A stretch of DNA of 64,000 nucleotides from Methanofastidiosum sp. (GTDB lineage Archaea; Methanobacteriota_B; Thermococci; Methanofastidiosales; Methanofastidiosaceae): assembly GCA_013178285.1 (NCBI GenBank), contig JABLXD010000003.1, positions 1-64,000 of the forward strand, read 5' to 3'. Position numbers and translations under genes: made by a program. Of this stretch, positions 1 through 64,000 are shown in pieces (position 1 is the stretch's first letter; the number at the start of each line of letters is the position of its first letter). Below the pieces are notes generated by a model. That model did not search any database. It was given only the letters and a program-made list of their open reading frames with translations, and was not told the origin of the DNA.

Positions 1-1
1 G

Positions 2-667
2 TTAAATGATGGGAATCTATACCTCTCAAAGGAACCTTCTAATCTTTTACCTTTTGAAGCCTTTAGAGAACTCATCTATATAGGCTACAAAGGAACCCTT
101 ATATCAAGAAATGAAAAAGATAACTTTGATTTTGAAGATGTAGACTTTGACTATTTCTGGCTGTCTGAACGAAATGGTCCCAACACAGTTTCACCAAATA
201 TAGGAACTATGGGCGATTTTGTATCAAAACTAAAAAATAAAAATGTCATAATGATTGATAGCATTGATCACCTTATTGCCAAAAACGGATTTAACGAGGT
301 GTATAATTTTATAAGTGAGCTTAGGGAAACAGCCTACTTTAGTAACAATATCATAATTCTTTCAGTTGATAAAGACACAGTTGATCAAAGACACCTAAAG
401 CTTTTAGAAAAGGAATCAAAGCCTATACTCTTGAAATCAATGGATATTTTAAACAACAGGATGCTTGACATGATAAAATATATTGCTAATCAGAATAAGT
501 TGGGTATCAATCCTTCTTACTCTAGTCTGGGGAAAGAGCTAGCAATGACAAGACCAACTGTTAGAAAGAATGTTAGATTCCTTGAAACAAATAAGCATGT
601 TATAGTACACAGAAAAGGCAGAAACAAGAAACTTGAGATTACAGAGAAGGGTAAAAAATTACTTTGA
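2..667 (+). CDS. DUF835-domain protein with C-terminal winged helix (5' partial)
   Basis: The reading frame is open from base 2 through the left edge, so the protein is truncated at its N-terminus; 221 residues are visible. The first ~150 resemble DUF835, an archaeal domain of unknown biochemistry with alternating strands and helices; visible pieces include 'NLYLSKEPSNLLPFEAFREL', 'YFWLSERNGPNTVSP' and 'IILSVDKDTVD'. The last ~65 residues look like a winged-helix DNA-binding domain ('YSSLGKELAMTRPTVRKN', then a basic wing 'VHRKGRNKKLEITEKG'). I infer a transcriptional regulator or signal-responsive protein. The internal ATG at 209 is not the real start, because DUF835-like sequence continues upstream of it. 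Confidence 0.75.
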   Translation, partial: LNDGNLYLSKEPSNLLPFEAFRELIYIGYKGTLISRNEKDNFDFEDVDFDYFWLSERNGPNTVSPNIGTMGDFVSKLKNKNVIMIDSIDHLIAKNGFNEVYNFISELRETAYFSNNIIILSVDKDTVDQRHLKLLEKESKPILLKSMDILNNRMLDMIKYIANQNKLGINPSYSSLGKELAMTRPTVRKNVRFLETNKHVIVHRKGRNKKLEITEKGKKLL

Positions 668-753
668 TACATAACGCTTATATTTTTTCTATCTCTTTAT
701 TCAATAATAGAAACTCTTATATTTGATTTTCAAAATTACCTTCTGTGATAAAA

Positions 754-1515
754 ATGAGAAGGAAAACAGTTTCCGTACTAATTTTATTGGCACTATCCTT
801 AAGTTTTGTACCAGGGGTAATAGCAGAGAGTAAAGTCGCTGTTGTTGCAAACTCTATTGACATCGGGATGAATCCTGACCTTATTCCACTACTTAGGAAG
901 AACAATCTGATGGTGGATTACTTTGGATTACAAGATAGTGGGTATGCTGCTTATGATTATGTCATAATTCTTGGGGGGCCCGACTCTGAAGAGCATACAG
1001 GCGATCTTTCTAAGAGAATACTTTCAGAAACTGACCAGAACGCTCTTAGAAATGGCGACCACAAAATATTCTACGAAACAAGTGACTTCTTTAAGATGAA
1101 ACAGAAGGTGTTTGTTCTTGCAGGCTCTGACAGAGACTATACAAAAGTTGCTGTCGACCAGTATGCCTCTCAGGTTATATCTAAAATAACAAATCAGCCG
1201 ATTACAACTGCAACATACAAGACCCTGACGGCCTCACAACTAAAACAGTTGATTGATAGCAAAGAAGATATTTATCTTATAGATGTCAGAACTGAAGAGC
1301 AGTTTGCCGAAAGTCACATACCAAATGCAGTCAATATTCCTTACAACAAGCTTGGGGTAATGATTACTCAGATACCAAAGGACAAAAAAGTTGTTTTATA
1401 CTGCAACACAGGCCAGAAATCTGTAAGTGGAGCACAGTTCTTGGTAGATAGAAACTTTAACAATGTTTACGCAGTGACAGATGGCTACTCAGTCTACTAC
1501 AATCTTGCAAAATAA
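754..1515 (+). CDS. Secreted protein with C-terminal rhodanese domain
   Basis: The 253-residue protein begins with a signal peptide (residues 1-24, ending 'GVIA'). Residues ~26-145 form a domain with 'VIILGGPDSEEHTG' and 'KVFVLAGSDRDYT', similar to domains found in archaeal surface proteins. Residues ~150-253 are a rhodanese domain with 'YLIDVRTEEQF', 'HIPNAVNIPY' and the catalytic loop 'YCNTGQKS', Cys about 217. It probably handles sulfane sulfur or a thiol modification outside the cell; the substrate is unknown. ATG 754 is preferred over GTG 745, which would add only three residues before the basic n-region. It is convergent with the L16/L10e gene across an A/T-rich gap. Confidence 0.8.
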   Translation: MRRKTVSVLILLALSLSFVPGVIAESKVAVVANSIDIGMNPDLIPLLRKNNLMVDYFGLQDSGYAAYDYVIILGGPDSEEHTGDLSKRILSETDQNALRNGDHKIFYETSDFFKMKQKVFVLAGSDRDYTKVAVDQYASQVISKITNQPITTATYKTLTASQLKQLIDSKEDIYLIDVRTEEQFAESHIPNAVNIPYNKLGVMITQIPKDKKVVLYCNTGQKSVSGAQFLVDRNFNNVYAVTDGYSVYYNLAK

Positions 1516-1561
1516 ATATTAAATTTAATTTTAAAATTTTTAATTAAAAAAGTATAAAAAA

Positions 1562-2074
1562 TTAGTTACTTCTTTCTTGGACATCTATCTTTACGGTAGT
1601 TGGGAGTTTCATTGCTGCTTTTTTCAAAGCTATTCTTGCTGCTTCAATCCCTTCTTTCTCTACCCAAACAGACATGATTCTCTGTCCAGAGCCGACTCTA
1701 GCAGCTGTACCGATAGGCTTTCCAAATGAAAGTCTCATTCCGTTACCATATCTATCTGCTTTTTTACCAGATGCCATTGCGTTTTCTCTAATGATCTGGA
1801 AGGGTATCGTCCTAATCTTGTAGTGGAAGGCTGCTTTTCCAAGTGCCTTCATTAGGTATCTGTTTGCAGCAATCCTTGATGCTTCCATGGCATTTGTCCT
1901 TATCTGGCAAGCATTTTTTGATTCAAGATATACCTCATAAGGGAACTTACTTCCAAGTTCTCCCATATCAAAGTGAACTACCTTAATCCCGGGAACTGCC
2001 CTTACATATTCTCTTCTTGTGTAATTCGGCCTATTTACCATTCTGTCAATTCTTGATGGTCTAAGTCCTGCCAT
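1562..2074 (-). CDS. rpl10e: 50S ribosomal protein L16 (archaeal L10e)
   Basis: The 170-residue protein has the archaeal L10e/L16 signature throughout: start 'MAGLRPSRIDRM', 'YTRREYVRAVPG', 'RYGNGMRLSFGKPIGTAARV' and a basic C-terminal region. It sits near the peptidyl-transferase centre and tRNA elbow site of the large subunit. The start is ATG 2074, because AAGGTGATT upstream is a strong Shine-Dalgarno sequence five bases before it; GTG 2083 lies inside that element. It is transcribed alone, divergently from the AIR-synthase-like gene. Confidence 0.97.
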   Translation of the reverse strand: MAGLRPSRIDRMVNRPNYTRREYVRAVPGIKVVHFDMGELGSKFPYEVYLESKNACQIRTNAMEASRIAANRYLMKALGKAAFHYKIRTIPFQIIRENAMASGKKADRYGNGMRLSFGKPIGTAARVGSGQRIMSVWVEKEGIEAARIALKKAAMKLPTTVKIDVQERSN

Positions 2075-2169
2075 AATAATCACCTTAATGACTGTAGAGC
2101 ACCTTTCCTAACGCAGTTTATAAGGCTTTCTAAGTGTAACCTTTTTAAAACAAATTGCAAAGAGGCTTC

Positions 2170-3147
2170 ATGAGATTCTTACCCGATGGCAAGGTAGATG
2201 GTTCCATACTTTCAAAGAAGGTATTTCCATACCTTGGCAGCGTGCAGAAAGAGGTCATTGTAGGTCCAAACGTTGGGATAGATGCCGCTGTAATTGATAT
2301 TTCAAAGCTCCCTGGAAGAATGGTCGTCTCTCAGGACCCTATAACTGGAGCTGGTAAAAACGCAGGTTTTCACGTAGTAAATGTCTGTGCAAACGATGTT
2401 GCTTCAATGGGGGCAAAGCCCATGTTTTTCCTTTCCACTATAATCATGCCAAAGGGTACGACCGATGATGAGTTAGAAAAAATATCTAAAGATATAGAGA
2501 GGGCAGCAAAGGAGATCGGCATATCCATTGTTGGCGGTCACACAGAGATCTCCTCAAAGGTATCGGATCTTATTCTTTCAGGAACTATGATTGGATTTAC
2601 CGATAGGTATGTTTCGACAAGCGGCGCAAGAGAGGGTGACGACATTCTGCTTACAAAAGGTGCGGGCATTGAAGGCACAGCAATACTGGCAGATTCAAAA
2701 AGTGAGTTTCTCTCCAAACACCTCGATGAAAGTCTTTTAGAAAATGCAAAGGAATTATTAAATCAAATTTCTGTAGTAAAAGAAGCTTTAATTGCTTCAT
2801 CTCTTGGGGCAGTTGCCATGCACGACCCAACAGAGGGCGGTGTTATCGGAGGATTACACGAGATAGCAGACGCTTCAAATAAGGGATTTGAATTCTACCC
2901 TGATAGAGTAAATCTATATCCTGAAACTAAATCGATATGCGACATCTTAAAGATTAATCCTTTTGGATTGATATCTTCTGGTGCCCTCATGATAATCTCC
3001 CCTAAAGAGAGAACAGAAGAGATAATAGCCGCTTTAGAAAAGGAGAATATTAAATCAAGCACCATTGGTAAGATTACAAAGGAAGAAAGAAGTCACGAAA
3101 GAATACATCAAGATGAACTTTGGCGCATTCTAGATACTAACCTTTAA
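2170..3147 (+). CDS. AIR synthase / HypE-related ATP-binding protein
   Basis: This 325-residue protein belongs to the PurM/HypE/SelD/ThiL superfamily. An N-terminal half binds substrate and ATP ('GPNVGIDAAVIDI', 'SQDPITGAGKNAGFHVVNVC', 'ANDVASMGAKP'), and a C-terminal AIRS_C half contains 'GAREGDDILLTKGAGIEGTA' and 'MHDPTEGGVIGGLHEIA'. The layout is closest to archaeal AIR-synthase-related/HypE-like proteins. True HypE ends in a short cysteine-containing tail that accepts carbamoyl; this protein ends without a cysteine, so hydrogenase-cyanide chemistry is unlikely. It may phosphorylate or dehydrate a small molecule. ATG 2170 fits the family start better than TTG 2155. Confidence 0.8.
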   Translation: MRFLPDGKVDGSILSKKVFPYLGSVQKEVIVGPNVGIDAAVIDISKLPGRMVVSQDPITGAGKNAGFHVVNVCANDVASMGAKPMFFLSTIIMPKGTTDDELEKISKDIERAAKEIGISIVGGHTEISSKVSDLILSGTMIGFTDRYVSTSGAREGDDILLTKGAGIEGTAILADSKSEFLSKHLDESLLENAKELLNQISVVKEALIASSLGAVAMHDPTEGGVIGGLHEIADASNKGFEFYPDRVNLYPETKSICDILKINPFGLISSGALMIISPKERTEEIIAALEKENIKSSTIGKITKEERSHERIHQDELWRILDTNL

Positions 3148-3181
3148 ATACTATTTTTTGCTACCTTCATAGGTGTAGCAG

Positions 3182-3856
3182 ATGGGTATTGAAGACCTAG
3201 AAAAAAATGATAGAGTTATTTCTTTTAAGCAAAATTTGGCTATACAAGAACTTGTTGATGAACTTCGAGATAAGAATACCGACCCGATAAAATTCAGGAA
3301 AGGTTTGAACAAGCTTGGGAGATATATGGGATACGAGTTATCAAAGACCTTTGACTATGAGGTAATTGATGTAGAAACTCCAGTTTGCCCAACAAAGGGT
3401 ATTAGGATATCGGACAAGGATAATCTAGTCATGATAAACATCCTAAGAGCAGCGATTCCTTTCATTGAAGGATTTTACAAGGTATTCCCAAAGGCAAGAG
3501 CTGGGATTATAAGTGCATGGAGGGGACCAGCACCGGAATCAATAATATCCGTTGAGTATGTAAAAGTTCCAAAAACAACTAAAAATGATATTATTATGAT
3601 AGGAGACCCAATGCTTGCAACAGGTCATACAATTTCAAGGATTATTGACGAGGTAAAGAGTAGGGGAGAATTCAAGAGGATCATCGTCGTCGCAGTGATA
3701 AGCGCCCCAGAAGGGATAAGAGAGATACTTGCAAAGCATAAGGATGTTGAAGTTGTCACAGCTGTAATAGATGAAAAACTCAATGAGAAGAACTACATCG
3801 TTCCAGGTCTTGGAGACGCTGGGGACAGATGCTTTGGAGAGCCAATTAAAAAATAA
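3182..3856 (+). CDS. upp: Uracil phosphoribosyltransferase
   Basis: The 224-residue enzyme converts uracil and PRPP to UMP in pyrimidine salvage. The PRPP-binding loop reads 'IMIGDPMLATGHT', and the uracil-binding tail 'YIVPGLGDAGDRCFG' is diagnostic for UPRT. Other family blocks are 'ILRAAIPFIEGF' and 'ISAWRGPAPES'. The gene starts 34 bases after the AIR-synthase-like gene and converges on apt, so nucleobase salvage genes are grouped here. Confidence 0.95.
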   Translation: MGIEDLEKNDRVISFKQNLAIQELVDELRDKNTDPIKFRKGLNKLGRYMGYELSKTFDYEVIDVETPVCPTKGIRISDKDNLVMINILRAAIPFIEGFYKVFPKARAGIISAWRGPAPESIISVEYVKVPKTTKNDIIMIGDPMLATGHTISRIIDEVKSRGEFKRIIVVAVISAPEGIREILAKHKDVEVVTAVIDEKLNEKNYIVPGLGDAGDRCFGEPIKK

Positions 3857-3895
3857 TTATATTTAATTTTTATATTTAATAAAAAAAATATTTTT

Positions 3896-4432
3896 TTATT
3901 CACCTTCAAAATCTACGATAGTGAAAACACCGTAGTCTTCTAGCCTCCTCATACCACCAAGTTCAGGAAGGCCTACTATGAAGGCAGTTTCAACAACATT
4001 TCCTCCAAGTTTTTCTATGAGTTTGCAAGCTGCCAATGCAGTTCCACCCGTTGCTATTAGGTCATCAACTAATAGTACATTATCTCCTTTCATTATAGCA
4101 TCAAGGTGGACTTCAATTGAGTCCTTTCCATATTCAAGCTCATACTCATGATTTTCAGTTTTATGAGGTAGTTTACCTTTTTTTCTAATTAAGACAAAAC
4201 CGGCACCAAGTTTATAGGCAACTGCCCCACCAAGTATGAATCCCCTAGCTTCAACACCTGCTACAAGATTAATCTTTTTATCTTTGTACTTCTCATAGAT
4301 TATATCTACTGTGTCTTTTAGTCCGTCTTTATCTTTCAATAAAGTCGTGATGTCTCTGAACATCACACCTTGTTTTGGGAAATCTGGTATCGTTCTTATC
4401 TTATTTCTTATGCTATCTATCCTCTTATCCGT
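3896..4432 (-). CDS. apt: Adenine phosphoribosyltransferase with no canonical start at the family N-terminus
   Basis: Apt makes AMP from adenine and PRPP. The PRPP loop is 'VLLVDDLIATGGTA', and 'VAGVEARGFILGGAVA' is also typical. The conserved N-terminal block 'IRTIPDFPKQGVMFRDITT' is fully encoded but lies upstream of the first GTG (4366) and ATG (4363). No ATG, GTG or TTG occurs in frame between it and the stop of the upstream MTA phosphorylase gene. Candidate initiators are ACG 4432, four bases after the Shine-Dalgarno GGTGA, and ATA 4420 or 4411. The outer boundary given uses ACG 4432. If initiation were at 4366 the enzyme would lose its first conserved segment. The gene follows the MTA phosphorylase gene, which yields adenine. 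Confidence 0.85.
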   Translation of the reverse strand, partial: TDKRIDSIRNKIRTIPDFPKQGVMFRDITTLLKDKDGLKDTVDIIYEKYKDKKINLVAGVEARGFILGGAVAYKLGAGFVLIRKKGKLPHKTENHEYELEYGKDSIEVHLDAIMKGDNVLLVDDLIATGGTALAACKLIEKLGGNVVETAFIVGLPELGGMRRLEDYGVFTIVDFEGE

Positions 4433-4443
4433 GCAATCACCTT

Positions 4444-5181
4444 CTATATTTTTGGAATAGTTTCAACTATTAGTTTCTTTACATTCTCAGAATTTTTCTT
4501 ATATATTTCAAGTACCATCTCAAAAGTTACAGGCTCTTCATTTTCCTTCCAGCAGTCATAGTCTGTTGACATGGCTACAGTGGCATATTCCATTTCAAGC
4601 TCTTTTGCAAGAAATACCTCCGGAACAGTCGACATATTTATTACATCTGCACCAAACATTCTAAACATATGGGACTCAGCCCTAGTTGAAAACCTTGGGC
4701 CCTCTATTGTTATAACAGTTCCTTTTGGATGATATTTTAAATCAAGCTTTTTGGCACTGTCTATTATTAGACCCCTTAAGTTCTCAGAAAACGGGTCGGC
4801 AGTCGGTGTGTGTATTACCTTTTCTTCATGAAAAAAAGTATACTCTCTTTTTTTTGTAAAGTCTATGACCTGATCTGGAAAAACAAGGTGGCCTGGATGA
4901 ATTTCTTCTCTTAGAGATCCAACGGCTGTCGTTGCTAGTATATGGGTACAGCCAATATTTTTTAATGCTAATATATTTGCCCGGTAATTGACTCCTGATG
5001 GGTAAATCGAATGATCTCGCCCATGCCTTGCTAGTATTACTACATCCTTCCCGTTTATTCTCCCCGTCATAAAGGAACTTGAAGGATTCCCATATTTTGT
5101 GGTCATGTATACTTCTTCATAATCTTTCAAAAGTTTTGGATCGTCAAGACCGCTTCCGCCTATAATGCCTATTTTTGTCAT
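4444..5181 (-). CDS. mtnP: S-methyl-5'-thioadenosine phosphorylase
   Basis: This 245-residue member of the PNP/MTAP family splits methylthioadenosine (or a related purine nucleoside) with phosphate, giving adenine and methylthioribose-1-phosphate. Signature blocks are 'IGIIGGSGLDDP', 'LARHGRDHSIYPSGVNYRAN', 'TIEGPRFSTRAE', 'INMSTVPEVFLAKELE' and 'STDYDCWKENEEPVT'. The last two resemble eukaryotic MTAP rather than guanosine/inosine PNP. ATG 5181 has GTGATTAG just upstream, so the in-frame GTG 5190 is part of the ribosome-binding site. The next gene downstream is apt, which would recycle the adenine, so the pair forms a methionine/adenine salvage unit. Confidence 0.93.
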   Translation of the reverse strand: MTKIGIIGGSGLDDPKLLKDYEEVYMTTKYGNPSSSFMTGRINGKDVVILARHGRDHSIYPSGVNYRANILALKNIGCTHILATTAVGSLREEIHPGHLVFPDQVIDFTKKREYTFFHEEKVIHTPTADPFSENLRGLIIDSAKKLDLKYHPKGTVITIEGPRFSTRAESHMFRMFGADVINMSTVPEVFLAKELEMEYATVAMSTDYDCWKENEEPVTFEMVLEIYKKNSENVKKLIVETIPKI

Positions 5182-5266
5182 ACTAATCACTAACTCAAAT
5201 ATTGGATAATTTTATAAAATTTGTTACATGGAAAAATATTTAAGGTTTAATATAATCTTCTGCTCT

Positions 5267-6289
5267 ATGAAGAAAGAAGAGCTATTAAGTAAAGAAATTG
5301 AACATATTGATATTAAAAGTTTTGATTCAAGAGAGATAATTGAAGCTTTTTCAAAGATGGCATTCCAAGCTAAAAACCTTGCAAGAGCCTCATATATACT
5401 TGAAAAAATGACAGAGGACAAGGACTGCTCAATCATACTTTGTCTTGCCGGGTCTATCTTTAGTGCAGGCCTAAAAAAAGTAGTATACGATATGGTTAAG
5501 CACAATATGGTGGATGCAATTGTATCTACTGGCGCTATAATTGTTGATCAGGAATTCTTTGAGGCTTTAGGATTTAAGCACTATCAGGGAACCCCATTCA
5601 TTGACGATGAAATGCTAAGGCAGCAGAGCATTGATAGGATATATGACACCTATATCGATGAAGATGAACTTAGGGTCTGCGACATGACTATCGCTGAAAT
5701 AGCAGATTCTCTTGAACCAGGGCCTTACTCTTCGAGAGAATTCATCATGGCGATGGGAAAGTACCTCCATGAACATGAATCAAAAGTTGATGACTCAATA
5801 GTTCTTGAGGCATATAAGAAGGGAGTTCCAATATTTGTTCCTGCATTTTCTGACTGTAGTGCTGGATTTGGTCTAGTATACCATCAGAACGCTAGAGGCA
5901 ACAAACCAAAAGTTTCAATTGACAGTGCTAAGGATTTCTTTGAACTTACGAAGATTAAGATTGCTTCAAAAGACACAGGTCTTTTTATGATTGGTGGAGG
6001 AGTTCCAAAAAATTTTGCTCAGGATGTTCCGGTAGCAGCAGATATCCTTGGAAAAGAAGTCAACATGCATAAGTACGCTATTCAGATAACTGTAGCCGAT
6101 GAGAGGGACGGAGCGCTCTCAGGATCGACGCTAAAAGAAGCACATTCTTGGGGAAAAGTCGAGAGTGGCAGTGAACAGATGGTCTATGCCGAAGCCACAG
6201 TAGCCATGCCATTGATTGTAAGCTATGCCTATCACAAGGGTGGCTGGAAGAAGAGAAAGGAAAACAGATTCAACGATCTTTTAAAATAA
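5267..6289 (+). CDS. dys: Deoxyhypusine synthase
   Basis: The 340-residue enzyme transfers the aminobutyl group of spermidine to a lysine of aIF5A, the first step of hypusine formation. Recognisable blocks are 'CLAGSIFSAGLKKVVYDMV', 'IVSTGAIIVDQEF', 'MIGGGVPKNFAQD', and 'SGSTLKEAHSWGKV' carrying the catalytic lysine. ATG 5267 is preferred over ATG 5228, because the extra 13 residues are hydrophobic and overlap a TATA-like ATATTTAA. It is divergent from mtnP. No aIF5A gene lies in this window. Confidence 0.93.
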   Translation: MKKEELLSKEIEHIDIKSFDSREIIEAFSKMAFQAKNLARASYILEKMTEDKDCSIILCLAGSIFSAGLKKVVYDMVKHNMVDAIVSTGAIIVDQEFFEALGFKHYQGTPFIDDEMLRQQSIDRIYDTYIDEDELRVCDMTIAEIADSLEPGPYSSREFIMAMGKYLHEHESKVDDSIVLEAYKKGVPIFVPAFSDCSAGFGLVYHQNARGNKPKVSIDSAKDFFELTKIKIASKDTGLFMIGGGVPKNFAQDVPVAADILGKEVNMHKYAIQITVADERDGALSGSTLKEAHSWGKVESGSEQMVYAEATVAMPLIVSYAYHKGGWKKRKENRFNDLLK

Positions 6290-6347
6290 ATTTTTTAATT
6301 AACTTTTTATAAAATTATTTAGAAAAGAATTAGTTTATAAAAATTTA

Positions 6348-6764
6348 TTATTTTTTCTGAAGAATTTCGTCAGCTTGTCTCTCTATTTCATTCATTCGTG
6401 CGTTGATATTCTGGAGTGTTGCTTCGTTTTGGCCTAAGTTTTTTTCCACTTCCTTTAAAGTTTCGTCTAGCTTTGCAATTGTTTCCTCAATACCTCTTTC
6501 CATAGTTACATCTCTTGCAAGAGTAGTTATTACGGTATTTGTGTCAGTAACTGTTCCTTTTACAAAATTCCCTGCACCTATAGGTATAAGGATTTCATTT
6601 CCTTGCTTTACTCCTTTTAGGCCTTCTAGAGTTATCTTTGAAAGAGCTAGTTCATTTCTGTGGGAAGATAGCAGAGACAAGTTGTTTGATATTAATTTTG
6701 ACTGCTCATTTAGGTAGTTTAGTTCTGCACTAAGCTTCCTTATGGCTTCTTCCTCGCCTACCAT
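6348..6764 (-). CDS. pfdA: Prefoldin subunit alpha
   Basis: The 138-residue protein has two long coiled-coil helices (about 1-45 and 85-138) flanking a beta-hairpin segment with 'GNEILIPIGAGNFVKGTV', the layout of prefoldin alpha. With the beta subunit it forms a hexameric jellyfish-shaped chaperone that captures unfolded proteins for the thermosome. It is the last gene of the ribosomal operon: its ATG directly follows the stop codon of L18a. In many archaea ftsY follows here; in this genome deoxyhypusine synthase lies downstream instead. Confidence 0.94.
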   Translation of the reverse strand: MVGEEEAIRKLSAELNYLNEQSKLISNNLSLLSSHRNELALSKITLEGLKGVKQGNEILIPIGAGNFVKGTVTDTNTVITTLARDVTMERGIEETIAKLDETLKEVEKNLGQNEATLQNINARMNEIERQADEILQKK

Positions 6765-6956
6765 TTACATATCTCCTTTTTTTTCTACTATGCTCTTTAT
6801 CTCGATGTTTCTTCTTTTACATCCATAGATTGAGCCATATTTAGAATAGATGTCCTCTACAACATCTTCTTCCTTTACACCATTAAAATCTTTAACAAAA
6901 TGTTTTGTGCTGTTTTTTAGTTTGATAATACCTTCAACTGTATAGGTTTTCATCAT
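6765..6956 (-). CDS. rpl18a: 50S ribosomal protein L18Ae (LX)
   Basis: This small protein of about 63 residues has the LX/L18a pattern: 'YTVEGIIKLKN', 'FVKDFNGVKEEDVVEDIYSK' and a C-terminal 'CKRRNIEI' strand. It belongs to the large subunit. The start is ATG 6956 or the adjacent ATG 6953; GAGGTGG lies five bases upstream, and the GTG at 6965 is within it. It is sandwiched between aIF6 and prefoldin alpha, the conserved archaeal order, with almost no intergenic space. Confidence 0.93.
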   Translation of the reverse strand: MMKTYTVEGIIKLKNSTKHFVKDFNGVKEEDVVEDIYSKYGSIYGCKRRNIEIKSIVEKKGDM

Positions 6957-6966
6957 AAAGTCCACC

Positions 6967-7620
6967 TCATACGCCCATTATATCTTCAACATAACTTAAT
7001 TCTACGCCTGTTGTTGTTTCACCAACAATAGCCCCTTTGTCATTTACTACCATACAGGCCCCAATATAGGAAACTCCCCTGTTCAAAGTTGACATTCGCA
7101 CATCAACCTTCAAAAGGTCTTTAATAAGGGAAATGTCATCTTCTTTTGCTTCTTTGTGAACAATACATCCAAAGTTATTTGTTCTTGCAACGCTACCCAC
7201 ATATTTGTGATTTCCCAATGAAGATATAGCCGTTTCAACACCAAGTACATCTTCAATTAGCTTCTGCTCTTTTGACAATATTGGGCTTATTATGGCCCCT
7301 TTGTCATTAGATAGGATAAGATTTCCAACTGCCGTTTCCTTTGTATCAAGGATGCAGTTGTTTATTTTCTTATCTTCAATTAATTGAAGCTCTTCATCTT
7401 CGATTACATATGGAAGTATAATCCCATTATTATTGCCCGCAATGTAAATGCCTGCTAGATCAGTTGCGGCAACTGTGCTTAATATAAGTTCAGTTCCAAG
7501 AGCTTCCTCTATATTTTTCGCATGCTCTCCAATATCTTCCCTTACGATAGTTATATTGTTATTAGTAAAACTGAATATACCAACAAACGGATTGCCACTG
7601 AACTTCAACTGTCTTATCAT
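6967..7620 (-). CDS. eif6: Translation initiation factor 6 (aIF6)
   Basis: The 217-residue protein is built from five repeated pentein units, visible as recurring blocks such as 'NPFVGIFSFTNNN', 'DLAGIYIAGNNNGIILP', 'VGNLILSNDKGAIISP', 'VGSVARTNNFGCIVH' and 'IGACMVVNDKGAIVGE'. aIF6 binds the large subunit and prevents premature joining with the small subunit. It is cotranscribed with L39e, L31e, L18a and prefoldin alpha. The SBDS gene at 43451, whose eukaryotic homologue helps release eIF6, is elsewhere in the same window. Confidence 0.96.
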   Translation of the reverse strand: MIRQLKFSGNPFVGIFSFTNNNITIVREDIGEHAKNIEEALGTELILSTVAATDLAGIYIAGNNNGIILPYVIEDEELQLIEDKKINNCILDTKETAVGNLILSNDKGAIISPILSKEQKLIEDVLGVETAISSLGNHKYVGSVARTNNFGCIVHKEAKEDDISLIKDLLKVDVRMSTLNRGVSYIGACMVVNDKGAIVGETTTGVELSYVEDIMGV

Positions 7621-7625
7621 TAACT

Positions 7626-7901
7626 TTACTCCGCAAGATACGCAGTAACAACATCTCTCTTTTCTTCTTCTCCTTCTTCGCCCTTTACTATTCTAATTTT
7701 AATTTTTGAAGGAGAACTCTCAATGCCATTTTCCCAGAGTTTTTCATTCAATGCTTTGTCAATTTTAACATTCTCACATTTTGAATGCTTTATTACAAAC
7801 TCTCTCAAGGCCCTTGTTGCTCTTGCAGCTCTCTGTGTTCTTGGGGCTTCTTTAACTTTCCTTAAGGGTACTACATACATTCTCTCTTCGTTGTTGTCCA
7901 T
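7626..7901 (-). CDS. rpl31e: 50S ribosomal protein L31e
   Basis: This 91-residue protein matches L31e: 'RMYVVPLRKVKEAPRTQRA', 'AARATRALREFVIKH', 'NVKIDKALNEKLWENGIE' and a C-terminal strand. It lies near the exit tunnel of the large subunit. The start is ATG 7901, five bases after GAGGTGA; the in-frame GTG 7910 lies inside this ribosome-binding site. It follows L39e by 11 bases in the operon. Confidence 0.96.
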   Translation of the reverse strand: MDNNEERMYVVPLRKVKEAPRTQRAARATRALREFVIKHSKCENVKIDKALNEKLWENGIESSPSKIKIRIVKGEEGEEEKRDVVTAYLAE

Positions 7902-7912
7902 TGTTCTCACCT

Positions 7913-8068
7913 CTACTTCTTAAGAGAAGTTCTTCGCCAATTTCTTCTTTTTGGATGTGATCTAATTTTTAATTTAGTTTTGGCCCATACCCAAACAGGG
8001 ACTCTTCTGTTTTGGCTCATGGCCTTACCCAGTCTCTTCTTTTTTCCGAGTCCTTTGTTTCTAGACAT
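7913..8068 (-). CDS. rpl39e: 50S ribosomal protein L39e
   Basis: A 51-residue, very basic protein is encoded: '[20 protein letters not shown]', then '[12 protein letters not shown]' and '[14 protein letters not shown]', the classic L39e sequence that lines the polypeptide exit tunnel. It is below usual ORF length limits and easy to miss. GGAGGA precedes the ATG by five bases. It is the first gene of the minus-strand operon L39e-L31e-aIF6-L18a-pfdA, with a TATA-like element at 8101-8111. Confidence 0.97.
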
Positions 8069-8100
8069 GATAATCCTCCGATAATAGCGAGTTTATTAGG

Positions 8101-8111
8101 CTTTTAAATAT
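8101..8111 (-). promoter_or_regulatory. TATA-like box of the L39e ribosomal operon
   Basis: On the minus strand this reads ATATTTAAAAG. It is centred about 38 bases before the L39e ATG, so transcription would start near 8081, just ahead of the GGAGGA ribosome-binding site. Inferred from position and sequence only. Confidence 0.5.
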
Positions 8112-8277
8112 CTATTTATATGTCTTTTGTTTATGTTCTAAAAACTTGCAATCTCTTTAAAAAACTTTCAATTGAAGTATTCTCAAAAAAATTTAATCTA
8201 GAAAATTGTAAATATAAAAAATAAAAGGACTTTTCCTATTAACTTACTAGAAATAACCTTTTACTAAAAAACTCTAC

Positions 8278-8442
8278 TTAATACCTTCTTGGGTTTTTCT
8301 TTTGGTAACAATCCCTACAGTAGACAGGTCTTGTTCCATCTGGCTTGAATGGAACTTCAGTTTCCTTTCCACATTCTGCACATGTTACTTTGTGCATTTC
8401 ACGAGGAGGTCTATCGTATCCCCCTCTTCTTTCACCATACAT
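8278..8442 (-). CDS. Small CxxC-x17-CxxC zinc-binding protein
   Basis: A 54-residue protein with a basic, glycine/arginine-rich start ('MYGERRGGYDRPPREM') and one zinc-binding unit, 'CAEC', 17 residues, 'CRDC', ending in a basic 'YQKKNPRRY' tail. The 17-residue spacing matches a known family of tiny archaeal and bacterial proteins defined by this CxxC-x17-CxxC module. The flanking basic tails suggest RNA or nucleic-acid binding; the function is not established. AAAAGGAG lies upstream of the ATG. It sits between the ribosomal operon and the divergent TPR gene, with its own TATA box. Confidence 0.88.
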   Translation of the reverse strand: MYGERRGGYDRPPREMHKVTCAECGKETEVPFKPDGTRPVYCRDCYQKKNPRRY

Positions 8443-8498
8443 TTTAATTACTCCTTTTGTTTGGCCATTTCTGGCCCTAATTGTAACTTTGTTAGAGA

Positions 8499-8508
8499 GT
8501 ATATAAAG
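8499..8508 (-). promoter_or_regulatory. TATA box of the CxxC-x17-CxxC gene
   Basis: On the minus strand it reads CTTTATATAC, a near-ideal archaeal TATA box, predicting a start near 8479 and a leader of about 37 bases. Sequence-based inference. Confidence 0.55.
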
Positions 8509-8674
8509 TTGTCGATTTTAATTGATAAAATAAAATTTAATTATTAATCTCTTAAGATAATCTTTAGTATTATACATATAATTAAAACAAACTTAAATCT
8601 TTAATCAATACAATCATATAAACTAACGAATAATAAGTTTACAATTGTATAATATTTTAATATTTTGCAAAATA

Positions 8675-8684
8675 CTTATATACC
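8675..8684 (+). promoter_or_regulatory. TATA box of the zinc-ribbon/TPR gene
   Basis: CTTATATACC predicts a transcription start near 8704. That is downstream of the TTG at 8697, which argues for the TTG at 8727 as translation start of the TPR gene. Confidence 0.55.
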
Positions 8685-8726
8685 CTTTGATTCTATTTGG
8701 GACCAGATAGAACTGGATGTGTTATT

Positions 8727-9296
8727 TTGGAGACCATTACAAACTGTTTTAAATGCGGGACAAATCTTCCAGAAGAATCTAATTACTGTTTAAAATGTGG
8801 ATTCAAAATAAAAAACTCTCAAAGCGATAGTATATACTCTAAAGACACTTCTAGGAAAGATTCATATTATTATGAGAAAGCATCCCAAAAATTTTTTGTA
8901 TCAGGACTTTCATTTTTCAAATGCGGAGAATACTCTAAAGCCATTAATAAATTCACAAAGGCCATTGAATTAAAGAATGATTTTGCCGAGGCCCACTACC
9001 ACAGGGGGCAAGCCTATGTCAAAGAATCTAGATATGACGATGCAATAGATGATTTTACAAAGGCAATAGAAATTGACCCAGAGTTTAAAGATGCATATTT
9101 TCAGCGAGGCAACATATTTTTTGAGAGAGGATTTAAGGAAAGAGCACGACACGATTATGAAAAAATAATAGAAATTGATTTTGAAATAGCTTCTCAAGTT
9201 TATGATAAATTACACAATTTCATGGAGTCTTGGGTTAATAACATTGTAAGAAACAGAGAAGTTTTACCAGAAAATGATTTTGCAAACGACTCGTAA
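8727..9296 (+). CDS. Zinc-ribbon and tetratricopeptide-repeat protein
   Basis: The protein of about 189 residues has an N-terminal zinc ribbon ('NCFKCGTNLPEESNYCLKCG'), a polar linker, then about three TPR units between residues ~60 and 155, e.g. 'AINKFTKAIELKNDFAEAHY' followed by 'RGQAYVKESRYDDAIDDFTK'. TPRs form helical scaffolds for protein-protein contacts; the partner is unknown. There is no membrane segment. TTG 8727 is the likely start because the TTG at 8697 precedes the predicted transcription start. It ends two bases before the convergent nitroreductase stop. Confidence 0.8.
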   Translation: METITNCFKCGTNLPEESNYCLKCGFKIKNSQSDSIYSKDTSRKDSYYYEKASQKFFVSGLSFFKCGEYSKAINKFTKAIELKNDFAEAHYHRGQAYVKESRYDDAIDDFTKAIEIDPEFKDAYFQRGNIFFERGFKERARHDYEKIIEIDFEIASQVYDKLHNFMESWVNNIVRNREVLPENDFANDS

Positions 9297-9298
9297 TT

Positions 9299-9835
9299 TT
9301 ATATATTATATGTTCTCATCTTTTCGATTGATTTTCTATTTTTCTTTCTAGGCGAGTCTGCAGGGTATCCAACAGAAATAATAAGTGAAATTGATTTGTT
9401 TCTTGGTATTTTCAGAATTTTCTTAACATTCTTTTCATTAAAATATCCAAGGATACATGTACCAAGACCTTGTTCTGTAGCCATAAGGCAGAAGTGTGAT
9501 GCAGTAATCCCAGCATCCATTAGGGTATAGTCCCTCCCTTGTGCAAATCTCCCAAGAATTCCAGTTATAACTGGATTCTCATTCACTATGACAACAAGTA
9601 TAGGGGCATTTAGTGCAAATTTGTTAAATGAGGATACTTTGTCAAAAGTTTCCCTTGCAACACTCTCTTTTAATTTTGGATCGTCTATTACTATAAAGCT
9701 CCAAGGCTGAGCGTTAACAGCAGAAGGTGCAATTCTTGAAGCTTCAAGGCATCTCTCAATTTTTTCTCGCTCAACAGGCTCCTCAAGATACTTTCTACAG
9801 CTATATCTTTTTTCACAGAGTTCTAAAAAATCCAA
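9299..9835 (-). CDS. Nitroreductase-family FMN protein
   Basis: The 178-residue protein starts 'MDFLELCEKRYSCRKY' and has 'RIAPSAVNAQPWSFIVI' and 'MDAGITASHFCLMATEQGLG', hallmarks of FMN-dependent nitroreductases, which form homodimers and reduce substrates with NAD(P)H. The physiological substrate cannot be told from sequence. It directly follows the SdpI-like gene with no intergenic base, so they are cotranscribed. A second, more divergent family member lies at 28528-29040. Confidence 0.88.
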   Translation of the reverse strand: MDFLELCEKRYSCRKYLEEPVEREKIERCLEASRIAPSAVNAQPWSFIVIDDPKLKESVARETFDKVSSFNKFALNAPILVVIVNENPVITGILGRFAQGRDYTLMDAGITASHFCLMATEQGLGTCILGYFNEKNVKKILKIPRNKSISLIISVGYPADSPRKKNRKSIEKMRTYNI

Positions 9836-10474
9836 TTATTCACCTTTATGTTTTTTTCTATATTCAAGATACGAGTAAATCATAACTACTACAGATGAAG
9901 CTAAAACAGGGACAATAATTAGTACAAAAGCAATTCCTTTAAAGAATGCCCCAAAAAGAGCAATTATGCCTGATGCTTTGAACAACTTTCCACCAAGCTT
10001 GTGGGTCTTCTCCCAGACAACTTCGTCACTTATTGTCCATGGTGTTCTTATGCCCACAAAAAAGTTGCTCTTTGTTTTTTCTAAAACAACCCCCACATAA
10101 TATAAAAGCGCTCCGAAGGCAGGAGCCATCATCTGGACCATATTAAATTGATATCCAATTGCAGCCAATATTGAAAGTATGTATATGTAAAAAAGAAATC
10201 CCACCGTTATTAATGCTATTCCTTCGTAGTAATCTTTGAAAGCCTCTAGATTATTTTTTCTTGGTTCAAATTTTGGTAGATAGACAAAAAGAGCAAAAAT
10301 TCCAAATGATATCATTGGAAGCAAAAATAGCCCCCAGAATTTATCCATATATCCATCAATTTCTCCTTGGGCATTCCAATGTGTTGGCATAATATCAGGC
10401 ATATAGGCATAAGAAAATGCCCCAATAAAGAATGACAAAACGATGATAAGTAATGAAACATCATTTGCTTTCAT
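9836..10474 (-). CDS. SdpI/DUF1648-family membrane protein
   Basis: The 212-residue protein has about six hydrophobic segments. The N-terminal DUF1648 motif is 'MPDIMPTHWNAQGEIDGYMD'; the C-terminal SdpI-type motif is 'FFVGIRTPWTISDEVVWE' followed by 'THKLGGKLF'. In Bacillus, SdpI gives immunity to the SDP toxin and sequesters a repressor; most archaeal and bacterial homologues have no known function. It abuts the nitroreductase gene in a two-gene unit. Function here remains open. Confidence 0.85.
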   Translation of the reverse strand: MKANDVSLLIIVLSFFIGAFSYAYMPDIMPTHWNAQGEIDGYMDKFWGLFLLPMISFGIFALFVYLPKFEPRKNNLEAFKDYYEGIALITVGFLFYIYILSILAAIGYQFNMVQMMAPAFGALLYYVGVVLEKTKSNFFVGIRTPWTISDEVVWEKTHKLGGKLFKASGIIALFGAFFKGIAFVLIIVPVLASSVVVMIYSYLEYRKKHKGE

Positions 10475-10509
10475 GATGTGAAAAAAACAATCTAGTTTAA
10501 AAAGTTATT

Positions 10510-12297
10510 TTATTTTGGCCATTTGAGTTTATCATGTATTTTGTGGGATACATGTGAAATTTCCTCTTCAAACTCTTCTGCTATTTTGAATTTATCTTCG
10601 TCGTCACCAATATTCTTTGCAATTCTGTATGCTTTCAATAAGTCAGATTTAGTAATTATCCCTATAGTTTCTTTTGAAGATGGATCAATAACAAGTACCC
10701 TTCCACATTGTCTCTCATCCATTATACTCAAGACCTTTGGCACTCTATCATAGGGGCGGACATAGCTAGGCGGGGACATTGCGTCTCTAACTTTTAGAAA
10801 AGGTATCTTCTTACTATCTATATTTTTAACTTTACTGTTTGATATCATGCCTATAAGCTCTCCATCTTTTATAACTGGAAATCCAAGTTTTTTGTATTTT
10901 TTAACGTAGTCCCAGAATTTCTTTAGAGGCATGTCAGGCTCCATTGAGATAATATCCCCCGTCATAATATCCATTGCAGTGACATCAGAGAGATCTTTTG
11001 AGAAGGACTTAGTAGTTGATATTTTTTTATTGAGTTTTTCCATATATATTGAGCTTCTTCCTAAGAATAGAGCCGAAAACCCATAGCTCACAAAAACTGA
11101 GATCATTAGAGTGGGGATCATTGAATAATCTGAGCTCATCTCTGGTATCATTATTATGCATGTCAGAGGCACTTTAGCAACACTTGCAAAAAAAGCACCC
11201 ATACCTATAAGGGCATAAGCAGGCGGAGAACTAATTACATTTGGAGCAAAAATATCAAAAATTATCCCTAGTGCACCACCAAGCATTGCACCTAGGTATA
11301 AAGATGGAGAGAATATCCCTCCAGAAGCGCCTGAACCAAGCGTAAATGAAGTCGCCAAGAATTTTGCAAAAAATAGTAATATCAATAAAGTCAATCCAAT
11401 TTGCCCAGAGAGGGCCGCATTGATACCTTCAAATCCACCGCCCAAAACACCATATCCTACAAATGAAAATCCTACAAGCCCAGTTAGAAATCCTCCGATT
11501 GCTGGCTTAACGTAGAAAGGAATCTTAATCTTTTCAAATGAATCTTCAAAGAAATAAAATCCTTTAATATAAAAAAAGGAAACAATGCCCATTATTGCAC
11601 CGAGAAGCATATAGAATGGTATCTCTGCCGGATTAAAAGTAAAGGTGGCCGCCCTAATTGCAGATTCTGGCCCCAGAATAGTTCTTGCTATACTTACAGA
11701 TATTACTGAAGATAAGGCTATGGGGATTACACTTATTGGAGAAAAATTCGTGAGTATTAATTCAAGCCCAAATATAGTTCCTCCTAGAGGTGTATTAAAA
11801 GCTGCTGCAACCCCCGAAGAAAGACCACTCACGACCAATATTCTTTTCTTTTTCTCATCAAATTTAAAAAATTGGCCGAAGGTCGAACCCATAGAAGCTC
11901 CTATCTGGGCAATTGGACCTTCTCTGCCAGCACTGCCCCCGCTCCCTATAGTTATTGAGGATACAATAGTTTTGAAAAAAGCTACCCTTTTTCTTATATC
12001 ACTTTTATTTGCCATTACAGCATACATTACTTCAGGTACGCCATGGCCCTTAGATTCACTACAGTATTTGTATATAATTGGGCCAACTATAACACCGCCT
12101 ATTGCAGGAATGATAATAATGCTTAGTGCACCTAGAAATCCTCTTTGGAATATAATTTCAAAAAAATGCTTACTAAGCTCAATCATTTTACCGAATACAA
12201 TCGCACCAAGACCCGCAAATATTCCTAGAACTAAAGCGATTGCGTTTAGCTCTGCCCATTCTTTTAGATATCCGGTATTCTTAAAATGCATATTCAA
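10510..12297 (-). CDS. ClC-family chloride channel/antiporter with CBS pair
   Basis: The 595-residue protein has a ClC membrane domain (residues ~15-420) followed by two CBS domains (~440-575). Selectivity-filter motifs are visible: 'GSGGSAGREGPIAQIG' with the gating glutamate in GREGP, and 'LGSGASGGIFSPSLYLGAML'. CBS pairs usually bind adenine nucleotides and tune transport. Whether it is a channel or a Cl-/H+ exchanger cannot be decided here. It heads the accessory minus-strand block and is divergent from S19e. Confidence 0.93.
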   Translation of the reverse strand: MNMHFKNTGYLKEWAELNAIALVLGIFAGLGAIVFGKMIELSKHFFEIIFQRGFLGALSIIIIPAIGGVIVGPIIYKYCSESKGHGVPEVMYAVMANKSDIRKRVAFFKTIVSSITIGSGGSAGREGPIAQIGASMGSTFGQFFKFDEKKKRILVVSGLSSGVAAAFNTPLGGTIFGLELILTNFSPISVIPIALSSVISVSIARTILGPESAIRAATFTFNPAEIPFYMLLGAIMGIVSFFYIKGFYFFEDSFEKIKIPFYVKPAIGGFLTGLVGFSFVGYGVLGGGFEGINAALSGQIGLTLLILLFFAKFLATSFTLGSGASGGIFSPSLYLGAMLGGALGIIFDIFAPNVISSPPAYALIGMGAFFASVAKVPLTCIIMIPEMSSDYSMIPTLMISVFVSYGFSALFLGRSSIYMEKLNKKISTTKSFSKDLSDVTAMDIMTGDIISMEPDMPLKKFWDYVKKYKKLGFPVIKDGELIGMISNSKVKNIDSKKIPFLKVRDAMSPPSYVRPYDRVPKVLSIMDERQCGRVLVIDPSSKETIGIITKSDLLKAYRIAKNIGDDEDKFKIAEEFEEEISHVSHKIHDKLKWPK

Positions 12298-12344
12298 AAG
12301 GTATCTAATACATCATTTATAGCTTTTACGGAGAGTACACCAAA

Positions 12345-12357
12345 AAGCTTTAAAAAC
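12345..12357 (+). promoter_or_regulatory. TATA-like box of the S19e operon
   Basis: AAGCTTTAAAAAC predicts transcription starting near 12377, a few bases before the GAGGTGA ribosome-binding site of S19e. Inferred from sequence and spacing. Confidence 0.45.
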
Positions 12358-12398
12358 ATAACAATAATGCTTTTTTAATACCAAGAGAGGTGAGTATT

Positions 12399-12851
12399 AT
12401 TACAACAGTATATGATGTTCCTGCTGATATGCTAATTGACGGTGTTAAGGAAGAACTAAAAAATGACAAGAATATAACACCACCCCAGTGGGCAACTTTT
12501 GTTAAAACCGGATCATCAAGAGAGAAAGTTCCAGACCAGAATGACTGGTGGTATATAAGAGCGGCCTCTATAATGAGAAAGGTGTATGTATACGGTCCTG
12601 TAGGTGTTGAGACCTTGAGAGTCAACTATGGCAGTAAAAAGAATAGAGGCGTAAAACCTGAGAAGTTTACAAAATCATCTGGTGCGATAATAAGAAAGAT
12701 CTTTACACAGCTTGAAAAGGGCGGATACATAACAAAAGCTGAAAATGGAAGAATAATGTCCCCACAGGGAATGTCTCTTCTTGACAAAAAGGCTTCCGAA
12801 ATTAAGTCTAAAATAGAAGCAGATATACCTGAACTTAAAAAATACTACTAA
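12399..12851 (+). CDS. rps19e: 30S ribosomal protein S19e, probably starting at ATT
   Basis: About 150 residues with the S19e pattern 'TTVYDVPADMLI', 'PPQWATFVKTGSSREK', 'DWWYIRAASIMRKVY', 'GPVGVETLRVNYGSKKNRG' and 'SSGAIIRKIFTQLEKGGYI'. Homologues begin M-TTVYDVPAD, and here the codon at that methionine is ATT (12399). The strong Shine-Dalgarno GAGGTGA (12387-12393) leaves five bases before that ATT, exactly as L31e leaves five before its ATG. The only in-frame canonical codon, GTG 12390, lies inside the Shine-Dalgarno itself. I therefore favour ATT; GTG 12390 would add three residues. First gene of S19e-PDCD5-PP-loop. Confidence 0.92.
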   Translation: MTTVYDVPADMLIDGVKEELKNDKNITPPQWATFVKTGSSREKVPDQNDWWYIRAASIMRKVYVYGPVGVETLRVNYGSKKNRGVKPEKFTKSSGAIIRKIFTQLEKGGYITKAENGRIMSPQGMSLLDKKASEIKSKIEADIPELKKYY

Positions 12852-12860
12852 AGTGATTTT

Positions 12861-13190
12861 TTGTCTGATGATGCTGAAGCCATAAAGAGAAAGAAGTTAG
12901 AAGAACTTCAAAAACAAGCAATGGCAGATGAACAGGCTAAACAGCAGAAGACTGAATTTGAACTACAGAAGCAGCAAATAATGCGTGCCCTTCTAACTCC
13001 TGAAGCCAGGGAGAGACTTACTAGAGTAAAGATGGCCAGAAAAGAAGAAGGCGAACAAATAGAGCTCCTACTGATTCAGCTCTACCAAGCCGGAAAAATA
13101 ACAAAGCAAGTCGATGACGCAATGCTAAAACAGATACTGGAAAGGGCTCTTTTAAGCAACAAGAAGGAGTTTAAGATAAGAAGGATCTAG
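12861..13190 (+). CDS. DNA-binding protein of the PDCD5/TFAR19 family
   Basis: This 109-residue, highly charged helical protein has the PDCD5 core 'LLTPEARERLTRVKMARKEE' and 'QLYQAGKITKQVDDAMLKQI'. Archaeal members are small nucleic-acid-binding or ribosome-associated proteins; the eukaryotic homologue interacts with chaperonin. It starts at TTG 12861 with GTGAT upstream, nine bases after the S19e stop. S19e-PDCD5 adjacency is widespread in Archaea and supports a translation-linked role. Confidence 0.93.
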   Translation: MSDDAEAIKRKKLEELQKQAMADEQAKQQKTEFELQKQQIMRALLTPEARERLTRVKMARKEEGEQIELLLIQLYQAGKITKQVDDAMLKQILERALLSNKKEFKIRRI

Positions 13191-13195
13191 TCGTT

Positions 13196-13804
13196 ATGGA
13201 AACGGCTGTCTTATTTTCCGGGGGGAAGGACTCCTCCCTTACAAATATTTTTCTAAAAAAAATACTTCCGTGTAATATTACAAATTATACAATAACATTT
13301 GGTGTAAATTCTAACTGGAAGTATGCAGAAGAAACCGCCAAAGCACTTGAATTTCCGTTTAAACTTTTTGAAATTGATAAAGAACTACTTGAGAAGTCAG
13401 TAGATAGGATTGAAAAGGACGGATTTGCAAACGACGGGATAACTTTCCTTCATAAATGGGTCATTGAATCCTTCTTAGAAGATGTATCTGTTGATATTAT
13501 AGCAGACGGAACTAGAAGGGATGATAGAAGCCCAAGATTAGAGCTTTCTGATATGAGGCGAATTGAAGACAAATACGACGTATCCTATGTTGCGCCTCTC
13601 ATGGGAATAAGCTATAGAATTCTAAAGCCTATATGTCACTCCTTATTTATAATTGAAGAGGGACCAACTGATTTGATTAAAAAGAGTGATTATGAGTCTG
13701 AGATTAAGGATTTAATGAGGCAGAGGGGTCTTTACCCATACGATTATTTTCCAAAACACTCCCAGAGTAGAGTCATAGGTTATAAAGATAGGTACGCATT
13801 CTAA
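13196..13804 (+). CDS. PP-loop ATPase, asparagine synthase/N-type family
   Basis: The 202-residue protein begins with a PP-loop 'AVLFSGGKDSSLTNIFLKK' that adenylates substrates in tRNA-modifying and nucleotide-activating enzymes. Other visible blocks are 'IIADGTRRDDRSPRL' and a C-terminal 'YPYDYFPKHSQSRV'. Orthologues lie next to S19e and PDCD5 in many archaea and are annotated as alpha-hydrolase or asparagine-synthase-like. Context suggests tRNA or rRNA modification, unproven. It begins five bases after the PDCD5 stop. Confidence 0.88.
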   Translation: METAVLFSGGKDSSLTNIFLKKILPCNITNYTITFGVNSNWKYAEETAKALEFPFKLFEIDKELLEKSVDRIEKDGFANDGITFLHKWVIESFLEDVSVDIIADGTRRDDRSPRLELSDMRRIEDKYDVSYVAPLMGISYRILKPICHSLFIIEEGPTDLIKKSDYESEIKDLMRQRGLYPYDYFPKHSQSRVIGYKDRYAF

Positions 13805-13863
13805 GTCTTTTCATAGATTTTCCTATATCCTTTATCTTTTAGCATTTTTAATATTAATATATT

Positions 13864-13902
13864 TAGTTAAATGTTACCTTTATTGTTTAACATTATTAAC
13901 TA
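13864..13902. repeat. Imperfect inverted repeat upstream of the unknown gene at 13953
   Basis: The left arm 13864-13876 (TAGTTAAATGTTA) is complementary to the right arm 13888-13902 (TAACATTATTAACTA) apart from a two-base insertion, with an 11-base A/T-rich spacer. It sits 50-90 bases before the ATG at 13953, where a repressor or activator could bind. It could also simply be A/T-rich chance symmetry. Confidence 0.45.
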
Positions 13903-13952
13903 AAATGATTAACTATATCTTCTCATCAATTATCATAAATGGTGGTGATCAT

Positions 13953-14408
13953 ATGGCAATGTTTGATGGAACTTATGCAAAGTTAAAGAATCAGACGGAA
14001 CTTGAGATCCTAAAGACAATTAGAACTGCGCTCTACGAAGTTGGATATCCTGGTGGCAAGTACCTTGAGAAACTGCAGATAATTGCTGCCATATACCAGC
14101 TTTACAGGGCTAAGGATTTGGTCAGAGAGCTTCAAAAGAAAGGTGATTACCAGTTTAGAGATCTTATTACTTCCATTTATGTCGATATAGATGCACTTTC
14201 AAAAGAGTTTGAATTTTTGAGGGACCATCCTTCAGTTGAAAGATGCGACCTTGCTAGAGAAAAATTATTTGGAATTCGAGATAAAATGGTTCAACTCTCA
14301 AAAAATGTCGGTGTAACGGATGGAGAGATTTCAAATATCTTAAGAGACTATACTCCAAGACCAAATGAAGATCTTTCAAGTTACCGCAAGCAAACTTATA
14401 GAAGATAA
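13953..14408 (+). CDS. Unknown helical protein
   Basis: A 151-residue soluble protein rich in charged residues, predicted almost entirely helical ('ELEILKTIRTALYEVG', 'YLEKLQIIAAIYQLYRAKD', 'LAREKLFGIRDKMVQLSKN') with a polar, arginine-rich tail. I recognise no family or catalytic motif. ATG 13953 follows GGTGATC by two bases; ATG 13905 further upstream would add a hydrophobic stretch and overlap the inverted repeat. The gene is monocistronic with a possible operator upstream. A coiled-coil scaffold or small regulator is possible. Confidence 0.75.
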   Translation: MAMFDGTYAKLKNQTELEILKTIRTALYEVGYPGGKYLEKLQIIAAIYQLYRAKDLVRELQKKGDYQFRDLITSIYVDIDALSKEFEFLRDHPSVERCDLAREKLFGIRDKMVQLSKNVGVTDGEISNILRDYTPRPNEDLSSYRKQTYRR

Positions 14409-14449
14409 ATTCTTTTTCTGTTATTTTTATAATGATTTTTTAAAATAAT

Positions 14450-14669
14450 TATTGTCGCCCACCTAACTAACCCCGAAGTTCATCGTTCGGGTATCCTCTC
14501 TTCCTTCGGTAACTCTCGTGGTGGGCTGATCCCCATCATTGTAACCCCCGAATCATCTAAGCGATATGCCACATCACCGGGTGACCGTTGATAGGGTATT
14601 ACCCTTATATTTGCTGTTTCACTCATAGAAGAAAGATTTCCTCTCATGAACCCCTCGCTATAAGGGATA
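14450..14669 (-). ncRNA. Candidate structured non-coding RNA of unknown family
   Basis: About 220 nt visibly richer in G+C than the surroundings, without an ORF, between convergent genes. On the minus strand it begins near a CCC...GGG hairpin (14651-14666). A seven-base stem, GCCCACC (14520-14526) with GGTGGGC (14457-14463), encloses alternative hairpins CCCGAA/TTCGGG or CCGAAG/CTTCGG, and GACAA follows the stem. That last unit resembles one H/ACA guide hairpin: internal loops of 9-10 nt, ending 14-17 nt before ACA. The rest does not fit H/ACA. RNase P and SRP signature motifs are absent. A TATA box at 14688-14700 predicts a start near 14669. Confidence 0.6.
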
Positions 14670-14687
14670 AATAATAAAATTTATTTT

Positions 14688-14700
14688 GGTATAAATAGTT
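14688..14700 (-). promoter_or_regulatory. TATA box of the candidate ncRNA
   Basis: On the minus strand it reads AACTATTTATACC and overlaps the end of the PrsW-like gene. A start 25 bases downstream falls at about 14669, at the edge of the G+C-rich block. Confidence 0.45.
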
Positions 14701-15463
14701 ACCTATTGAATTTAAATCCACATTCTGGACAGAAGTTTGATGCTAACAAAACTTCCTTTTTGCATTTTGGGCATTTGAAATTGTAATAATCTGATGGCTT
14801 GAATGGCGATGCAGAAGACATCTCCCCAAGTCTTTTTGTCAGGAAGTATACAAGAATAATTAGTAGAGGGATAAATAAGAATGCAAGTATAGTCTGTGTG
14901 AACAAGACAAAATTGAAAAGTCCGTGCGAGAATGCAGCTATTGCAAGACCTTTAAAGACAAGGTTATTGTTTTTAGGAACTGAGAACTTAGCTTTCCCTA
15001 CGTAGTACCCTACTATCCCAGAAAATCCTGCATGACCAAGACAACCTGTTATCGCCCTCATTAGGATTAGTGAAGCACCGAACTGAGAGATGTACATAAA
15101 ATTTTCAAAAGTTGCAAATCCTAGCGCTGCTACAACTGAATATATCATTGCATCTATAGGCTCATCAAATTCCTTTGACTTCAAGGCATAAATCCTCATG
15201 GCCAAATACTTGGATATCTCCTCTACAGGACCTATTACAAAAAATGCTGCAAAGAAAAGTAAAAGGACTCCGGCCTGATCAATTGAAAATGGTATCAGCA
15301 AAGTGTTTAGTATGCCTGCTGGGATAGTTGCAATTATTCCAAGAATAAATGTAATTATAATTATCTTTCTCGGTTCTGGCTCAAATTTATCCTTTTTATA
15401 GAAGAACCATACCCAGAGCAAACCTGGAGCAAATGCAATTGCAAGGAGCGTTATTGGATCCAT
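14699..15463 (-). CDS. PrsW-family intramembrane protease with C-terminal zinc ribbon
   Basis: The 254-residue protein has seven or eight membrane segments. The family's glutamic motif is 'FVIGPVEEISKYLAMR' (EExxK), followed by 'PIDAMIYSVVAALGFATFEN' and the histidine blocks 'GCLGHAGFSGIVGYYVG' and 'AAFSHGLFNFVLF'. PrsW in Bacillus cleaves an anti-sigma factor; archaeal targets are unknown. The last 25 residues carry a rubredoxin-like zinc ribbon ('CPKCKKEV' and 'FCPECGFKF'), presumably cytoplasmic. It is translationally adjacent to the DUF4389 gene, with no intergenic base. Confidence 0.87.
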   Translation of the reverse strand: MDPITLLAIAFAPGLLWVWFFYKKDKFEPEPRKIIIITFILGIIATIPAGILNTLLIPFSIDQAGVLLLFFAAFFVIGPVEEISKYLAMRIYALKSKEFDEPIDAMIYSVVAALGFATFENFMYISQFGASLILMRAITGCLGHAGFSGIVGYYVGKAKFSVPKNNNLVFKGLAIAAFSHGLFNFVLFTQTILAFLFIPLLIILVYFLTKRLGEMSSASPFKPSDYYNFKCPKCKKEVLLASNFCPECGFKFNR

Positions 15464-16153
15464 TTAGTCACCAGTTATTGGAGGTCTTTCATCTGTTAGT
15501 ATTGAAATATATGCATTGACTCTCATAAAGAAGTTAATAAATCTTACTGAAAATTCCCAAAGGCCAAAGTTTTTCTTTGCCGTAAATAAAATATAAAACC
15601 ATTCAATGAATACAACTAGAGAAACTATCATCCCCCATACAGAGGCTATTAGGGATAATACAAATCCATAAAAAAATCTTATCAAAAGTTCTATTCTCTT
15701 TGAAGTAAATTCAAAAGAAAATGTAATCCTGCATGGATATTCTGTATCCTCACTAGTGATAGGGGGTCTCTCATCTGTCAAAAGGTATGAATACACATTT
15801 ACATTGAAATAGAATCTATAAAATCCTGCCATAAAGTCAAATGCACCTTTGTGCTTCTTTGCATATATAAGAACATAGAAAAACTGGAATATCTGGGCAA
15901 GACCTGCAACAATTCCCCATGCTTCAATGATAATGCCTAAAACAAATAAATATAGGATCCTTATTAATAACTCTGAGCGTGAAGATATTTCACTATAAAC
16001 ATATGAGAATGTAACTGGGTAATCTTTAATCGAATGGCAAACGTTTCCGTTCAGTTTTTTCTTGTCTTCATCATCACCTATAAATGCGCCACATTCTTTA
16101 CAGTAGAGCGTTTCTTCTGGATTTTCAATACCACATCGGGGGCAGTAGATCAT
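15464..16153 (-). CDS. Zinc-ribbon membrane protein with two DUF4389 repeats
   Basis: The 229-residue protein has an N-terminal zinc ribbon ('YCPRCGIENPEETLYCKECG') and two tandem DUF4389 units (~45-135 and ~140-229). Each ends in the same motif, 'LLTDERPPIT' or 'ILTDERPPIT', after paired membrane segments. DUF4389 has no known function. The duplication is clear from matching blocks such as 'SELLIRILYLFVLGIIIEAW' and 'IELLIRFFYGFVLSLIASVW'. It lies between the PrsW-like and RDD genes, all with zinc ribbons, suggesting one membrane system. Confidence 0.85.
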   Translation of the reverse strand: MIYCPRCGIENPEETLYCKECGAFIGDDEDKKKLNGNVCHSIKDYPVTFSYVYSEISSRSELLIRILYLFVLGIIIEAWGIVAGLAQIFQFFYVLIYAKKHKGAFDFMAGFYRFYFNVNVYSYLLTDERPPITSEDTEYPCRITFSFEFTSKRIELLIRFFYGFVLSLIASVWGMIVSLVVFIEWFYILFTAKKNFGLWEFSVRFINFFMRVNAYISILTDERPPITGD

Positions 16154-16213
16154 GAAAAGAAAGAAAATTTCTCACTTAAATAGATTTCTTAAAATAAAAA
16201 AAGAAATAATAAT

Positions 16214-16768
16214 TTATTCTTTTACAACAAAGGTATTGGCAATCTTATCGTGTAATCCCTGTTTTTCTGCATCGAAGAGTATCCATATGTATGCTACTAT
16301 GTTTAATAATGGTATAGTTTTGATTAGCCATCTTATAAATCCAGGAACTGGGCCTATAGGCATAGCACCATTTGTGCCTATAACTTTAAGCTTCATCACT
16401 CTTTTACCTATTGTTGCACCCTGCATACCATCTAGATAAACAAAGTATGCAAGAGATATTAATAGTGTTATAAAGGTTCCAACCCCACCTAGATTGAATC
16501 CGGCATTGTAGTTCATATTATAACCATATCCGTAATTAGTACCAAATGGTATGCTCACTATCCATGCTATTACTCCAAGTATTATAGTATCCACGATCCA
16601 TGCAACAAATCTTGGTAAAAATCCGGCATGCTCATGCGATAGCCAGTTTCCAGGAGCGTATGTTGTTTGTGGTTGCTGGTATGTTGGAGCTTCAAGCGTT
16701 GCTCCACAGTTTTCACAAAATTTTGCGCCCATCGGATTGTCCTTTCCACATTTTCCGCAAAAAACCAT
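16214..16768 (-). CDS. RDD-family membrane protein with N-terminal zinc ribbon
   Basis: The 184-residue protein starts with a zinc ribbon ('FCGKCGKDNPMGAKFCENCG'), has a proline/glutamine-rich linker, then an RDD domain from ~50 with 'AGFLPRFVAWIVDTIILGV' and 'GATIGKRVMKLKV'. RDD proteins have about three membrane segments; some are linked to Na+/H+ transport, most are uncharacterised. It is the first of three neighbouring minus-strand genes that combine membrane domains with CxxC-type ribbons. Confidence 0.88.
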   Translation of the reverse strand: MVFCGKCGKDNPMGAKFCENCGATLEAPTYQQPQTTYAPGNWLSHEHAGFLPRFVAWIVDTIILGVIAWIVSIPFGTNYGYGYNMNYNAGFNLGGVGTFITLLISLAYFVYLDGMQGATIGKRVMKLKVIGTNGAMPIGPVPGFIRWLIKTIPLLNIVAYIWILFDAEKQGLHDKIANTFVVKE

Positions 16769-16859
16769 TTTATCACCATATTTATTAGTATCTCGCCTTT
16801 TAAAAGATTTTCTAAGAGTTTTTAATTTTTCGCGAGAAAATTAAAATAACAATAATAAT

Positions 16860-17699
16860 TTAAGTATTATTGTCGGTCTTTTCATTTGCAAACCAAACAA
16901 CTCTTTGTGGGAAAGGAACATGAATATCTTCTTTTTCAAGGTCTGTCTTTATCTTCCAGAGAAGTTCCTTTTTAGTTCCATACCACTGCCCAACAGGTGC
17001 CCAAGCTTTGACTACAATATTAACTGAATTGTCCCCTAGCTCATCAACATAAATATCTGGGGTGGGCCTCTTTAAAACGAAAGGATGGTCTTCAATTAAA
17101 TTAGATATTATTTTTATTGCCTTATCGGCATCATCACTATATCTTATGCCAATTGTGTATTCAATCCTTCTTGCTATATTTGCACTAATATTTGTGATAT
17201 TATTAGTGAATACTTTCTCATTTGGAATTCTTATGTAAAGACCATCATAGTTTCTTAGTATTGTTGACATAATTCCTATATCTTCAACGAATCCCTTCAC
17301 TTGATCTATTTCCACCTGGCTTCCTATTTTGATGGGCCTCTCAGCCATTATGAATAATCCTGAAATAAGATTTCCGACTATACTCTGACTTGCAAATCCT
17401 ATAACAATACCTGTTACTCCCCCTGCTACTAGAAGTCCTGATGTGTTGATCCCTAATATGGGGAGTGCTAAAATTACGGCTAAAATTATTATGCCATAGT
17501 AACTACCTTTTAGGAGGATTCCCAATCTATCTTTGTCAAACTTATCTCTAAGGTACCTCCTTAGAACCATTGAAAAGCCCTTTGCCAAGACTATTGAAAA
17601 AATAATCATCCCAATGGCAAAGATAAATGGGAAGATCCTATCTGTTTCTATAATTCCAATAGTCTTTGACAGTGTATCTAAGATTTCATCTAGATTCAA
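16860..17699 (-). CDS. mscS: Small-conductance mechanosensitive channel (MscS family)
   Basis: The 279-residue protein has three or more N-terminal membrane helices, the pore helix 'VAGGVTGIVIGFASQSIVGN', the beta domain 'RPIKIGSQVEIDQVKGFVED' and the conserved 'LYIRIPNEKVFTNNITN'. Length and layout are those of short MscS channels that open on membrane tension and release osmolytes. Its ATG overlaps the stop of the DUF432 gene by four bases, so the two are translationally coupled. The nearby osmoprotectant importer suggests an osmotic-stress neighbourhood. Confidence 0.94.
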   Translation of the reverse strand: MNLDEILDTLSKTIGIIETDRIFPFIFAIGMIIFSIVLAKGFSMVLRRYLRDKFDKDRLGILLKGSYYGIIILAVILALPILGINTSGLLVAGGVTGIVIGFASQSIVGNLISGLFIMAERPIKIGSQVEIDQVKGFVEDIGIMSTILRNYDGLYIRIPNEKVFTNNITNISANIARRIEYTIGIRYSDDADKAIKIISNLIEDHPFVLKRPTPDIYVDELGDNSVNIVVKAWAPVGQWYGTKKELLWKIKTDLEKEDIHVPFPQRVVWFANEKTDNNT

Positions 17700-18415
17700 A
17701 GGCCTTCCTCCATAGTAAACTTCTTTTGTGAAACCGTAATCTTTGAAGGTTCAAATACCTCGAGTGCCTTCTTCATACCTCTTTTAACACCTGAATTAAT
17801 AAATTCTGTTTCTGCAATCTTCTCACTTAGTATTTTCATATGGGCTCTCATTGAAACAAGGGCCACGTTAAAATAAACTTTCATTTCATGTGAATCAAAA
17901 ACACTTTTTGTTATCTCAATCCAGTCATCGGTAGTATTTATCAGCTTAAGTTTCATCACACCATTAATCAATGGATTTAGATTATTAGGTAAGGATGTAA
18001 AAACAGGGCTTTTATGGTATTTACATATCACTCCGTTTCTTGGATCTCCATAGAGGGTATACTTTTGTTTTGCAAGGGTAAAAGTATCAAGGAGATCATA
18101 ATTTTTTCTTCCAGATATGAAAACCCCAATATCTATAGGAAATGTTAGATAAATATTATTAGTATCTTTTGGCTCAACAAAAACCGATTTCTCAAATTCT
18201 ATTAAAAGATATTGAGAAACCTGTTTATGGATTTTTTGAGCCTCTATTGGATTTATAATAATGCCGCAGTCTTTTGTTAGTAGAATTTTCTCTATCGATT
18301 CATTAGGGCTAGTTCTCTCATAACGAAGGGTATTACCATCTTTTTCAATCTGGAGATGGATACCTTCTTTTGAAATTCTAAGGGGATTTAGAGGTGATTT
18401 ATAATATCCATACAT
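17696..18415 (-). CDS. DUF432-family protein
   Basis: The 239-residue protein matches DUF432, a mostly archaeal family, with 'GIIINPIEAQKIHKQVSQYL', 'YLTFPIDIGVFI' and 'KQKYTLYGDPRNGVICKYHK'. No membrane helix is evident; it is beta-rich with a helical C-terminus. The function is unknown. The four-base overlap with the downstream MscS gene strongly suggests a functional pairing, perhaps as a cytoplasmic regulator of the channel. Confidence 0.82.
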   Translation of the reverse strand: MYGYYKSPLNPLRISKEGIHLQIEKDGNTLRYERTSPNESIEKILLTKDCGIIINPIEAQKIHKQVSQYLLIEFEKSVFVEPKDTNNIYLTFPIDIGVFISGRKNYDLLDTFTLAKQKYTLYGDPRNGVICKYHKSPVFTSLPNNLNPLINGVMKLKLINTTDDWIEITKSVFDSHEMKVYFNVALVSMRAHMKILSEKIAETEFINSGVKRGMKKALEVFEPSKITVSQKKFTMEEGL

Positions 18416-18461
18416 GGCTATCGGTTATTCTATCTTTTCCTTTATGAGTTTTACCCTATAA

Positions 18462-19835
18462 TTAATCTTCTGGCTCCATTAAATTCCCCAACGTTGAGGG
18501 GATTAGCTCAGGCAAAGCTGGATGGATATGGATTCCTTTGAAGATTGCCCTCATATCCATATTGTTTGCCATGACATTAATTACCTCTTGGATTAATATT
18601 GAAGCGTATGGACCAATTATATGGAATCCTAAAATCTTGTTATTCTCCTTATCAACTATAGCTTTAGCAAAAGTTTCTTCTTCTAGCATAGCAATTCCTT
18701 TTGCAACACTATTATACTTTGCATAACCTATCAATATTTTGTGACTCTTTTTTGCCTCACTTTCTCCAATTCCAACAGATGCAATTTCAGGGTATGAAAA
18801 GATAGCATGAGGTATGGCACTGTAATCCATTGGCACCTTCTTTTCATGAATGCTGTTATGCCATGCGTATACAGCTTCCTTGTTTGCAGAATGCCTGAAC
18901 ATGTATTTGCCTATAACATCACCAAAAGCCCAAATGTTTTCCTTTGAAGTTTTTAAATACTCATCTACTTTGATGTACCCCCTTGAATCTGTTTCAACTC
19001 CAGTATTTTGCACTTTTAATAGATCGGAATTTGGAACCCTTCCCCCCGCGACTAAGATCCTCTCTGCATTAACTTCAATAGTCTTTTCTGAATCTTTTAC
19101 TTTTCCTATTACATTCACTAAGCCATCTTTTTGCAAAACCTCAATGACCTCAGTATTTGTGTGTATTTTCATTCTTTTTGACATTTCGTTTAATAGCAAA
19201 TCTGAAATTTCAGGCTCTTCATTTGCCACAAGCCTTGAATTCCTTTGTATTATTGTTACTTCACTCCCCATTCCTGCTAGAAAATGACCAAACTCACAGG
19301 CAATATATCCGCCTCCTAAGACAACTACGCTTTTAGGAAGCTCGTTTAAATCAAGAATACTCTCATTTGTCAAATATTCTATTTTATCAAGCCCTTTAAC
19401 ATCGGGTATATGGGGTCTAGCACCAGCAGCAATGAATATCTTTTCACCTATTATCCTCTTTCCATCTACTTCAACTGTATAATCATCTACAAAGTAACCA
19501 GTTGACTCATAGAAGTCAAGATTCTTAGCTTGTTTTATACCCTCTCTCATACCATTTCTGTCTTCTGCAATTGAAGATCTCATTCTCTCCATTATTTCTC
19601 TAAAACGGATTTTAGTTATACTTGCCTCAACACCAAGTTTTTTTGAATTTTCTATTTCTGCCACCCTATCTGCAGGGAAAATAAGTAATTTTGAAGGTAT
19701 ACATCCTAAATTCAAGCATGTACCTCCAAGGGGCCCCTTATCTACTACAGCTACTTTATATCCACTTGAAAGAGCATCACTTGCCACACCCATTCCAGCT
19801 CCAGACCCAATAACTATTACATCGTATTTTTTCAT
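18462..19835 (-). CDS. FAD-dependent disulfide oxidoreductase (dihydrolipoamide dehydrogenase-like)
   Basis: The 457-residue flavoenzyme has the FAD site 'VIGSGAGMGVASDALSSG', redox-active disulfide 'GGTCLNLGCIPSK', NAD(P) site 'VVVLGGGYIACEFGHFLAG', 'VNAERILVAGGRVPNSD', and a C-terminal dimerisation block with catalytic 'HIHPALPELIP'. It could be dihydrolipoamide, mycothione or another low-molecular-thiol reductase. No 2-oxoacid dehydrogenase genes are adjacent, so a thiol/disulfide role is as likely. It is a single-gene unit. Confidence 0.88.
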   Translation of the reverse strand: MKKYDVIVIGSGAGMGVASDALSSGYKVAVVDKGPLGGTCLNLGCIPSKLLIFPADRVAEIENSKKLGVEASITKIRFREIMERMRSSIAEDRNGMREGIKQAKNLDFYESTGYFVDDYTVEVDGKRIIGEKIFIAAGARPHIPDVKGLDKIEYLTNESILDLNELPKSVVVLGGGYIACEFGHFLAGMGSEVTIIQRNSRLVANEEPEISDLLLNEMSKRMKIHTNTEVIEVLQKDGLVNVIGKVKDSEKTIEVNAERILVAGGRVPNSDLLKVQNTGVETDSRGYIKVDEYLKTSKENIWAFGDVIGKYMFRHSANKEAVYAWHNSIHEKKVPMDYSAIPHAIFSYPEIASVGIGESEAKKSHKILIGYAKYNSVAKGIAMLEEETFAKAIVDKENNKILGFHIIGPYASILIQEVINVMANNMDMRAIFKGIHIHPALPELIPSTLGNLMEPED

Positions 19836-19984
19836 ATACTCTCCTCAATTGATTTTACAATATGTCAAAAATTAGTCTATAATTTATTATTAGTTTTTTC
19901 AATATAATAAAGTTTTGTTATTTCAATCCCTAAAATATTTAAGTTTAAACAAATAGAAGCTTATTGTATTGAGAAGGCGTTATA

Positions 19985-20470
19985 ATGATTAAAATATTGG
20001 ATACTTATTTTCCAGGAGTAATTGGTAGAATAACTAAGTTACATGCAGAATACTACTCTATGAATTGGGATTTTGATCTTTACTTTGAATCAAAAGTTGC
20101 AACTGAACTTTCGGAATTTTTAAATCGATTTGATAAAAATAGAGACGGGATCTGGACGGCACATGTGAACGATGAATTTGTCGGATCTATTATACTAGAC
20201 GGAATAAACTCAGATGAAGAAGGGGCAAGGCTGAGATGGTTTATATTGGACCCAAATTATCAAGGTAGGGGTTTAGGAAATCTACTAATGGAGAAATCAG
20301 TTCTTTTCTGTAGAGAAAAAAACTATAGAAGAGTTTTCCTTTGGACTTTTGCAGGATTAGATGCTGCAAGACATCTATATGAAAAATTTGGATTCACAAT
20401 ATGCAAAGAGCATGAAGACGATCAATGGGGAAAAACAGTGACTGAGCAGATGTTTGAGCTATTTTTGTAA
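19985..20470 (+). CDS. GNAT-family N-acetyltransferase
   Basis: The 161-residue protein has the GNAT acetyl-CoA motif 'FILDPNYQGRGLGNLLMEKS' and the C-terminal 'AARHLYEKFGFTI'. The N-terminus 'VIGRITKLHAEYYSMNWDFD' resembles acetyltransferases found fused to MarR regulators, but no DNA-binding domain is present here. The substrate is unknown. A TATA-like AATATTTAAG lies about 50 bases upstream. Its end is followed closely by the osmoprotectant-binding lipoprotein gene. Confidence 0.87.
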   Translation: MIKILDTYFPGVIGRITKLHAEYYSMNWDFDLYFESKVATELSEFLNRFDKNRDGIWTAHVNDEFVGSIILDGINSDEEGARLRWFILDPNYQGRGLGNLLMEKSVLFCREKNYRRVFLWTFAGLDAARHLYEKFGFTICKEHEDDQWGKTVTEQMFELFL

Positions 20471-20543
20471 GAGGGAATATATTCTTTCTAGGCATTTAAG
20501 TAAAACATATAAGGTAGCCATTTCTATAGTAATTGTGGTGTCA

Positions 20544-21443
20544 ATGAAAAATAAATTATTTCTGTCAGGGATATTGATATTAGGGCTGATCATTGCAGCT
20601 GCCGGCTGCATAGGCCAGGGAACAGAAAAAACAATTGTTATCGGTACAATGCCATATAATGAAGAATATATTCTTGGGCACATGATATCTTTGTTACTAG
20701 AAGATGCTGGGTATAAGACCGAAGTAAAAGAAGGGCTTGGAGGTACACTAATTAACTATGAAGCCTTAAAGAGGGGGCAAATTAATGTTTTTGTTGGCTA
20801 TACTGGTGCCTTCTATAATACTGTTTTGAAACTACCCGCATTGGACAATTGGGATCCAAATGTAGTTTATAGTGAAGTTGAAAAAGGATTAAGAGATCAA
20901 GAAGGCATAACTGTCGTTACAAAACTTGGATTTAAGAATAACTATGCAATCTCTGTTCCAAGAACTTGGGCTGAGGAAAGGAATCTCACAAAGGTCAGTG
21001 AGCTTGAACCTTATGCACCATCTATGGTTCTTGGAACTGACATTGAGTACCCGACAGCTCCAGATGGGCTCCCAACATTTGAAAAAGCCTATGGATTTAA
21101 ATTTAAAGATGTCAAATCAATGGAGCCAACCCTAGTATATGAAGCAATAAATAATAAACTAGTAGATGTCATCACCGGTTACACAACTGATAAGAGGGGT
21201 GAACTCTTTGACCTTGTTGTCTTAGAGGACGACAAAGGTGGGCTTTTACCATATGATGCAATAATTATAACAACTACTTCATTTGCCAAAGACGAAGCTG
21301 TGATAAGCATTCTTAAGAAACTTGAGGGAAGAATTGATGACAAAGCAATGGCGGACATGAACTATCAGTATGACATCGAAAAGAAAGAATCAAGGGATAT
21401 CGCAAGGGCATTTTTAATCTCTCAAGGTCTAATTAAAAACTAA
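20544..21443 (+). CDS. opuCC: Osmoprotectant ABC transporter substrate-binding lipoprotein
   Basis: The protein of about 299 residues starts with a lipoprotein signal ('MKNKLFLSGILILGLIIAAA' then G-C), and maturation would leave a lipid-modified cysteine. The body is an OpuAC-type binding domain: 'IVIGTMPYNEEYILGHMISL', 'KTEVKEGLGGTLINYEALKR', 'GQINVFVGYTGAFYNT', 'LEDDKGGLLPYDAIIITTTS'. It would capture glycine betaine, choline or a similar solute. ATG 20544 is chosen because the upstream extension would bury the lipobox signal. First gene of a four-gene operon with ATPase and two permeases. Confidence 0.92.
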   Translation: MKNKLFLSGILILGLIIAAAGCIGQGTEKTIVIGTMPYNEEYILGHMISLLLEDAGYKTEVKEGLGGTLINYEALKRGQINVFVGYTGAFYNTVLKLPALDNWDPNVVYSEVEKGLRDQEGITVVTKLGFKNNYAISVPRTWAEERNLTKVSELEPYAPSMVLGTDIEYPTAPDGLPTFEKAYGFKFKDVKSMEPTLVYEAINNKLVDVITGYTTDKRGELFDLVVLEDDKGGLLPYDAIIITTTSFAKDEAVISILKKLEGRIDDKAMADMNYQYDIEKKESRDIARAFLISQGLIKN

Positions 21444-21500
21444 TTATTTATTTTTTTAATTGGAGAGGATAAGACGAATAAATTTATTTCAAGTGAATGC

Positions 21501-22601
21501 TTGGACTCACTAAAGTTTGAACATGTGACAAAAATATACAAAGAATCAAAAGCCATAGATAATGTCTCATTTGAAATATGCAAGGGTGAGCTGTTTGTCA
21601 TACTTGGGTCAAGTGGCTCTGGTAAGACCACAACTTTAAGATTGATCAATCGATTAATAGACCCAGATCAAGGAGCTATTTATCTAAACGGCCAAGATAC
21701 TAAAGATATGGATCCGGTCAATCTTAGAAGAAGAATAGGGTATGTCATACAACAGATTGGTCTTTTCCCCCATATGACGGTCAAAGAAAATATAGGCCTA
21801 ATCCCACGTTTAGAGAAATGGAAGGATCAAGATATTTCAAATAGAATCGACGAGTTACTATCTTTAGTTGCTTTGCCTCCTGACCTATTTAGGTCTCGCT
21901 ATCCAAATCAACTTAGTGGAGGCCAACAACAGAGGGTTGGTCTCGCAAGAGCCCTTGTCATGGATCCTCCTCTACTACTAATGGACGAACCTTTTGGGGC
22001 ACTTGACCCACTTTTGAGGATGCAACTTCAAAATGAATTTCTTACAATCAAAACAAAACTCGACAAAACAATAGTATTCGTTACTCATGATATTGAAGAA
22101 AGTTTCATTTTGGCCGATAGAATCGGGGTGATGCATGGTGGAAAGATGCTTCAGATTGGAACACCTTCAGAATTACTATTTGAACCTGAAAATGAAATTG
22201 TTTCAAAAATAATTGGAACTGAAAATAAATTCAAGGCACTTCGATTTTTAGAGGCAAAGGATGTAATGCTGCCACTTGATAAAAATTGCATGATTGAAGT
22301 GGATATTTCATGCGAAGAAGCTATCAATAAAATGATCTCTGAGAAAAATGAAGTTTGTATAATAAAAAAATCAAACTCAGACATTGCTCAAATAGCATTA
22401 ATTGAACTATTAAATAGAAAAAATAAGGATGAATCTATATTTGAAGTTGGCAAAAAATTAATTACTGTTTCTCCTCATGATAGTCTTTCATCAATAATAT
22501 CAATTTTAAAATCCTCAAAAGAGCCCTCTGCAGTTGTCATGGAAAGAGAAAAAGTGTTAGGAATTGTAATGATTAATTCAGTTTTAATGGAATTAGTGTA
22601 G
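21501..22601 (+). CDS. opuCA: Osmoprotectant ABC transporter ATP-binding protein with CBS domains
   Basis: The 366-residue ATPase has Walker A 'LGSSGSGKTTTLRLI', Q-loop 'GYVIQQIGLFPHMTV', signature 'LSGGQQQRVGLARAL', Walker B 'PLLLMDEPFGALDP' and the H-loop 'FVTHDIEES'. Residues ~245-366 hold a CBS pair, typical of OpuCA/OpuA ATPases where CBS domains sense ionic strength. It probably starts at TTG 21501. It energises the permeases encoded downstream. Confidence 0.94.
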   Translation: MDSLKFEHVTKIYKESKAIDNVSFEICKGELFVILGSSGSGKTTTLRLINRLIDPDQGAIYLNGQDTKDMDPVNLRRRIGYVIQQIGLFPHMTVKENIGLIPRLEKWKDQDISNRIDELLSLVALPPDLFRSRYPNQLSGGQQQRVGLARALVMDPPLLLMDEPFGALDPLLRMQLQNEFLTIKTKLDKTIVFVTHDIEESFILADRIGVMHGGKMLQIGTPSELLFEPENEIVSKIIGTENKFKALRFLEAKDVMLPLDKNCMIEVDISCEEAINKMISEKNEVCIIKKSNSDIAQIALIELLNRKNKDESIFEVGKKLITVSPHDSLSSIISILKSSKEPSAVVMEREKVLGIVMINSVLMELV

Positions 22602-22609
22602 ATGGTCTT

Positions 22610-23254
22610 ATGGTAAGTATCCTGGACACAATAGTATCGGTCTGGATTACACAGCAAATTACCTTGAGGACCATTCAGCATCTTTATATGTTTTCCATAG
22701 CATTGATCATTTCAATTTTTATAGGTGTGGCTTTAGCAATTTTAGTGTATAATAACCCCAAGATTGCAAATGCATGGTTTAATTTTTTAAATGTGATTGA
22801 GACTATACCTGAATTGGCATTGTTCATTTTTCTTTTACCGATTCTTGGACTGGGGGAGAAACCAACTATTGCTGCATGTGTCTTGTACTCAATACTTCCC
22901 ATAATGAGAAACACTTACACAGGATTGGCATATGTAAGCAAGGAATATGTTGAAATTGCAACTGCGATAGGTCTTACGAAGAATGAAATACTATTGAGAA
23001 TAAGGTTGCCAATGGCATTGCCCTTGATAAGCGGCGGCATTAGGATTGCAGTTGTATATATAATGGGCATTGCCACTTTAGGTGGTCTAATCGCAGCAGG
23101 GGGTCTTGGAGTTCCTTTACAAGCAGGAATATATAGGTATGATATTCCGGCCATAATAATTGCCGCTATTTGGGTCGGCTCTTTGGGGGTCCTATTCGAT
23201 TTTATAGCATGGATTGTTGAAAATAGATTGGCCAGGAGGTATAATCCTTGGTAG
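22610..23254 (+). CDS. opuCB: Osmoprotectant ABC transporter permease 1
   Basis: The 214-residue inner-membrane protein has about five or six membrane segments and the EAA-type loop contacting the ATPase ('EIATAIGLTKNEILLRIRLP', then 'ALPLISGGIRIAVVY'). Family blocks 'ETIPELALFIFLLPILGLGE' and 'LGGLIAAGGLGVPLQAG' match ProW/OpuCB permeases. It starts eight bases after the ATPase stop. The next permease begins inside its last codons. Confidence 0.93.
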   Translation: MVSILDTIVSVWITQQITLRTIQHLYMFSIALIISIFIGVALAILVYNNPKIANAWFNFLNVIETIPELALFIFLLPILGLGEKPTIAACVLYSILPIMRNTYTGLAYVSKEYVEIATAIGLTKNEILLRIRLPMALPLISGGIRIAVVYIMGIATLGGLIAAGGLGVPLQAGIYRYDIPAIIIAAIWVGSLGVLFDFIAWIVENRLARRYNPW

Positions 23255-23859
23255 CAATATTCCCTCTTTTAGAAGCCATATTGCAACAGCTTACCCTCGT
23301 CTTTACAGCATTATCAATAGGGATATGCATAGCAACACCCCTTGCCATTCTCTCAGTTTTTTACAGGAGAGTTTCTTACTTTGTTCTAACAACAATAAAT
23401 ATGGCTCAAAGTATCCCAAGCTTTGCTCTTGTAGCACTAATAGTTCCTTTAGTTGGAATAGGAGTTTTACCTGCTATAGTCGCTATAGTTGTAGGATCAA
23501 TTGTTCCAATTGTTAAAAATATGTATGTGGGATTATCAAAGACCGATGCTGCACTTATTGACACAGGTAAAGGCATTGGATTGACAGACCTCCAAATAAT
23601 GAGGCATATAAGACTCCCCTTAGCATACCCTGCCATATTTGCAGGATTAAAATTTTCTGCTATAATTGCAAATGGCATAGCAGTTTTAACGGCTATTATT
23701 GGTAGTGGAGGTCTTGGAAGGATAATATTTGAAGGACTAGCAAGTTTTAATATCAATAAAACTTTAAGTGGAGCCATACCTGCAATTTTAATAGCCCTAA
23801 CGTTAGATATGATATTCTCAATAACTGAAAAAAAATTAAAAGCAAAATCAGGTTACTAG
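23248..23859 (+). CDS. opuCD: Osmoprotectant ABC transporter permease 2
   Basis: The 203-residue membrane protein is homologous to its upstream neighbour: 'MAQSIPSFALVALIVPLVGI', the ATPase-contact loop 'IDTGKGIGLTDLQIMRHIRL', and 'TAIIGSGGLGRIIFEGLASF'. It starts at TTG 23248, overlapping the previous gene by seven bases, an arrangement that favours translational coupling. The two permeases probably form a heterodimeric channel. It converges on the DHOD-like gene without a gap. Confidence 0.93.
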   Translation: MVAIFPLLEAILQQLTLVFTALSIGICIATPLAILSVFYRRVSYFVLTTINMAQSIPSFALVALIVPLVGIGVLPAIVAIVVGSIVPIVKNMYVGLSKTDAALIDTGKGIGLTDLQIMRHIRLPLAYPAIFAGLKFSAIIANGIAVLTAIIGSGGLGRIIFEGLASFNINKTLSGAIPAILIALTLDMIFSITEKKLKAKSGY

Positions 23860-24852
23860 CTACTTATAAGACCCTAAAATCTTCATATAGTTTGCTCTTT
23901 CGTAAGCAGATGGTTCCAATACATTTTCTTGCGACAATAATCCTTGTATCGATTTCATTGATTCATATTCATGTTTAGAAAGCCAATCTGTAACTTCAGA
24001 CAAGGTCTTTTCAATATGTTCGATACCATTTTTAATTAAAGCGGAGGTCATCATTGAAACTTTAGCCCCAGCCATAATTGATTTAATCACATCAGGGCTG
24101 GTGTGTATTCCGCCTGTAATTGCGATATCGGGCTTTATCTTTCCATACATAATCGCTGCCCATCTCAGTCTTAATCTTAATTCATCGCTACTACTCAAAA
24201 CAAGATTCTTTGTTATCTCAAGGTTCTCTATATCAATATCGGGCTGATAGAATCTATTGAATATGACAAAAGCATCTGCACCCGCTTCTTCAATCTTTTT
24301 TAATAAATTTGGCGTTGAAGTGAAATACGGACTAAGTTTAACTGCTAATGGAATTCTAATTTTTTGTTTTACACTTTTCACAAGATTAATATAGTTTTCT
24401 TCAATCTTTTCAGAGTTTATTGAAGGGTCAGTTGGGATGTAGTAGATATTCAATTCAAGTGCATCTGCACCCGATTCTTCAATCTTTTCTGCGTATTTTA
24501 TCCAACCCCCATCTGAAACACCATTTAAGCTTCCAATAATTGGGATTTCAGAATCCGACTTGATTTGTTTTAAAAGATCTATATATTCATCAGGCGCAAA
24601 CTTGAACTCCTTTATCTCCGGAAAATATGTCAGAGCTTCTGCATAACTTTCTGTTCCTTGCAGTAAAAATTTATTTAATTCATCTTGTTGAATATCAAGT
24701 TGTTCTTCAAATAATGAGTGCAAAACAACCGCAGCAGCTCCAGATTTTTCAGCTTTTTTAATATTTCTTGGATCTTCCCATAGATAGGAAGATGAAGCTA
24801 CTATGGGATTCTTTAGTTTTAATCCCATATAGTTCGTTGAAAGATCTATCAT
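23860..24852 (-). CDS. Dihydroorotate dehydrogenase-like flavoprotein next to POR
   Basis: The 330-residue TIM-barrel protein resembles class 1 dihydroorotate dehydrogenases ('LKLKNPIVASSSYLWED', 'ALELNIYYIPTD', 'PLAVKLSPYFTSTPNLLKKI', 'IAITGGIHTSPDVIKSIMAG'). It is the 'DHOD-like' type repeatedly found beside single-chain pyruvate:ferredoxin oxidoreductases in bacteria, so its substrate may not be dihydroorotate. Its ATG overlaps the POR stop by four bases (ATGA), so it is translationally coupled. The function of this partner is not settled. Confidence 0.86.
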   Translation of the reverse strand: MIDLSTNYMGLKLKNPIVASSSYLWEDPRNIKKAEKSGAAAVVLHSLFEEQLDIQQDELNKFLLQGTESYAEALTYFPEIKEFKFAPDEYIDLLKQIKSDSEIPIIGSLNGVSDGGWIKYAEKIEESGADALELNIYYIPTDPSINSEKIEENYINLVKSVKQKIRIPLAVKLSPYFTSTPNLLKKIEEAGADAFVIFNRFYQPDIDIENLEITKNLVLSSSDELRLRLRWAAIMYGKIKPDIAITGGIHTSPDVIKSIMAGAKVSMMTSALIKNGIEHIEKTLSEVTDWLSKHEYESMKSIQGLLSQENVLEPSAYERANYMKILGSYK

Positions 24853-27800
24853 TTTTCCTCCTCTTTTGATATTGGCATTTCTGACCAATATTTATAGAAG
24901 TTCCATTTCTTAAAGATTTCTTTCTGAGACTCTTCAAGAAGTTTTTTTGCCACTTCAGGCTTACTTCTAAGTAGTATCTTAAACCTAGTTTCGTTGTAGA
25001 TGTATTTGTCAAGAGTTATCATTGGTTTGCCAGAGTCTAACTGAAGTGGATTTTTACCTTCATTCTCAAGATTTGGATTGTACCTTAAAAGAGGCCAGTA
25101 TCCGGATTGAACGGCAAGTTTCTGTTGCTCAGGACCATTGATAAGGTCATAACCTTGATTTATACAGTGAGCATATGCTATAATTATTGATGTTCCTTCG
25201 TAGGCTTCTGCTTCAAGGAATGCTTTGACTGTTTGAGCATTGTTTGCGCCAAAGGCAACATTTGCAACATATACGTTACCATAGCTCATCGCCATCATGG
25301 CAAGATCTTTCTTTGGAGTTCGTTTTCCGCCCATTGCAAACTTTGCAACTGCACCAAGAGGTGTTGCTTTTGACTTCTGCCCTCCTGTGTTAGAATAGAC
25401 TTCAGTATCAAGAACAAGGATGTTGACATTTTTTCCTAGCGCAAGGACATGGTCAAGACCGCCGTATCCAATATCATAGGCCCATCCGTCTCCACCTAAA
25501 ATCCAAACACTCTTTTTAACTAGTGAATCAGCTAAACTCATTAGATCTTTTGCTTCAGGTTTTTCTATAGATTTTAGTTTGGCCTTTAGTAATTTGACCA
25601 TTTCTCTCTGCTTGTTTATGCCTGCTTCGGTATCTTGTTTTGTGTTTTTGAGTTCAAATACTAGATCCTTTCCTAAATCATCCTTAAGTTTTTCAACTAG
25701 CTCCATTGCGTATTCTTTCTGCTTATCAAGGGCTAATCTCATACCAAGTCCAAACTCTGCAGTATCTTCAAAAAGAGAGTTTGACCAAGTTGGGCCCCGG
25801 CCGTCCTTATTCTTTGTGTAAGGTGTTGTGGGTAGATTTCCTCCATAAATTGAGGAACATCCTGTAGCATTGGCTATTACGGCCCTATCTCCAAACAGTT
25901 GGGTCATAAGCTTGACATAAGGGGTTTGGCCACAGCCTGAGCAAGCACCAGAGAACTCAAACAAGGGCTCTAGAAGCTGGATATCCTTTACAGTTGAGAC
26001 ATTTAACTTCCCTCGTTCAACATAAGGCAAAGAGTCAAAGAAATTCCAGTTTTCTTTTTCTCTATCGAGTATGGGGTCTTTAAATTCCATGTTTATAGCT
26101 TTTAGTTTTGGATCTTTTTTATTCTTTGAAGGGCATGTTTCATAACAGAGTTTGCACCCTGTGCAGTCTTCTGGAGAAGCTTGGACAGTGTATAAATAAT
26201 CTTTGAATTGTGAGAACTTTGCTTCAATATGTTTGAATGAAGCAGGGGCCTTCTTTAATGCATCTTTTGGGTAGACTTTGGCTCTAATAACTGCATGTGG
26301 GCAGACAAATGCACATTTTCCACACTGAATACAGATTTCAGGATCCCAGACAGGAACATCAAGTGAAATGTTTCTCTTCTCCCACTTAGTTGTACCAGTT
26401 GGGTATGTACCATCTTCAGGGAATGCACTTACAGGGAGTTCATCGCCTTTGAAAACTATCATTTTTGATATTACATTTTTTACGTAGTCAGGCGCTTCTT
26501 CCGGCATCGATGATTTCAAATCAAAACTGCTTGTGGCCTTTTCAGGTACCTTTACTTCATATAGATTGTCAATTGCTTTATCAATGGCCTCGTAGTTCAT
26601 CTTTAGTATTTTTTCTCCCTTTCTGCCGTATGTTTTCTCTGTGAACTTTTTAATTGATTTAATCGCATCTTCTTTTGGGATTACATTACTCAACGCAAAA
26701 AAGCATGTCTGCATAATTGTATTTATTCTAACCCCAAGACCAATATCCTTTGCAATATCATAGGCATCAATTGTATAAAATTTAATATTCTTATCTATAA
26801 TTTGCTGTTGTACGTTTTTAGGTAATTGGTTCCATACTTCCTCTTTTGGATATGGGCTATTCAAAAGAAAGATTGAGTTCTTCTGAGCAACACTTAACAT
26901 GTCATATTTGTCTAAAAATGAGCATTGATGGCAAGCTACAAAGTTCGCCCTGTCAATTAGGTAAGGTGACCTTATTGGATCTGGCCCAAATCTTAAGTGA
27001 GAAATTGTAAGTGATCCAGCCTTCTTTGAATCATAAAAAAAGAATCCTTGTGCGTAATTGTCAGTTTCTTCACCAATGATTTTTATTGAGCTCTTATTTG
27101 CACTGACTGTACCATCCGCACCTAATCCAAAGAATACGGCCCTCGTTCTATTCTCAGGTTCAACAAAAAAGTCTGGATCATATTCTAAACTCTTATGAGT
27201 TACATCATCATTAATTCCAACAGTGAATCTATTTTTCGGTTCACTCTTTTTTAATTCATCGAAAACAGCTTTTGCCATAGAAGGCTTAAACTCTTTTGAA
27301 GATAATCCGTATATTCCCCCAATTATTTTTGGCATCTTGTCCATTTTTAACATGCCATTTGAAAATGCAGAGGATATAGCAGTTGTGACATCTAAGTACA
27401 GTGGCTCACCTAAGGAGCCTGGTTCTTTAGTTCTGTCTAAGACAGCAATGCTTTTTACAGTTAGAGGGATCTCTGAAATAAAATGTTTTAAAGAAAATGG
27501 TCTAAATAGCCTTACTTTTAAAACTCCTACCTTTTCACCTTTTTCAATGAGATACTTAACAGTTTCTTCTACAGTTTCAGCACCGCTTCCCATAATTATA
27601 ATGATTCTTTCTGCATCAGGCGCCCCTTCATATTGGAATAGTTTATACTGTCTACCTACAATCTTTGCAAATTTGTCCATAGCTTCTTGGACCAAATCAG
27701 GACAGGCATTATAATATGGATTTATTTTTTCTCTAGCTTGGAAGTATGTATCGGGGTTATGCGAAGTTCCTCTTATTATTGGATTATCTGGGGATAAGGC

Positions 27801-28418
27801 TCTTGCACGATGAGCCCTGACTAGATCTTCGTCTATCATTTCTTTCAAATCTTCAAGTGTCAACTTTTCAACTTTTGAAGTTTCTGCAGATGTCCTAAAT
27901 CCGTCAAAGAAGTGTAAAAAAGGAACTCTAGATTTTAAAGTTGCAGCTTGAGCAATAATTGAGAGATCCATTACCTCTTGAACAGAGTTTGATGCTAGAA
28001 GCGCAAATCCGGTAGAACGTACTGACATCACATCACTATGGTCACAAAAGATTGATAGGGCGTGGGTTGCAAGAGATCTAGCACTTACGTGGAAAACGGT
28101 AGAAGTCAGTTCTCCCGCTATTTTATACATATTGGGGATCATTAAAAGAAGCCCTTGGGACGCTGTGAACGTGGTAGTAAGTGCGCCTCTCTGCAATGAG
28201 CCATGAACGGCTCCTGAGGCTCCACCCTCACTTTGCATCTCAGTTACATGAGGAACAGTACCCCATATATTGGGCTCTTCTTCAGATGCCCACTGGTCAG
28301 ATAACTCTCCCATTGTGGAAGAAGGAGTTATTGGGTATATTGATATAACTTCATTAACATGATAAGCTGTATATGCAGCAGCTTCATTTCCATCAATAGT
28401 AACCATTGGCCTTTTCAT
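24849..28418 (-). CDS. nifJ: Single-chain pyruvate:ferredoxin (flavodoxin) oxidoreductase
   Basis: The 1189-residue enzyme interconverts pyruvate plus CoA with acetyl-CoA, CO2 and reduced ferredoxin. N-terminal domains begin 'MVTIDGNEAAAYTAYHVNEV' and contain 'YPITPSSTMGE'. Two 4Fe-4S motifs sit near residues ~694 ('CIQCGKCAFVCP') and ~752 ('CTGCKLCYETCP'). The ThDP domain has 'GACSGCGQTPYVKLM' and 'GGDGWAYDIGYGGLDHVL' (~978). Most methanogens use a four-subunit POR; this fused form is typical of bacteria and protists and suggests acquisition by transfer. In a methanogen it could work in either direction. Confidence 0.96.
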   Translation of the reverse strand: MKRPMVTIDGNEAAAYTAYHVNEVISIYPITPSSTMGELSDQWASEEEPNIWGTVPHVTEMQSEGGASGAVHGSLQRGALTTTFTASQGLLLMIPNMYKIAGELTSTVFHVSARSLATHALSIFCDHSDVMSVRSTGFALLASNSVQEVMDLSIIAQAATLKSRVPFLHFFDGFRTSAETSKVEKLTLEDLKEMIDEDLVRAHRARALSPDNPIIRGTSHNPDTYFQAREKINPYYNACPDLVQEAMDKFAKIVGRQYKLFQYEGAPDAERIIIIMGSGAETVEETVKYLIEKGEKVGVLKVRLFRPFSLKHFISEIPLTVKSIAVLDRTKEPGSLGEPLYLDVTTAISSAFSNGMLKMDKMPKIIGGIYGLSSKEFKPSMAKAVFDELKKSEPKNRFTVGINDDVTHKSLEYDPDFFVEPENRTRAVFFGLGADGTVSANKSSIKIIGEETDNYAQGFFFYDSKKAGSLTISHLRFGPDPIRSPYLIDRANFVACHQCSFLDKYDMLSVAQKNSIFLLNSPYPKEEVWNQLPKNVQQQIIDKNIKFYTIDAYDIAKDIGLGVRINTIMQTCFFALSNVIPKEDAIKSIKKFTEKTYGRKGEKILKMNYEAIDKAIDNLYEVKVPEKATSSFDLKSSMPEEAPDYVKNVISKMIVFKGDELPVSAFPEDGTYPTGTTKWEKRNISLDVPVWDPEICIQCGKCAFVCPHAVIRAKVYPKDALKKAPASFKHIEAKFSQFKDYLYTVQASPEDCTGCKLCYETCPSKNKKDPKLKAINMEFKDPILDREKENWNFFDSLPYVERGKLNVSTVKDIQLLEPLFEFSGACSGCGQTPYVKLMTQLFGDRAVIANATGCSSIYGGNLPTTPYTKNKDGRGPTWSNSLFEDTAEFGLGMRLALDKQKEYAMELVEKLKDDLGKDLVFELKNTKQDTEAGINKQREMVKLLKAKLKSIEKPEAKDLMSLADSLVKKSVWILGGDGWAYDIGYGGLDHVLALGKNVNILVLDTEVYSNTGGQKSKATPLGAVAKFAMGGKRTPKKDLAMMAMSYGNVYVANVAFGANNAQTVKAFLEAEAYEGTSIIIAYAHCINQGYDLINGPEQQKLAVQSGYWPLLRYNPNLENEGKNPLQLDSGKPMITLDKYIYNETRFKILLRSKPEVAKKLLEESQKEIFKKWNFYKYWSEMPISKEEEK

Positions 28419-28527
28419 AAAATCTCACCATTAACGTATTTGTCTGTATAGGGTCATAAAAAAATTAAAATATAAGGTTATCCCATGACTTGTTTTCCAA
28501 GAAAAGATATGGGCATCCATAAATAAA

Positions 28528-29040
28528 TTATTGCCATTTGTTATATTTTACCCTTTCTTCTTTGAATCTAGTTACTGGTTTTGGCATCTCTACAGGGTAT
28601 CCCATTATCACTATCGAGAGTGGCACGATATTTTCTGGGATTCCAAGTAATTTTCTAAAGCCACTGGCCCTGTCTTCAAGAGGGTATATCCCAGACCAAA
28701 CAGCACCCAAACCAAGGGCGTGAGCAGCAAGTAAAATGTTCTGGGTAGCAGCTGAGCAGTCCTGAACCCAAAATCCCGGATACTTTTCCAAACTGGGGTC
28801 ACCACAGATTACTATTGCAGCAGTAGCTTCCTTTGCCATAGGAGCGTAAAGACTCACCTTAGGGACCTCATTTAAAATATTTTTATCGTCAATGACAACA
28901 AAATGCCAAGGCTGTTGATTTCCGGCAGACGGTGCACTCATAGCCGCTTCCAATAGTTTATCAATCATCTCTTTTGGTATCAATTTATCTGTAAATTTTC
29001 TTACACTTCTCCTTGTACGGATTGCATCTAGGGCTTCCAT
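28528..29040 (-). CDS. Nitroreductase-family protein
   Basis: The 170-residue FMN-binding protein starts 'MEALDAIRTRRSVRKFTDK' and contains 'AMSAPSAGNQQPWHFVVI', 'CSAATQNILLAAHALGLGAV' and 'LSIVIMGYPVEMP', typical of nitroreductase/oxidoreductase family members. It differs from the gene at 9299 and is not a recent duplicate. Single-gene unit between POR and DUF211; substrate unknown. Confidence 0.88.
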   Translation of the reverse strand: MEALDAIRTRRSVRKFTDKLIPKEMIDKLLEAAMSAPSAGNQQPWHFVVIDDKNILNEVPKVSLYAPMAKEATAAIVICGDPSLEKYPGFWVQDCSAATQNILLAAHALGLGAVWSGIYPLEDRASGFRKLLGIPENIVPLSIVIMGYPVEMPKPVTRFKEERVKYNKWQ

Positions 29041-29146
29041 CTAAATTCCTCCACTAATAATTCAAACTCTAAACTTATAAATCTAATTCTGATAAATACC
29101 GAAACTATTATATAAGTCAATATAGTCAATAAACTTTGGTAGATGC

Positions 29147-29440
29147 ATGAGTTCAATTAGGGTTATAGTTCTTGATGTTTTAAAACCCCATAAACCAATA
29201 CTCCCAGATTTTGCAAATAAACTAGCAGAAATTCCTGGGATTATAGGCGTAAATATCTCAGTTGTTGAAATTGACCAAAAAACTGAAACAGTCAAACTTT
29301 CAATACAAGGGGACTCAATTGATTATGAATTATTAAAAGAAGAGATAGAAAAACTTGGCGGGACTGTACACAGCATAGACAAAGTTGCCGCAGGAAAAAG
29401 GATTATTCCTGAAGTAGAGACTTTGCAGGACAGATCTTAA
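29147..29440 (+). CDS. DUF211-family protein
   Basis: The 97-residue protein has the ferredoxin-like fold pattern of DUF211: 'SSIRVIVLDVLKPHKPILPD', 'GIIGVNISVVEIDQKTETVK', 'GGTVHSIDKVAAGKRIIPEV'. DUF211 proteins are small archaeal proteins of unknown function, some suggested to bind metals or ligands as oligomers. The stop overlaps that of the convergent SRP19 gene by four bases. Confidence 0.87.
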   Translation: MSSIRVIVLDVLKPHKPILPDFANKLAEIPGIIGVNISVVEIDQKTETVKLSIQGDSIDYELLKEEIEKLGGTVHSIDKVAAGKRIIPEVETLQDRS

Positions 29441-29727
29441 TTTCCACCCCTATTTTTTCTTATCTCTTTTGATATTTTTTTAAGTATTTCATTTTTGGAG
29501 AATTTTTTCTCAACTACAAATCTTCCAAGATTTCTGTCTTCTTTTCCCTGTTCCTTTGGGTATTTTGAGATCTTTTGAATCTCATGATTTATTCCAATAG
29601 TATCAAGAGCTTTTTTAATCTCGTCAAACTTTGGATGGTCCAGAGCTAAATTCTTTGGAAGCTTCCTTCCGCCTTTCTTTGAAAGATTTTTATCAATATA
29701 AGAAGGCCATATTATATATCCCTTCAA
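29437..29727 (-). CDS. srp19: Signal recognition particle 19 kDa protein
   Basis: The 96-residue basic protein begins 'MKGYIIWPSYIDKNLSKKGG' followed by 'RKLPKNL', the diagnostic SRP19 block that contacts helices 6 and 8 of SRP RNA; the tail is lysine/arginine-rich. It assembles SRP RNA for binding SRP54. No 7S RNA or SRP54 gene is evident in this window. It is divergent from hypA. Confidence 0.94.
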   Translation of the reverse strand: MKGYIIWPSYIDKNLSKKGGRKLPKNLALDHPKFDEIKKALDTIGINHEIQKISKYPKEQGKEDRNLGRFVVEKKFSKNEILKKISKEIRKNRGGN

Positions 29728-29789
29728 AATAATCCCCCTAAGCTTTTAAATACTCTTTTGGCAGAATATAAAAGTGTATTGGTGAATCT

Positions 29790-30152
29790 ATGCATGAACT
29801 TTCTCTTGCAGACGGAATGCTAAAAACCGTGCTTGAAGCCGCTCAGAAAGAAAAGGCCAAGAAAATCAAATCGATTAAGTTAGAGATGGGGGAGATACTT
29901 TTAGTCAATACTGAGCAGCTTACATTCTGCTTTGACATAATCTCTAAAGGAACTATTGCAGAAGGTGCAAAGCTTGATATCAAATTTTTAAAGCCAAGAG
30001 TTCACTGCAATAAATGTGGCAAGGAATTTAATATTAGTTCTGAAAATGATTTCCCAATACTTCAGATGGTATGTGAATGTGGATCAAACGATGTCACAAT
30101 TCTCTCCGGAAGAGAGTTTAACATAAAGTCTATAAAAATTGAAGAGGATTAA
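29790..30152 (+). CDS. hypA: Hydrogenase nickel-insertion protein HypA
   Basis: The 120-residue protein starts with the nickel-binding 'MHELSLADGML' (Met1-His2-Glu3) and has a zinc site made by 'CNKCGKEF' and 'CECG'. HypA delivers Ni with HypB to [NiFe]-hydrogenase large subunits. No other hyp genes or hydrogenase subunits are in the window, apart from a HypE-related protein at 2170. The stop overlaps that of the convergent aminotransferase by four bases. Confidence 0.94.
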   Translation: MHELSLADGMLKTVLEAAQKEKAKKIKSIKLEMGEILLVNTEQLTFCFDIISKGTIAEGAKLDIKFLKPRVHCNKCGKEFNISSENDFPILQMVCECGSNDVTILSGREFNIKSIKIEED

Positions 30153-31315
30153 AATTTAGAAAGAAATCTTTCCATCCTGTCACATGCCTCATTGATCTTA
30201 TCTTTTTTAAGCGGATATGCAAGCCTCACATAGTCATCCGAGTATGGGCCAAAAGCTAAACCTGGAACTGTGACGACCTTCTCTTGATTTAAAAGTTTCT
30301 CAGAGAACTCTTCTGATTTAATACCCATGCCAGATATGTTCATAAAAAGATAGAATGAACCTTCAGGTTTTATTGCACTAACCCCTTTCATTTTTTTGAT
30401 TCTACTCAAAAGGAGATTTCTTCTATCTTCAAATTCTTCCCTCATCTGATCCACAAAGTCTTGAGGCCCTTTAAGAGCTTCCAGAGCACCAAATTGGGCA
30501 AAAGTATTGTTGCACACAGGACCGTACATATGGAGTTTTAACATTCTATCAAGGAGGATTTCGTCTTTTGAGCATAGGTATCCAACTCTCCAGCCCGTCA
30601 TAGAATAAGTTTTTGAAAATGAGTTCACAGTTATAACATTATTTTCCATGCCATTAAGTGATGCGATGCTGACATGTTTTTTACCGTCATAGATAAGGCT
30701 CTCATAAACTTCATCAGACAATACCTTTAGATTGTATTCCATAACTATATCTGAAATCTTTTCTAAGTCACTTTTCTTCATGACTGATCCAGTAGGATTT
30801 GAAGGGGAATTCAGTATTAATAGTTCTGTATTTTCAGTTATTTTTTCTTCTAAAAGGTCGGGATTCAATATAAAATTTTCATCTTCTCGGCATTCTACTT
30901 CGATTGGATTCCCTCCAGAAAGCATAACTGTAGGAACGTAAGCAACAAAAGCGGGCGAAGGAACGATAACCCCATCCCCGCTTTTTATTGAAGACTGGAT
31001 TGCAAGTGACAGAGCTTCTCCCCCGCCAACAGTTACTATGATTTCATTTTCGGATACATCGACTTTGTTCTGGCTTTTCATCTTTTCAGAGATGGCTTGT
31101 CTCAATTCTAAAATTCCAGAATTTGGAGAATAGTAAGTTTTTCCCTCTTTAAGGGCTTTAATAGAAGATTCTACTATATGTGAAGGAGTGTCAAAGTCAG
31201 GTTCCCCGATCCCAAGACTTATGATTCCTTCCATATTCTGTGCAAGATCAAATAATTTCCTTATACCAGATTTTGGGATCTTATCAAGTGATGACGATAT
31301 AGAATGTTCAGGCAT
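30149..31315 (-). CDS. PLP-dependent class I aminotransferase
   Basis: The 388-residue protein carries aspartate-aminotransferase fold markers: 'ISLGIGEPDFDTPSHI', 'YYSPNSGILELRQAI', 'LNSPSNPTGSVMKK', 'LSDEVYESLIYDGKKH', and the PLP lysine in 'SFSKTYSMTGWRVGYL'. It may be an aspartate or aromatic aminotransferase; the exact amino acid cannot be set from sequence. It lies 11 bases after rfcL, so it may be the last gene of the RFC operon. Confidence 0.9.
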   Translation of the reverse strand: MPEHSISSSLDKIPKSGIRKLFDLAQNMEGIISLGIGEPDFDTPSHIVESSIKALKEGKTYYSPNSGILELRQAISEKMKSQNKVDVSENEIIVTVGGGEALSLAIQSSIKSGDGVIVPSPAFVAYVPTVMLSGGNPIEVECREDENFILNPDLLEEKITENTELLILNSPSNPTGSVMKKSDLEKISDIVMEYNLKVLSDEVYESLIYDGKKHVSIASLNGMENNVITVNSFSKTYSMTGWRVGYLCSKDEILLDRMLKLHMYGPVCNNTFAQFGALEALKGPQDFVDQMREEFEDRRNLLLSRIKKMKGVSAIKPEGSFYLFMNISGMGIKSEEFSEKLLNQEKVVTVPGLAFGPYSDDYVRLAYPLKKDKINEACDRMERFLSKF

Positions 31316-31326
31316 ATTATCTTCCT

Positions 31327-32700
31327 CTAAAAGTCAAAAAGTGTTTTTTGTTGATTCTTTTGTTTATCCTCTTTCTCGTTTTCTTTTGGCAATTCTTTTT
31401 CTTTTTTAGTAGTTTCGTTTTTGGGCTCTATTTTTTTCTCTGCTGTTACTGGAACTGTTTCAATTTTCTCTTTTTTTTCTGGCGCCTTTAAAAGCTCTTC
31501 TCTTGCTAGCTCTATCTTTCTATAATTTTTTTCATCAATAAACTTAATTTCTTCCATATCAAATTCAAAAAAGTTAGCTATGAGCGCACCTTTCTTTGGA
31601 TTTAAGAATAATGTGGATATCAAGGGTATGTAACTTCTTGCAACTTTTCTAGAGCAGTGGCACTTTTTCCCGATCTTATTGAGGATTATCTTATTTGTTT
31701 CTCTCATCTTCTTCGATGACCCAAGGACCTGAAAATATTTTGGTGGAGAAAAAGCGATATATCGTGGATCAGTTACCCCTGAAACAGATACCCCTCCAGT
31801 CATGAGATCTGATGCATACTTCCACATTGAATAGTTTCTGGTATTAAATGCACGTTTTAAGTAAATGTCAGATTTTGAAATAAGGTCCATAGATTTTAGT
31901 AGCTCCCTACCCTTGTAGGCTTTTGGGGTATTTTCATCGATCCATAGCAAGAGTTCGTCAGGCTTTTTGTCAATGTCAAAAAACTCTTTTCTTACATCAA
32001 TGGAGTTTGACATGTAAAGTTTTGAAAGAGCCTCAAAAATTGAAGTTTCTGTATCTCTTGAACCTACTAATTTCTCGTCCCCTTTTACAAGCTTTTTACC
32101 TAAGGAGTCAAGATCATTAATGGCCGCCCTCATATCTCCTGTCGATTGCTCTGCAATCTTCATTAGAACATCATCATCTGCTTCAATTTTCTCTGCAACA
32201 GCTATCTCTTTCAATCTAGCAAAGATTGTCCTTGATTGAAGACGTTTAAATTGTACAAGTTTGCAGTTGTCCCTTATAGCTTGAGATACCTCCCAGTAAC
32301 TGTTTGCAGTAAGTATAATTGGATTTTGTGTATTTTTTATTATTTCAAGTAGGGCTTTTGCTCCACCAAAATCTTCCTTGCCATGGATATTGTCTGCCTC
32401 ATCCAGCAATATTATTTTCTTGTAGCCAAAAAGAGTCTTTGAAGAAGCAGCGTTTCCAACTATCCTGTTTAGGGCAGTCTGATCTCTTTTGTCACTGGCA
32501 TTTAGCTCTATCAAATCATATCCAAGTTCTTTGGCCAAAACTTTGACCATTGTAGTCTTACCGCTGCCCGGCGGTCCATAAATTAAAAGAGCTTTTTTTT
32601 CGTTTCCCCAAGTATTTATCCAAGCAAGAATATCCTTTACAAGTGCCTGTTGACCTTTTATCTCAGAAAAATTTTTTGGGAAGTATTTCTCAACAAGCAT
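31327..32700 (-). CDS. rfcL: Replication factor C large subunit
   Basis: The 457-residue clamp-loader ATPase starts 'MLVEKYFPKNFSEIKG', with Walker A 'YGPPGSGKTT' (42-50), Walker B 'KIILLDEADNIHGKED', a sensor/collar region and a long charged lysine/glutamate-rich tail. The last seven residues, 'QKTLFDF', form a canonical PCNA-interacting (PIP) box. ATG 32700 is chosen because the longer upstream frame overlaps rfcS. It starts seven bases after the rfcS stop; together they load PCNA. Confidence 0.96.
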   Translation of the reverse strand: MLVEKYFPKNFSEIKGQQALVKDILAWINTWGNEKKALLIYGPPGSGKTTMVKVLAKELGYDLIELNASDKRDQTALNRIVGNAASSKTLFGYKKIILLDEADNIHGKEDFGGAKALLEIIKNTQNPIILTANSYWEVSQAIRDNCKLVQFKRLQSRTIFARLKEIAVAEKIEADDDVLMKIAEQSTGDMRAAINDLDSLGKKLVKGDEKLVGSRDTETSIFEALSKLYMSNSIDVRKEFFDIDKKPDELLLWIDENTPKAYKGRELLKSMDLISKSDIYLKRAFNTRNYSMWKYASDLMTGGVSVSGVTDPRYIAFSPPKYFQVLGSSKKMRETNKIILNKIGKKCHCSRKVARSYIPLISTLFLNPKKGALIANFFEFDMEEIKFIDEKNYRKIELAREELLKAPEKKEKIETVPVTAEKKIEPKNETTKKEKELPKENEKEDKQKNQQKTLFDF

Positions 32701-32707
32701 ATTATCG

Positions 32708-33655
32708 TTATCCTGAGGAAAGATTGGCGAGAAGATATTCAAGCTGGATAAACTCATTAGCCCCTTGAACGAGCCTGAAGTCTGCCTCACCTATCATATC
32801 AACAATTCTAACTTTCTCCTTATCGGATACTTCTAAATTGAATGTCTCCCTGTGCATCTGCATTATTATGTCTTCTCCCGACAACCCTTGCTCTAAAAGA
32901 AGTGACTGAAGTATCTTTCTAGAAGCTATAAAATCTCCAGATAGAGCAACCTTCATCATATTTTTAATCTCTTCAGGTTTCGCTCTTGAGGTCACCTGAT
33001 AGACTAAACTCTCTGTTATTGAATCTCCGATGCCCGATGAAGCCTGGAGCGCATTTATGGCCTTTCTCATATCTCCTTCAGAAACATAGGCAATTGCATT
33101 AAGGCCGTCTTCTTTAAGATCAATTTTTTCTTCCTCGGCAATCTTCTTAATCATAGTTTTTATTGCATCAGTTGACAACGGTCCAAATCTGAATATTGCA
33201 CACCTGGATTGTATTGGGTCAATAATCCTAGAAGAGTAATTACATGAAAGAATGAATCTGCAGGTCGATGTATAAACCTCCATAGTTCTCCTCAATGCAT
33301 TCTGGGCATCAGAAGTAAGAGCATCAGATTCATCTAAAAATATTATCTTGAAATCTCCACCTATGGGTTTAGTTCTTGCAAAGTCCTTTATTTTCTCCCT
33401 AACTACATTAATACCTCTCTCATCTGAAGCATTTGTTTCTTGAAAATTCTGCTTCCAGTATTCCCCAAATATTTCCTTTGCAAGGGCTATAGCCGCTGTG
33501 GTCTTTCCAACACCTGGAGGTCCAGCAAATAACAAGTGCGGCATAGACTTTTTATCAACATAGGATTTAAGTCTTCTAATTATGGGATCTCTTCCAACTA
33601 TATCGTCAAGCTTTTGAGGCCTGTACTTTTCCGTCCAGGGTTTTTCAAACTCCAT
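32708..33655 (-). CDS. rfcS: Replication factor C small subunit
   Basis: The 315-residue protein has the RFC boxes: 'PWTEKYRPQKLDDIVG', Walker A 'FAGPPGVGKTTAAIALAKE', 'ETNASDERGINVVREKIKDF', Walker B 'KIIFLDESDALT', SRC motif 'QSRCAIFRF'. Four copies would combine with RfcL in the pentameric clamp loader. ATG 33655 follows GTGATT. No intein is present, although RFC genes are frequent intein sites in archaea. Confidence 0.97.
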   Translation of the reverse strand: MEFEKPWTEKYRPQKLDDIVGRDPIIRRLKSYVDKKSMPHLLFAGPPGVGKTTAAIALAKEIFGEYWKQNFQETNASDERGINVVREKIKDFARTKPIGGDFKIIFLDESDALTSDAQNALRRTMEVYTSTCRFILSCNYSSRIIDPIQSRCAIFRFGPLSTDAIKTMIKKIAEEEKIDLKEDGLNAIAYVSEGDMRKAINALQASSGIGDSITESLVYQVTSRAKPEEIKNMMKVALSGDFIASRKILQSLLLEQGLSGEDIIMQMHRETFNLEVSDKEKVRIVDMIGEADFRLVQGANEFIQLEYLLANLSSG

Positions 33656-33698
33656 CAAATCACAACCAATTACTCTAATTATCTAAATTATTTAAACC

Positions 33699-34388
33699 TT
33701 ATTGGATATTATTAATAAGCTCTTCTATATTGCAATTGTATTTATAATCTTTTAAAAGTGTCTTAATGAATTCTTCTTCAAAATCAAATATCGCCTTTAT
33801 TCTCTCTCTAACAAGGCAATCTGATAAGAAACACATGGATAAAAAAGACGTGACATTTTTTGGAGTATTTGATAAGTGTGCTTTTTCAAAATCTATTATA
33901 ACATTTTTTTTACCGCAAATAATGTGCTTTCCTCCTTGGATCTGCCTGTGATTAATTTTTGCCCCATCAAGAGCGTTGCACTGCCTTGTGATATCAAATA
34001 TATCCTCTTTGTCAAACACACCTTCTATTAATTGATTGCCTTCAACATACTCCATTATTATGTAATTATCTTCATACCCGTATATCTTTGGACCAACACC
34101 ATGCTGGTTTGCCTTAATTAGATATCTAGCTTCTTTTTTTAGTGAGCCTTTTCTTTCTGAGTCAGATCTTTCAATTTTGATTGTTACTTTCTTGTTTTTC
34201 AATTTACCCAAAAAGATAATCGATGTGTTGCCTTTACCGATTGCCCTATCAGTTCCAATTTCAACTTTACCAAATGAGTAGATTTCTTCAACCCCTTTTT
34301 CAAGAAGAGAATTTTTCAATAAGGAAGCTCTCTCATTTGAGAAAGAAGGGTAATCAATATATCTTATATCGCTTATGATATTTTCCAT
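33699..34388 (-). CDS. Predicted RIO/Bud32-like archaeal protein kinase
   Basis: The 229-residue protein belongs to an archaeal atypical serine/threonine kinase group: a glycine loop region 'IGKGNTSIIFLG', the ATP lysine in 'KVTIKIERSDSERKG', a hinge 'NYIIMEYVEGNQLIEG', a catalytic-loop-like 'AKINHRQIQGGKHIICG' and the metal-binding 'VIIDFEKAHLS' in place of DFG. The substrate is unknown. It lies in the RFC-dCMP deaminase-ThyX run, with its start codon directly after the stop of the deaminase gene. Confidence 0.83.
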   Translation of the reverse strand: MENIISDIRYIDYPSFSNERASLLKNSLLEKGVEEIYSFGKVEIGTDRAIGKGNTSIIFLGKLKNKKVTIKIERSDSERKGSLKKEARYLIKANQHGVGPKIYGYEDNYIIMEYVEGNQLIEGVFDKEDIFDITRQCNALDGAKINHRQIQGGKHIICGKKNVIIDFEKAHLSNTPKNVTSFLSMCFLSDCLVRERIKAIFDFEEEFIKTLLKDYKYNCNIEELINNIQ

Positions 34389-34841
34389 TTAATCAGACAA
34401 GAGCAATTTTTTTACTCTGATGCCTGCATCCCTTATCATGTTCATTTTTATTTCATTGTCAAGGTCATAGTCTCTTCCATATACTATTTCCTTAACTCCC
34501 GCATTTATTAGAATCTTTGTACAGGACATACAGGGAAAGTGCGTAGAGTATACGGTTGAATTCTCTGTTGAAACACCATGTATTGCAGCTTGAATTATAG
34601 TATTCTGTTCTGCATGAACACCTCTACACAAATGTGATTTTTCAAGAGAACCAAGTGTCTGCCTAAGGCATGTTTCTTCTGAGCAGTGAGGAAGGCCCCT
34701 CGGGGCACCATTGTAACCTGTAGAAATTATGTAGCCCTCCTTGACTAATACCGCACCCACATGCTGTTTGATACATGTAGACCTTTTCTTAACTAACTCT
34801 GCAATACTCATAAAATATGTGTCAATATCCATCCTTGCCAT
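34389..34841 (-). CDS. dCMP deaminase-family protein
   Basis: The protein of about 150 residues has the zinc-dependent deaminase core 'GVHAEQNTIIQAAIHG' (HAE) and 'THFPCMSCTKILINAG' (PCxxC), plus 'HVGAVLVKEGYIISTGYNGA', which points to dCMP deaminase rather than free cytidine deaminase. It turns dCMP into dUMP, the substrate of ThyX encoded just upstream. ATG 34841 is five bases after GTGA; the longer frame to 34877 would overlap thyX. Confidence 0.92.
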   Translation of the reverse strand: MARMDIDTYFMSIAELVKKRSTCIKQHVGAVLVKEGYIISTGYNGAPRGLPHCSEETCLRQTLGSLEKSHLCRGVHAEQNTIIQAAIHGVSTENSTVYSTHFPCMSCTKILINAGVKEIVYGRDYDLDNEIKMNMIRDAGIRVKKLLLSD

Positions 34842-34854
34842 AAAAATCACGTTA

Positions 34855-35574
34855 TTACTTATAAAATTCTTTGACAATTATCCTTCTTTCATCAATCTTT
34901 TTTCCGTCAAATAGCTTGTAGCAACCGCATGAAGCTTTACCTTCAGTGCATATACCTTCGCTGATACATTTTGGGCCAGAAGATTCAAATATGGCCGGTG
35001 AAACTTCAAGAACTTGGTATAGCATTTCCCAAGCCATATCCCTAATCTCCCATTGTGCCCTGTTGCAACAACGTAAATTGAAGAAATGTAGTAGTTCTCT
35101 TGCATTCATAGTCATGACAAGATTAGTCTTTGTTGCATTTGGAAGTACGAATCTTGCATCTTCGGGGGTTATACCCAATTCAAGGAGCTTCTTGTAACTT
35201 TCAGAAGTATCCCCAAGGCTCTTTTTGAATATTTCTTCAGCAGCTTTGTTTTTCTTAATGGAAGGAGGCGTAACAAATGGAACTTCTTCCATCTTAACAT
35301 ACCTTTGGCTCTGCTGGGTAAAAGAAGCTATTCTATGCCTTACAAGCTGATGTGAGCATGCCCTGGATATCCCTTCAATAGAAAAAGTAAAACTTGCGTG
35401 TTCAATAACTGAATAGTGACCATACCCAACAACTCGCTGAATCCTCTTTTTTGCATTTTCTGTGTCTATTTCCTTCAGCATATCAGAAGGAGTTCCTTCC
35501 TTCATTGATGTAAGGGCCGCTACAGCACAAACAGTTTCAGGATTCCTAGTATACTCTAAAAGAACAACTTTCAT
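34855..35574 (-). CDS. thyX: Flavin-dependent thymidylate synthase
   Basis: The 239-residue enzyme makes dTMP from dUMP using FAD and methylene-tetrahydropterin. The ThyX motif 'RHRIASFTQQSQR' is present, with 'YGHYSVIEHASFTFSIEG' before it and 'NARELLHFFNLRCCNRAQWE' after it. It is the first gene of thyX-deaminase-kinase, followed by rfcS and rfcL on the same strand, grouping DNA precursor supply with clamp loading. A TATA box at 35592-35605 leaves almost no leader, so the mRNA may be leaderless. Confidence 0.95.
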   Translation of the reverse strand: MKVVLLEYTRNPETVCAVAALTSMKEGTPSDMLKEIDTENAKKRIQRVVGYGHYSVIEHASFTFSIEGISRACSHQLVRHRIASFTQQSQRYVKMEEVPFVTPPSIKKNKAAEEIFKKSLGDTSESYKKLLELGITPEDARFVLPNATKTNLVMTMNARELLHFFNLRCCNRAQWEIRDMAWEMLYQVLEVSPAIFESSGPKCISEGICTEGKASCGCYKLFDGKKIDERRIIVKEFYK

Positions 35575-35591
35575 TATGCTGAATTACTCTA

Positions 35592-35605
35592 AATATTTTA
35601 TAAGA
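35592..35605 (-). promoter_or_regulatory. TATA box of thyX
   Basis: On the minus strand it contains CTTATAAAATATTT. A start 25 bases downstream would coincide with the thyX ATG, predicting a leaderless transcript. Confidence 0.5.
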
Positions 35606-35662
35606 TTAAGCATTTATTTACAATTTAGCCTAACCCGTTAAGTTTATATAAAAAATAGTAAT

Positions 35663-35677
35663 TATTGATTATCAATA
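35663..35677. repeat. Perfect 7-1-7 palindrome, candidate operator copy 1
   Basis: TATTGATTATCAATA is an exact palindrome around a central base. Its first 12 bases recur at 35809-35820 near the predicted transcription start of the next gene. Confidence 0.5.
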
Positions 35678-35787
35678 GCTTTTAACTATTTAAATAATAC
35701 CATCAATAAATCTAAAGCCATTAAGCTATTTTTGTTTATATTTTGTAATCATTTTGGAACATTGTTATATATTATCGATATCGAAAA

Positions 35788-35800
35788 GCTTATAAACTGG
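35788..35800 (+). promoter_or_regulatory. TATA box of the small gene at 35846
   Basis: The element GCTTATAAACTGG predicts a start near 35819, about 27 bases before the ATG, which leaves room for the GGTGA-type ribosome-binding site. Confidence 0.5.
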
Positions 35801-35808
35801 TAACTGTA

Positions 35809-35820
35809 TATTGATTATCA
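35809..35820. repeat. Candidate operator copy 2 at a predicted transcription start
   Basis: TATTGATTATCA repeats 12 bases of the palindrome at 35663. It overlaps the predicted start site of the gene at 35846, a position where a bound protein would block transcription. Confidence 0.5.
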
Positions 35821-35845
35821 GCTACTAAAGGATAGGTGAAGTGTT

Positions 35846-36109
35846 ATGAAAATAGTTGAAAGAGGAATTGAAAGGCATATAGATAAGCCCTACACAGTTA
35901 GGATACTTGTCGAAAACCTAAACCTTGGCACAATAAGCCCAGGAACAATTCCAGGGTCTGTAAATGTAAAAACATACGACACTGATCTTGGAACATACCT
36001 AGAGCTTACTGGTGACGCAAGGGATGTTATAGAGTGCGAGACAAGAATAGTTGAGATGGAAGACACTATAAAGGTAAAAGACGTAAGAAAAGTATTTTCC
36101 GAGATTTAA
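35846..36109 (+). CDS. Small archaeal protein of unknown function
   Basis: An 87-residue soluble protein with an alternating strand/helix pattern: 'MKIVERGIERHIDKPYTVRI', 'ISPGTIPGSVNVKTYDTD', 'CETRIVEMEDTIKVKDVRKV'. I do not recognise the family and see no metal or nucleotide motif. GGTGAAGTGTT precedes the ATG, and a clear TATA box and possible operator lie upstream, so it is a real, regulated gene. A small beta-rich binding protein is possible. Confidence 0.78.
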   Translation: MKIVERGIERHIDKPYTVRILVENLNLGTISPGTIPGSVNVKTYDTDLGTYLELTGDARDVIECETRIVEMEDTIKVKDVRKVFSEI

Positions 36110-36144
36110 TTTTTTTATTTTAACAAATAATCTTGAGGAGAACA

Positions 36145-37767
36145 ATGTTAGGAAGATACTCAAGGATTGCCATTTTATCAATACTTATATTGGTACTTAT
36201 GGCACCATCTACTTGGGGCGCTACTAACAAAAATTTTCTCATTAATATTGCCAGTGTTAACGGAACTCCAATTGAAGATGCAGAAATTAGATTGTCTTTA
36301 CAGTCAGATACAAACTATCAGAGGTCTGGAAACTCAAATTCTAGAGGGGAGTTACTTTTTGAAAACATAGCTGAAGGAACTTATTCATTTACTATTACAA
36401 AAAGTGGATTCGTGACAATACTTGAAAATGTGGATATAACTTCAATTGATTCAAAAACATTTTATATGAGACATTCAGGATTTAAGATTCTCTCGGGCAA
36501 TGTCTACAAAGATTCAAACAACAACAATATTTTTGAAGCCGGTGAACCGGGAGTTGCAAATGCAACTGTTAAAGTGACCAATGTAACTACAAACGAAACA
36601 TTCTCAGTCAACACAGATGAAAATGGAAAATATAGAATTGAAGTTCCCGACGCACAAAACTATAAAGTTATAGCTTCTTATTCTACTTCAGAATATGAGT
36701 TGCCTAACTCTGTAACTCCAGTGGATACTGTTGATTATTCTGTCAATGTCCCTTTAACTATCAAGGGTGAGGTTTATGGAAAAGTAACTACAGATGATGA
36801 CAAACCTCTATTTGGAATACAAGTTTTCCTGAAAGGAACAACTGTATCCTACACTTCAACAGATCTTGGAGGATTCTTTAGATTCTCAGTTAAACCAGGT
36901 ACCTATTTTGTAGAAGTCGAATTTATGGACTATGAGAAGTATACAACTGAACCCTTTAATCTTTCACAGGAAGAGCAAAAAGAGGTCACAATCGTATTAT
37001 CAAAACAGAAAGGCACCCTTACTTATGAAATAAAAACTGAAGATGGCAGAGCCCTATCTGAAGTTGAAGCAGAGATATTAAAGACAGGAAGTGGAGTTTT
37101 AGTTCAAAAAATTACAAAGGCAAATGGTACAATACAGCTTGTACCTGGAGTATATACACTAAAAGCTGATGCAAAAGGGTATGATCCTTCTGAGATTAAT
37201 TTTGAAATTTCTAAAGAAGGATTATCAAGATCTTTGACTTTAAAACAGGCAAACGGCTCACTAAAAGTTTCGCTAAAAGATGCTAAAGGTAATCCAATAA
37301 ATGGGGTTTCTATACTCGTAGATGGAGTCCAAAAAGGCACCTCAGATAATTCTGGCACAATAGTGATATCAGGTCTTCCACCAAAAGAGTATCAAGTTGT
37401 AGCTTCTTCAACAATGTATGGAAAAGTTACTCAGATAGTAAAAGTTGAAGGAGAAACTGAAAAGGACATCAACTTAGTCTTAGAATCAAATATTTTGATT
37501 CAAGCACTACCTATAGTAGTAATTGCTGCGTTTTTCATTATCATAGCTTTATTAAAGATGAATGTTAAAAAAATAGGCCTTCCCAAAAAACCACCTACCC
37601 AACTAACCGAAAGGCCAAAATTGCAGGAAGGACCCACTCAATCATATTCCCAAGAAATACCCCTAAGACAGGACCTACCTGAGGAAAAGCCTCAACCAAT
37701 TAAAAAATCAAAACTCAAAACAAAAAGACCCCTAAGAGGCCTTCCAAAAAAACCTTCAAAAAAATAG
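36145..37767 (+). CDS. Membrane-anchored surface protein with carboxypeptidase-regulatory-like repeats
   Basis: The 540-residue protein has a signal peptide (1-27, ending 'APSTWGA'), then about five beta-sandwich repeats of the CarboxypepD_reg/SdrD B type, e.g. 'IEDAEIRLSLQSDTN', 'VYKDSNNNNIFEAGEPGVAN', 'GEVYGKVTTDDDKPLFGIQV', 'GSLKVSLKDAKGNPINGVSI'. A single membrane helix near 455-475 ('IQALPIVVIAAFFIIIALL') is followed by a basic, proline-rich cytoplasmic tail. It is likely an extracellular stalk or adhesin. ATG 36145 follows GAGGAG; TTG 36133 lies upstream. Confidence 0.85.
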   Translation: MLGRYSRIAILSILILVLMAPSTWGATNKNFLINIASVNGTPIEDAEIRLSLQSDTNYQRSGNSNSRGELLFENIAEGTYSFTITKSGFVTILENVDITSIDSKTFYMRHSGFKILSGNVYKDSNNNNIFEAGEPGVANATVKVTNVTTNETFSVNTDENGKYRIEVPDAQNYKVIASYSTSEYELPNSVTPVDTVDYSVNVPLTIKGEVYGKVTTDDDKPLFGIQVFLKGTTVSYTSTDLGGFFRFSVKPGTYFVEVEFMDYEKYTTEPFNLSQEEQKEVTIVLSKQKGTLTYEIKTEDGRALSEVEAEILKTGSGVLVQKITKANGTIQLVPGVYTLKADAKGYDPSEINFEISKEGLSRSLTLKQANGSLKVSLKDAKGNPINGVSILVDGVQKGTSDNSGTIVISGLPPKEYQVVASSTMYGKVTQIVKVEGETEKDINLVLESNILIQALPIVVIAAFFIIIALLKMNVKKIGLPKKPPTQLTERPKLQEGPTQSYSQEIPLRQDLPEEKPQPIKKSKLKTKRPLRGLPKKPSKK

Positions 37768-37812
37768 GGTAATCCATAAGCTTTTTTAGTTTGTAATTCT
37801 AATCTTATTTAT

Positions 37813-39201
37813 ATGAAGAAAAAAGTTGTTATAATAGGGGCGGGCCCTGCAGGTCTATTTTCCGCTTACAAACTTTCTGAAAATGATAAATTTGACATTG
37901 TTCTTTTAGATAGAGGCAGAGATGTAGATAGTAGAAAATGTCCACTTGAACATACAGGTGTGTGTGATGCTTGTAATCCCTGTAACGTCTTGTATGGGGC
38001 TGGCGGTTCAGGTTGCCTTTCAGATGGAATTCTAAATTTAAGGCCGGATATAGGAGGTGATCTGGAAGAGCTCACTGGAAAAGCAGACAAAGCATTAAAG
38101 CTAGTAAACGAAGTAGATTCAATATTTTTAGAACATGGTGCTCCTGAGAAACTTTTTATCGGCGAAACTGAGATGATCGAAGCTCTACAAAGAAAAGCTG
38201 AAGCATCAGGAATTAAGTTTATACAAATACCACAAAGGCACATAGGAAGCGACTATACTCCCGTAGTAATTAACTCAATAAAAAAATATCTCGAAAAAAA
38301 AGGAGTAAAATTTGTTCTGCTTGCAGACGTCACTAAAATAGAAAAAAGTAAGAATAATTATATTACCACATATTTACAAAAAAATATTTCTCATAATATA
38401 GAATCTGACTATGTCATCGCAGCCCCTGGAAGGGCAGGCTCTAGTTTTCTAATGTCTCAAATCAATGAACTCGGCATTAATATAGAGCACCAACCGATTG
38501 ATGTTGGAGTTAGGGTTGAGGTTTCTAAAGTCGTGATGAAGCCGGTAATTGAAGTTAATAGAGATCCAAAATTTCACATCTACTCTAAGACCTATGATGA
38601 TTTTGTAAGGACTTTTTGTACAAATCATGAAGGATATGTAATGAAGGAACAGTATGATGGGTATGTTGGTGTAAACGGCCATTCAATGAGGGACATCAAA
38701 TCCCAGAATAGCAACTTTGCTTTTCTTTCAAGGGTCACATTGACATCGCCTGTTGAAGATACTACTTCTTATGGCGTCTCTATTGCTAAGATAGCTACAG
38801 TCCTTGGAGGGGGGAAACCGCTGATACAGAGATTTGGTGATTTGAGAAGAGGAAGAAGATCAACACCTGAGAGGATTAGAAGAAGCAATATTAAACCAAC
38901 ACTTCTGTCTGCAACTCCCGGCGACATAGCAATGGCATTGCCTTATAGAATAGTAACAAATTTAATAGAATCACTTGAAAGATTGGATAATGTACTCCCT
39001 GGAGTTGGAAGCGATTCAACACTCCTATATGCTCCTGAGATTAAGTTCTATGGTATAAAGGTAAAAGTTGATTCATCAATGGAAACTAATCTCCCAAATC
39101 TTTTCGTTGCAGGAGATGGAGTTGGGCTTTCAAGAGATATAGTAAACTCAGCAGCTACAGGCATTCTTGCAGCACAAGGGATATTGAAAAAGGAGAGTTA
39201 A
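37813..39201 (+). CDS. FAD-dependent oxidoreductase (COG2509-like)
   Basis: The 462-residue flavoprotein has the dinucleotide motif 'VVIIGAGPAGLFSAYKLSEN', a cysteine-rich segment 'CPLEHTGVCDACNPCNVLYG', 'LNLRPDIGGDLEELTGKADK' and the C-terminal FAD contact 'LFVAGDGVGLSRDIVNSAAT'. It matches a family of uncharacterised FAD dehydrogenases common in bacteria and archaea. The cysteine cluster near residues 40-56 might bind metal or act in redox. It is the first of three genes separated by only two bases each. Confidence 0.85.
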   Translation: MKKKVVIIGAGPAGLFSAYKLSENDKFDIVLLDRGRDVDSRKCPLEHTGVCDACNPCNVLYGAGGSGCLSDGILNLRPDIGGDLEELTGKADKALKLVNEVDSIFLEHGAPEKLFIGETEMIEALQRKAEASGIKFIQIPQRHIGSDYTPVVINSIKKYLEKKGVKFVLLADVTKIEKSKNNYITTYLQKNISHNIESDYVIAAPGRAGSSFLMSQINELGINIEHQPIDVGVRVEVSKVVMKPVIEVNRDPKFHIYSKTYDDFVRTFCTNHEGYVMKEQYDGYVGVNGHSMRDIKSQNSNFAFLSRVTLTSPVEDTTSYGVSIAKIATVLGGGKPLIQRFGDLRRGRRSTPERIRRSNIKPTLLSATPGDIAMALPYRIVTNLIESLERLDNVLPGVGSDSTLLYAPEIKFYGIKVKVDSSMETNLPNLFVAGDGVGLSRDIVNSAATGILAAQGILKKES

Positions 39202-39203
39202 TT

Positions 39204-40004
39204 TTGAAAGACATCCAGTATATATTCATGGACATAGACGGCGTTCTCTATAGGGGCCATTATCCAATAAATGGTGCTAAAGAATTCATTGACTATTTAA
39301 TTGAAGAAGGAATTAAGTTTATTTGCGTCACCAATAACTCTGCCAAAACTCCTTCCAACTATTCAAAAAGATTAAGAAATATGAAAATAAATATTGGTGA
39401 ACATGAAATAATAAACTCTGGAGTCGCAACTGTAGAATTTTTGAAGGATACATTCCTAAAAGAAAAAGAAAATCTAAGTGCATATGTTGTAGGTGGTGAT
39501 GGGTTAGTATCCTTAATAGAGAATTCTGGGATAAAAATAGATGAAAATAATCCCGATATAGTTGTCGTGGGGTGGGATATATCTTTTACATATGAGAAGA
39601 TGAAGAAAGCGTCACTTGCAATCCAGAACGGCGCAATATATATAGGTACTAATCCTGATCTGACATACCCATCGCATGAAGGGATTCTCCCAGGGTGTGG
39701 TGCAATTTTGGCATCAATAACGGCTGCAAGTGGTGTTGAGCCCATTATAATAGGAAAGCCCAAAACGTTAATCATGGAAATGGCCGCTAAACGAATCTCT
39801 GCAAAAAAAGATCAAAGCTTGATGATTGGGGATAGAATTGATACGGACATATTGGCAGGAAGAAACTTTGGGATTAGAACTGCACTTGTATTGAGTGGAG
39901 TAGTTGACAAATCTGAAGCTTTAAAATCCCATATAAAATCAGATTATGTCTTTGAAGATATGATGGAGTTATATATCAATCTAAAAAAATCTAGAAAGGT
40001 GTAA
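39204..40004 (+). CDS. HAD-superfamily subclass IIA phosphatase (NagD-like)
   Basis: The 266-residue enzyme has HAD motif I 'FMDIDGVLYRGHYPINGA', motif II 'ICVTNNSAKTPSNY', a C2A cap, 'IIGKPKTLIMEMAAKRI' and the metal motif 'LMIGDRIDTDILAGRNFG'. NagD-like enzymes dephosphorylate nucleotides, sugars or phosphoglycolate; specificity is not predictable. It starts at TTG 39204 with GAGAG upstream, two bases after the oxidoreductase. Confidence 0.92.
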   Translation: MKDIQYIFMDIDGVLYRGHYPINGAKEFIDYLIEEGIKFICVTNNSAKTPSNYSKRLRNMKINIGEHEIINSGVATVEFLKDTFLKEKENLSAYVVGGDGLVSLIENSGIKIDENNPDIVVVGWDISFTYEKMKKASLAIQNGAIYIGTNPDLTYPSHEGILPGCGAILASITAASGVEPIIIGKPKTLIMEMAAKRISAKKDQSLMIGDRIDTDILAGRNFGIRTALVLSGVVDKSEALKSHIKSDYVFEDMMELYINLKKSRKV

Positions 40005-40006
40005 AA

Positions 40007-40498
40007 ATGAAAAGTAGAAGAATATTAGGATTGTGTTTAGTTCTGATTTTTTTACTACCTCTATGCCTTAATACTTCTCTTGAAAACTGGAATACAAGTG
40101 TTAAAGCTGCAAATCTCAGATTAGCTAAAGGAATAGAATACTATAATATTGCCTCAAATGCTTATTCTATTCAAGACATGGACAATGTTAATGTTTATGC
40201 TGATAAAGCTATACTTGAGCTTACAACAGCCAAAACTGCCCTTGATAATGCAATGGGCGAAGCCCAAAAAACAAATAAAGACTGGCTAGTTCTCTACACA
40301 AACTACTACTTAAAAAAAGTTCAATCTTTAAATAATGCAGCAGTTGAGATTAAAATCTTAAAAGAGTATTTTATCAATGGTCAGGAAGATGGAATTGCCC
40401 AATCAATGAATAATATTAGGCAGTATGAAGATGAGTTTAAGATGTATGACTTAAAAATGGAAGATATTAGAAGGGCTCATGTATCGGAGTTTCAGTAA
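40007..40498 (+). CDS. Secreted or membrane-anchored helical protein, unknown
   Basis: A 163-residue protein with a hydrophobic signal/anchor (residues ~5-22, 'ILGLCLVLIFLLPLCL') and a long amphipathic helical body ('NLRLAKGIEYYNIASNAYSI', 'VNVYADKAILELTTAKTALD'). The pattern suggests a four-helix bundle or coiled coil outside the membrane. No known family recognised. It is the third gene of a tight trio with the FAD enzyme and HAD phosphatase. Confidence 0.7.
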   Translation: MKSRRILGLCLVLIFLLPLCLNTSLENWNTSVKAANLRLAKGIEYYNIASNAYSIQDMDNVNVYADKAILELTTAKTALDNAMGEAQKTNKDWLVLYTNYYLKKVQSLNNAAVEIKILKEYFINGQEDGIAQSMNNIRQYEDEFKMYDLKMEDIRRAHVSEFQ

Positions 40499-41047
40499 CT
40501 ATTCTCTTTTCTTTTCAACTATTTTATCCGGCGTTGTAAAGTAGGGCCCCCCTAGGTGATTAATGAATTTAACTTTCTCAATATCAACGTAGTCCTTGTA
40601 GAAATCTTTTTCAATTTCACAATTTACTATCTCCCCAATAAAAAGGTAATGATCACCACATAAAAAGCAGTCAATTACTTTGCACTCGATAAAAGCAAAG
40701 CATTCTTTTATTGAAGGGCATGATACCTTTTTACCTTTAACTTCTTTAAGCTTGAATTCCTTGAACTTATCAACATTTCTTCCACTCTCAGACCCACACT
40801 GTAATACTTTGTCAATTAGATCCATTGATGGTATATTGACAGTAAACTCTTTGGAATTGCCTATTAGAACATGGGATAGCTTTTTCGTTGAAAGAGACAC
40901 TGAAATAAGAGGGGGAGAATGGGAGATGGGGCTAGTCCATGCTACAGTAACAATATTGGATTTGCCCTGATATTTTGATGTGATTAAAACTAGTGGCCCA
41001 GGATTCAATAACCTTAATCCCTTTAGATTATCTATTTTGACCTTCAT
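40499..41047 (-). CDS. Flavin reductase-like FMN-binding protein (flavoredoxin)
   Basis: The 182-residue protein has the flavin reductase-like fold: 'LNPGPLVLITSKYQGKSNIV', 'AWTSPISHSPPLISVSL', 'KEFTVNIPS', 'HYLFIGEIVNCEI'. Such proteins bind FMN and act in electron transfer or flavin reduction; several methanogen relatives are called flavoredoxins. The ATG overlaps the stop of the adenosine-specific kinase gene by four bases, so the two form an operon. Confidence 0.9.
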   Translation of the reverse strand: MKVKIDNLKGLRLLNPGPLVLITSKYQGKSNIVTVAWTSPISHSPPLISVSLSTKKLSHVLIGNSKEFTVNIPSMDLIDKVLQCGSESGRNVDKFKEFKLKEVKGKKVSCPSIKECFAFIECKVIDCFLCGDHYLFIGEIVNCEIEKDFYKDYVDIEKVKFINHLGGPYFTTPDKIVEKKRE

Positions 41048-41529
41048 TCTACCTTATATCCTATTTTTTCTAAGATATCTCTTCTTTCTTTCTTTTCGTA
41101 TTTGTCTTCAACTTTTTCTGCTGAGGTTCCATCAACAACACCTATAACAGAGCTTCCTAGATTTGTCTTTGCCACAATAACTTGGAAGGGATTTTCACTT
41201 GCACCATAAACAGTGCACACTGCAGGATGGGTTTTAACATTGTTTAAAACATTAATTGGGAAGGCTCCTCGCATCATAATGACAAATATATGTCCTGCAC
41301 CTATCTTTAAAGCAGCATTTGCTGCAAGCTCTTTTAGATGTTCATCGTTTCCTGCAACCCTTGTTAGCTTAGGTTTGGCCTCGTTCATTGCAACCCCTAT
41401 CTTGATTCCTGCAACACATGTTAAAAGAGTCTTCGCTAGATCGTCTACGGTATATATAGAAAAGTTTCCCTGTCCAACTATAAACTCTACACCATCATCC
41501 TTCTTTATGTCAATGACATTCATTTCCAT
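41044..41529 (-). CDS. Adenosine-specific kinase (DUF355 family)
   Basis: The 161-residue protein matches the archaeal adenosine-specific kinase family: 'VEFIVGQGNFSIYTVDDLAK', 'GIKIGVAMNEAKPKLTRVAG', 'HIFVIMMRGAFPINVLNNVK', 'VYGASENPFQVIVAKT'. The name derives from ligand-bound structures; catalysis is poorly characterised. ATG 41529 follows AAAGGTGG with good spacing. It could help recycle adenosine, linking to the adenine salvage genes near 4-5 kb. Confidence 0.88.
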   Translation of the reverse strand: MEMNVIDIKKDDGVEFIVGQGNFSIYTVDDLAKTLLTCVAGIKIGVAMNEAKPKLTRVAGNDEHLKELAANAALKIGAGHIFVIMMRGAFPINVLNNVKTHPAVCTVYGASENPFQVIVAKTNLGSSVIGVVDGTSAEKVEDKYEKKERRDILEKIGYKVE

Positions 41530-41567
41530 ATTACCACCTTTTTTCAAACTTTTAATATCACATAGGA

Positions 41568-42221
41568 TTAATCTATGCACCTGTTGAGTGCTTCAAAGGC
41601 AAGTACCATGTCTTTTTCATCAACGACAAATATTGTATCCATGAAACAGCTCATAGTCTCAATAACATTTATCCCCACAGCTGAAAGGTTTGAGGATAAG
41701 TACGATACAACTCCTGGAGTATTCCCAATATCTTCAGGGCTCTTAACAGATATTTCGACAAGGTTCTTTGACACTCTCAATACATTTTCTTTGCCTATAA
41801 GATTTGTAACTTCCTCAAGGTAGTCTTCAAGTAAAATCAAAGTAATACCTTGGGATCCTTGGATAATATTAATAAGATAACCCTCCGATAGGGTCTTCTT
41901 TAGAACGGGCTCAAGTTTCAAGAAAACGTGCCAGCCAGGTTTTAAAGTTAAAGTTGCAACTTTTGTCTTTATGTTAATCCTACTTTTCTTTAGAATAACT
42001 TTTATTTTTTTCTCAAGAAAATTTTTTTCCTTCTGTAATTCTTCAGCATATCTTCTAGACGCTATTAGAACCGCTACCATGTTGTCTATTTTATATTCGT
42101 CCATTATCATTCGTGATAATGCAGAATAGTTGATTATTCCATACTTAAGACAGTCCATTATTGAGGGGTGTGCACCTATGTACTCCCTTACTATTTCGGC
42201 TATACTTTTTTTGTCTGACAC
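41568..42221 (-). CDS. ACT-domain regulatory protein
   Basis: The 217-residue protein has an N-terminal helical region resembling a small DNA-binding or dimer domain ('IAEIVREYIGAHPSIMDCLK', 'YSALSRMIMDEYKI') and C-terminal ACT-like repeats ('VEISVKSPEDIGNTPGVVSY', 'AVGINVIETMSCFMDTIFVV'). ACT domains bind amino acids or other small ligands. The archaeal family is annotated as an ACT-domain protein of unknown role. It is divergent from the proteasome-exosome superoperon, sharing a 109-base intergenic region. Confidence 0.8.
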   Translation of the reverse strand: MSDKKSIAEIVREYIGAHPSIMDCLKYGIINYSALSRMIMDEYKIDNMVAVLIASRRYAEELQKEKNFLEKKIKVILKKSRINIKTKVATLTLKPGWHVFLKLEPVLKKTLSEGYLINIIQGSQGITLILLEDYLEEVTNLIGKENVLRVSKNLVEISVKSPEDIGNTPGVVSYLSSNLSAVGINVIETMSCFMDTIFVVDEKDMVLAFEALNRCID

Positions 42222-42283
42222 AGTAATTATTTGTATGATACTATATTTAAATGTTCTGAATAATAGCTAGGCTGATAAATTAT

Positions 42284-42297
42284 ACCAAAATACTTAA
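42284..42297 (+). promoter_or_regulatory. TATA-like box of the proteasome-exosome superoperon
   Basis: The segment around AATACTTAAATC lies about 35-45 bases before the rnp2 ATG and is the only TATA-like element close to it. Spacing-based inference. Confidence 0.4.
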
Positions 42298-42330
42298 ATC
42301 ATCTGTATTATACCTATTTTTGTTGTTTTT

Positions 42331-42678
42331 ATGTCCATTAAAACTCCAAAGACCCTCAGAGAAAAGACAAGGTATGTCAGTTTTAAAATTGAGGGGGGGA
42401 AAGACTTTAAAAGAGAGGACCTAGTTAAGGCTATCTGGAATACAGCCATTGATTTTTTAGGAGAGTTTGGCGCTTCTGAAATAGGTCTTTGGGTAAAGGA
42501 TTACGATGAAAGTAGAAGATATGGCATAATAGAAAGTAATATAAAATCATTGTACAAAGCTATATTTATACTATCACTTACTAAATCTGTAGGTAAAGAA
42601 AAAGTTAACATATTGCCTCTTTATGTATCAGGAACTATAAAGGGGTTAGAAAAAAATATTAAGTCTAATGTTAATTAG
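42331..42678 (+). CDS. rnp2: Ribonuclease P protein component 2 (Pop5)
   Basis: The 115-residue protein fits archaeal Pop5/Rnp2: 'TPKTLREKTRYVSFKIEGG', 'EDLVKAIWNTAIDFLGEFG', 'GLWVKDYDESRRYGIIESN'. It binds RNase P RNA for tRNA 5'-end maturation. It is the first gene of the superoperon; in other archaea Rpp30 and L15e often precede it, but here an ACT-domain gene lies upstream in the opposite direction. Confidence 0.92.
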   Translation: MSIKTPKTLREKTRYVSFKIEGGKDFKREDLVKAIWNTAIDFLGEFGASEIGLWVKDYDESRRYGIIESNIKSLYKAIFILSLTKSVGKEKVNILPLYVSGTIKGLEKNIKSNVN

Positions 42679-42695
42679 TTTATGGAGGTATATAA

Positions 42696-43445
42696 ATGGC
42701 ATTCGTTCCACCCGCATCTGGTTACGACCGGGCAATCACCGTTTTTAGTCCAGATGGAAGTTTGTATCAGGTTCAATATGCTGGCGAGGCAGTAAGAAGG
42801 GGAGCCACCGCTATAGGCATTAAATGCAACGAAGGAGTAGTCCTTTGTGTAGATAAGAGAATCCCTTCAAGGCTTGTTGAACCCGAATCGTTTGAGAAGA
42901 TATTTCAAATAGATGATCATCTTGCAGCAGCAACATCAGGAATCATAGCAGACGCAAGAATTCTTGTCGACAGAGCAAGAATAGAAGCACAGATTCACAC
43001 ATTGAGCTATGATGAAAAGATGTCTGTCATGATGCTCGCAAAGAAGATTGGAGACTTAAAGCAGATGCACACACAGTATGGCGGATTAAGGCCATTTGGT
43101 GCTTCTCTAATTCTTGCAGGTATCAACTCAGAAGGGCCTCAGATATTTGTAACTGAGCCTTCAGGAGCTTACCTTGAATGGAAAGCTACAGCCATAGGTG
43201 CAGGAAGATCAGTAGCAATGGAGATATTCGAAAAGGAATACTCCCCCGAAATTTCAATTGAAGATGCAATAATGCTTGCCTTGAGGGCACTTAAGAAATC
43301 AATAGAGGGTGACTTGAGCAAGAGCAATGTAGAAATGGCTGTAATTAGCATGGAAGATAAGAGGTTTAAGAAAATAAATGAAGAAAAATTAAACTTCTAT
43401 ATCGAGAAAGTTAAAGAGATTAAGGAAGAGGAGGATAAGGAGTAG
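42696..43445 (+). CDS. psmA: Proteasome subunit alpha
   Basis: The 249-residue protein has the alpha-subunit N-terminus '[20 protein letters not shown]' and '[20 protein letters not shown]', forming the outer rings of the 20S proteasome, plus a C-terminal acidic/lysine tail. It lacks a catalytic threonine, as expected. It is conserved next to rnp2 and SBDS. The beta subunit is not in this window. Confidence 0.97.
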
Positions 43446-43450
43446 ATTGT

Positions 43451-44143
43451 TTGATATCTCTAGATGATGCAGTTACTGCAAAACTCAAGTACCAAGGGGA
43501 ACATTTTGAGATCTTAGTTGATCCTCAAAAGGCCCAAGATTTTAAGGGAGGAAATGAAGCAGATGATTTCCTCGCTGCAAACTTTATTTTTAAAGACGCA
43601 AACAAGGGAGATAAAGCATCTCCAGAGTCTCTTAAAAAAGCATTTGGTACAGATAATGTTAGTGAGATTTCAAAAATTATTCTAAAGAAAGGAGAAATAC
43701 ACCTTACTACCGAGCAAAGAAGAGCAATGATGGAAAATAAGAGAGCGCAGATTGTCTCTTATATTTCAAGACACGCCATAAATCCTCAGACTGGTCACCC
43801 ACACCCACCACAAAGAATTGAAACAGCTTTAGAAGAGGCAAGAGTTTCAATAGATATGTACCGGAGAACTGAAGATCAGATTAAACAGATAATTCATGCA
43901 CTGGCCCCAATTCTACCTATTAAGATTGAAAATAGAAGAATAGGAGTCAAAGTACCCGCAGAATATGCACCTAAAGCAATGGGATTTGTAAAAACTCTTG
44001 GTACTATTATTAAAGAAGAATGGGGAAGAGATGGCTCTTGGATGTTTGTAATTGAAATACCGGCCGGATTACAAGACGACCTTTTCAGCAAGTTAAATGG
44101 CGCCACAAAGGGAAACGTTGAGACAAAAATAATGGATAAATAA
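43451..44143 (+). CDS. sdo1: Ribosome maturation protein SBDS (Sdo1)
   Basis: The 230-residue protein has the FYSH N-terminal domain ('YQGEHFEILVDPQKAQDFKG', 'EISKIILKKGEIHLTTEQRR'), a central helical domain ('MENKRAQIVSYISRHAINPQ', 'TGHPHPPQRIETALEEARV') and a C-terminal ferredoxin-like domain. It promotes release of aIF6 from the large subunit in eukaryotes and is thought to do so in archaea. It starts at TTG 43451, five bases after psmA. Confidence 0.96.
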   Translation: MISLDDAVTAKLKYQGEHFEILVDPQKAQDFKGGNEADDFLAANFIFKDANKGDKASPESLKKAFGTDNVSEISKIILKKGEIHLTTEQRRAMMENKRAQIVSYISRHAINPQTGHPHPPQRIETALEEARVSIDMYRRTEDQIKQIIHALAPILPIKIENRRIGVKVPAEYAPKAMGFVKTLGTIIKEEWGRDGSWMFVIEIPAGLQDDLFSKLNGATKGNVETKIMDK

Positions 44144-44158
44144 TACGGAGAGATAGCA

Positions 44159-44839
44159 TTGGAATTTTTAGTTAAAGACAGATCAATCGTTACGCCAGGA
44201 ATGGCAATCGCAAAAGGGCCTTTTAGATACGAATATGGCGTTGATAAATTTGGGGATACAATAATATCCTCTGTTTTAGGCATAGTCTATATAGAAAATG
44301 ATGGTGTCAAGGTAGTACCGCTTGAAGGAAAGTATATACCAAAAAGGGGCGACGACGTAATTGGAACAGTTGTAAGTATTAATCCTCTAAGTTGGGATTT
44401 AGAAGTAAATGCCCCCTACCTAGCTAACCTTCATGTCCAAGACGCTTTAAGGTATGTTAAGGACACTTCAAACCTTGAAAGGATATTCAAAGTTGGCGAT
44501 GTAATTTATGCAAATATTAAAGATGTCGGGGAATCCTCAGACATAGTTCTACAGTCTAAGGAAAGACCTTATGGCAAATTGAAATGGGGAAGGGTTGTTA
44601 AAATCCATGCCACAAGAGTTCCCCGAGTAATCGGTAAAAAAGGATCTATGATTAAGTTATTGAAACAAATGACCAAATGCGAAATAATGGTTGGTCAGAA
44701 TGGCAATATATGGATTAAAGGCGAGAGACAAATGGAAGACATAGTTGAGAACGCCATTCTTAAAATTGATAGAGAAGCCCACATACCAGGGCTAACTGAC
44801 AGGATAAAAAAAATACTAGAAACGGAATTATCAAGATAA
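44159..44839 (+). CDS. rrp4: Exosome RNA-binding subunit Rrp4
   Basis: The 226-residue protein has an N-terminal domain, an S1 domain ('YIPKRGDDVIGTVVSINPLS', 'FKVGDVIYANIKDV') and a KH domain with 'VPRVIGKKGSMIKLLKQMTK'. It forms the cap of the archaeal exosome and feeds RNA to the Rrp41-Rrp42 ring. It starts at TTG 44159 after a GGAGAG ribosome-binding site. Confidence 0.96.
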   Translation: MEFLVKDRSIVTPGMAIAKGPFRYEYGVDKFGDTIISSVLGIVYIENDGVKVVPLEGKYIPKRGDDVIGTVVSINPLSWDLEVNAPYLANLHVQDALRYVKDTSNLERIFKVGDVIYANIKDVGESSDIVLQSKERPYGKLKWGRVVKIHATRVPRVIGKKGSMIKLLKQMTKCEIMVGQNGNIWIKGERQMEDIVENAILKIDREAHIPGLTDRIKKILETELSR

Positions 44840-44854
44840 TACTAGGTGTTATAC

Positions 44855-45583
44855 ATGGAGAAAGACATAAAGTTCTTTACTAATGGCAAGAGAATTGATG
44901 GAAGGGCCATTGATGAATTAAGGAACATAAAGATAGAAGTTGGAGTTTTTAAAAGAGCAGATGGCTCATCTTACATTGAATGGGGCGGAAACAAGATTTA
45001 TTGTGCAGTTTATGGCCCAAGGGAAGCATACCCAAGATTTCTTCAAAAATCAGATAGGGCTATATTAAAGTGCAGATACAATATGGCATCATTCGCAGTT
45101 GAAGAGAGAAAAAGACCTGGCCCAAGCAGAAGGGTGGTAGAAATTGGTAAAGTAACACAAGGCGCATTAGAGCCTGCATTACTATTAGAAAATTTCCCAA
45201 AATGCATGGTCGAGGTAAACATTGAAGTTATCCAAGCAGATGCTGGAACAAGATGTGCAGGAATAACTGCCGCATCTGTAGCACTTGCTAACGCAGGAAT
45301 ACCCATGAAAGAATTAGTTCCTGCATGCGCCGCTGGAAAAGTTGATGATAAGATTGTATTGGACCTCTGTAAGGAAGAGGATAACTACGGTCAAGCAGAT
45401 TTACCATTAGCACTTCTTCCAAGAAGAGATGAGTTTAGTTTATTGCAGATGGATGGAGACTTAACAGAAGAACAGCTTGAGGAAGCATTGGACCTCGGTA
45501 GAAAAGGATGCCTTCAAGTATATGAGATCCAAAAGGAAGCGCTAAAGAAAAAGTACATCACGGAGGATGTGCCAAATGAGTAG
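44855..45583 (+). CDS. rrp41: Exosome catalytic subunit Rrp41
   Basis: The 242-residue RNase PH-fold protein has '[20 protein letters not shown]', the RNA-binding arginine block '[17 protein letters not shown]', the phosphate-binding '[20 protein letters not shown]' and the catalytic acid region '[17 protein letters not shown]'. It performs phosphorolytic 3'-5' RNA degradation and tailing. ATG 44855 follows AGGTG; GTG 44846 upstream is part of that element. Its end overlaps rrp42 by eight bases. Confidence 0.97.
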
Positions 45584-46376
45584 TGTTCTTTCAGATATTA
45601 AGAAAGATTATATGATTAGCCTCTTAAAGAACGGTAAACGTGACGATGGCAGAGGCCTTAATGACATGAGAGATCTTAAGATCGAACTTGGAATTGCAAA
45701 CAAAGCCGAAGGGTCATGTTTTGTTCAAATTGGGAACACAAAGGTAATCGCTGGCGTTAAATGTGAAACCGGTGCACCATTCCCTGACACACCCAACCAA
45801 GGAGTATTTACAACTAATGCAGAATTAATTCCAATGGCTTCACCTGACTTTGAAGCAGGGCCACCAAGGGAAGACTCAATAGAACTTGCAAGAATTGTCG
45901 ACAGAGGAATTAGAGAATCAGGTGCTATTGATTTTGAAAAATTAGTTATTAAGGAAGGGGAACTTGTTAGGGTTTTGTTTGTGGATATACACATAATGGA
46001 TTACAATGGAAATCTATTCGATGCATCTGGAATTGCTGCAATAGGTGCTCTTTACAACACCAAAATGCCAGTTTTAGATGAAGAAGGTAAGAAAACAGAG
46101 GAGTTAATGCCTCTACCTATGAGAAAAATACCTATACCCTGTACTTATGCAAAAATAGCAGATTCAATCTTATACGACCCTTCAATGGAAGAAGAAAGTG
46201 TAATGGATTCAAGAATAACCGCTACAACTGAAGACAATGGAAGGATCTCAGCTATGCAGAAAGGAGATGTAGGAAGCTTTAAAAAAGAGGAGATTTTAGA
46301 CATCGTCAGACGTTCAAAGGTCAGGGGCGACGAAGTAAGGTCCCTTTTAAAAGAAAAATTCTCTGAAATGAGGTGA
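45576..46376 (+). CDS. rrp42: Exosome subunit Rrp42
   Basis: The 266-residue RNase PH-fold protein is the non-catalytic partner of Rrp41 in the hexameric ring: '[20 protein letters not shown]', '[20 protein letters not shown]', '[20 protein letters not shown]'. ATG 45576 is preceded by GGAGGATG. The four genes sdo1-rrp4-rrp41-rrp42 are contiguous, so the RNA-degradation core is made as a unit. Confidence 0.97.
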
Positions 46377-46381
46377 TGTTC

Positions 46382-46648
46382 ATGGCAGTTTCAAATAAAT
46401 CAACAAGTGCAGGAAGATTCGGGCCAAGATACGGTAGAAGGATTAGAGTCAAGATCTCTAACATTGAAGCACAGATGAGACAAAAACATAAGTGCCCACA
46501 GTGTGGAAGAAAATCTGTAAAAAGGATTAACACTGCAATCTGGCAATGCACTAAGTGTGAGACCACATTTGCAGGAGGCACATATCTTCCAGATACTCCA
46601 ATGGGAAGAGTTTCACAGAAAGTGTCCGGTAAAGTAGGAAGTGAATAG
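46382..46648 (+). CDS. rpl37ae: 50S ribosomal protein L37Ae
   Basis: The 88-residue basic protein has a zinc ribbon ('[12 protein letters not shown]', '[13 protein letters not shown]') and the L37Ae start '[18 protein letters not shown]'. ATG 46382 is five bases after AGGTGA. It follows rrp42 in the conserved superoperon and precedes rpo12. Confidence 0.96.
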
Positions 46649-46789
46649 TTGTATAAATGCATTGAATGTAAAAGAATACTCACCCCTACAGAACTTGATG
46701 ATATAAGGGGAATTAAATGTCCCTACTGTGGTAACAGAATATTCATCAAGATGAGGCCAGAAATGGCAAAGACAGTGCAAGCACGTTAA
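46649..46789 (+). CDS. rpoP: DNA-directed RNA polymerase subunit P (Rpo12)
   Basis: A 46-residue protein begins at TTG immediately after the L37Ae stop: '[20 protein letters not shown]' followed by '[20 protein letters not shown]'. The two CxxC pairs form the zinc ribbon of Rpo12/RpoP, a small core subunit of archaeal RNA polymerase. It is below usual length cut-offs and easy to miss. The position between L37Ae and a Brix gene is the standard archaeal order. Confidence 0.96.
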
Positions 46790-46790
46790 T

Positions 46791-47303
46791 ATGATGCTTA
46801 TCTCAACTTCTAGAAGGCCATCAACAAGGACTAGGTCCTTTGTTAAAGAGCTACTAGGAGTTATACCTCTTTCTTTTCAAGTCACAAGGGGTAAAAAATC
46901 TGTTGAAGAGCTAAAAGATATTGCTGTTCTCAAAGGCTGCAGAAGATTAATGATAGTTGAATCAAAGGATGGAAATCCTTCTGCCCTTTCTTTTATGTAT
47001 ATAGACAAAAAAGATTGGAAATGGCTAGGCGTCATAGATATTTCAGTTTCTCTTAGAAGAGAAATGAACATAAATAATAAATTAGACTTCTTTGATGATG
47101 ATCTGCCTTTACTTATCCAAGGCGATAAAAGCGAATCCTTCGACTTCATAAAGGAGATGTTTTTCTGTCAAGATTATGAAGGTGACCAAGAAGGCCCCGT
47201 TCTATTGTGGAATGGAGATTATATCAATTTCTTAAGGGACGATATTTCAAGTTCCCCAATTGGCCCTAAAATTAAAGTATCAAAATGGAAGCGTTCAACC
47301 TGA
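46791..47303 (+). CDS. Brix-domain rRNA-processing protein
   Basis: The 170-residue protein has the Brix/Imp4 fold core: 'MLISTSRRPSTRTRSFVKEL', then 'ELKDIAVLKGCRRLMIVESK'. Eukaryotic relatives (Imp4, Brx1, Rpf1/2) assist ribosome assembly; archaeal members are predicted to bind rRNA. Start ATG 46791 or the adjacent 46794, right after rpo12. Its last 19 bases overlap the start of the Hjc gene in another frame. Confidence 0.9.
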   Translation: MMLISTSRRPSTRTRSFVKELLGVIPLSFQVTRGKKSVEELKDIAVLKGCRRLMIVESKDGNPSALSFMYIDKKDWKWLGVIDISVSLRREMNINNKLDFFDDDLPLLIQGDKSESFDFIKEMFFCQDYEGDQEGPVLLWNGDYINFLRDDISSSPIGPKIKVSKWKRST

Positions 47304-47707
47304 CGGCAGTAACAAGAAATAAATCCAGAGGAGTTCGTGCAGAATACGAAGTCAAGAAGTTTCTGCTTGAAAACGGCTATTTTGTCTTTAGCAAAAGAGT
47401 TAGCCAGAGTGGGCCTGACATCATCGCAATTAAGGACAAAATTACTATAATAATGGAAGTGAAGAGCACCAAACTTTCAAGTATCAAGATTAAAAAATCA
47501 CAGATCAATTCACTTTTAAACGTGGCATCTGAAATATCAAAGAAGACGGTTCTTTCTCCTAAAGCAATTCTTGCAGTTAAATTTTCTTCAAAGGAGGGCG
47601 GTTGGACCTTTATTTCAATTGAAAATCAAATTTATGAGGATAAAATTATAAGAAAGCAACAGGAAAATCTATTAGAATTAAGCAAAGACTTAAAAAGTTT
47701 TATTTAA
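47285..47707 (+). CDS. hjc: Holliday junction resolvase Hjc
   Basis: The 140-residue nuclease-fold protein has Hjc active-site positions: Glu in 'KSRGVRAEYEVKKFLLENGY', Asp in 'SQSGPDIIAIKDK' and E-x-K in 'IIMEVKSTKLSS'. Hjc cleaves four-way DNA junctions during recombination. It is slightly longer than usual at the C-terminus. ATG 47285 overlaps the Brix gene by 19 bases; a later start would shorten the protein only before the RAEYE block. Confidence 0.88.
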   Translation: MEAFNLTAVTRNKSRGVRAEYEVKKFLLENGYFVFSKRVSQSGPDIIAIKDKITIIMEVKSTKLSSIKIKKSQINSLLNVASEISKKTVLSPKAILAVKFSSKEGGWTFISIENQIYEDKIIRKQQENLLELSKDLKSFI

Positions 47708-47731
47708 CAATTAGAGAAAAGAGAGGGTCAG

Positions 47732-48046
47732 ATGGCAGAAGGACAATCTAACACATTTTATTCAAAAGGATCTAGAAAATTCAAACAAAAAATATATTCT
47801 AAAAAAACTAAAAAATTGAACATGGGAAGGGTATCAGATTTCAAGTGGGATTTAAACCAAGTATTAAATAAACTTCCTGAAGAAAAAGCAGGTCTGATCC
47901 GTGGGCCACTTTATGCCAAAGCTTCAAAAATTGGTGTAGAAGAGGCCAAAAAATTCCTTAAAGATAAGGAAGACGAAGGGGTAATAGACAAGGATATTGC
48001 AATGGAGATATTAAGAGTCCTAACAAAATACTCCAAGTTCAGATAA
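47732..48046 (+). CDS. Basic protein of unknown function after Hjc
   Basis: The 104-residue protein has a lysine-rich, probably disordered N-terminus ('SKGSRKFKQKIYSKKTKK') and a helical second half ('MEILRVLTKYSKFR' at the end). I do not recognise the family. It follows hjc by 24 bases with GAGAGGG upstream, so it likely belongs to the superoperon. The basic character suggests binding to nucleic acid or the ribosome. It is not Pcc1 or prefoldin beta, which often occupy this place. Confidence 0.75.
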   Translation: MAEGQSNTFYSKGSRKFKQKIYSKKTKKLNMGRVSDFKWDLNQVLNKLPEEKAGLIRGPLYAKASKIGVEEAKKFLKDKEDEGVIDKDIAMEILRVLTKYSKFR

Positions 48047-48138
48047 ATCTCTTATACTAAAATATTTTTTAAGTAATAAATTTATATATTGTATTCCAAT
48101 TTTAGAATAGATAATATAGATTTGATTTTACTGATAAG

Positions 48139-48612
48139 ATGTCGTACAATCCAAAAATAGACTATTATGAAACGATTGGAGGCATAACACCTTCTTCCAA
48201 TATTAAGGAGATTAAGAAGGCCTATAGAAAAAAAGCCCTAGAGTACCATCCGGATAAAAATCCAGGAAAAGAGGATTGGGCAAAAAGTAAATTTTTAGAG
48301 CTGAAAGAGATTTATGAAACCTTAATCGATAAAGATAAAAAAACAAAATACGATAAAGAAAGAGATAAATATCTCTCTACCAAAAAGACAGTCAACTATG
48401 AAGGCAGACCTGGGTGGACATATACAACAGACCAAAATAGTAATTCTGTAAACTTTGATTCAATCCCAAGAACTTTTGTTAAGAGTAGACCTTACGTTGC
48501 CTATGATTATGCAAAAAACTCAAAACAGACACTTATCAGGATAATAGTCTATTCTTCAATGTTTATTATGGTTTTAGTCACGATATATATGCTTAGCATC
48601 CTCAGGCAATAA
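48139..48612 (+). CDS. J-domain protein with C-terminal membrane anchor
   Basis: The 157-residue protein has a J domain (residues ~8-78: 'DYYETIGGITPSSNIKEIKK', 'ALEYHPDKNPGKEDWAKSKF' with the HPD motif), a linker, and one C-terminal membrane helix near 137-155. It lacks the Gly/Phe and zinc regions of DnaJ. It should recruit an Hsp70 to the cytoplasmic face of the membrane. No dnaK is nearby. The last 11 bases overlap the convergent duplicated-domain gene. Confidence 0.88.
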   Translation: MSYNPKIDYYETIGGITPSSNIKEIKKAYRKKALEYHPDKNPGKEDWAKSKFLELKEIYETLIDKDKKTKYDKERDKYLSTKKTVNYEGRPGWTYTTDQNSNSVNFDSIPRTFVKSRPYVAYDYAKNSKQTLIRIIVYSSMFIMVLVTIYMLSILRQ

Positions 48613-49456
48613 GTGCCTTCTTCTCAATATATTTTTCAACCATCTTAGCGTTTAATAAAGAAAGTTTTAATCCTGCAAGTGTCTTTTCAGTAGCTATCCT
48701 CTTTAGGATATCAATAGCTTTCTTATCCTGGGATATTCTTTCAAGTCCTGAAATAAACTCAGACTCATTTAGTTTTGAAAGGGCCGAAGCAATATCTTCT
48801 TCTTTAAATCTGCCTTTCTTTGGTATGATGTCTTCAACTAGCTCATCAAGAGAGTCCATATCAAACTTATCAGACATGTAATCATAGATTTTGTTATTGA
48901 AAGATTCCCTAATCGATAGGAGAATCATAGCAATATCTAGATCTTCAGTTAGATCTTCAACTTCCATTCTTTTAACACACTTCCACCCGGCATAGTTTCC
49001 GAGGAAATGGACCATATTTTTATTAATAACAGTTTCACTGCCCTTATCTTCAATAGGTTTCTGTCCGAGATAATTGTCAAGTACTTCTGGGGTTAGTCTT
49101 TCAATTCCAAGTTTTTCTAGTATCATCTCTGTGAGTAGTCCCTTTGCAATATCCTTTGCTTCTTTTATTTCTGCTATCTCTGATAATTTTTTAGTGGTCG
49201 TTGGAGATTTTGCTTTGTAAAGTGCACCCGAAATTTTTTTTTCATCCTTTATAATTGAGTCAACTATGGCCTGAATAAAATTTAGATCAAATCCCTGGCC
49301 TAAGTATTCATATATCTTTTCATTAAATGATTCTCGTATAGAGAGTAATAATCGTGCAATATCAAGCTTGTCTTTTCCCTCAAGGGTGTCAAAACCTTTG
49401 TAGCATTTCCACCCCTTGTAGTTACCGATAAACTCAACCTTTTCAGGCAATGCCAT
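48602..49456 (-). CDS. Unknown protein with tandem internal duplication
   Basis: The protein of about 284 residues consists of two related halves. Matching blocks are 'VEFIGNYKGWKCYKGFDTLE' and 'VHFLGNYAGWKCVKRMEVED', then 'DIARLLLSIRESFNEKIYEY' and 'DIAMILLSIRESFNNKIYDY'. Each half is mostly helical with a conserved W-K-C; there is no membrane segment. I recognise no family. ATG 49456 is four bases after AGGTGA, preferred over the start at 49474. Single-gene unit, convergent with the J-protein gene. Confidence 0.78.
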   Translation of the reverse strand: MALPEKVEFIGNYKGWKCYKGFDTLEGKDKLDIARLLLSIRESFNEKIYEYLGQGFDLNFIQAIVDSIIKDEKKISGALYKAKSPTTTKKLSEIAEIKEAKDIAKGLLTEMILEKLGIERLTPEVLDNYLGQKPIEDKGSETVINKNMVHFLGNYAGWKCVKRMEVEDLTEDLDIAMILLSIRESFNNKIYDYMSDKFDMDSLDELVEDIIPKKGRFKEEDIASALSKLNESEFISGLERISQDKKAIDILKRIATEKTLAGLKLSLLNAKMVEKYIEKKALIA

Positions 49457-49610
49457 CAAATCACCTAATCTCATTCTGTGCTGATACTTTAAAGCCTTAA
49501 CTGAATATATTATTATTTAGAGATTTAGGTTAGATTTTTCATAATATCTCCTGTAAATTTTTACCGATAAGAGATATAAAAAGTAATTCATTATTATTAC
49601 TAGTGATAAA

Positions 49611-50525
49611 GTGAGAGTAGCTTTTATCGGAGCAGGTGCTATTGGTAGCCTATTTGGAGGACTTCTAAAAAGAGGAGATGTAGATATATTGCTCATTGGG
49701 AGGCAGGCCCATATGGACGCCATAAAGAAAAATGGCCTTTCTATTCTTGGAGTTGAAGAATTCAATGTTAGAATCGAAGCATCTTCAAATCCTCTTGATG
49801 CAAAGGATTCAGATCTGATTATTATCACAACTAAGGCATACGACACAAAAACAGCCTTGAAAGATATACTCCCAATTCTAAATGAAGATGTAAAGGTCAT
49901 GTCACTTCAAAATGGCGCAGGAAATATTGAAGAGATTTCAAATTATGTTGAGAGTAAAAATATCCTGGGTGCCGTTACAAGCATGGGTGCTTTTCTTGAG
50001 GCACCTGCTAGACTTCAGTTTAGGGGAAAAGGAACCACCTTCATTGGATCACTTTCAGACGAAAACAAAAATGCAATGGGCGTTGTAAATCTATTCAATA
50101 AAGCTGGGATTAAAACAGAATATACAAAAAACATAAAGAGTGAGATATGGTCAAAAGTGATTATTAATTCGGCTATAAATCCATTAGCCTCAATACTTGA
50201 TGGTGAGAATGGAATTCTACTTGACCAGAACCTAGTAGAGATAGTTAAAGAAATCACAAGAGAAGGAAAGACTATTTTAGAAAAGGATGGGATTAAAATA
50301 CCTGATGATATTTTTGAAAAGACCATTGACGTAATCAAAAACACGTCTAAGAACATAAATTCTACTTTATCTGATTTAAGAAAGGGCAACAGAACTGAGA
50401 TTGATTATATATCCGGTAAGATTATTGAAACTGGAGAAAGAGTCAACATACCTTCACCGTACAATAAAGCACTTCTAAACATGGTAAAATTTAAAGAAAA
50501 CAAATTAATACAAAAATCCTCATAA
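49611..50525 (+). CDS. panE: 2-dehydropantoate 2-reductase (ketopantoate reductase)
   Basis: The 304-residue enzyme has the Rossmann motif 'VAFIGAGAIGSLFGGLL', 'DSDLIIITTKAYDTKTALKD', 'VMSLQNGAGNIEEIS' and the C-terminal 'EIWSKVIINSAINPLASILD'. It reduces 2-dehydropantoate to pantoate for CoA synthesis, normally with NADPH; some archaeal members prefer NADH. It starts at GTG 49611. It is not grouped with other CoA genes. Confidence 0.93.
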   Translation: MRVAFIGAGAIGSLFGGLLKRGDVDILLIGRQAHMDAIKKNGLSILGVEEFNVRIEASSNPLDAKDSDLIIITTKAYDTKTALKDILPILNEDVKVMSLQNGAGNIEEISNYVESKNILGAVTSMGAFLEAPARLQFRGKGTTFIGSLSDENKNAMGVVNLFNKAGIKTEYTKNIKSEIWSKVIINSAINPLASILDGENGILLDQNLVEIVKEITREGKTILEKDGIKIPDDIFEKTIDVIKNTSKNINSTLSDLRKGNRTEIDYISGKIIETGERVNIPSPYNKALLNMVKFKENKLIQKSS

Positions 50526-50556
50526 CTTATATAAATGATGGATTTTTATTATCATT

Positions 50557-50961
50557 ATGAATAATTTATCCAAAGTTTTTGGAATAATTATCTTAGTCCT
50601 TGTTATCTCAGGAGCTTATCTATTTCTTACAGATTACTTCTCTCCTAAATGGTCTGTTAAGGAAGAGACATTTGTTGCGGCAGGGGACACGAAGATTTTC
50701 ATTTTTGATCTAAAACCAGGAGAAGACCTTGAGATTGAATATAAGGCAAATTCCTTACTTGAAATAAGATTGGTCGACCAGCCAAACTATGAGCTAAGGC
50801 AGAACGATGGATTCTATAAGTATGAAGAGCTGCCAAGTCTTTCGACAGATGGAAAAATTTTTTGGGAAGCCCCCCACGGAGGGAAGTGGTACCTCATACT
50901 TTACAATAGGACTGACAGATATGCAGATATCAATCTTAATATAAGGATAGTTTCAAATTGA
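50557..50961 (+). CDS. Membrane-anchored beta-domain protein, unknown
   Basis: The 134-residue protein has an N-terminal membrane anchor ('VFGIIILVLVISGAYLF') and an extracytoplasmic beta-sandwich resembling GOLD/emp24-type or pre-peptidase domains ('FVAAGDTKIFIFDLKPGEDL', 'PHGGKWYLILYNRTDRYADI'). Function unknown. It lies between panE and the RPA operon on the same strand with separate spacing. Confidence 0.72.
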   Translation: MNNLSKVFGIIILVLVISGAYLFLTDYFSPKWSVKEETFVAAGDTKIFIFDLKPGEDLEIEYKANSLLEIRLVDQPNYELRQNDGFYKYEELPSLSTDGKIFWEAPHGGKWYLILYNRTDRYADINLNIRIVSN

Positions 50962-51020
50962 TAAAGTCTAATCGAAAAGTATTTTAATATTCATTAAATA
51001 AAAAGTTAATAGGTGCTTTG

Positions 51021-52067
51021 ATGGAAGATGACGTATCCCTCATAATGTCTAAATTGGTGGAAAAGGGTTATACGGAAGCTCAGATAAAAGAGAAGATTAG
51101 GGTAAAAAAAGAATCCTCAATGTTTAATCTTACAACTAAAGGGATTCTTTCTATAATCGCTTCTGAAGAAGGGATAACTCTGCCCGGTAAAGAAGATCTC
51201 AAGATAGAGTCTCTTAATGAAGGAATGAAAGACGTTAACGTCTTAGGGCGCGTTACAAGAAAGTACGCCCCAAAGGAATTTACTAGAGATGATGGATCTC
51301 AAGGAGTAGTCCTTAATATAGCGATTGCGGATAAGACTGGAGAGATTGCAGTTGTATTTTGGGATGAGAACGCCGTTAAATGTTCTGAGACAGTGAACAA
51401 AGGGGACGTCATAAAAGTAATAGCCGGCCAGGTCAAAGGCGGAATGAAGGGGCCCCAACTTTATATTTCTTCAAAGAGCAAGGTGATTGTTAATCCGGAA
51501 GGAGTTGACCAGTCGTCCTTGCCTGAGAGTTCCACATTAAAATCTTTAAAGTATGAAAGGGCAATGATTTCTGATTTAAATCCCGGTGACAAGTTCAAGG
51601 AAATAAGGGGAACAATTGCAAAGCTATATTCTGTATTCTTCTATGAGGGATGCCCAACTTGTTTTAGAAAAATGGATTCCGGCCAAAAGGGATTCTGCAA
51701 GCACTGCAAGCTAGAAGTGATACCTACAAAAGTTGCGATATTGGATCTTGGGATAGACGATTCAACAGGTTATATCAGGGCTTCATTTTTCAAGGACAAG
51801 GCAGAGAAGATATTGGGGGTAAGTGCTGACCACGTTCATGAAGGAATAAAAAGCTATCTTGAGAAAGGATTCAACTTCAGAAATGCCGGAGAGTCGTATC
51901 TATCTGACAATCATTCTAGCCTTTTAGGAAAAGAGATACTAATCACTGGAAATGTTGCAGAGAGTGAGTTTGTCGGAAGTGTATTCCAAGTTCACAATAT
52001 TTTTGACATTGATTTAGAAGAAGAGATAGAGATGGTAATAGAGGCCATAGGTAAGGAGATGCAATGA
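51021..52067 (+). CDS. rpa1: Replication protein A large-type subunit (OB-fold, zinc finger)
   Basis: The 348-residue protein has an N-terminal helical region, an OB fold ('VNVLGRVTRKYAPKEF', 'VVLNIAIADKTGEIAVVFWD') and a zinc finger within the second OB region ('CPTCFRKM' and 'FCKHCKLE'). It binds single-stranded DNA during replication and repair, as in the Pyrococcus RPA41 subunit. ATG 51021 is preferred over TTG 51018. It overlaps the next gene by four bases: the RPA operon. Confidence 0.92.
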   Translation: MEDDVSLIMSKLVEKGYTEAQIKEKIRVKKESSMFNLTTKGILSIIASEEGITLPGKEDLKIESLNEGMKDVNVLGRVTRKYAPKEFTRDDGSQGVVLNIAIADKTGEIAVVFWDENAVKCSETVNKGDVIKVIAGQVKGGMKGPQLYISSKSKVIVNPEGVDQSSLPESSTLKSLKYERAMISDLNPGDKFKEIRGTIAKLYSVFFYEGCPTCFRKMDSGQKGFCKHCKLEVIPTKVAILDLGIDDSTGYIRASFFKDKAEKILGVSADHVHEGIKSYLEKGFNFRNAGESYLSDNHSSLLGKEILITGNVAESEFVGSVFQVHNIFDIDLEEEIEMVIEAIGKEMQ

Positions 52068-52375
52068 AGTTAAATTACTCCATTGAAAAAGAAATACGTG
52101 AAATCAAGGGTGATGAAACATTAGTTTCTTTCTTAGGGGTAGTTGTTTCTATAGATCCCTCTACTTACATGCTTATACTTGATGATGGAACAGGCGCCAT
52201 TAGTGTTTCATCTGATAATCTTTACGATATGGAACAAGTTCTAAGGGTCATAGGTAGCCCTTACAAAGAAGGCGGGCAGATAATTGTGGATTCAGAGGTA
52301 ATCCAAGATTTTACTGATTTTAATCTTGAACTCTTCAAAAAAGTTCAAGAGATTGAGAAGGAGGTATACCAATGA
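52064..52375 (+). CDS. rpa14: Replication protein A 14 kDa-type subunit
   Basis: The 103-residue single OB-fold protein ('TLVSFLGVVVSIDPSTYMLI', 'DDGTGAISVSSDN', 'VLRVIGSPYKEGGQIIVDSE') corresponds by size and position to the small subunit of three-part archaeal RPA. Its ATG overlaps the upstream stop (ATGA), and its own stop overlaps the next gene, so the three subunits should be made in coupled fashion. Confidence 0.87.
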   Translation: MKLNYSIEKEIREIKGDETLVSFLGVVVSIDPSTYMLILDDGTGAISVSSDNLYDMEQVLRVIGSPYKEGGQIIVDSEVIQDFTDFNLELFKKVQEIEKEVYQ

Positions 52376-53139
52376 AGAAAAGAATGCCTTCTTCGAGACT
52401 CTCACTTGCTGAAATCCATAAGGGTTACTTTGTAAAGCCAGAGGACGATTTTGCAACTAACTATGTTATTACTCAAGACGGGTTAAAAGTTTACAGACTA
52501 AAAGGCGTAGCGACTATAATGGCTGAACCAAGACTTTCTGAGGACGGAACTTATGGATCTGTTTTCCTTGACGATGGAACGCAGAGCATAGTTGCACTAG
52601 CATTTAGAGAAAACACAAAACTTCTAATGTCAATTAAGAAGGGAGACCTTGTCCAGTTCATGGCTAAGCTCAGCGAGTGGCAGGGTAAAAAGCAACTGAA
52701 TCTTGAAGTCCTCTCAATAGCCCCTCCTAACATGCTGACACTCCACAGAGCTGAATCAGTCCTAACGACCTTAAGACAGAAAAAGCAGTTTAAGATTGCG
52801 CAGAAGATTTATGATGAAGAGAAGAATGTGAGAAAGGCAATGGACCGAGCAAAAAAAGAAGGAATAAATCCCGACTTAATAGATGCAATTGAAGAGCTAA
52901 ACTACCTTATAGAGTATGCTGAGGAGAGCAGAATCTTTGATTCTGATTCTGCTCTTGAATCAAAGGTTATGGAAGCCATAGAAAAGCTTGACGAAGGCGA
53001 AGGCGTAGTTCTTGACCTTATTCTCTACGAGCTAAAGGATGACTACCTAGCAGACGATATTGACAATGCTGTAAGGGAGCTTCTTTCAAGAGGGGACCTC
53101 TATGAGCCCAAAGTGAACTACTTCAAGAAGGCTATCTAG
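52372..53139 (+). CDS. rpa32: Replication protein A 32 kDa-type subunit
   Basis: The 255-residue protein has an OB fold ('VYRLKGVATIMAEPRLSEDG', 'SVFLDDGTQSIVALAF') followed by a helical, acidic C-terminal region with a winged-helix-like end ('VVLDLILYELKDDYLADDID'). It is the third subunit of the RPA trimer, as in Thermococcales and many Euryarchaeota. It overlaps rpa14 by four bases. The LOG-family gene follows within 12 bases. Confidence 0.9.
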   Translation: MKKRMPSSRLSLAEIHKGYFVKPEDDFATNYVITQDGLKVYRLKGVATIMAEPRLSEDGTYGSVFLDDGTQSIVALAFRENTKLLMSIKKGDLVQFMAKLSEWQGKKQLNLEVLSIAPPNMLTLHRAESVLTTLRQKKQFKIAQKIYDEEKNVRKAMDRAKKEGINPDLIDAIEELNYLIEYAEESRIFDSDSALESKVMEAIEKLDEGEGVVLDLILYELKDDYLADDIDNAVRELLSRGDLYEPKVNYFKKAI

Positions 53140-53151
53140 GGAGAGATTTTT

Positions 53152-53688
53152 ATTAGAAGGTATCAGATTGGAGTCATTGGTTCTGCGAGGGGCGACATAG
53201 GAAGCGATATCAGGGCAGCTGCAAGGGAACTTGGAAGAGTAATAGCAAAGACTAATCTTGTACTTTTTTCTGGTGCATGTCCTGGACTTCCTTTAGAAGC
53301 GACACTGGGCGCTAAAGAAGCGGGTGGAACAACAGTTGGAGTATCACCTGCTATTAACCTAAAAGAACATGTTGAAGATTATCAGTATCCTACTGATGTC
53401 TTTGATTCCCTTATATTCACTGGTTCTGGGTACAAAGGCAGGAATGTTACGCTTGTCAGAAGCTGTGATGCTGTTATTTCTGTTCAGGGAATGATTGGAA
53501 CTCTAAATGAGCTTACAATAGCCTACGATGAACAGAAGATAGTTGGATTGTTACTTGGAACTGGCGGTGCTTCTGATCTATTCTCTGATGTATTAAAGAA
53601 GCTCGGTAAGTCAGATGAAAATATTATGGCTTCTGATGATCCCAACTTTTTAGTTGAAAGAATAATAAAAGCTTTAGATGTTCTTTAG
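53152..53688 (+). CDS. LOG/TIGR00725-family Rossmann protein, probably starting at ATT
   Basis: The frame encodes about 178 residues of a complete LOG-type protein: 'YQIGVIGSARGDIGSDIRAA', 'NLVLFSGACPGLPLEATLGA', 'SCDAVISVQGMIGTLNELTI'. The last block is the diagnostic GGxGT-type signature with one glycine changed (Q-G-M-I-G-T). Relatives include cytokinin-activating LOG enzymes and uncharacterised 'lysine decarboxylase-like' proteins. No ATG, GTG or TTG exists in frame before 53491; ATT 53152 lies eight bases after GGAG (53140-53143) and aligns with the family start. It follows rpa32 and overlaps the convergent PHP gene by 15 bases. Confidence 0.82.
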   Translation: MRRYQIGVIGSARGDIGSDIRAAARELGRVIAKTNLVLFSGACPGLPLEATLGAKEAGGTTVGVSPAINLKEHVEDYQYPTDVFDSLIFTGSGYKGRNVTLVRSCDAVISVQGMIGTLNELTIAYDEQKIVGLLLGTGGASDLFSDVLKKLGKSDENIMASDDPNFLVERIIKALDVL

Positions 53689-54486
53689 TGCCAATAATTT
53701 ATCGAGATATTCTTTTTTTAGCTCCATGCCAAAAACATCGCCGTTTCTGTGGTAGTCAGAGCCTGCTGTCGGGATGAGAGAGTACTTTTCTGCAAGTTTT
53801 TGGTATTCTGCTTCTTCTTCTTTACTGTGCTTGGAGTAGTAGACTTCAAGCCCTCCAAGACCGACGTCGGATAGATAAGCTACGAAGTTTTCAAGTTCTT
53901 CTCCTTCTAGAAAAGTATATTTCGGGTGGGCCAATACTGGAACACCTTTGTATTTCCTTATTAATTCAATGGCCTTCCTTATATCTGGTCTTTCCTTTGA
54001 AACATAACAGGGTTTATCGTTACCTATGTATTTTTCAAAGGCTTCTGCAAAAGTAGATACATATCCTTTTTTCACCATTAGGTCTGCTATGTGGGGTCGC
54101 CCAATGTTTCCCTCTGCACTTGCTTTTAGCTCTTCCATAGTAATCTCAAAGCCCATATTCCCGAGTTTTTTTAGCATCTTCTCGTTCCTATCCTCTCTGG
54201 AATTCTTTAGTTTGTTTACAAAGCTCTGGAATTTCAAATCTGTATAGTCTACAAAATAGCCCAGCATATGGACCTGTTTTTCATGTTTTGCACTTATTTC
54301 AAGAGCAGGTATTAGCATTACTCCTTTTTCATTTGCAGCCTTCATACCTTCAGGTATGCCATCAATCGTGTCATGATCTGCAATAGCTAGTGTATTTATT
54401 CCATTTTCTTTGGTTTTTGCTATCATCTCTGTTGGAGAAAGAAGTCCATCAGACGCTGTAGTATGAACGTGTAAATCTACTTTCAT
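53674..54486 (-). CDS. PHP-domain phosphoesterase
   Basis: The 270-residue protein has the PHP metal-binding motifs 'KVDLHVHTTASDG', 'TLAIADHDTIDGIPEG', 'GVPVLAHPKYTFLEG' and 'SDYHRNGD'. Relatives include RNase AM/nano-RNase-type enzymes (YciV/TrpH) that remove 5' nucleotides and 3',5'-bisnucleotide phosphatases. ATG 54486 is the family start. It is convergent with the LOG gene. Confidence 0.9.
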   Translation of the reverse strand: MKVDLHVHTTASDGLLSPTEMIAKTKENGINTLAIADHDTIDGIPEGMKAANEKGVMLIPALEISAKHEKQVHMLGYFVDYTDLKFQSFVNKLKNSREDRNEKMLKKLGNMGFEITMEELKASAEGNIGRPHIADLMVKKGYVSTFAEAFEKYIGNDKPCYVSKERPDIRKAIELIRKYKGVPVLAHPKYTFLEGEELENFVAYLSDVGLGGLEVYYSKHSKEEEAEYQKLAEKYSLIPTAGSDYHRNGDVFGMELKKEYLDKLLALKNI

Positions 54487-54608
54487 TGAAAACAAGAAAT
54501 TGAATCAATTTAAATGACTTTCTGATTTCATAAAACAATAACAAATTTTTTAATTGAAAATGAATTAATTTTTAATAAGGTGATTAGATTAACTATATTT
54601 TACCTCCG

Positions 54609-55808
54609 ATGGCCATTATTATTGGATTATTGGTGGGAGTAACAATTGTTAAATATCTAACAGTTCATCAGAGTAAGATTAGAATTTATTTAACCTTGTT
54701 AATAATTGAATTTTTTATTTTCATTCCTCTTCTGTATACCTATAGAGATGGGATAGGGATTATCATTCTTGCTTTTCTAATAGCTATTGTAGCTGGTTAT
54801 TATATTATGACCTATAAATTACTATCAACTAAAGATAAAAGATATGTTCCAAAACTCACTAGGAAAAAAGGCGATTTTGGTAATGGGAATACTGCAGTTA
54901 TTTATTTTACCCATGGTGAGCCAGAAGACTATAATCCAATAGGATGGATAAATCAGTTTAGAGAGTTTGATGAGCAGAAGATTAAGTTTATCCCATTTTT
55001 AGTTAGGCCAATCTTTCTCTATATGTTGAGGAAAAAGTATATCCATGTTGGTTTTAGCAAACATAAGAAAATGCATGAAAGGATGATGAAATCTTTAGAA
55101 GAAAGATTTAGAAAAGAAGGAGACCTATCCACTAAGTTCTATCTTTCATTCTTAGAAGATGAGCCAAGGCCTGATGCTGCAGCCATCACAGCATTAAATG
55201 AGGGAGCAAGCAGAATAATTGTTAGTGAAGTTTTCTTGACTATTTCAAATCATACTGCCGAAGGTAAGGAGTTAATTGAAAAAATTGATTTCGACGATTA
55301 TGGAGTTTCAATAGACTATACTGGCCCTCTATGGGATTCAAAGACTTTGCAGAGCATGTTTATCGAAAGAGTAAACAAGAACCTAGGAAAGGCAGATAAG
55401 AAAAAAGTTGGAGTTTTACTTGTTGGACATGGGCAGCCAAAAGAGTGGGACATGGAATGGCCAACGGAAACAGAGCACGAGATTAAATTTAGAAAAGATG
55501 TTCTGGAGATTTTTGTTAAAGACGGATACGATTCTAAGAATTTAGATCTTGCATGGATGGAGTTTAGAGAACCTTGCACCTCAGAAGCTATCCAGAAATT
55601 AATTCAAAATGGTGTAGAGAAGATATTTTATTTCTCTGCTGCAATTAGTGCTGATAGCATTCACAGCATGTGTGATTTGCCTGAGCTTGTTTCTAAGTGT
55701 GAAATGCCTAATTGCATTGAAGTTATTAATCTCGGGGCATGGAATGATGATCCAATTGTAATCGATGCGATTAAAGAGAAGATTGATAGAGTCAAGTTTG
55801 CCTTATAA
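54609..55808 (+). CDS. Membrane-anchored chelatase-like protein
   Basis: The 399-residue protein has two or three N-terminal membrane segments (residues ~2-70) followed by a two-lobed chelatase-like body. The first lobe starts 'AVIYFTHGEPEDYNPIGW'; the second starts 'VGVLLVGHGQPKEWDMEW', the His-Gly pattern of ferrochelatase/CbiX/CbiK proteins. Other blocks are 'GASRIIVSEVFLTISNHTAE' and 'LDLAWMEFREPCTSEAIQKL'. It may insert a metal into a tetrapyrrole at the membrane, but the active-site assignment is uncertain and the membrane anchor is unusual. It is a single-gene unit, followed by a perfect inverted repeat. Confidence 0.72.
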   Translation: MAIIIGLLVGVTIVKYLTVHQSKIRIYLTLLIIEFFIFIPLLYTYRDGIGIIILAFLIAIVAGYYIMTYKLLSTKDKRYVPKLTRKKGDFGNGNTAVIYFTHGEPEDYNPIGWINQFREFDEQKIKFIPFLVRPIFLYMLRKKYIHVGFSKHKKMHERMMKSLEERFRKEGDLSTKFYLSFLEDEPRPDAAAITALNEGASRIIVSEVFLTISNHTAEGKELIEKIDFDDYGVSIDYTGPLWDSKTLQSMFIERVNKNLGKADKKKVGVLLVGHGQPKEWDMEWPTETEHEIKFRKDVLEIFVKDGYDSKNLDLAWMEFREPCTSEAIQKLIQNGVEKIFYFSAAISADSIHSMCDLPELVSKCEMPNCIEVINLGAWNDDPIVIDAIKEKIDRVKFAL

Positions 55809-55814
55809 TTTTAC

Positions 55815-55845
55815 TAATGTTATAACCGGTTGTAATATAACATTA
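55815..55845. repeat. Perfect 10-base inverted repeat after the chelatase-like gene
   Basis: Arms TAATGTTATA (55815-55824) and TATAACATTA (55836-55845) are exactly complementary with an 11-base spacer that contains the palindrome ACCGGT. It begins seven bases after the stop codon. It could be an mRNA 3' hairpin or a protein-binding site. Confidence 0.6.
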
Positions 55846-55980
55846 AAATCAACAAAATGGTTTATCTAAGAAAGAAGTTATAATATAAAAAATAAAATAA
55901 GTTTGTTTTTCATGATTTTATTTTAGCAGCATTTAATAGTAGTCCAATATTGAATTGATCTTATAACAAAACTAAATTCA

Positions 55981-56490
55981 TCAATTTTTTTTATCACTTA
56001 TACGTATGATATTTTCGCTGATTTCTGTACATAGAGTATTAGGAACCACCTTAACTGTGATTTTAATGTTATAGTCTCCAGAATTTGCATCCAACGCTTT
56101 TAATTCCATATACCAATCTGTATAATCCTTTGCATATACTGTTTTCTCGCTGCCTTCTATAGACTTAGCATAGTATTCTGAAACAGGAGACATATTAGCA
56201 TCCACTTCCCTGATGAAAATGTTCTTTCCATCAATCACTTTTACTATTGGTTTAAGCTTAATTTCTTTTTCGGAATTGTTGGTGATTATTATCTTGTAGA
56301 TTGCATAGTTTGAACCATCATTAAATATAGCATTTGGTAAAATATCTAAAGGATGTCTCATGATCCAAACATCAGTAACTCTGACATCCTCACACTTAAA
56401 CGAAGGAAAAGGAAAAAGTCCGGCGCAGCCACTAGAAAAAATAGTAAATATTAGCAACAAGAATATGCTAAGATTCAGAATTTTTTTCAT
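55981..56490 (-). CDS. Predicted lipoprotein of unknown function
   Basis: The 169-residue protein has a lipoprotein signal ('ILNLSIFLLLIFTIFSSGC'), with Cys 21 as likely lipidation site, and a beta-rich domain with 'VTDVWIMRHPLDILPN' and 'IYKIIITNNSEKEIKLKPIV', resembling surface immunoglobulin-like or DUF4352-like folds. No enzyme motif is visible. It is transcribed alone, divergent from the proton pump. Confidence 0.75.
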   Translation of the reverse strand: MKKILNLSIFLLLIFTIFSSGCAGLFPFPSFKCEDVRVTDVWIMRHPLDILPNAIFNDGSNYAIYKIIITNNSEKEIKLKPIVKVIDGKNIFIREVDANMSPVSEYYAKSIEGSEKTVYAKDYTDWYMELKALDANSGDYNIKITVKVVPNTLCTEISENIIRISDKKN

Positions 56491-56608
56491 ATAATATACT
56501 TTGACTTAATCCTATTTAACTCTAACTTTTACGTTATTAGGTTAATTATACTCTATAGGGTAAAATAACTTAGTAAAATTATAAAATAGTAAATATATCG
56601 ATGAGAAG

Positions 56609-56620
56609 GTATATATAGTA
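56609..56620 (+). promoter_or_regulatory. TATA box of the P-type ATPase gene
   Basis: GGTATATATAGT predicts a transcript beginning near 56640, about 18 bases before the ATG. Confidence 0.5.
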
Positions 56621-56657
56621 AAAAATAGATAATAACACTATTGGACAAAGTGGCTAA

Positions 56658-59087
56658 ATGGAGAATATTACGACTGAAGAATCAAAAAAGATAAGTATAT
56701 CTAATTTGTTTATTAAACTAAATACTACAGATAAAGGTCTTAGTAGTAATGAATCGAAAAAAAGGATCGAAGAATTTGGATTCAATGAAATATTAGAGAA
56801 AAAAGTCAATCCACTAATCAAATTTCTAGGTTATTTCTGGGGCCCCATACCCTGGATGATAGAGGCGGCTATTGTTATATCCGCCGTAATACAAAGATGG
56901 GACGATTTTTTTATTATATTAACCCTTCTTTCTATGAACGCAGTAGTTGGTTTCTGGCAGGAGCACAAGGCAGACAATGCGATTGAGCTATTAAAAAAGA
57001 AATTATCTCCAAATGCAAAAGTAAAAAGAGACTTAAAATGGATTGAAATACCTTCAAGAGAATTAGTTCCTGGAGATATTGTAAGGGTAAGACTAGGAGA
57101 TATTGTTCCTGCGGATTTAAAACTACTTGAAGGAGATTATTTACAGATTGACGAATCTGCCTTAACGGGTGAGTCGCTTCCTGTAGAAAAACATGTTTCA
57201 GATGTTGCATATAATGGCTCTATTGTCAAACAAGGGGAAATGGACGCTTTAGTTGTTACTACTGGGATGAACACCTATTTTGGTAAAACTACAAAACTTG
57301 TTGAAGAGGCACAAACAAGAAGCCATTTTCAAAAGGCAGTTACAAAAATTGGAGATTATTTAATAATGCTTGCAATAGGATTAGTTACACTAATCTTTTT
57401 GGTAGCCCTTTTTAGACACGAGAGCATGTTAGAGGCATTACAATTTGCTTTAGTTCTTACAGTAGCAGCTATACCGGCAGCGTTACCTGCTGTTTTATCA
57501 GTTACAATGGCTGTAGGGGCCATGTCTTTATCTAAAAAAGAAGCAATTGTCAGCAAACTTGCAGCAATAGAAGAAATGGCTGGCATGGATGTGTTGTGTT
57601 CTGATAAAACAGGAACAATAACAAAAAATGAACTTTCTATTGGAGATATTAAAGCTTTTTCTCCATATAGTGATAAAGATACTTTACTATTTGCAAGTTT
57701 GGCCTCTAGAGAAGAGGATAAAGATCCAATTGATAGTGCTATAATAGAAAAAGCAAAATCATATGGCCTAGATAAAGATTTACAAAAATATAAAATTATA
57801 AATTTTAAGCCATTTGACCCAGTTTCAAAGAGAACTGAGGCCACTCTTGAAATTAATCACTCAAAGATAAAAGTTTCAAAGGGTGCACCTCAAGTAATTC
57901 TGTCCCTAATTAAGAACTCAAAACTAGATAAAAAAATAAATGAATTAATTGATTACTTTGCTTCCGAAGGTTTTAGAGCACTAGGAGTTGCAAAAAAGGG
58001 TGGCGATAGCTGGGAATTAGTAGGATTATTTGGATTATATGATCCCCCCAGGGAAGATTCAGCGATGACGATAAAAACTGCTCAAGATATGGGCGTAAAT
58101 GTAAAAATGGTTACGGGTGACCACACTGCTATAGCCAAACAAATTGCTAAACTAGTAAACTTGGGACAGCAAATAGCAAATGCATCTAGTTTCTTAGACG
58201 TGCATGGCAGTGAAGCAAGAACTATTGTAGAAAATGCAGAAGGTTTTGCTGAGGTTTTTCCTGAACACAAATATAAAATAGTAGAATTATTGCAGGAAAA
58301 AGACCACATTGTAGGAATGACAGGAGATGGTGTAAACGATGCGCCTGCTTTGAAAAAGGCAGATGTGGGAATTGCAGTTGCAGGTGCTACAGACGCTGCA
58401 AAATCCGCCGCAGATATTGTTCTAACACAACCAGGCCTTTCCGTGATTATAGACGCAATAAAAGAAAGTCGTAGAATATTTCAGCGAATGACAAATTACT
58501 CGATTTATAGAATTACAGAAACTATTAGAGTATTACTTTTTATAACTGCTTCAATAATAGTATTTAAATTTTATCCAGTGACGGCATTGATGATAGTCTT
58601 ATTGGCCATTCTAAACGATTTACCTATAATTACGATAGCTTATGACAATGTAAAATACTCTAATGAACCAGAAAAATGGAATATGCGAACAGTGTTAGGG
58701 ATAGCAACTATGCTTGGAATAATTGGAGTATTCTCATCATTTGGATTATTATATATTGGCAAAGAATATTTGCATTTAAGCAATGAAATTCTTCAGTCCT
58801 TTATTTATCTTAAACTATCTGTAGCAGGACACCTAACGGTATTTATAGCAAGGACAAAAGGATATTTTTGGAGTATAAAACCTGCAAAGCCTTTATTCTT
58901 TGCCATAATAGGAACACAAACAATTGCAACATTAATAGTAGTCTATGGATTCCTATTGCCAGCTATGGGCTGGAAATTAGCGGGATTAGTTTGGGGTTAT
59001 GCATTAATAAGTTTCTTTGTAACAGACATGCTAAAAACTCAAGTGTATAAAATATTGGATCATAAGAATATCTTATTTAAGAGATAA
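56658..59087 (+). CDS. P3A-type plasma-membrane proton-translocating ATPase
   Basis: The 809-residue pump has the P-type motifs 'SALTGESLPVEK' (actuator), 'DVLCSDKTGTITKN' with phosphorylated Asp ~316, 'KMVTGDHTAIAKQIAK' and 'GMTGDGVNDAPALKKADVGI'. The M1-M2 region 'LGYFWGPIPWMIEAAIVISA' is typical of P3A H+-ATPases of plants, fungi and some methanogens (the Methanocaldococcus type). It would export protons using ATP. It is a single gene with its own promoter; the amino-acid permease lies convergent downstream. Confidence 0.94.
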   Translation: MENITTEESKKISISNLFIKLNTTDKGLSSNESKKRIEEFGFNEILEKKVNPLIKFLGYFWGPIPWMIEAAIVISAVIQRWDDFFIILTLLSMNAVVGFWQEHKADNAIELLKKKLSPNAKVKRDLKWIEIPSRELVPGDIVRVRLGDIVPADLKLLEGDYLQIDESALTGESLPVEKHVSDVAYNGSIVKQGEMDALVVTTGMNTYFGKTTKLVEEAQTRSHFQKAVTKIGDYLIMLAIGLVTLIFLVALFRHESMLEALQFALVLTVAAIPAALPAVLSVTMAVGAMSLSKKEAIVSKLAAIEEMAGMDVLCSDKTGTITKNELSIGDIKAFSPYSDKDTLLFASLASREEDKDPIDSAIIEKAKSYGLDKDLQKYKIINFKPFDPVSKRTEATLEINHSKIKVSKGAPQVILSLIKNSKLDKKINELIDYFASEGFRALGVAKKGGDSWELVGLFGLYDPPREDSAMTIKTAQDMGVNVKMVTGDHTAIAKQIAKLVNLGQQIANASSFLDVHGSEARTIVENAEGFAEVFPEHKYKIVELLQEKDHIVGMTGDGVNDAPALKKADVGIAVAGATDAAKSAADIVLTQPGLSVIIDAIKESRRIFQRMTNYSIYRITETIRVLLFITASIIVFKFYPVTALMIVLLAILNDLPIITIAYDNVKYSNEPEKWNMRTVLGIATMLGIIGVFSSFGLLYIGKEYLHLSNEILQSFIYLKLSVAGHLTVFIARTKGYFWSIKPAKPLFFAIIGTQTIATLIVVYGFLLPAMGWKLAGLVWGYALISFFVTDMLKTQVYKILDHKNILFKR

Positions 59088-59145
59088 TCTCTTTATTTTT
59101 TAATAATAAAATGCAAATAAACAGATTACAATTCGATTATTGAAT

Positions 59146-60438
59146 TTATTTAAAAAATGGCTTTATTATCCTACCTGTTATTCTTCTGTATATCACTTCT
59201 ATAGAGAATGCAGAAATAATCATTACTAGTACTATGATTATGTCTTTCCATGAAGTGGCAGCTCTTTCCCATATTAGTGCTAGTAATGCAAAAATACATA
59301 CAATAGTGCCAAGAATTGAAATTAATTTTTTACTTTTAGTACTTTTATGAAGGATTGAATTAGAAGCATTAACTGCGGTGAAGATTATTAAAAAACCTGT
59401 GCTGCCCATTACTGAAATACTTGATAGATTGAATAAATTTACGATTATAAGCGCCACAACTGCTGTAATAATCAATCCTTCAAGGGGGCGATTCCAAACT
59501 TTTTTTTCTAAAGTTGATGGCAACTCCCCATCCTTAGCAATAATATAACTCACTCTAGCTGTACCATATAAGGTGGCATTTATTGCTGAACTCGTAGAAA
59601 GAAGTGCAGCAATAGCTATCATAACGAATCCAAGATTTCCTAGAAAAGGTTTAGCACTTTCTGCTAACGCATAATCTTTCGCGTTTATTATGTCAGTTAT
59701 AGATAAATTACCCACTGTTACTATTGAAATTAATACATACAATATTATAACAAAAATGACTGAGGTATAATATGCACGAGGTAGGGACTTCTTAGGATTT
59801 TTGACATCGCAAGCTGTATTTGCTATAAGCTCAAAACCTTCGTATGCAAGAAAAATAATCATTCCTCCCGCAATTAGTTGTGGAATACTACTCCAAGTAG
59901 ATGTTTGTAATCTTTGAGGATTAATACTCCAAAAACCAACGATTATGAAAAAGGACAATATCGCAATTTTTAGACCAACTATATATTCTTCAGTTTTTCC
60001 AACAAAATTTGCACCCATTCCGTTAATTAATGTAAATACTATTATTACGCCACTCATTAAAATGTGTTTATAATAAGGTTGCAGTTCAATAGGGAAAAAA
60101 TTTGCACCATAACTGCCGAAAGCATAGGCATACAATGAAAGCATTACTATGTAACTTATCCAAAGAAGTATATTTAATCCACCTGTTAATAAACCTGGTC
60201 CAAATCCTTGATTCAGAAATTCTACTGTCCCACCTTGGCTTGGGTAGGTTACTGATAATTTTGCATAGGAATAGGAAGTAATTAGAGCTACTATTCCTGC
60301 AATTGAGAAAGCTAGGGAAGTTCCACCACGACTTAATTCTACCGCTAGTCCAAGAACTGCAAAAATCCCTCCTCCGACCATTCCACCTATCCCAATAGCA
60401 ACAACAGAAAAAAATCCCATGGGCCTTTTATTATTCAT
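59146..60438 (-). CDS. APC-family amino-acid permease
   Basis: The 430-residue protein has about 12 membrane segments and APC signatures 'GIGGMVGGGIFAVLGLAVEL', 'YPSQGGTVEFLNQGFGPGLL' and 'IFLAYEGFELIANTACDVKN'. It imports or exchanges amino acids or amines; the substrate is unknown. It stands alone between the proton pump and the lipid-synthesis gene. Promoter not evident. Confidence 0.9.
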   Translation of the reverse strand: MNNKRPMGFFSVVAIGIGGMVGGGIFAVLGLAVELSRGGTSLAFSIAGIVALITSYSYAKLSVTYPSQGGTVEFLNQGFGPGLLTGGLNILLWISYIVMLSLYAYAFGSYGANFFPIELQPYYKHILMSGVIIVFTLINGMGANFVGKTEEYIVGLKIAILSFFIIVGFWSINPQRLQTSTWSSIPQLIAGGMIIFLAYEGFELIANTACDVKNPKKSLPRAYYTSVIFVIILYVLISIVTVGNLSITDIINAKDYALAESAKPFLGNLGFVMIAIAALLSTSSAINATLYGTARVSYIIAKDGELPSTLEKKVWNRPLEGLIITAVVALIIVNLFNLSSISVMGSTGFLIIFTAVNASNSILHKSTKSKKLISILGTIVCIFALLALIWERAATSWKDIIIVLVMIISAFSIEVIYRRITGRIIKPFFK

Positions 60439-60538
60439 TAATTTCTAAATATGATGTTCAGGTATTTAAATTGCTTATACACTATATTAATCTAGAAATA
60501 GACAATTCATAGTTTATTAAGTTAAACTTTATAATTTT

Positions 60539-61396
60539 CTAGAAAATAACAAGCCCCAATAATAATACAACAATCCCAACCATTATGCCTCTGTAAATCC
60601 CTATAATGTATTTTCTACCCTCAGCATCAGTTTTACTCTTCAAAAGTTTATACACAAAATAAATAATGTTTGCATCTATAATCGCCATTGCCAATAAATA
60701 GATATTCCCCAGATTCCCGAATATCAAAGGGAAAAAACTGACCAATATTACTAGGCCAAACAATAAACTTGATACTTTTAGTGCAACTTTTCTCCCCCAC
60801 ACTATTGCAATTGATTTTGAGTTCTGAAGTTTATCGCCTTCTAAATCCATCGCGTCAGCAGATATCTCCTCTCCCAGATCGACTAAGAAAGCCATTAGCC
60901 CAAAAGACCATACAGTAACATTCCAAGGATTACCAACTGCTATTCCCCCAATAATAAATGTGATTGCAACTGAAGATGCAACCATTATATTCCCCAATAA
61001 ACCTGTTCTCTTTAGTTTCCAGTTATATAGAACGCCAATAATCCAAAAAATGATGCCGATAATCAAGACAGACATCCCTAGAACAAAAGCAGAATAGAGG
61101 CCAAGCAATGTTGTAAATACTGTCAAATAAATTATCTCTGATTTTGAAACCATTCCCGAAGGAAGTGGCCTATTTGGGGCATTTATCCTATCACTTTCAA
61201 GATCAAAATAATCATTTAATACTAGTGCAGAAGCAGAGATAAAGAATCCACAACTAAACCCTGCTATTATCTGCCCTAAACTAGGAATCCCCGAAAGGGC
61301 CAGTATCTCCCCAGCAACTACACATATAGCTGCCGCAAAGGAAAGATCCAGCCTAATTAATTGAGAAATACCTTTAAGTTTATTTCCTACTTGCAT
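60539..61396 (-). CDS. ubiA: Geranylgeranylglycerol-phosphate geranylgeranyltransferase (UbiA family)
   Basis: The 285-residue membrane enzyme has about eight helices and the two aspartate motifs of UbiA prenyltransferases: 'LNDYFDLESDRINAPNRPLP' and 'DLGEEISADAMDLEGD'. In archaea this family makes the second ether bond of the core lipid (DGGGP synthase), and the N-terminus 'LIRLDLSFAAAICVVAGEIL' fits. The gene is divergent from the methanogenesis marker cluster. Confidence 0.9.
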   Translation of the reverse strand: MQVGNKLKGISQLIRLDLSFAAAICVVAGEILALSGIPSLGQIIAGFSCGFFISASALVLNDYFDLESDRINAPNRPLPSGMVSKSEIIYLTVFTTLLGLYSAFVLGMSVLIIGIIFWIIGVLYNWKLKRTGLLGNIMVASSVAITFIIGGIAVGNPWNVTVWSFGLMAFLVDLGEEISADAMDLEGDKLQNSKSIAIVWGRKVALKVSSLLFGLVILVSFFPLIFGNLGNIYLLAMAIIDANIIYFVYKLLKSKTDAEGRKYIIGIYRGIMVGIVVLLLGLVIF

Positions 61397-61487
61397 TAAA
61401 CTAATTGATATAAAATTATTTTATATTTTTATCTAATACTAGAAAATAGTCGAAACTCTTTTATTGTTAATAAATATTAATTCAGAT

Positions 61488-61898
61488 ATGAAAACAAGAA
61501 TGTTTGTTATCGCCGATACCTCATCATTAACCCCTCAAACTGTAATCAACTATATTGTAAGCCTTGGGAAGACCCTTAATATCAAGGACACATGTTATGG
61601 TATTATGGTAGAAGGAGACGATGACGTTGTTGAGAACGTCACATTAAAGATACGGGAAAAATTTGATGGCGATATTTTCTCAAAACACAGGGCTTACCCA
61701 ATAGGCGATGAAAGAAGGTGCAGAGCAACAAGAGGTGGCGGAGCAAGACCAGGGTATTATTTCTTATTAGAAGAGTATAAACTATTACCACTTATCTCTA
61801 AAGTCCTAAAAGAGGGAAGATTTAAAACTCTGGAGAAAAAGAAGGAAAAACCTGTCGATGTGGATATTCTAAAGAAGGCCATTAAGGAAAAGGTGTAA
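61488..61898 (+). CDS. mmp6: Methanogenesis marker protein 6
   Basis: The 136-residue protein begins '[18 protein letters not shown]' and has the marker-6 core '[20 protein letters not shown]' with a conserved Cys. It occurs almost only in organisms with methyl-coenzyme M reductase and is encoded with other components implicated in reductive activation of MCR. ATG 61488 is the family start, the TTG at 61464 being too early. It is followed by mmp5 two bases later. Confidence 0.92.
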
Positions 61899-61900
61899 AC

Positions 61901-62335
61901 ATGAAAATATTCATTTATCCCCCAAATAGCATGATATTGCAAGACCTAGTTGAAAGATTTGGGCATACCCCACTTGCACTTGCAAAGGAGATTGATAGGA
62001 GAGTAAACGATCCAGAACTCGACTCTCCCCCTATGAACATAACTGAAATTGATGTAAAAGTTGGATTAAAGTATGCGGCTATAGAAGTTCCCTCTGGTGT
62101 CAGAGGAAGACTTGCACTTTTTGGGCCATTGATTGATGAGGCAGAGGCCGCAATAATTGTCAATGACTTTCCATCAACATTTGGATGTATGGCTTGCGCC
62201 AGAACAAATGAGCTTACTATTTATCTGATTAAACAAAAAAGAGTTCCAACTTTGGAACTTGATTACCCAACAAACGAAGAAGAAGTGGAAGATTTTGTTG
62301 CAAGGATTAAAAGTTTCTTGGAGGGCCTAAAATGA
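61901..62335 (+). CDS. mmp5: Methanogenesis marker protein 5
   Basis: The 144-residue protein has '[20 protein letters not shown]', '[20 protein letters not shown]' and a cysteine-bearing '[18 protein letters not shown]'. It is restricted to methanogens and relatives and lies in the MCR-activation gene cluster; its own biochemical role is not defined. Its stop overlaps the mmp15 ATG by four bases. Confidence 0.94.
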
Positions 62336-63549
62336 TTAAGATAGCTCAGCTTTCATGTGGTAATGATTACAGCGGAATTCAAAAAGAGATTGAAAAGGCA
62401 GCAGAAACAGTTGGTGCCAAAATAGTATTCCCTGATGTTGATATTGAATTTGATGAAGCAGTTGAAGAATTTGGATTTAATCCAGTAAGTCCGGGATTAA
62501 AACTAATGATAGCAAGAGCCAAAGCTTTAGCAGACAAAACATTTGAAGCAGATGCTGTATTGATAGCCACATGCTTTAGATGTGCAGAAGGTGCTTTAAT
62601 CAGAAATGAGATAAGGAGATACCTCCAGAAGCACACAAAATTACCTGTCGTCATGTATTCATTTACTGAAAACACTAAGGCAAGCGTTCTTCTAATAAGA
62701 ATGGAAGCGCTCGTTACAATAGTTAAAAGGAAGGATCTTTTAGGAAGAGAGCGGCAAGTAGGCATTACAATGGGCATTGACTCAGGCTCAGCTACAACAA
62801 AAGCAGTCATAATGCAGGACAATGAGATTATAGCAAAATACTGGCACCCCACCGCAGCAGTAATTGAGTCAGCCGAAAAGGTGGTAAATGAGGCCCTCAA
62901 GGAAGCCAAAATGGACCTTAAAGATATCGAGTCAATCGGGACAACAGGCTACGGGAGATACATACTTGGGGAGCATTACAAAGCTAAACTTGTCCAAGAA
63001 GAAGTGACTGTAAACTCTAAAGGGGCAGTTTTCCTTGCAAATAAGCAAAAAGGAGAAGCTACAATACTGGATATAGGTGGTATGGATAACAAAGCAGTAA
63101 CTGTTATGGACGGCATACCAGATAGCTTTACAATGGGTGGAATATGTGCAGGCGCATCGGGTAGATTCTTAGAGACAGCAGCAAAGAGGCTTGGCATTGA
63201 AATTGCCGAGTTTGGAGAACTTGCTGCAAAAGGAGATTTACACAAGGTTCCAATGAACAGCTACTGTACCGTCTTTGGTATTCAGGGATTAGTTTCTACA
63301 CTAGCTGAAGGGTACAGTAAAGAAGACGTTGCAGCAGCAGCATGCAGAAGCGTTGCTGAGCAGATTTACCAGCAGCAGCTTCAAGAAATAGATGTTAGAT
63401 TCCCAGTCATTCAAGTCGGTGGTACTTCACTTCTAAAAGGATTGGTAAGGGCCGTAGGAGACATCCTAAAGACAGAACCTTTAGTCCCACAAAACTCTCA
63501 GTACATAGGCGCAGTTGGAGGGGCCTTGCTCTGCTCCGGATTTATCTAA
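62332..63549 (+). CDS. mmp15: Methanogenesis marker protein 15 (ASKHA ATPase-like)
   Basis: The 405-residue protein has an N-terminal domain with '[18 protein letters not shown]' and a C-terminal ASKHA/BcrA-type ATPase domain: '[17 protein letters not shown]' (~147), '[20 protein letters not shown]', '[13 protein letters not shown]' and the cysteine-containing '[16 protein letters not shown]', like the activators of 2-hydroxyacyl-CoA dehydratases. It likely uses ATP to drive low-potential electron transfer in MCR activation. Translational overlap with mmp5. Confidence 0.95.
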
Positions 63550-63562
63550 AGGGGATTAGATA

Positions 63563-64000
63563 ATGGAAATCATTGTTGAAGGTCTTCCAGAGAAGGAATC
63601 TCAAGGGTATGTCATTTTAATAAATGATATAATGAGGGAGTTTGAGATAAGGAGAAGCATAGAAAAGGTATACTTCTACGGAGACACAGAGAACTTTGTT
63701 TTTATAACATCCATTAGGATAAAAAAAGTCCTTGAGCCTTTGAGGATAGAAGATGTTGCCATCTACAATCAAGATAAACAATTACTATCCGTAGAGGATG
63801 AGTTCTATGTCCCAAAGATATTGTCACTATTATGGTCAATTACAAAAGAAGGTGTTGAGCAGGAAGACAGGACTGAGGTTAAGATACCTGTAGAAATATT
63901 CAATAAAATAAAAACTGAAGTTGTATACTACCCAACAGAGGATTTGAAGAAAAATGTCCAGGAAGCAATTAACAGGGTCTTACCTGAGGCTGCAAGGATA
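63563..64000 (+). CDS. mmp17: Methanogenesis marker protein 17 (3' partial)
   Basis: The frame is open from ATG 63563 to the right edge, giving 146 residues of a protein starting 'MEIIVEGLPEKESQGYVILI' and with 'YFYGDTENFVFITSIRIKKV' and 'DEFYVPKILSLLWSITKEGV', matching marker protein 17. It follows mmp15 by 13 bases with GGGGA upstream. Mmp17 is part of the MCR-activation assembly in studied methanogens. The C-terminus lies beyond the window. Confidence 0.9.
   Translation, partial: MEIIVEGLPEKESQGYVILINDIMREFEIRRSIEKVYFYGDTENFVFITSIRIKKVLEPLRIEDVAIYNQDKQLLSVEDEFYVPKILSLLWSITKEGVEQEDRTEVKIPVEIFNKIKTEVVYYPTEDLKKNVQEAINRVLPEAARI

Follow-up and report, generated by a model that had tools for sequence, protein, structure and literature searches.

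Results

The gene for ribosomal protein S19e (eS19) studied here, which comes from the archaeal genus Candidatus Methanofastidiosum, is in all likelihood translated from an ATT codon by the normal initiator Met-tRNA, as one case of a genus-wide use of near-cognate starts. It lies on the forward (+) strand of the window, i.e. the whole stretch of 64,000 nucleotides that was analysed, with the following features.

12349..12356, + strand: TATA-like box TTTAAAAA, kept as TTTAAAAA or TTTATAAA in the genus
12387..12393, + strand: Shine-Dalgarno sequence (SD) GAGGTGA, complementary to the 16S 3′ end GATCACCTCCT, with a duplex energy of −12.1 kcal/mol
12390..12392, + strand: in-frame GTG within the SD, the pick of a standard ORF caller but not, in our judgement, the true start
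12399..12401, + strand: putative S19e start codon, ATT without exception in 9/9 genus genomes
12399..12851, + strand: ribosomal protein S19e, 150 aa (PF01090; NF006811)
12861..13190, + strand: PDCD5/TFAR19-like DNA-binding protein, directly 3′ of S19e

The start region of S19e

As assessed by profile searches, S19e is a full-length match to curated models of its family, above the cut-offs of both PF01090 (182.9 bits, cut-off 29.4) and NF006811 (219.6 bits, cut-off 156), with residues 2–149 aligned to profile positions 2–149 of 150. Because residue 2 falls on position 2 of the 150-position NF006811 model, ATT 12399 occupies the Met position. The reading frame opens at 12354, and ATT 12399–12401 is followed by ACA ACA GTA TAT GAT GTT, which corresponds to the N-terminal sequence of the S19e family.

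GAGGTGA is separated from ATT 12399 by GTATT, a gap of five bases. Since the 16S gene of a genus relative (G007) ends in GATCACCTCCT, this motif is a true complement of the anti-SD; the same 16S end carries CACCTCCT. All elements of the ribosome-binding arrangement claimed in a preliminary description of this DNA are present, its quoted span beginning a few bases early, and L31e has, as also claimed there, the identical SD and five-base gap (GAGGTGA-GAACA-ATG). Starts led by a strong SD within the window cluster at offsets of 4–5 bases. In 0.44 Mb of the window's genome, ATG codons lie behind the SD at offsets of 4 (n = 53), 5 (n = 23), 6 (n = 14), and 3 (n = 4) bases, and the S19e offset of 5 is thus a usual distance, at an SD that GTG 12390 could not use. 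The arrangement GAGGTGA-N5-ATT has only two copies in the 2.1-Mb genome, the second being antisense in a P-type ATPase-like gene. The other ATT, at 12396, was rejected as a start: it would stand at an SD offset of 2, and three genomes have AAT in its place.

Elsewhere in the window, the ORFs at 1562–2083 (− strand), 727–1515 (+ strand), and 4444–5190 (− strand) have a GTG within the SD, 9 bases ahead of the true ATG. A mechanical ORF caller takes such an SD-internal GTG as the start at L10e and at other genes, and GTG 12390 sets the same trap. Based on the spacing of archaeal promoters, the TATA-like box predicts a transcription start near 12376–12380, and a leader of ∼20 bases for S19e. The PDCD5-like gene that follows begins with TTG (12861–12863), conserved in 9/9 genomes.

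The S19e initiator column in related genomes

The gene was compared in nine genus genomes, a tenth assembly being without it; all of the genomes are MAGs. The start region is GAGGTGAGT(A/T-rich codon)ATT-ACAAC in each of the nine, with ATT in the initiator column five bases past GAGGTGA (9/9). Outside the genus, this column holds ATG in 9/9 genomes drawn from three sister families within the order, and ATG or GTG in Thermococci. The codon in the Met column of S19e is therefore near-cognate, one base from ATG, and neither GTG nor TTG. Aligning the start region of close relatives, the check proposed in the preliminary description, has thus returned ATT in the same column throughout the genus and ATG in its sister families, at the point where the family model begins, and sequence comparison confirms the observation of a putative ATT start for S19e. 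A sequencing or assembly error was rejected, the same column being ATT in nine genomes that include several separate named MAGs. The other conserved Ile columns of S19e (n = 5, nine genomes) all vary synonymously, whereas column 1 is always ATT. This invariance is suggestive evidence against an ordinary Ile codon, although weak alone, as the codon is invariant in 20 of the 100 conserved S19e columns in the nine genomes.

Putative near-cognate starts in other genes

Three further candidates are found inside the window.

3896..4432, − strand: adenine phosphoribosyltransferase (apt), ACG start at 4432–4430, in a column that is ACG or ATG in the genus
53152..53688, + strand: SLOG/LDcluster4 protein, ATT start at 53152–53154, start column compared in 10 genus genomes
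54588..55808, + strand: weaker candidate ORF, ATT start at 54588–54590, with SD AGGTGA and TAG, then ATT

For apt, the start has to lie at 4432; the codon there is ACG in the window and follows AAGGTGATTGC. Across the genus this column is ACG in five members and ATG in three, with the same SD. In the SLOG gene, the start column is ATT in six and ATC in four genomes (10/10 genus genomes), with an SD-like stretch, and there is no ATG/GTG/TTG from the upstream stop to the conserved region. The weaker candidate, ATT 54588, lies behind AAGGTGATTAG and is also ATT in the relative G002, with an ATG seven codons downstream. Separately, the start of an ABC permease is CTG in G002 and ATG in the window.

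Outside the window, two genes have conserved AUH starts. The hemB start (L244–L253) is ATC in eight genomes, ATA in one, and ATT in one (10/10 genus genomes), preceded by GGAGG or GAGGTGA, and sister family f4 has ATG or GTG. The radB start (L262–L270) is ATA or ATT in 9/9 genus genomes, with a stop codon immediately before the ATA in three of them, and family f4 has ATG or TTG. A canonical codon is absent as an alternative start in hemB, radB, and SLOG. Single cases include an archaeal GlmU-like enzyme (L107, 2273–3439, − strand; ATA), a ThiF/MoeB protein (L111, 4385–5125, − strand; ATA), and a HepT-like protein (L101, 4777–5109, − strand; CTG), all three without a canonical codon for at least 24 codons, as well as ScpA (CTG) and a catalase (ATA). 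One substitution would turn the AUH starts of S19e, hemB, radB, and SLOG into ATG. Because these four genes keep AUH and never have AUG in the genus, their starts are probably held by selection, and the weak start may be retained to limit yield.

Survey of starts led by a Shine-Dalgarno sequence

Near-cognate starts were surveyed in ∼2 Mb of DNA (0.84 Mb of the window's genome and 1.15 Mb of the relative G002), using ORFs of at least 90 codons with no ATG/GTG/TTG among the first 15 codons, and an SD with five or more matching bases, the codon lying 4–5 bases behind it. Codons so placed were near-cognate in 17/961 instances, compared with 13/4827 for other codons (Fisher p = 7e-7). The 17 cases comprise ATA (10), CTG (4), ACG (2), and ATC (1), and some of them are probably spurious ORFs (e.g. 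L164, L171, and L107 on the + strand). About 14 cases lie above background, and 445 ORFs have a canonical start led by an SD; this puts the near-cognate share of SD-led starts in the surveyed DNA at ∼3%, a lower bound. In matched runs, p was 0.016 for G000, 6e-6 for G002, and 0.5 for Thermococci. This Thermococci control (0.4 Mb, same procedure), which is small, GC-richer, and distant, showed no enrichment (2/252 versus 19/2951, p = 0.5). Two other counts, of codons behind SDs in general and of columns with a conserved SD between paired orthologs, were too noisy. When paired orthologs were tested at the third position, SLOG was recovered, the rest being mainly antisense ORFs.

Initiation machinery

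The initiator tRNA (L304) shows the expected A1-U72, and its anticodon stem contains the usual three G-C pairs; an unusual initiator tRNA was therefore rejected as the cause of near-cognate initiation. A defective aIF1 was rejected as well: the protein in the genus closely resembles that of M. jannaschii, with KRRFGKLMT among the matching residues, and it starts with ATG where seen. Hence, no start-selection defect is visible in the initiator tRNA or aIF1 sequences. Work on S. solfataricus, cited in PMC6237735, indicates that aIF1 promotes the discrimination of this archaeon against non-canonical starts.

Alternative explanations

S19e might instead start at GTG 12390, with ATT as a plain isoleucine codon and an extension, M-S-I/N-I, before TTVYDV; the protein would then begin with SIITTVYDVPADMLIDGVK or its Met form. 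This codon is the sole in-frame ATG/GTG/TTG up to 25 codons from the upstream stop, is chosen by standard ORF callers, and is invariant in 9/9 genus genomes. We nevertheless consider such a start very unlikely. As stated in the preliminary description, the GTG falls within the SD. For the 20 bases that precede it, pairing with the anti-SD gives just −2.9 kcal/mol, versus −12.1 kcal/mol for GAGGTGA. The next-but-one codon of the extension, which precedes the putative ATT start, is ATT in six genus genomes and AAT in three (Ile to Asn), and in sister families the ATT column holds ATG, with no N-terminal extension matching a GTG start. The upstream start that the preliminary description had set against the ATT is thus conserved as a codon, but as part of the SD, with an Ile-to-Asn change in the codon before ATT and no matching extension in sister families. 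Moreover, the same SD-internal artefact recurs 9 bases before real ATGs in the window (L10e and others), and a GTG start cannot account for hemB, radB, and SLOG, which have no canonical codon.

The preliminary description had also proposed that the ATT start may be autoregulatory. That ATT is kept in nine genomes when a single substitution restores ATG would suit autoregulation of S19e, and AUU is needed for autocontrol of E. coli infC, which encodes IF3 (Butler et al. 1987, as cited in PMC9845219). However, AUU and its like are not confined to an autocontrolled gene in this genus: AUH/ACG starts are common to many unrelated genes, including the non-ribosomal hemB, radB, apt, and SLOG, so that the S19e ATT is better read as part of a genus-wide habit than as an S19e-specific device. 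In addition, S19e is no initiation factor and is not known to act in start-codon selection, and no conserved leader structure was found for it, nor would one be expected in ∼20 bases. Autoregulation thus seems unlikely, and the preliminary interpretation is supported in part, strongly for the ATT start and not for its regulatory role. Initiation of AUH codons by isoleucyl-tRNA, with Ile rather than Met as the first residue, would fit the swapping of ATT, ATC, and ATA, all Ile codons, in hemB, radB, and SLOG, where ATG is never seen in the genus. Yet ATA and ATT/ATC require different Ile tRNAs, the initiator tRNA appears normal, and ACG exchanges with ATG at the same column of apt in sister species while CTG starts also occur, which makes mismatched Met-tRNAi likelier and Ile initiation highly improbable. 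It is scarcely credible that readthrough or frameshifting from an upstream or downstream gene dispenses with near-cognate starts altogether; SLOG and some radB copies do lie directly behind the stop of another gene, but S19e and apt have their own leader and in-frame stops close upstream, and all cases conserve a correctly spaced SD ahead of the near-cognate codon.

Discussion

Our preferred reading is initiation of S19e at ATT 12399. The strong SD GAGGTGA would position the 30S subunit over this codon, and the ordinary initiator Met-tRNA would pair with AUU despite the third-position mismatch, to yield M-TTVYDVPAD. The expected N terminus would be TTVYDVPADMLIDGVK, with or without Met. Genus-wide, a minority of genes would start at AUU, AUC, AUA, ACG, and CUG, in every case behind a suitably spaced SD, and selection would probably keep the weak AUH starts, the simplest reason being a ceiling on yield. 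The sequences themselves show the start column, its conservation, the SD, and, for several genes, the absence of a canonical alternative; from them we infer an N-terminal Met, the use of the normal initiator tRNA, and selection for low yield. On balance, we favour a relaxed or altered start-codon check in Ca. Methanofastidiosum, in which AUU, AUC, AUA, ACG, and CUG would be regular conserved starts for several percent of genes, with AUH selected in S19e, hemB, and radB.

Similar starts are known from other systems. Like S19e, infC is a translation-machinery gene with an AUU behind a Shine-Dalgarno sequence, conserved in relatives; unlike S19e, which is structural, archaeal, and shows no sign of autocontrol, it encodes the factor responsible for start-codon surveillance and is subject to autocontrol through AUU. 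In the Asgard family Kariarchaeaceae, an ATT start has been proposed for the tubulin AtubA from homology and a plausible ribosome-binding site (PMC13394414). This is likewise an archaeal gene whose putative ATT start comes from sequence, but it is a single gene in one MAG, whereas Methanofastidiosum has several such genes in nine or ten genomes, with ATG in sister clades. Non-AUG starts in chloroplasts and bacteria are GUG, UUG, and rare AUU/CUG/AUC (PMC9845219), with bacterial CUG starts quoted there as 20 genes in 69 genomes. These near-cognate starts lower yield, as we propose for Methanofastidiosum, but AUU/AUC/CUG are very rare singletons there, in contrast to the Methanofastidiosum starts, which form a conserved class and extend to AUA and ACG. 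In the open-access literature, we found no archaeal genus for which near-cognate starts are described as a conserved class.

Methanofastidiosum are uncultured methane-making archaea, and ATT, ATC, ATA, ACG, and CTG are almost never accepted as starts. Because standard gene callers consider only ATG, GTG, and TTG, N termini in this genus would be mis-modelled, either shortened or extended, and such mis-annotation perhaps affects other uncultured archaea too. A genus that keeps AUH in an essential ribosomal protein, an enzyme of the haem pathway, and a recombinase would make it possible to examine in nature how stringently archaea select their starts, and to ask why a weak start is retained.
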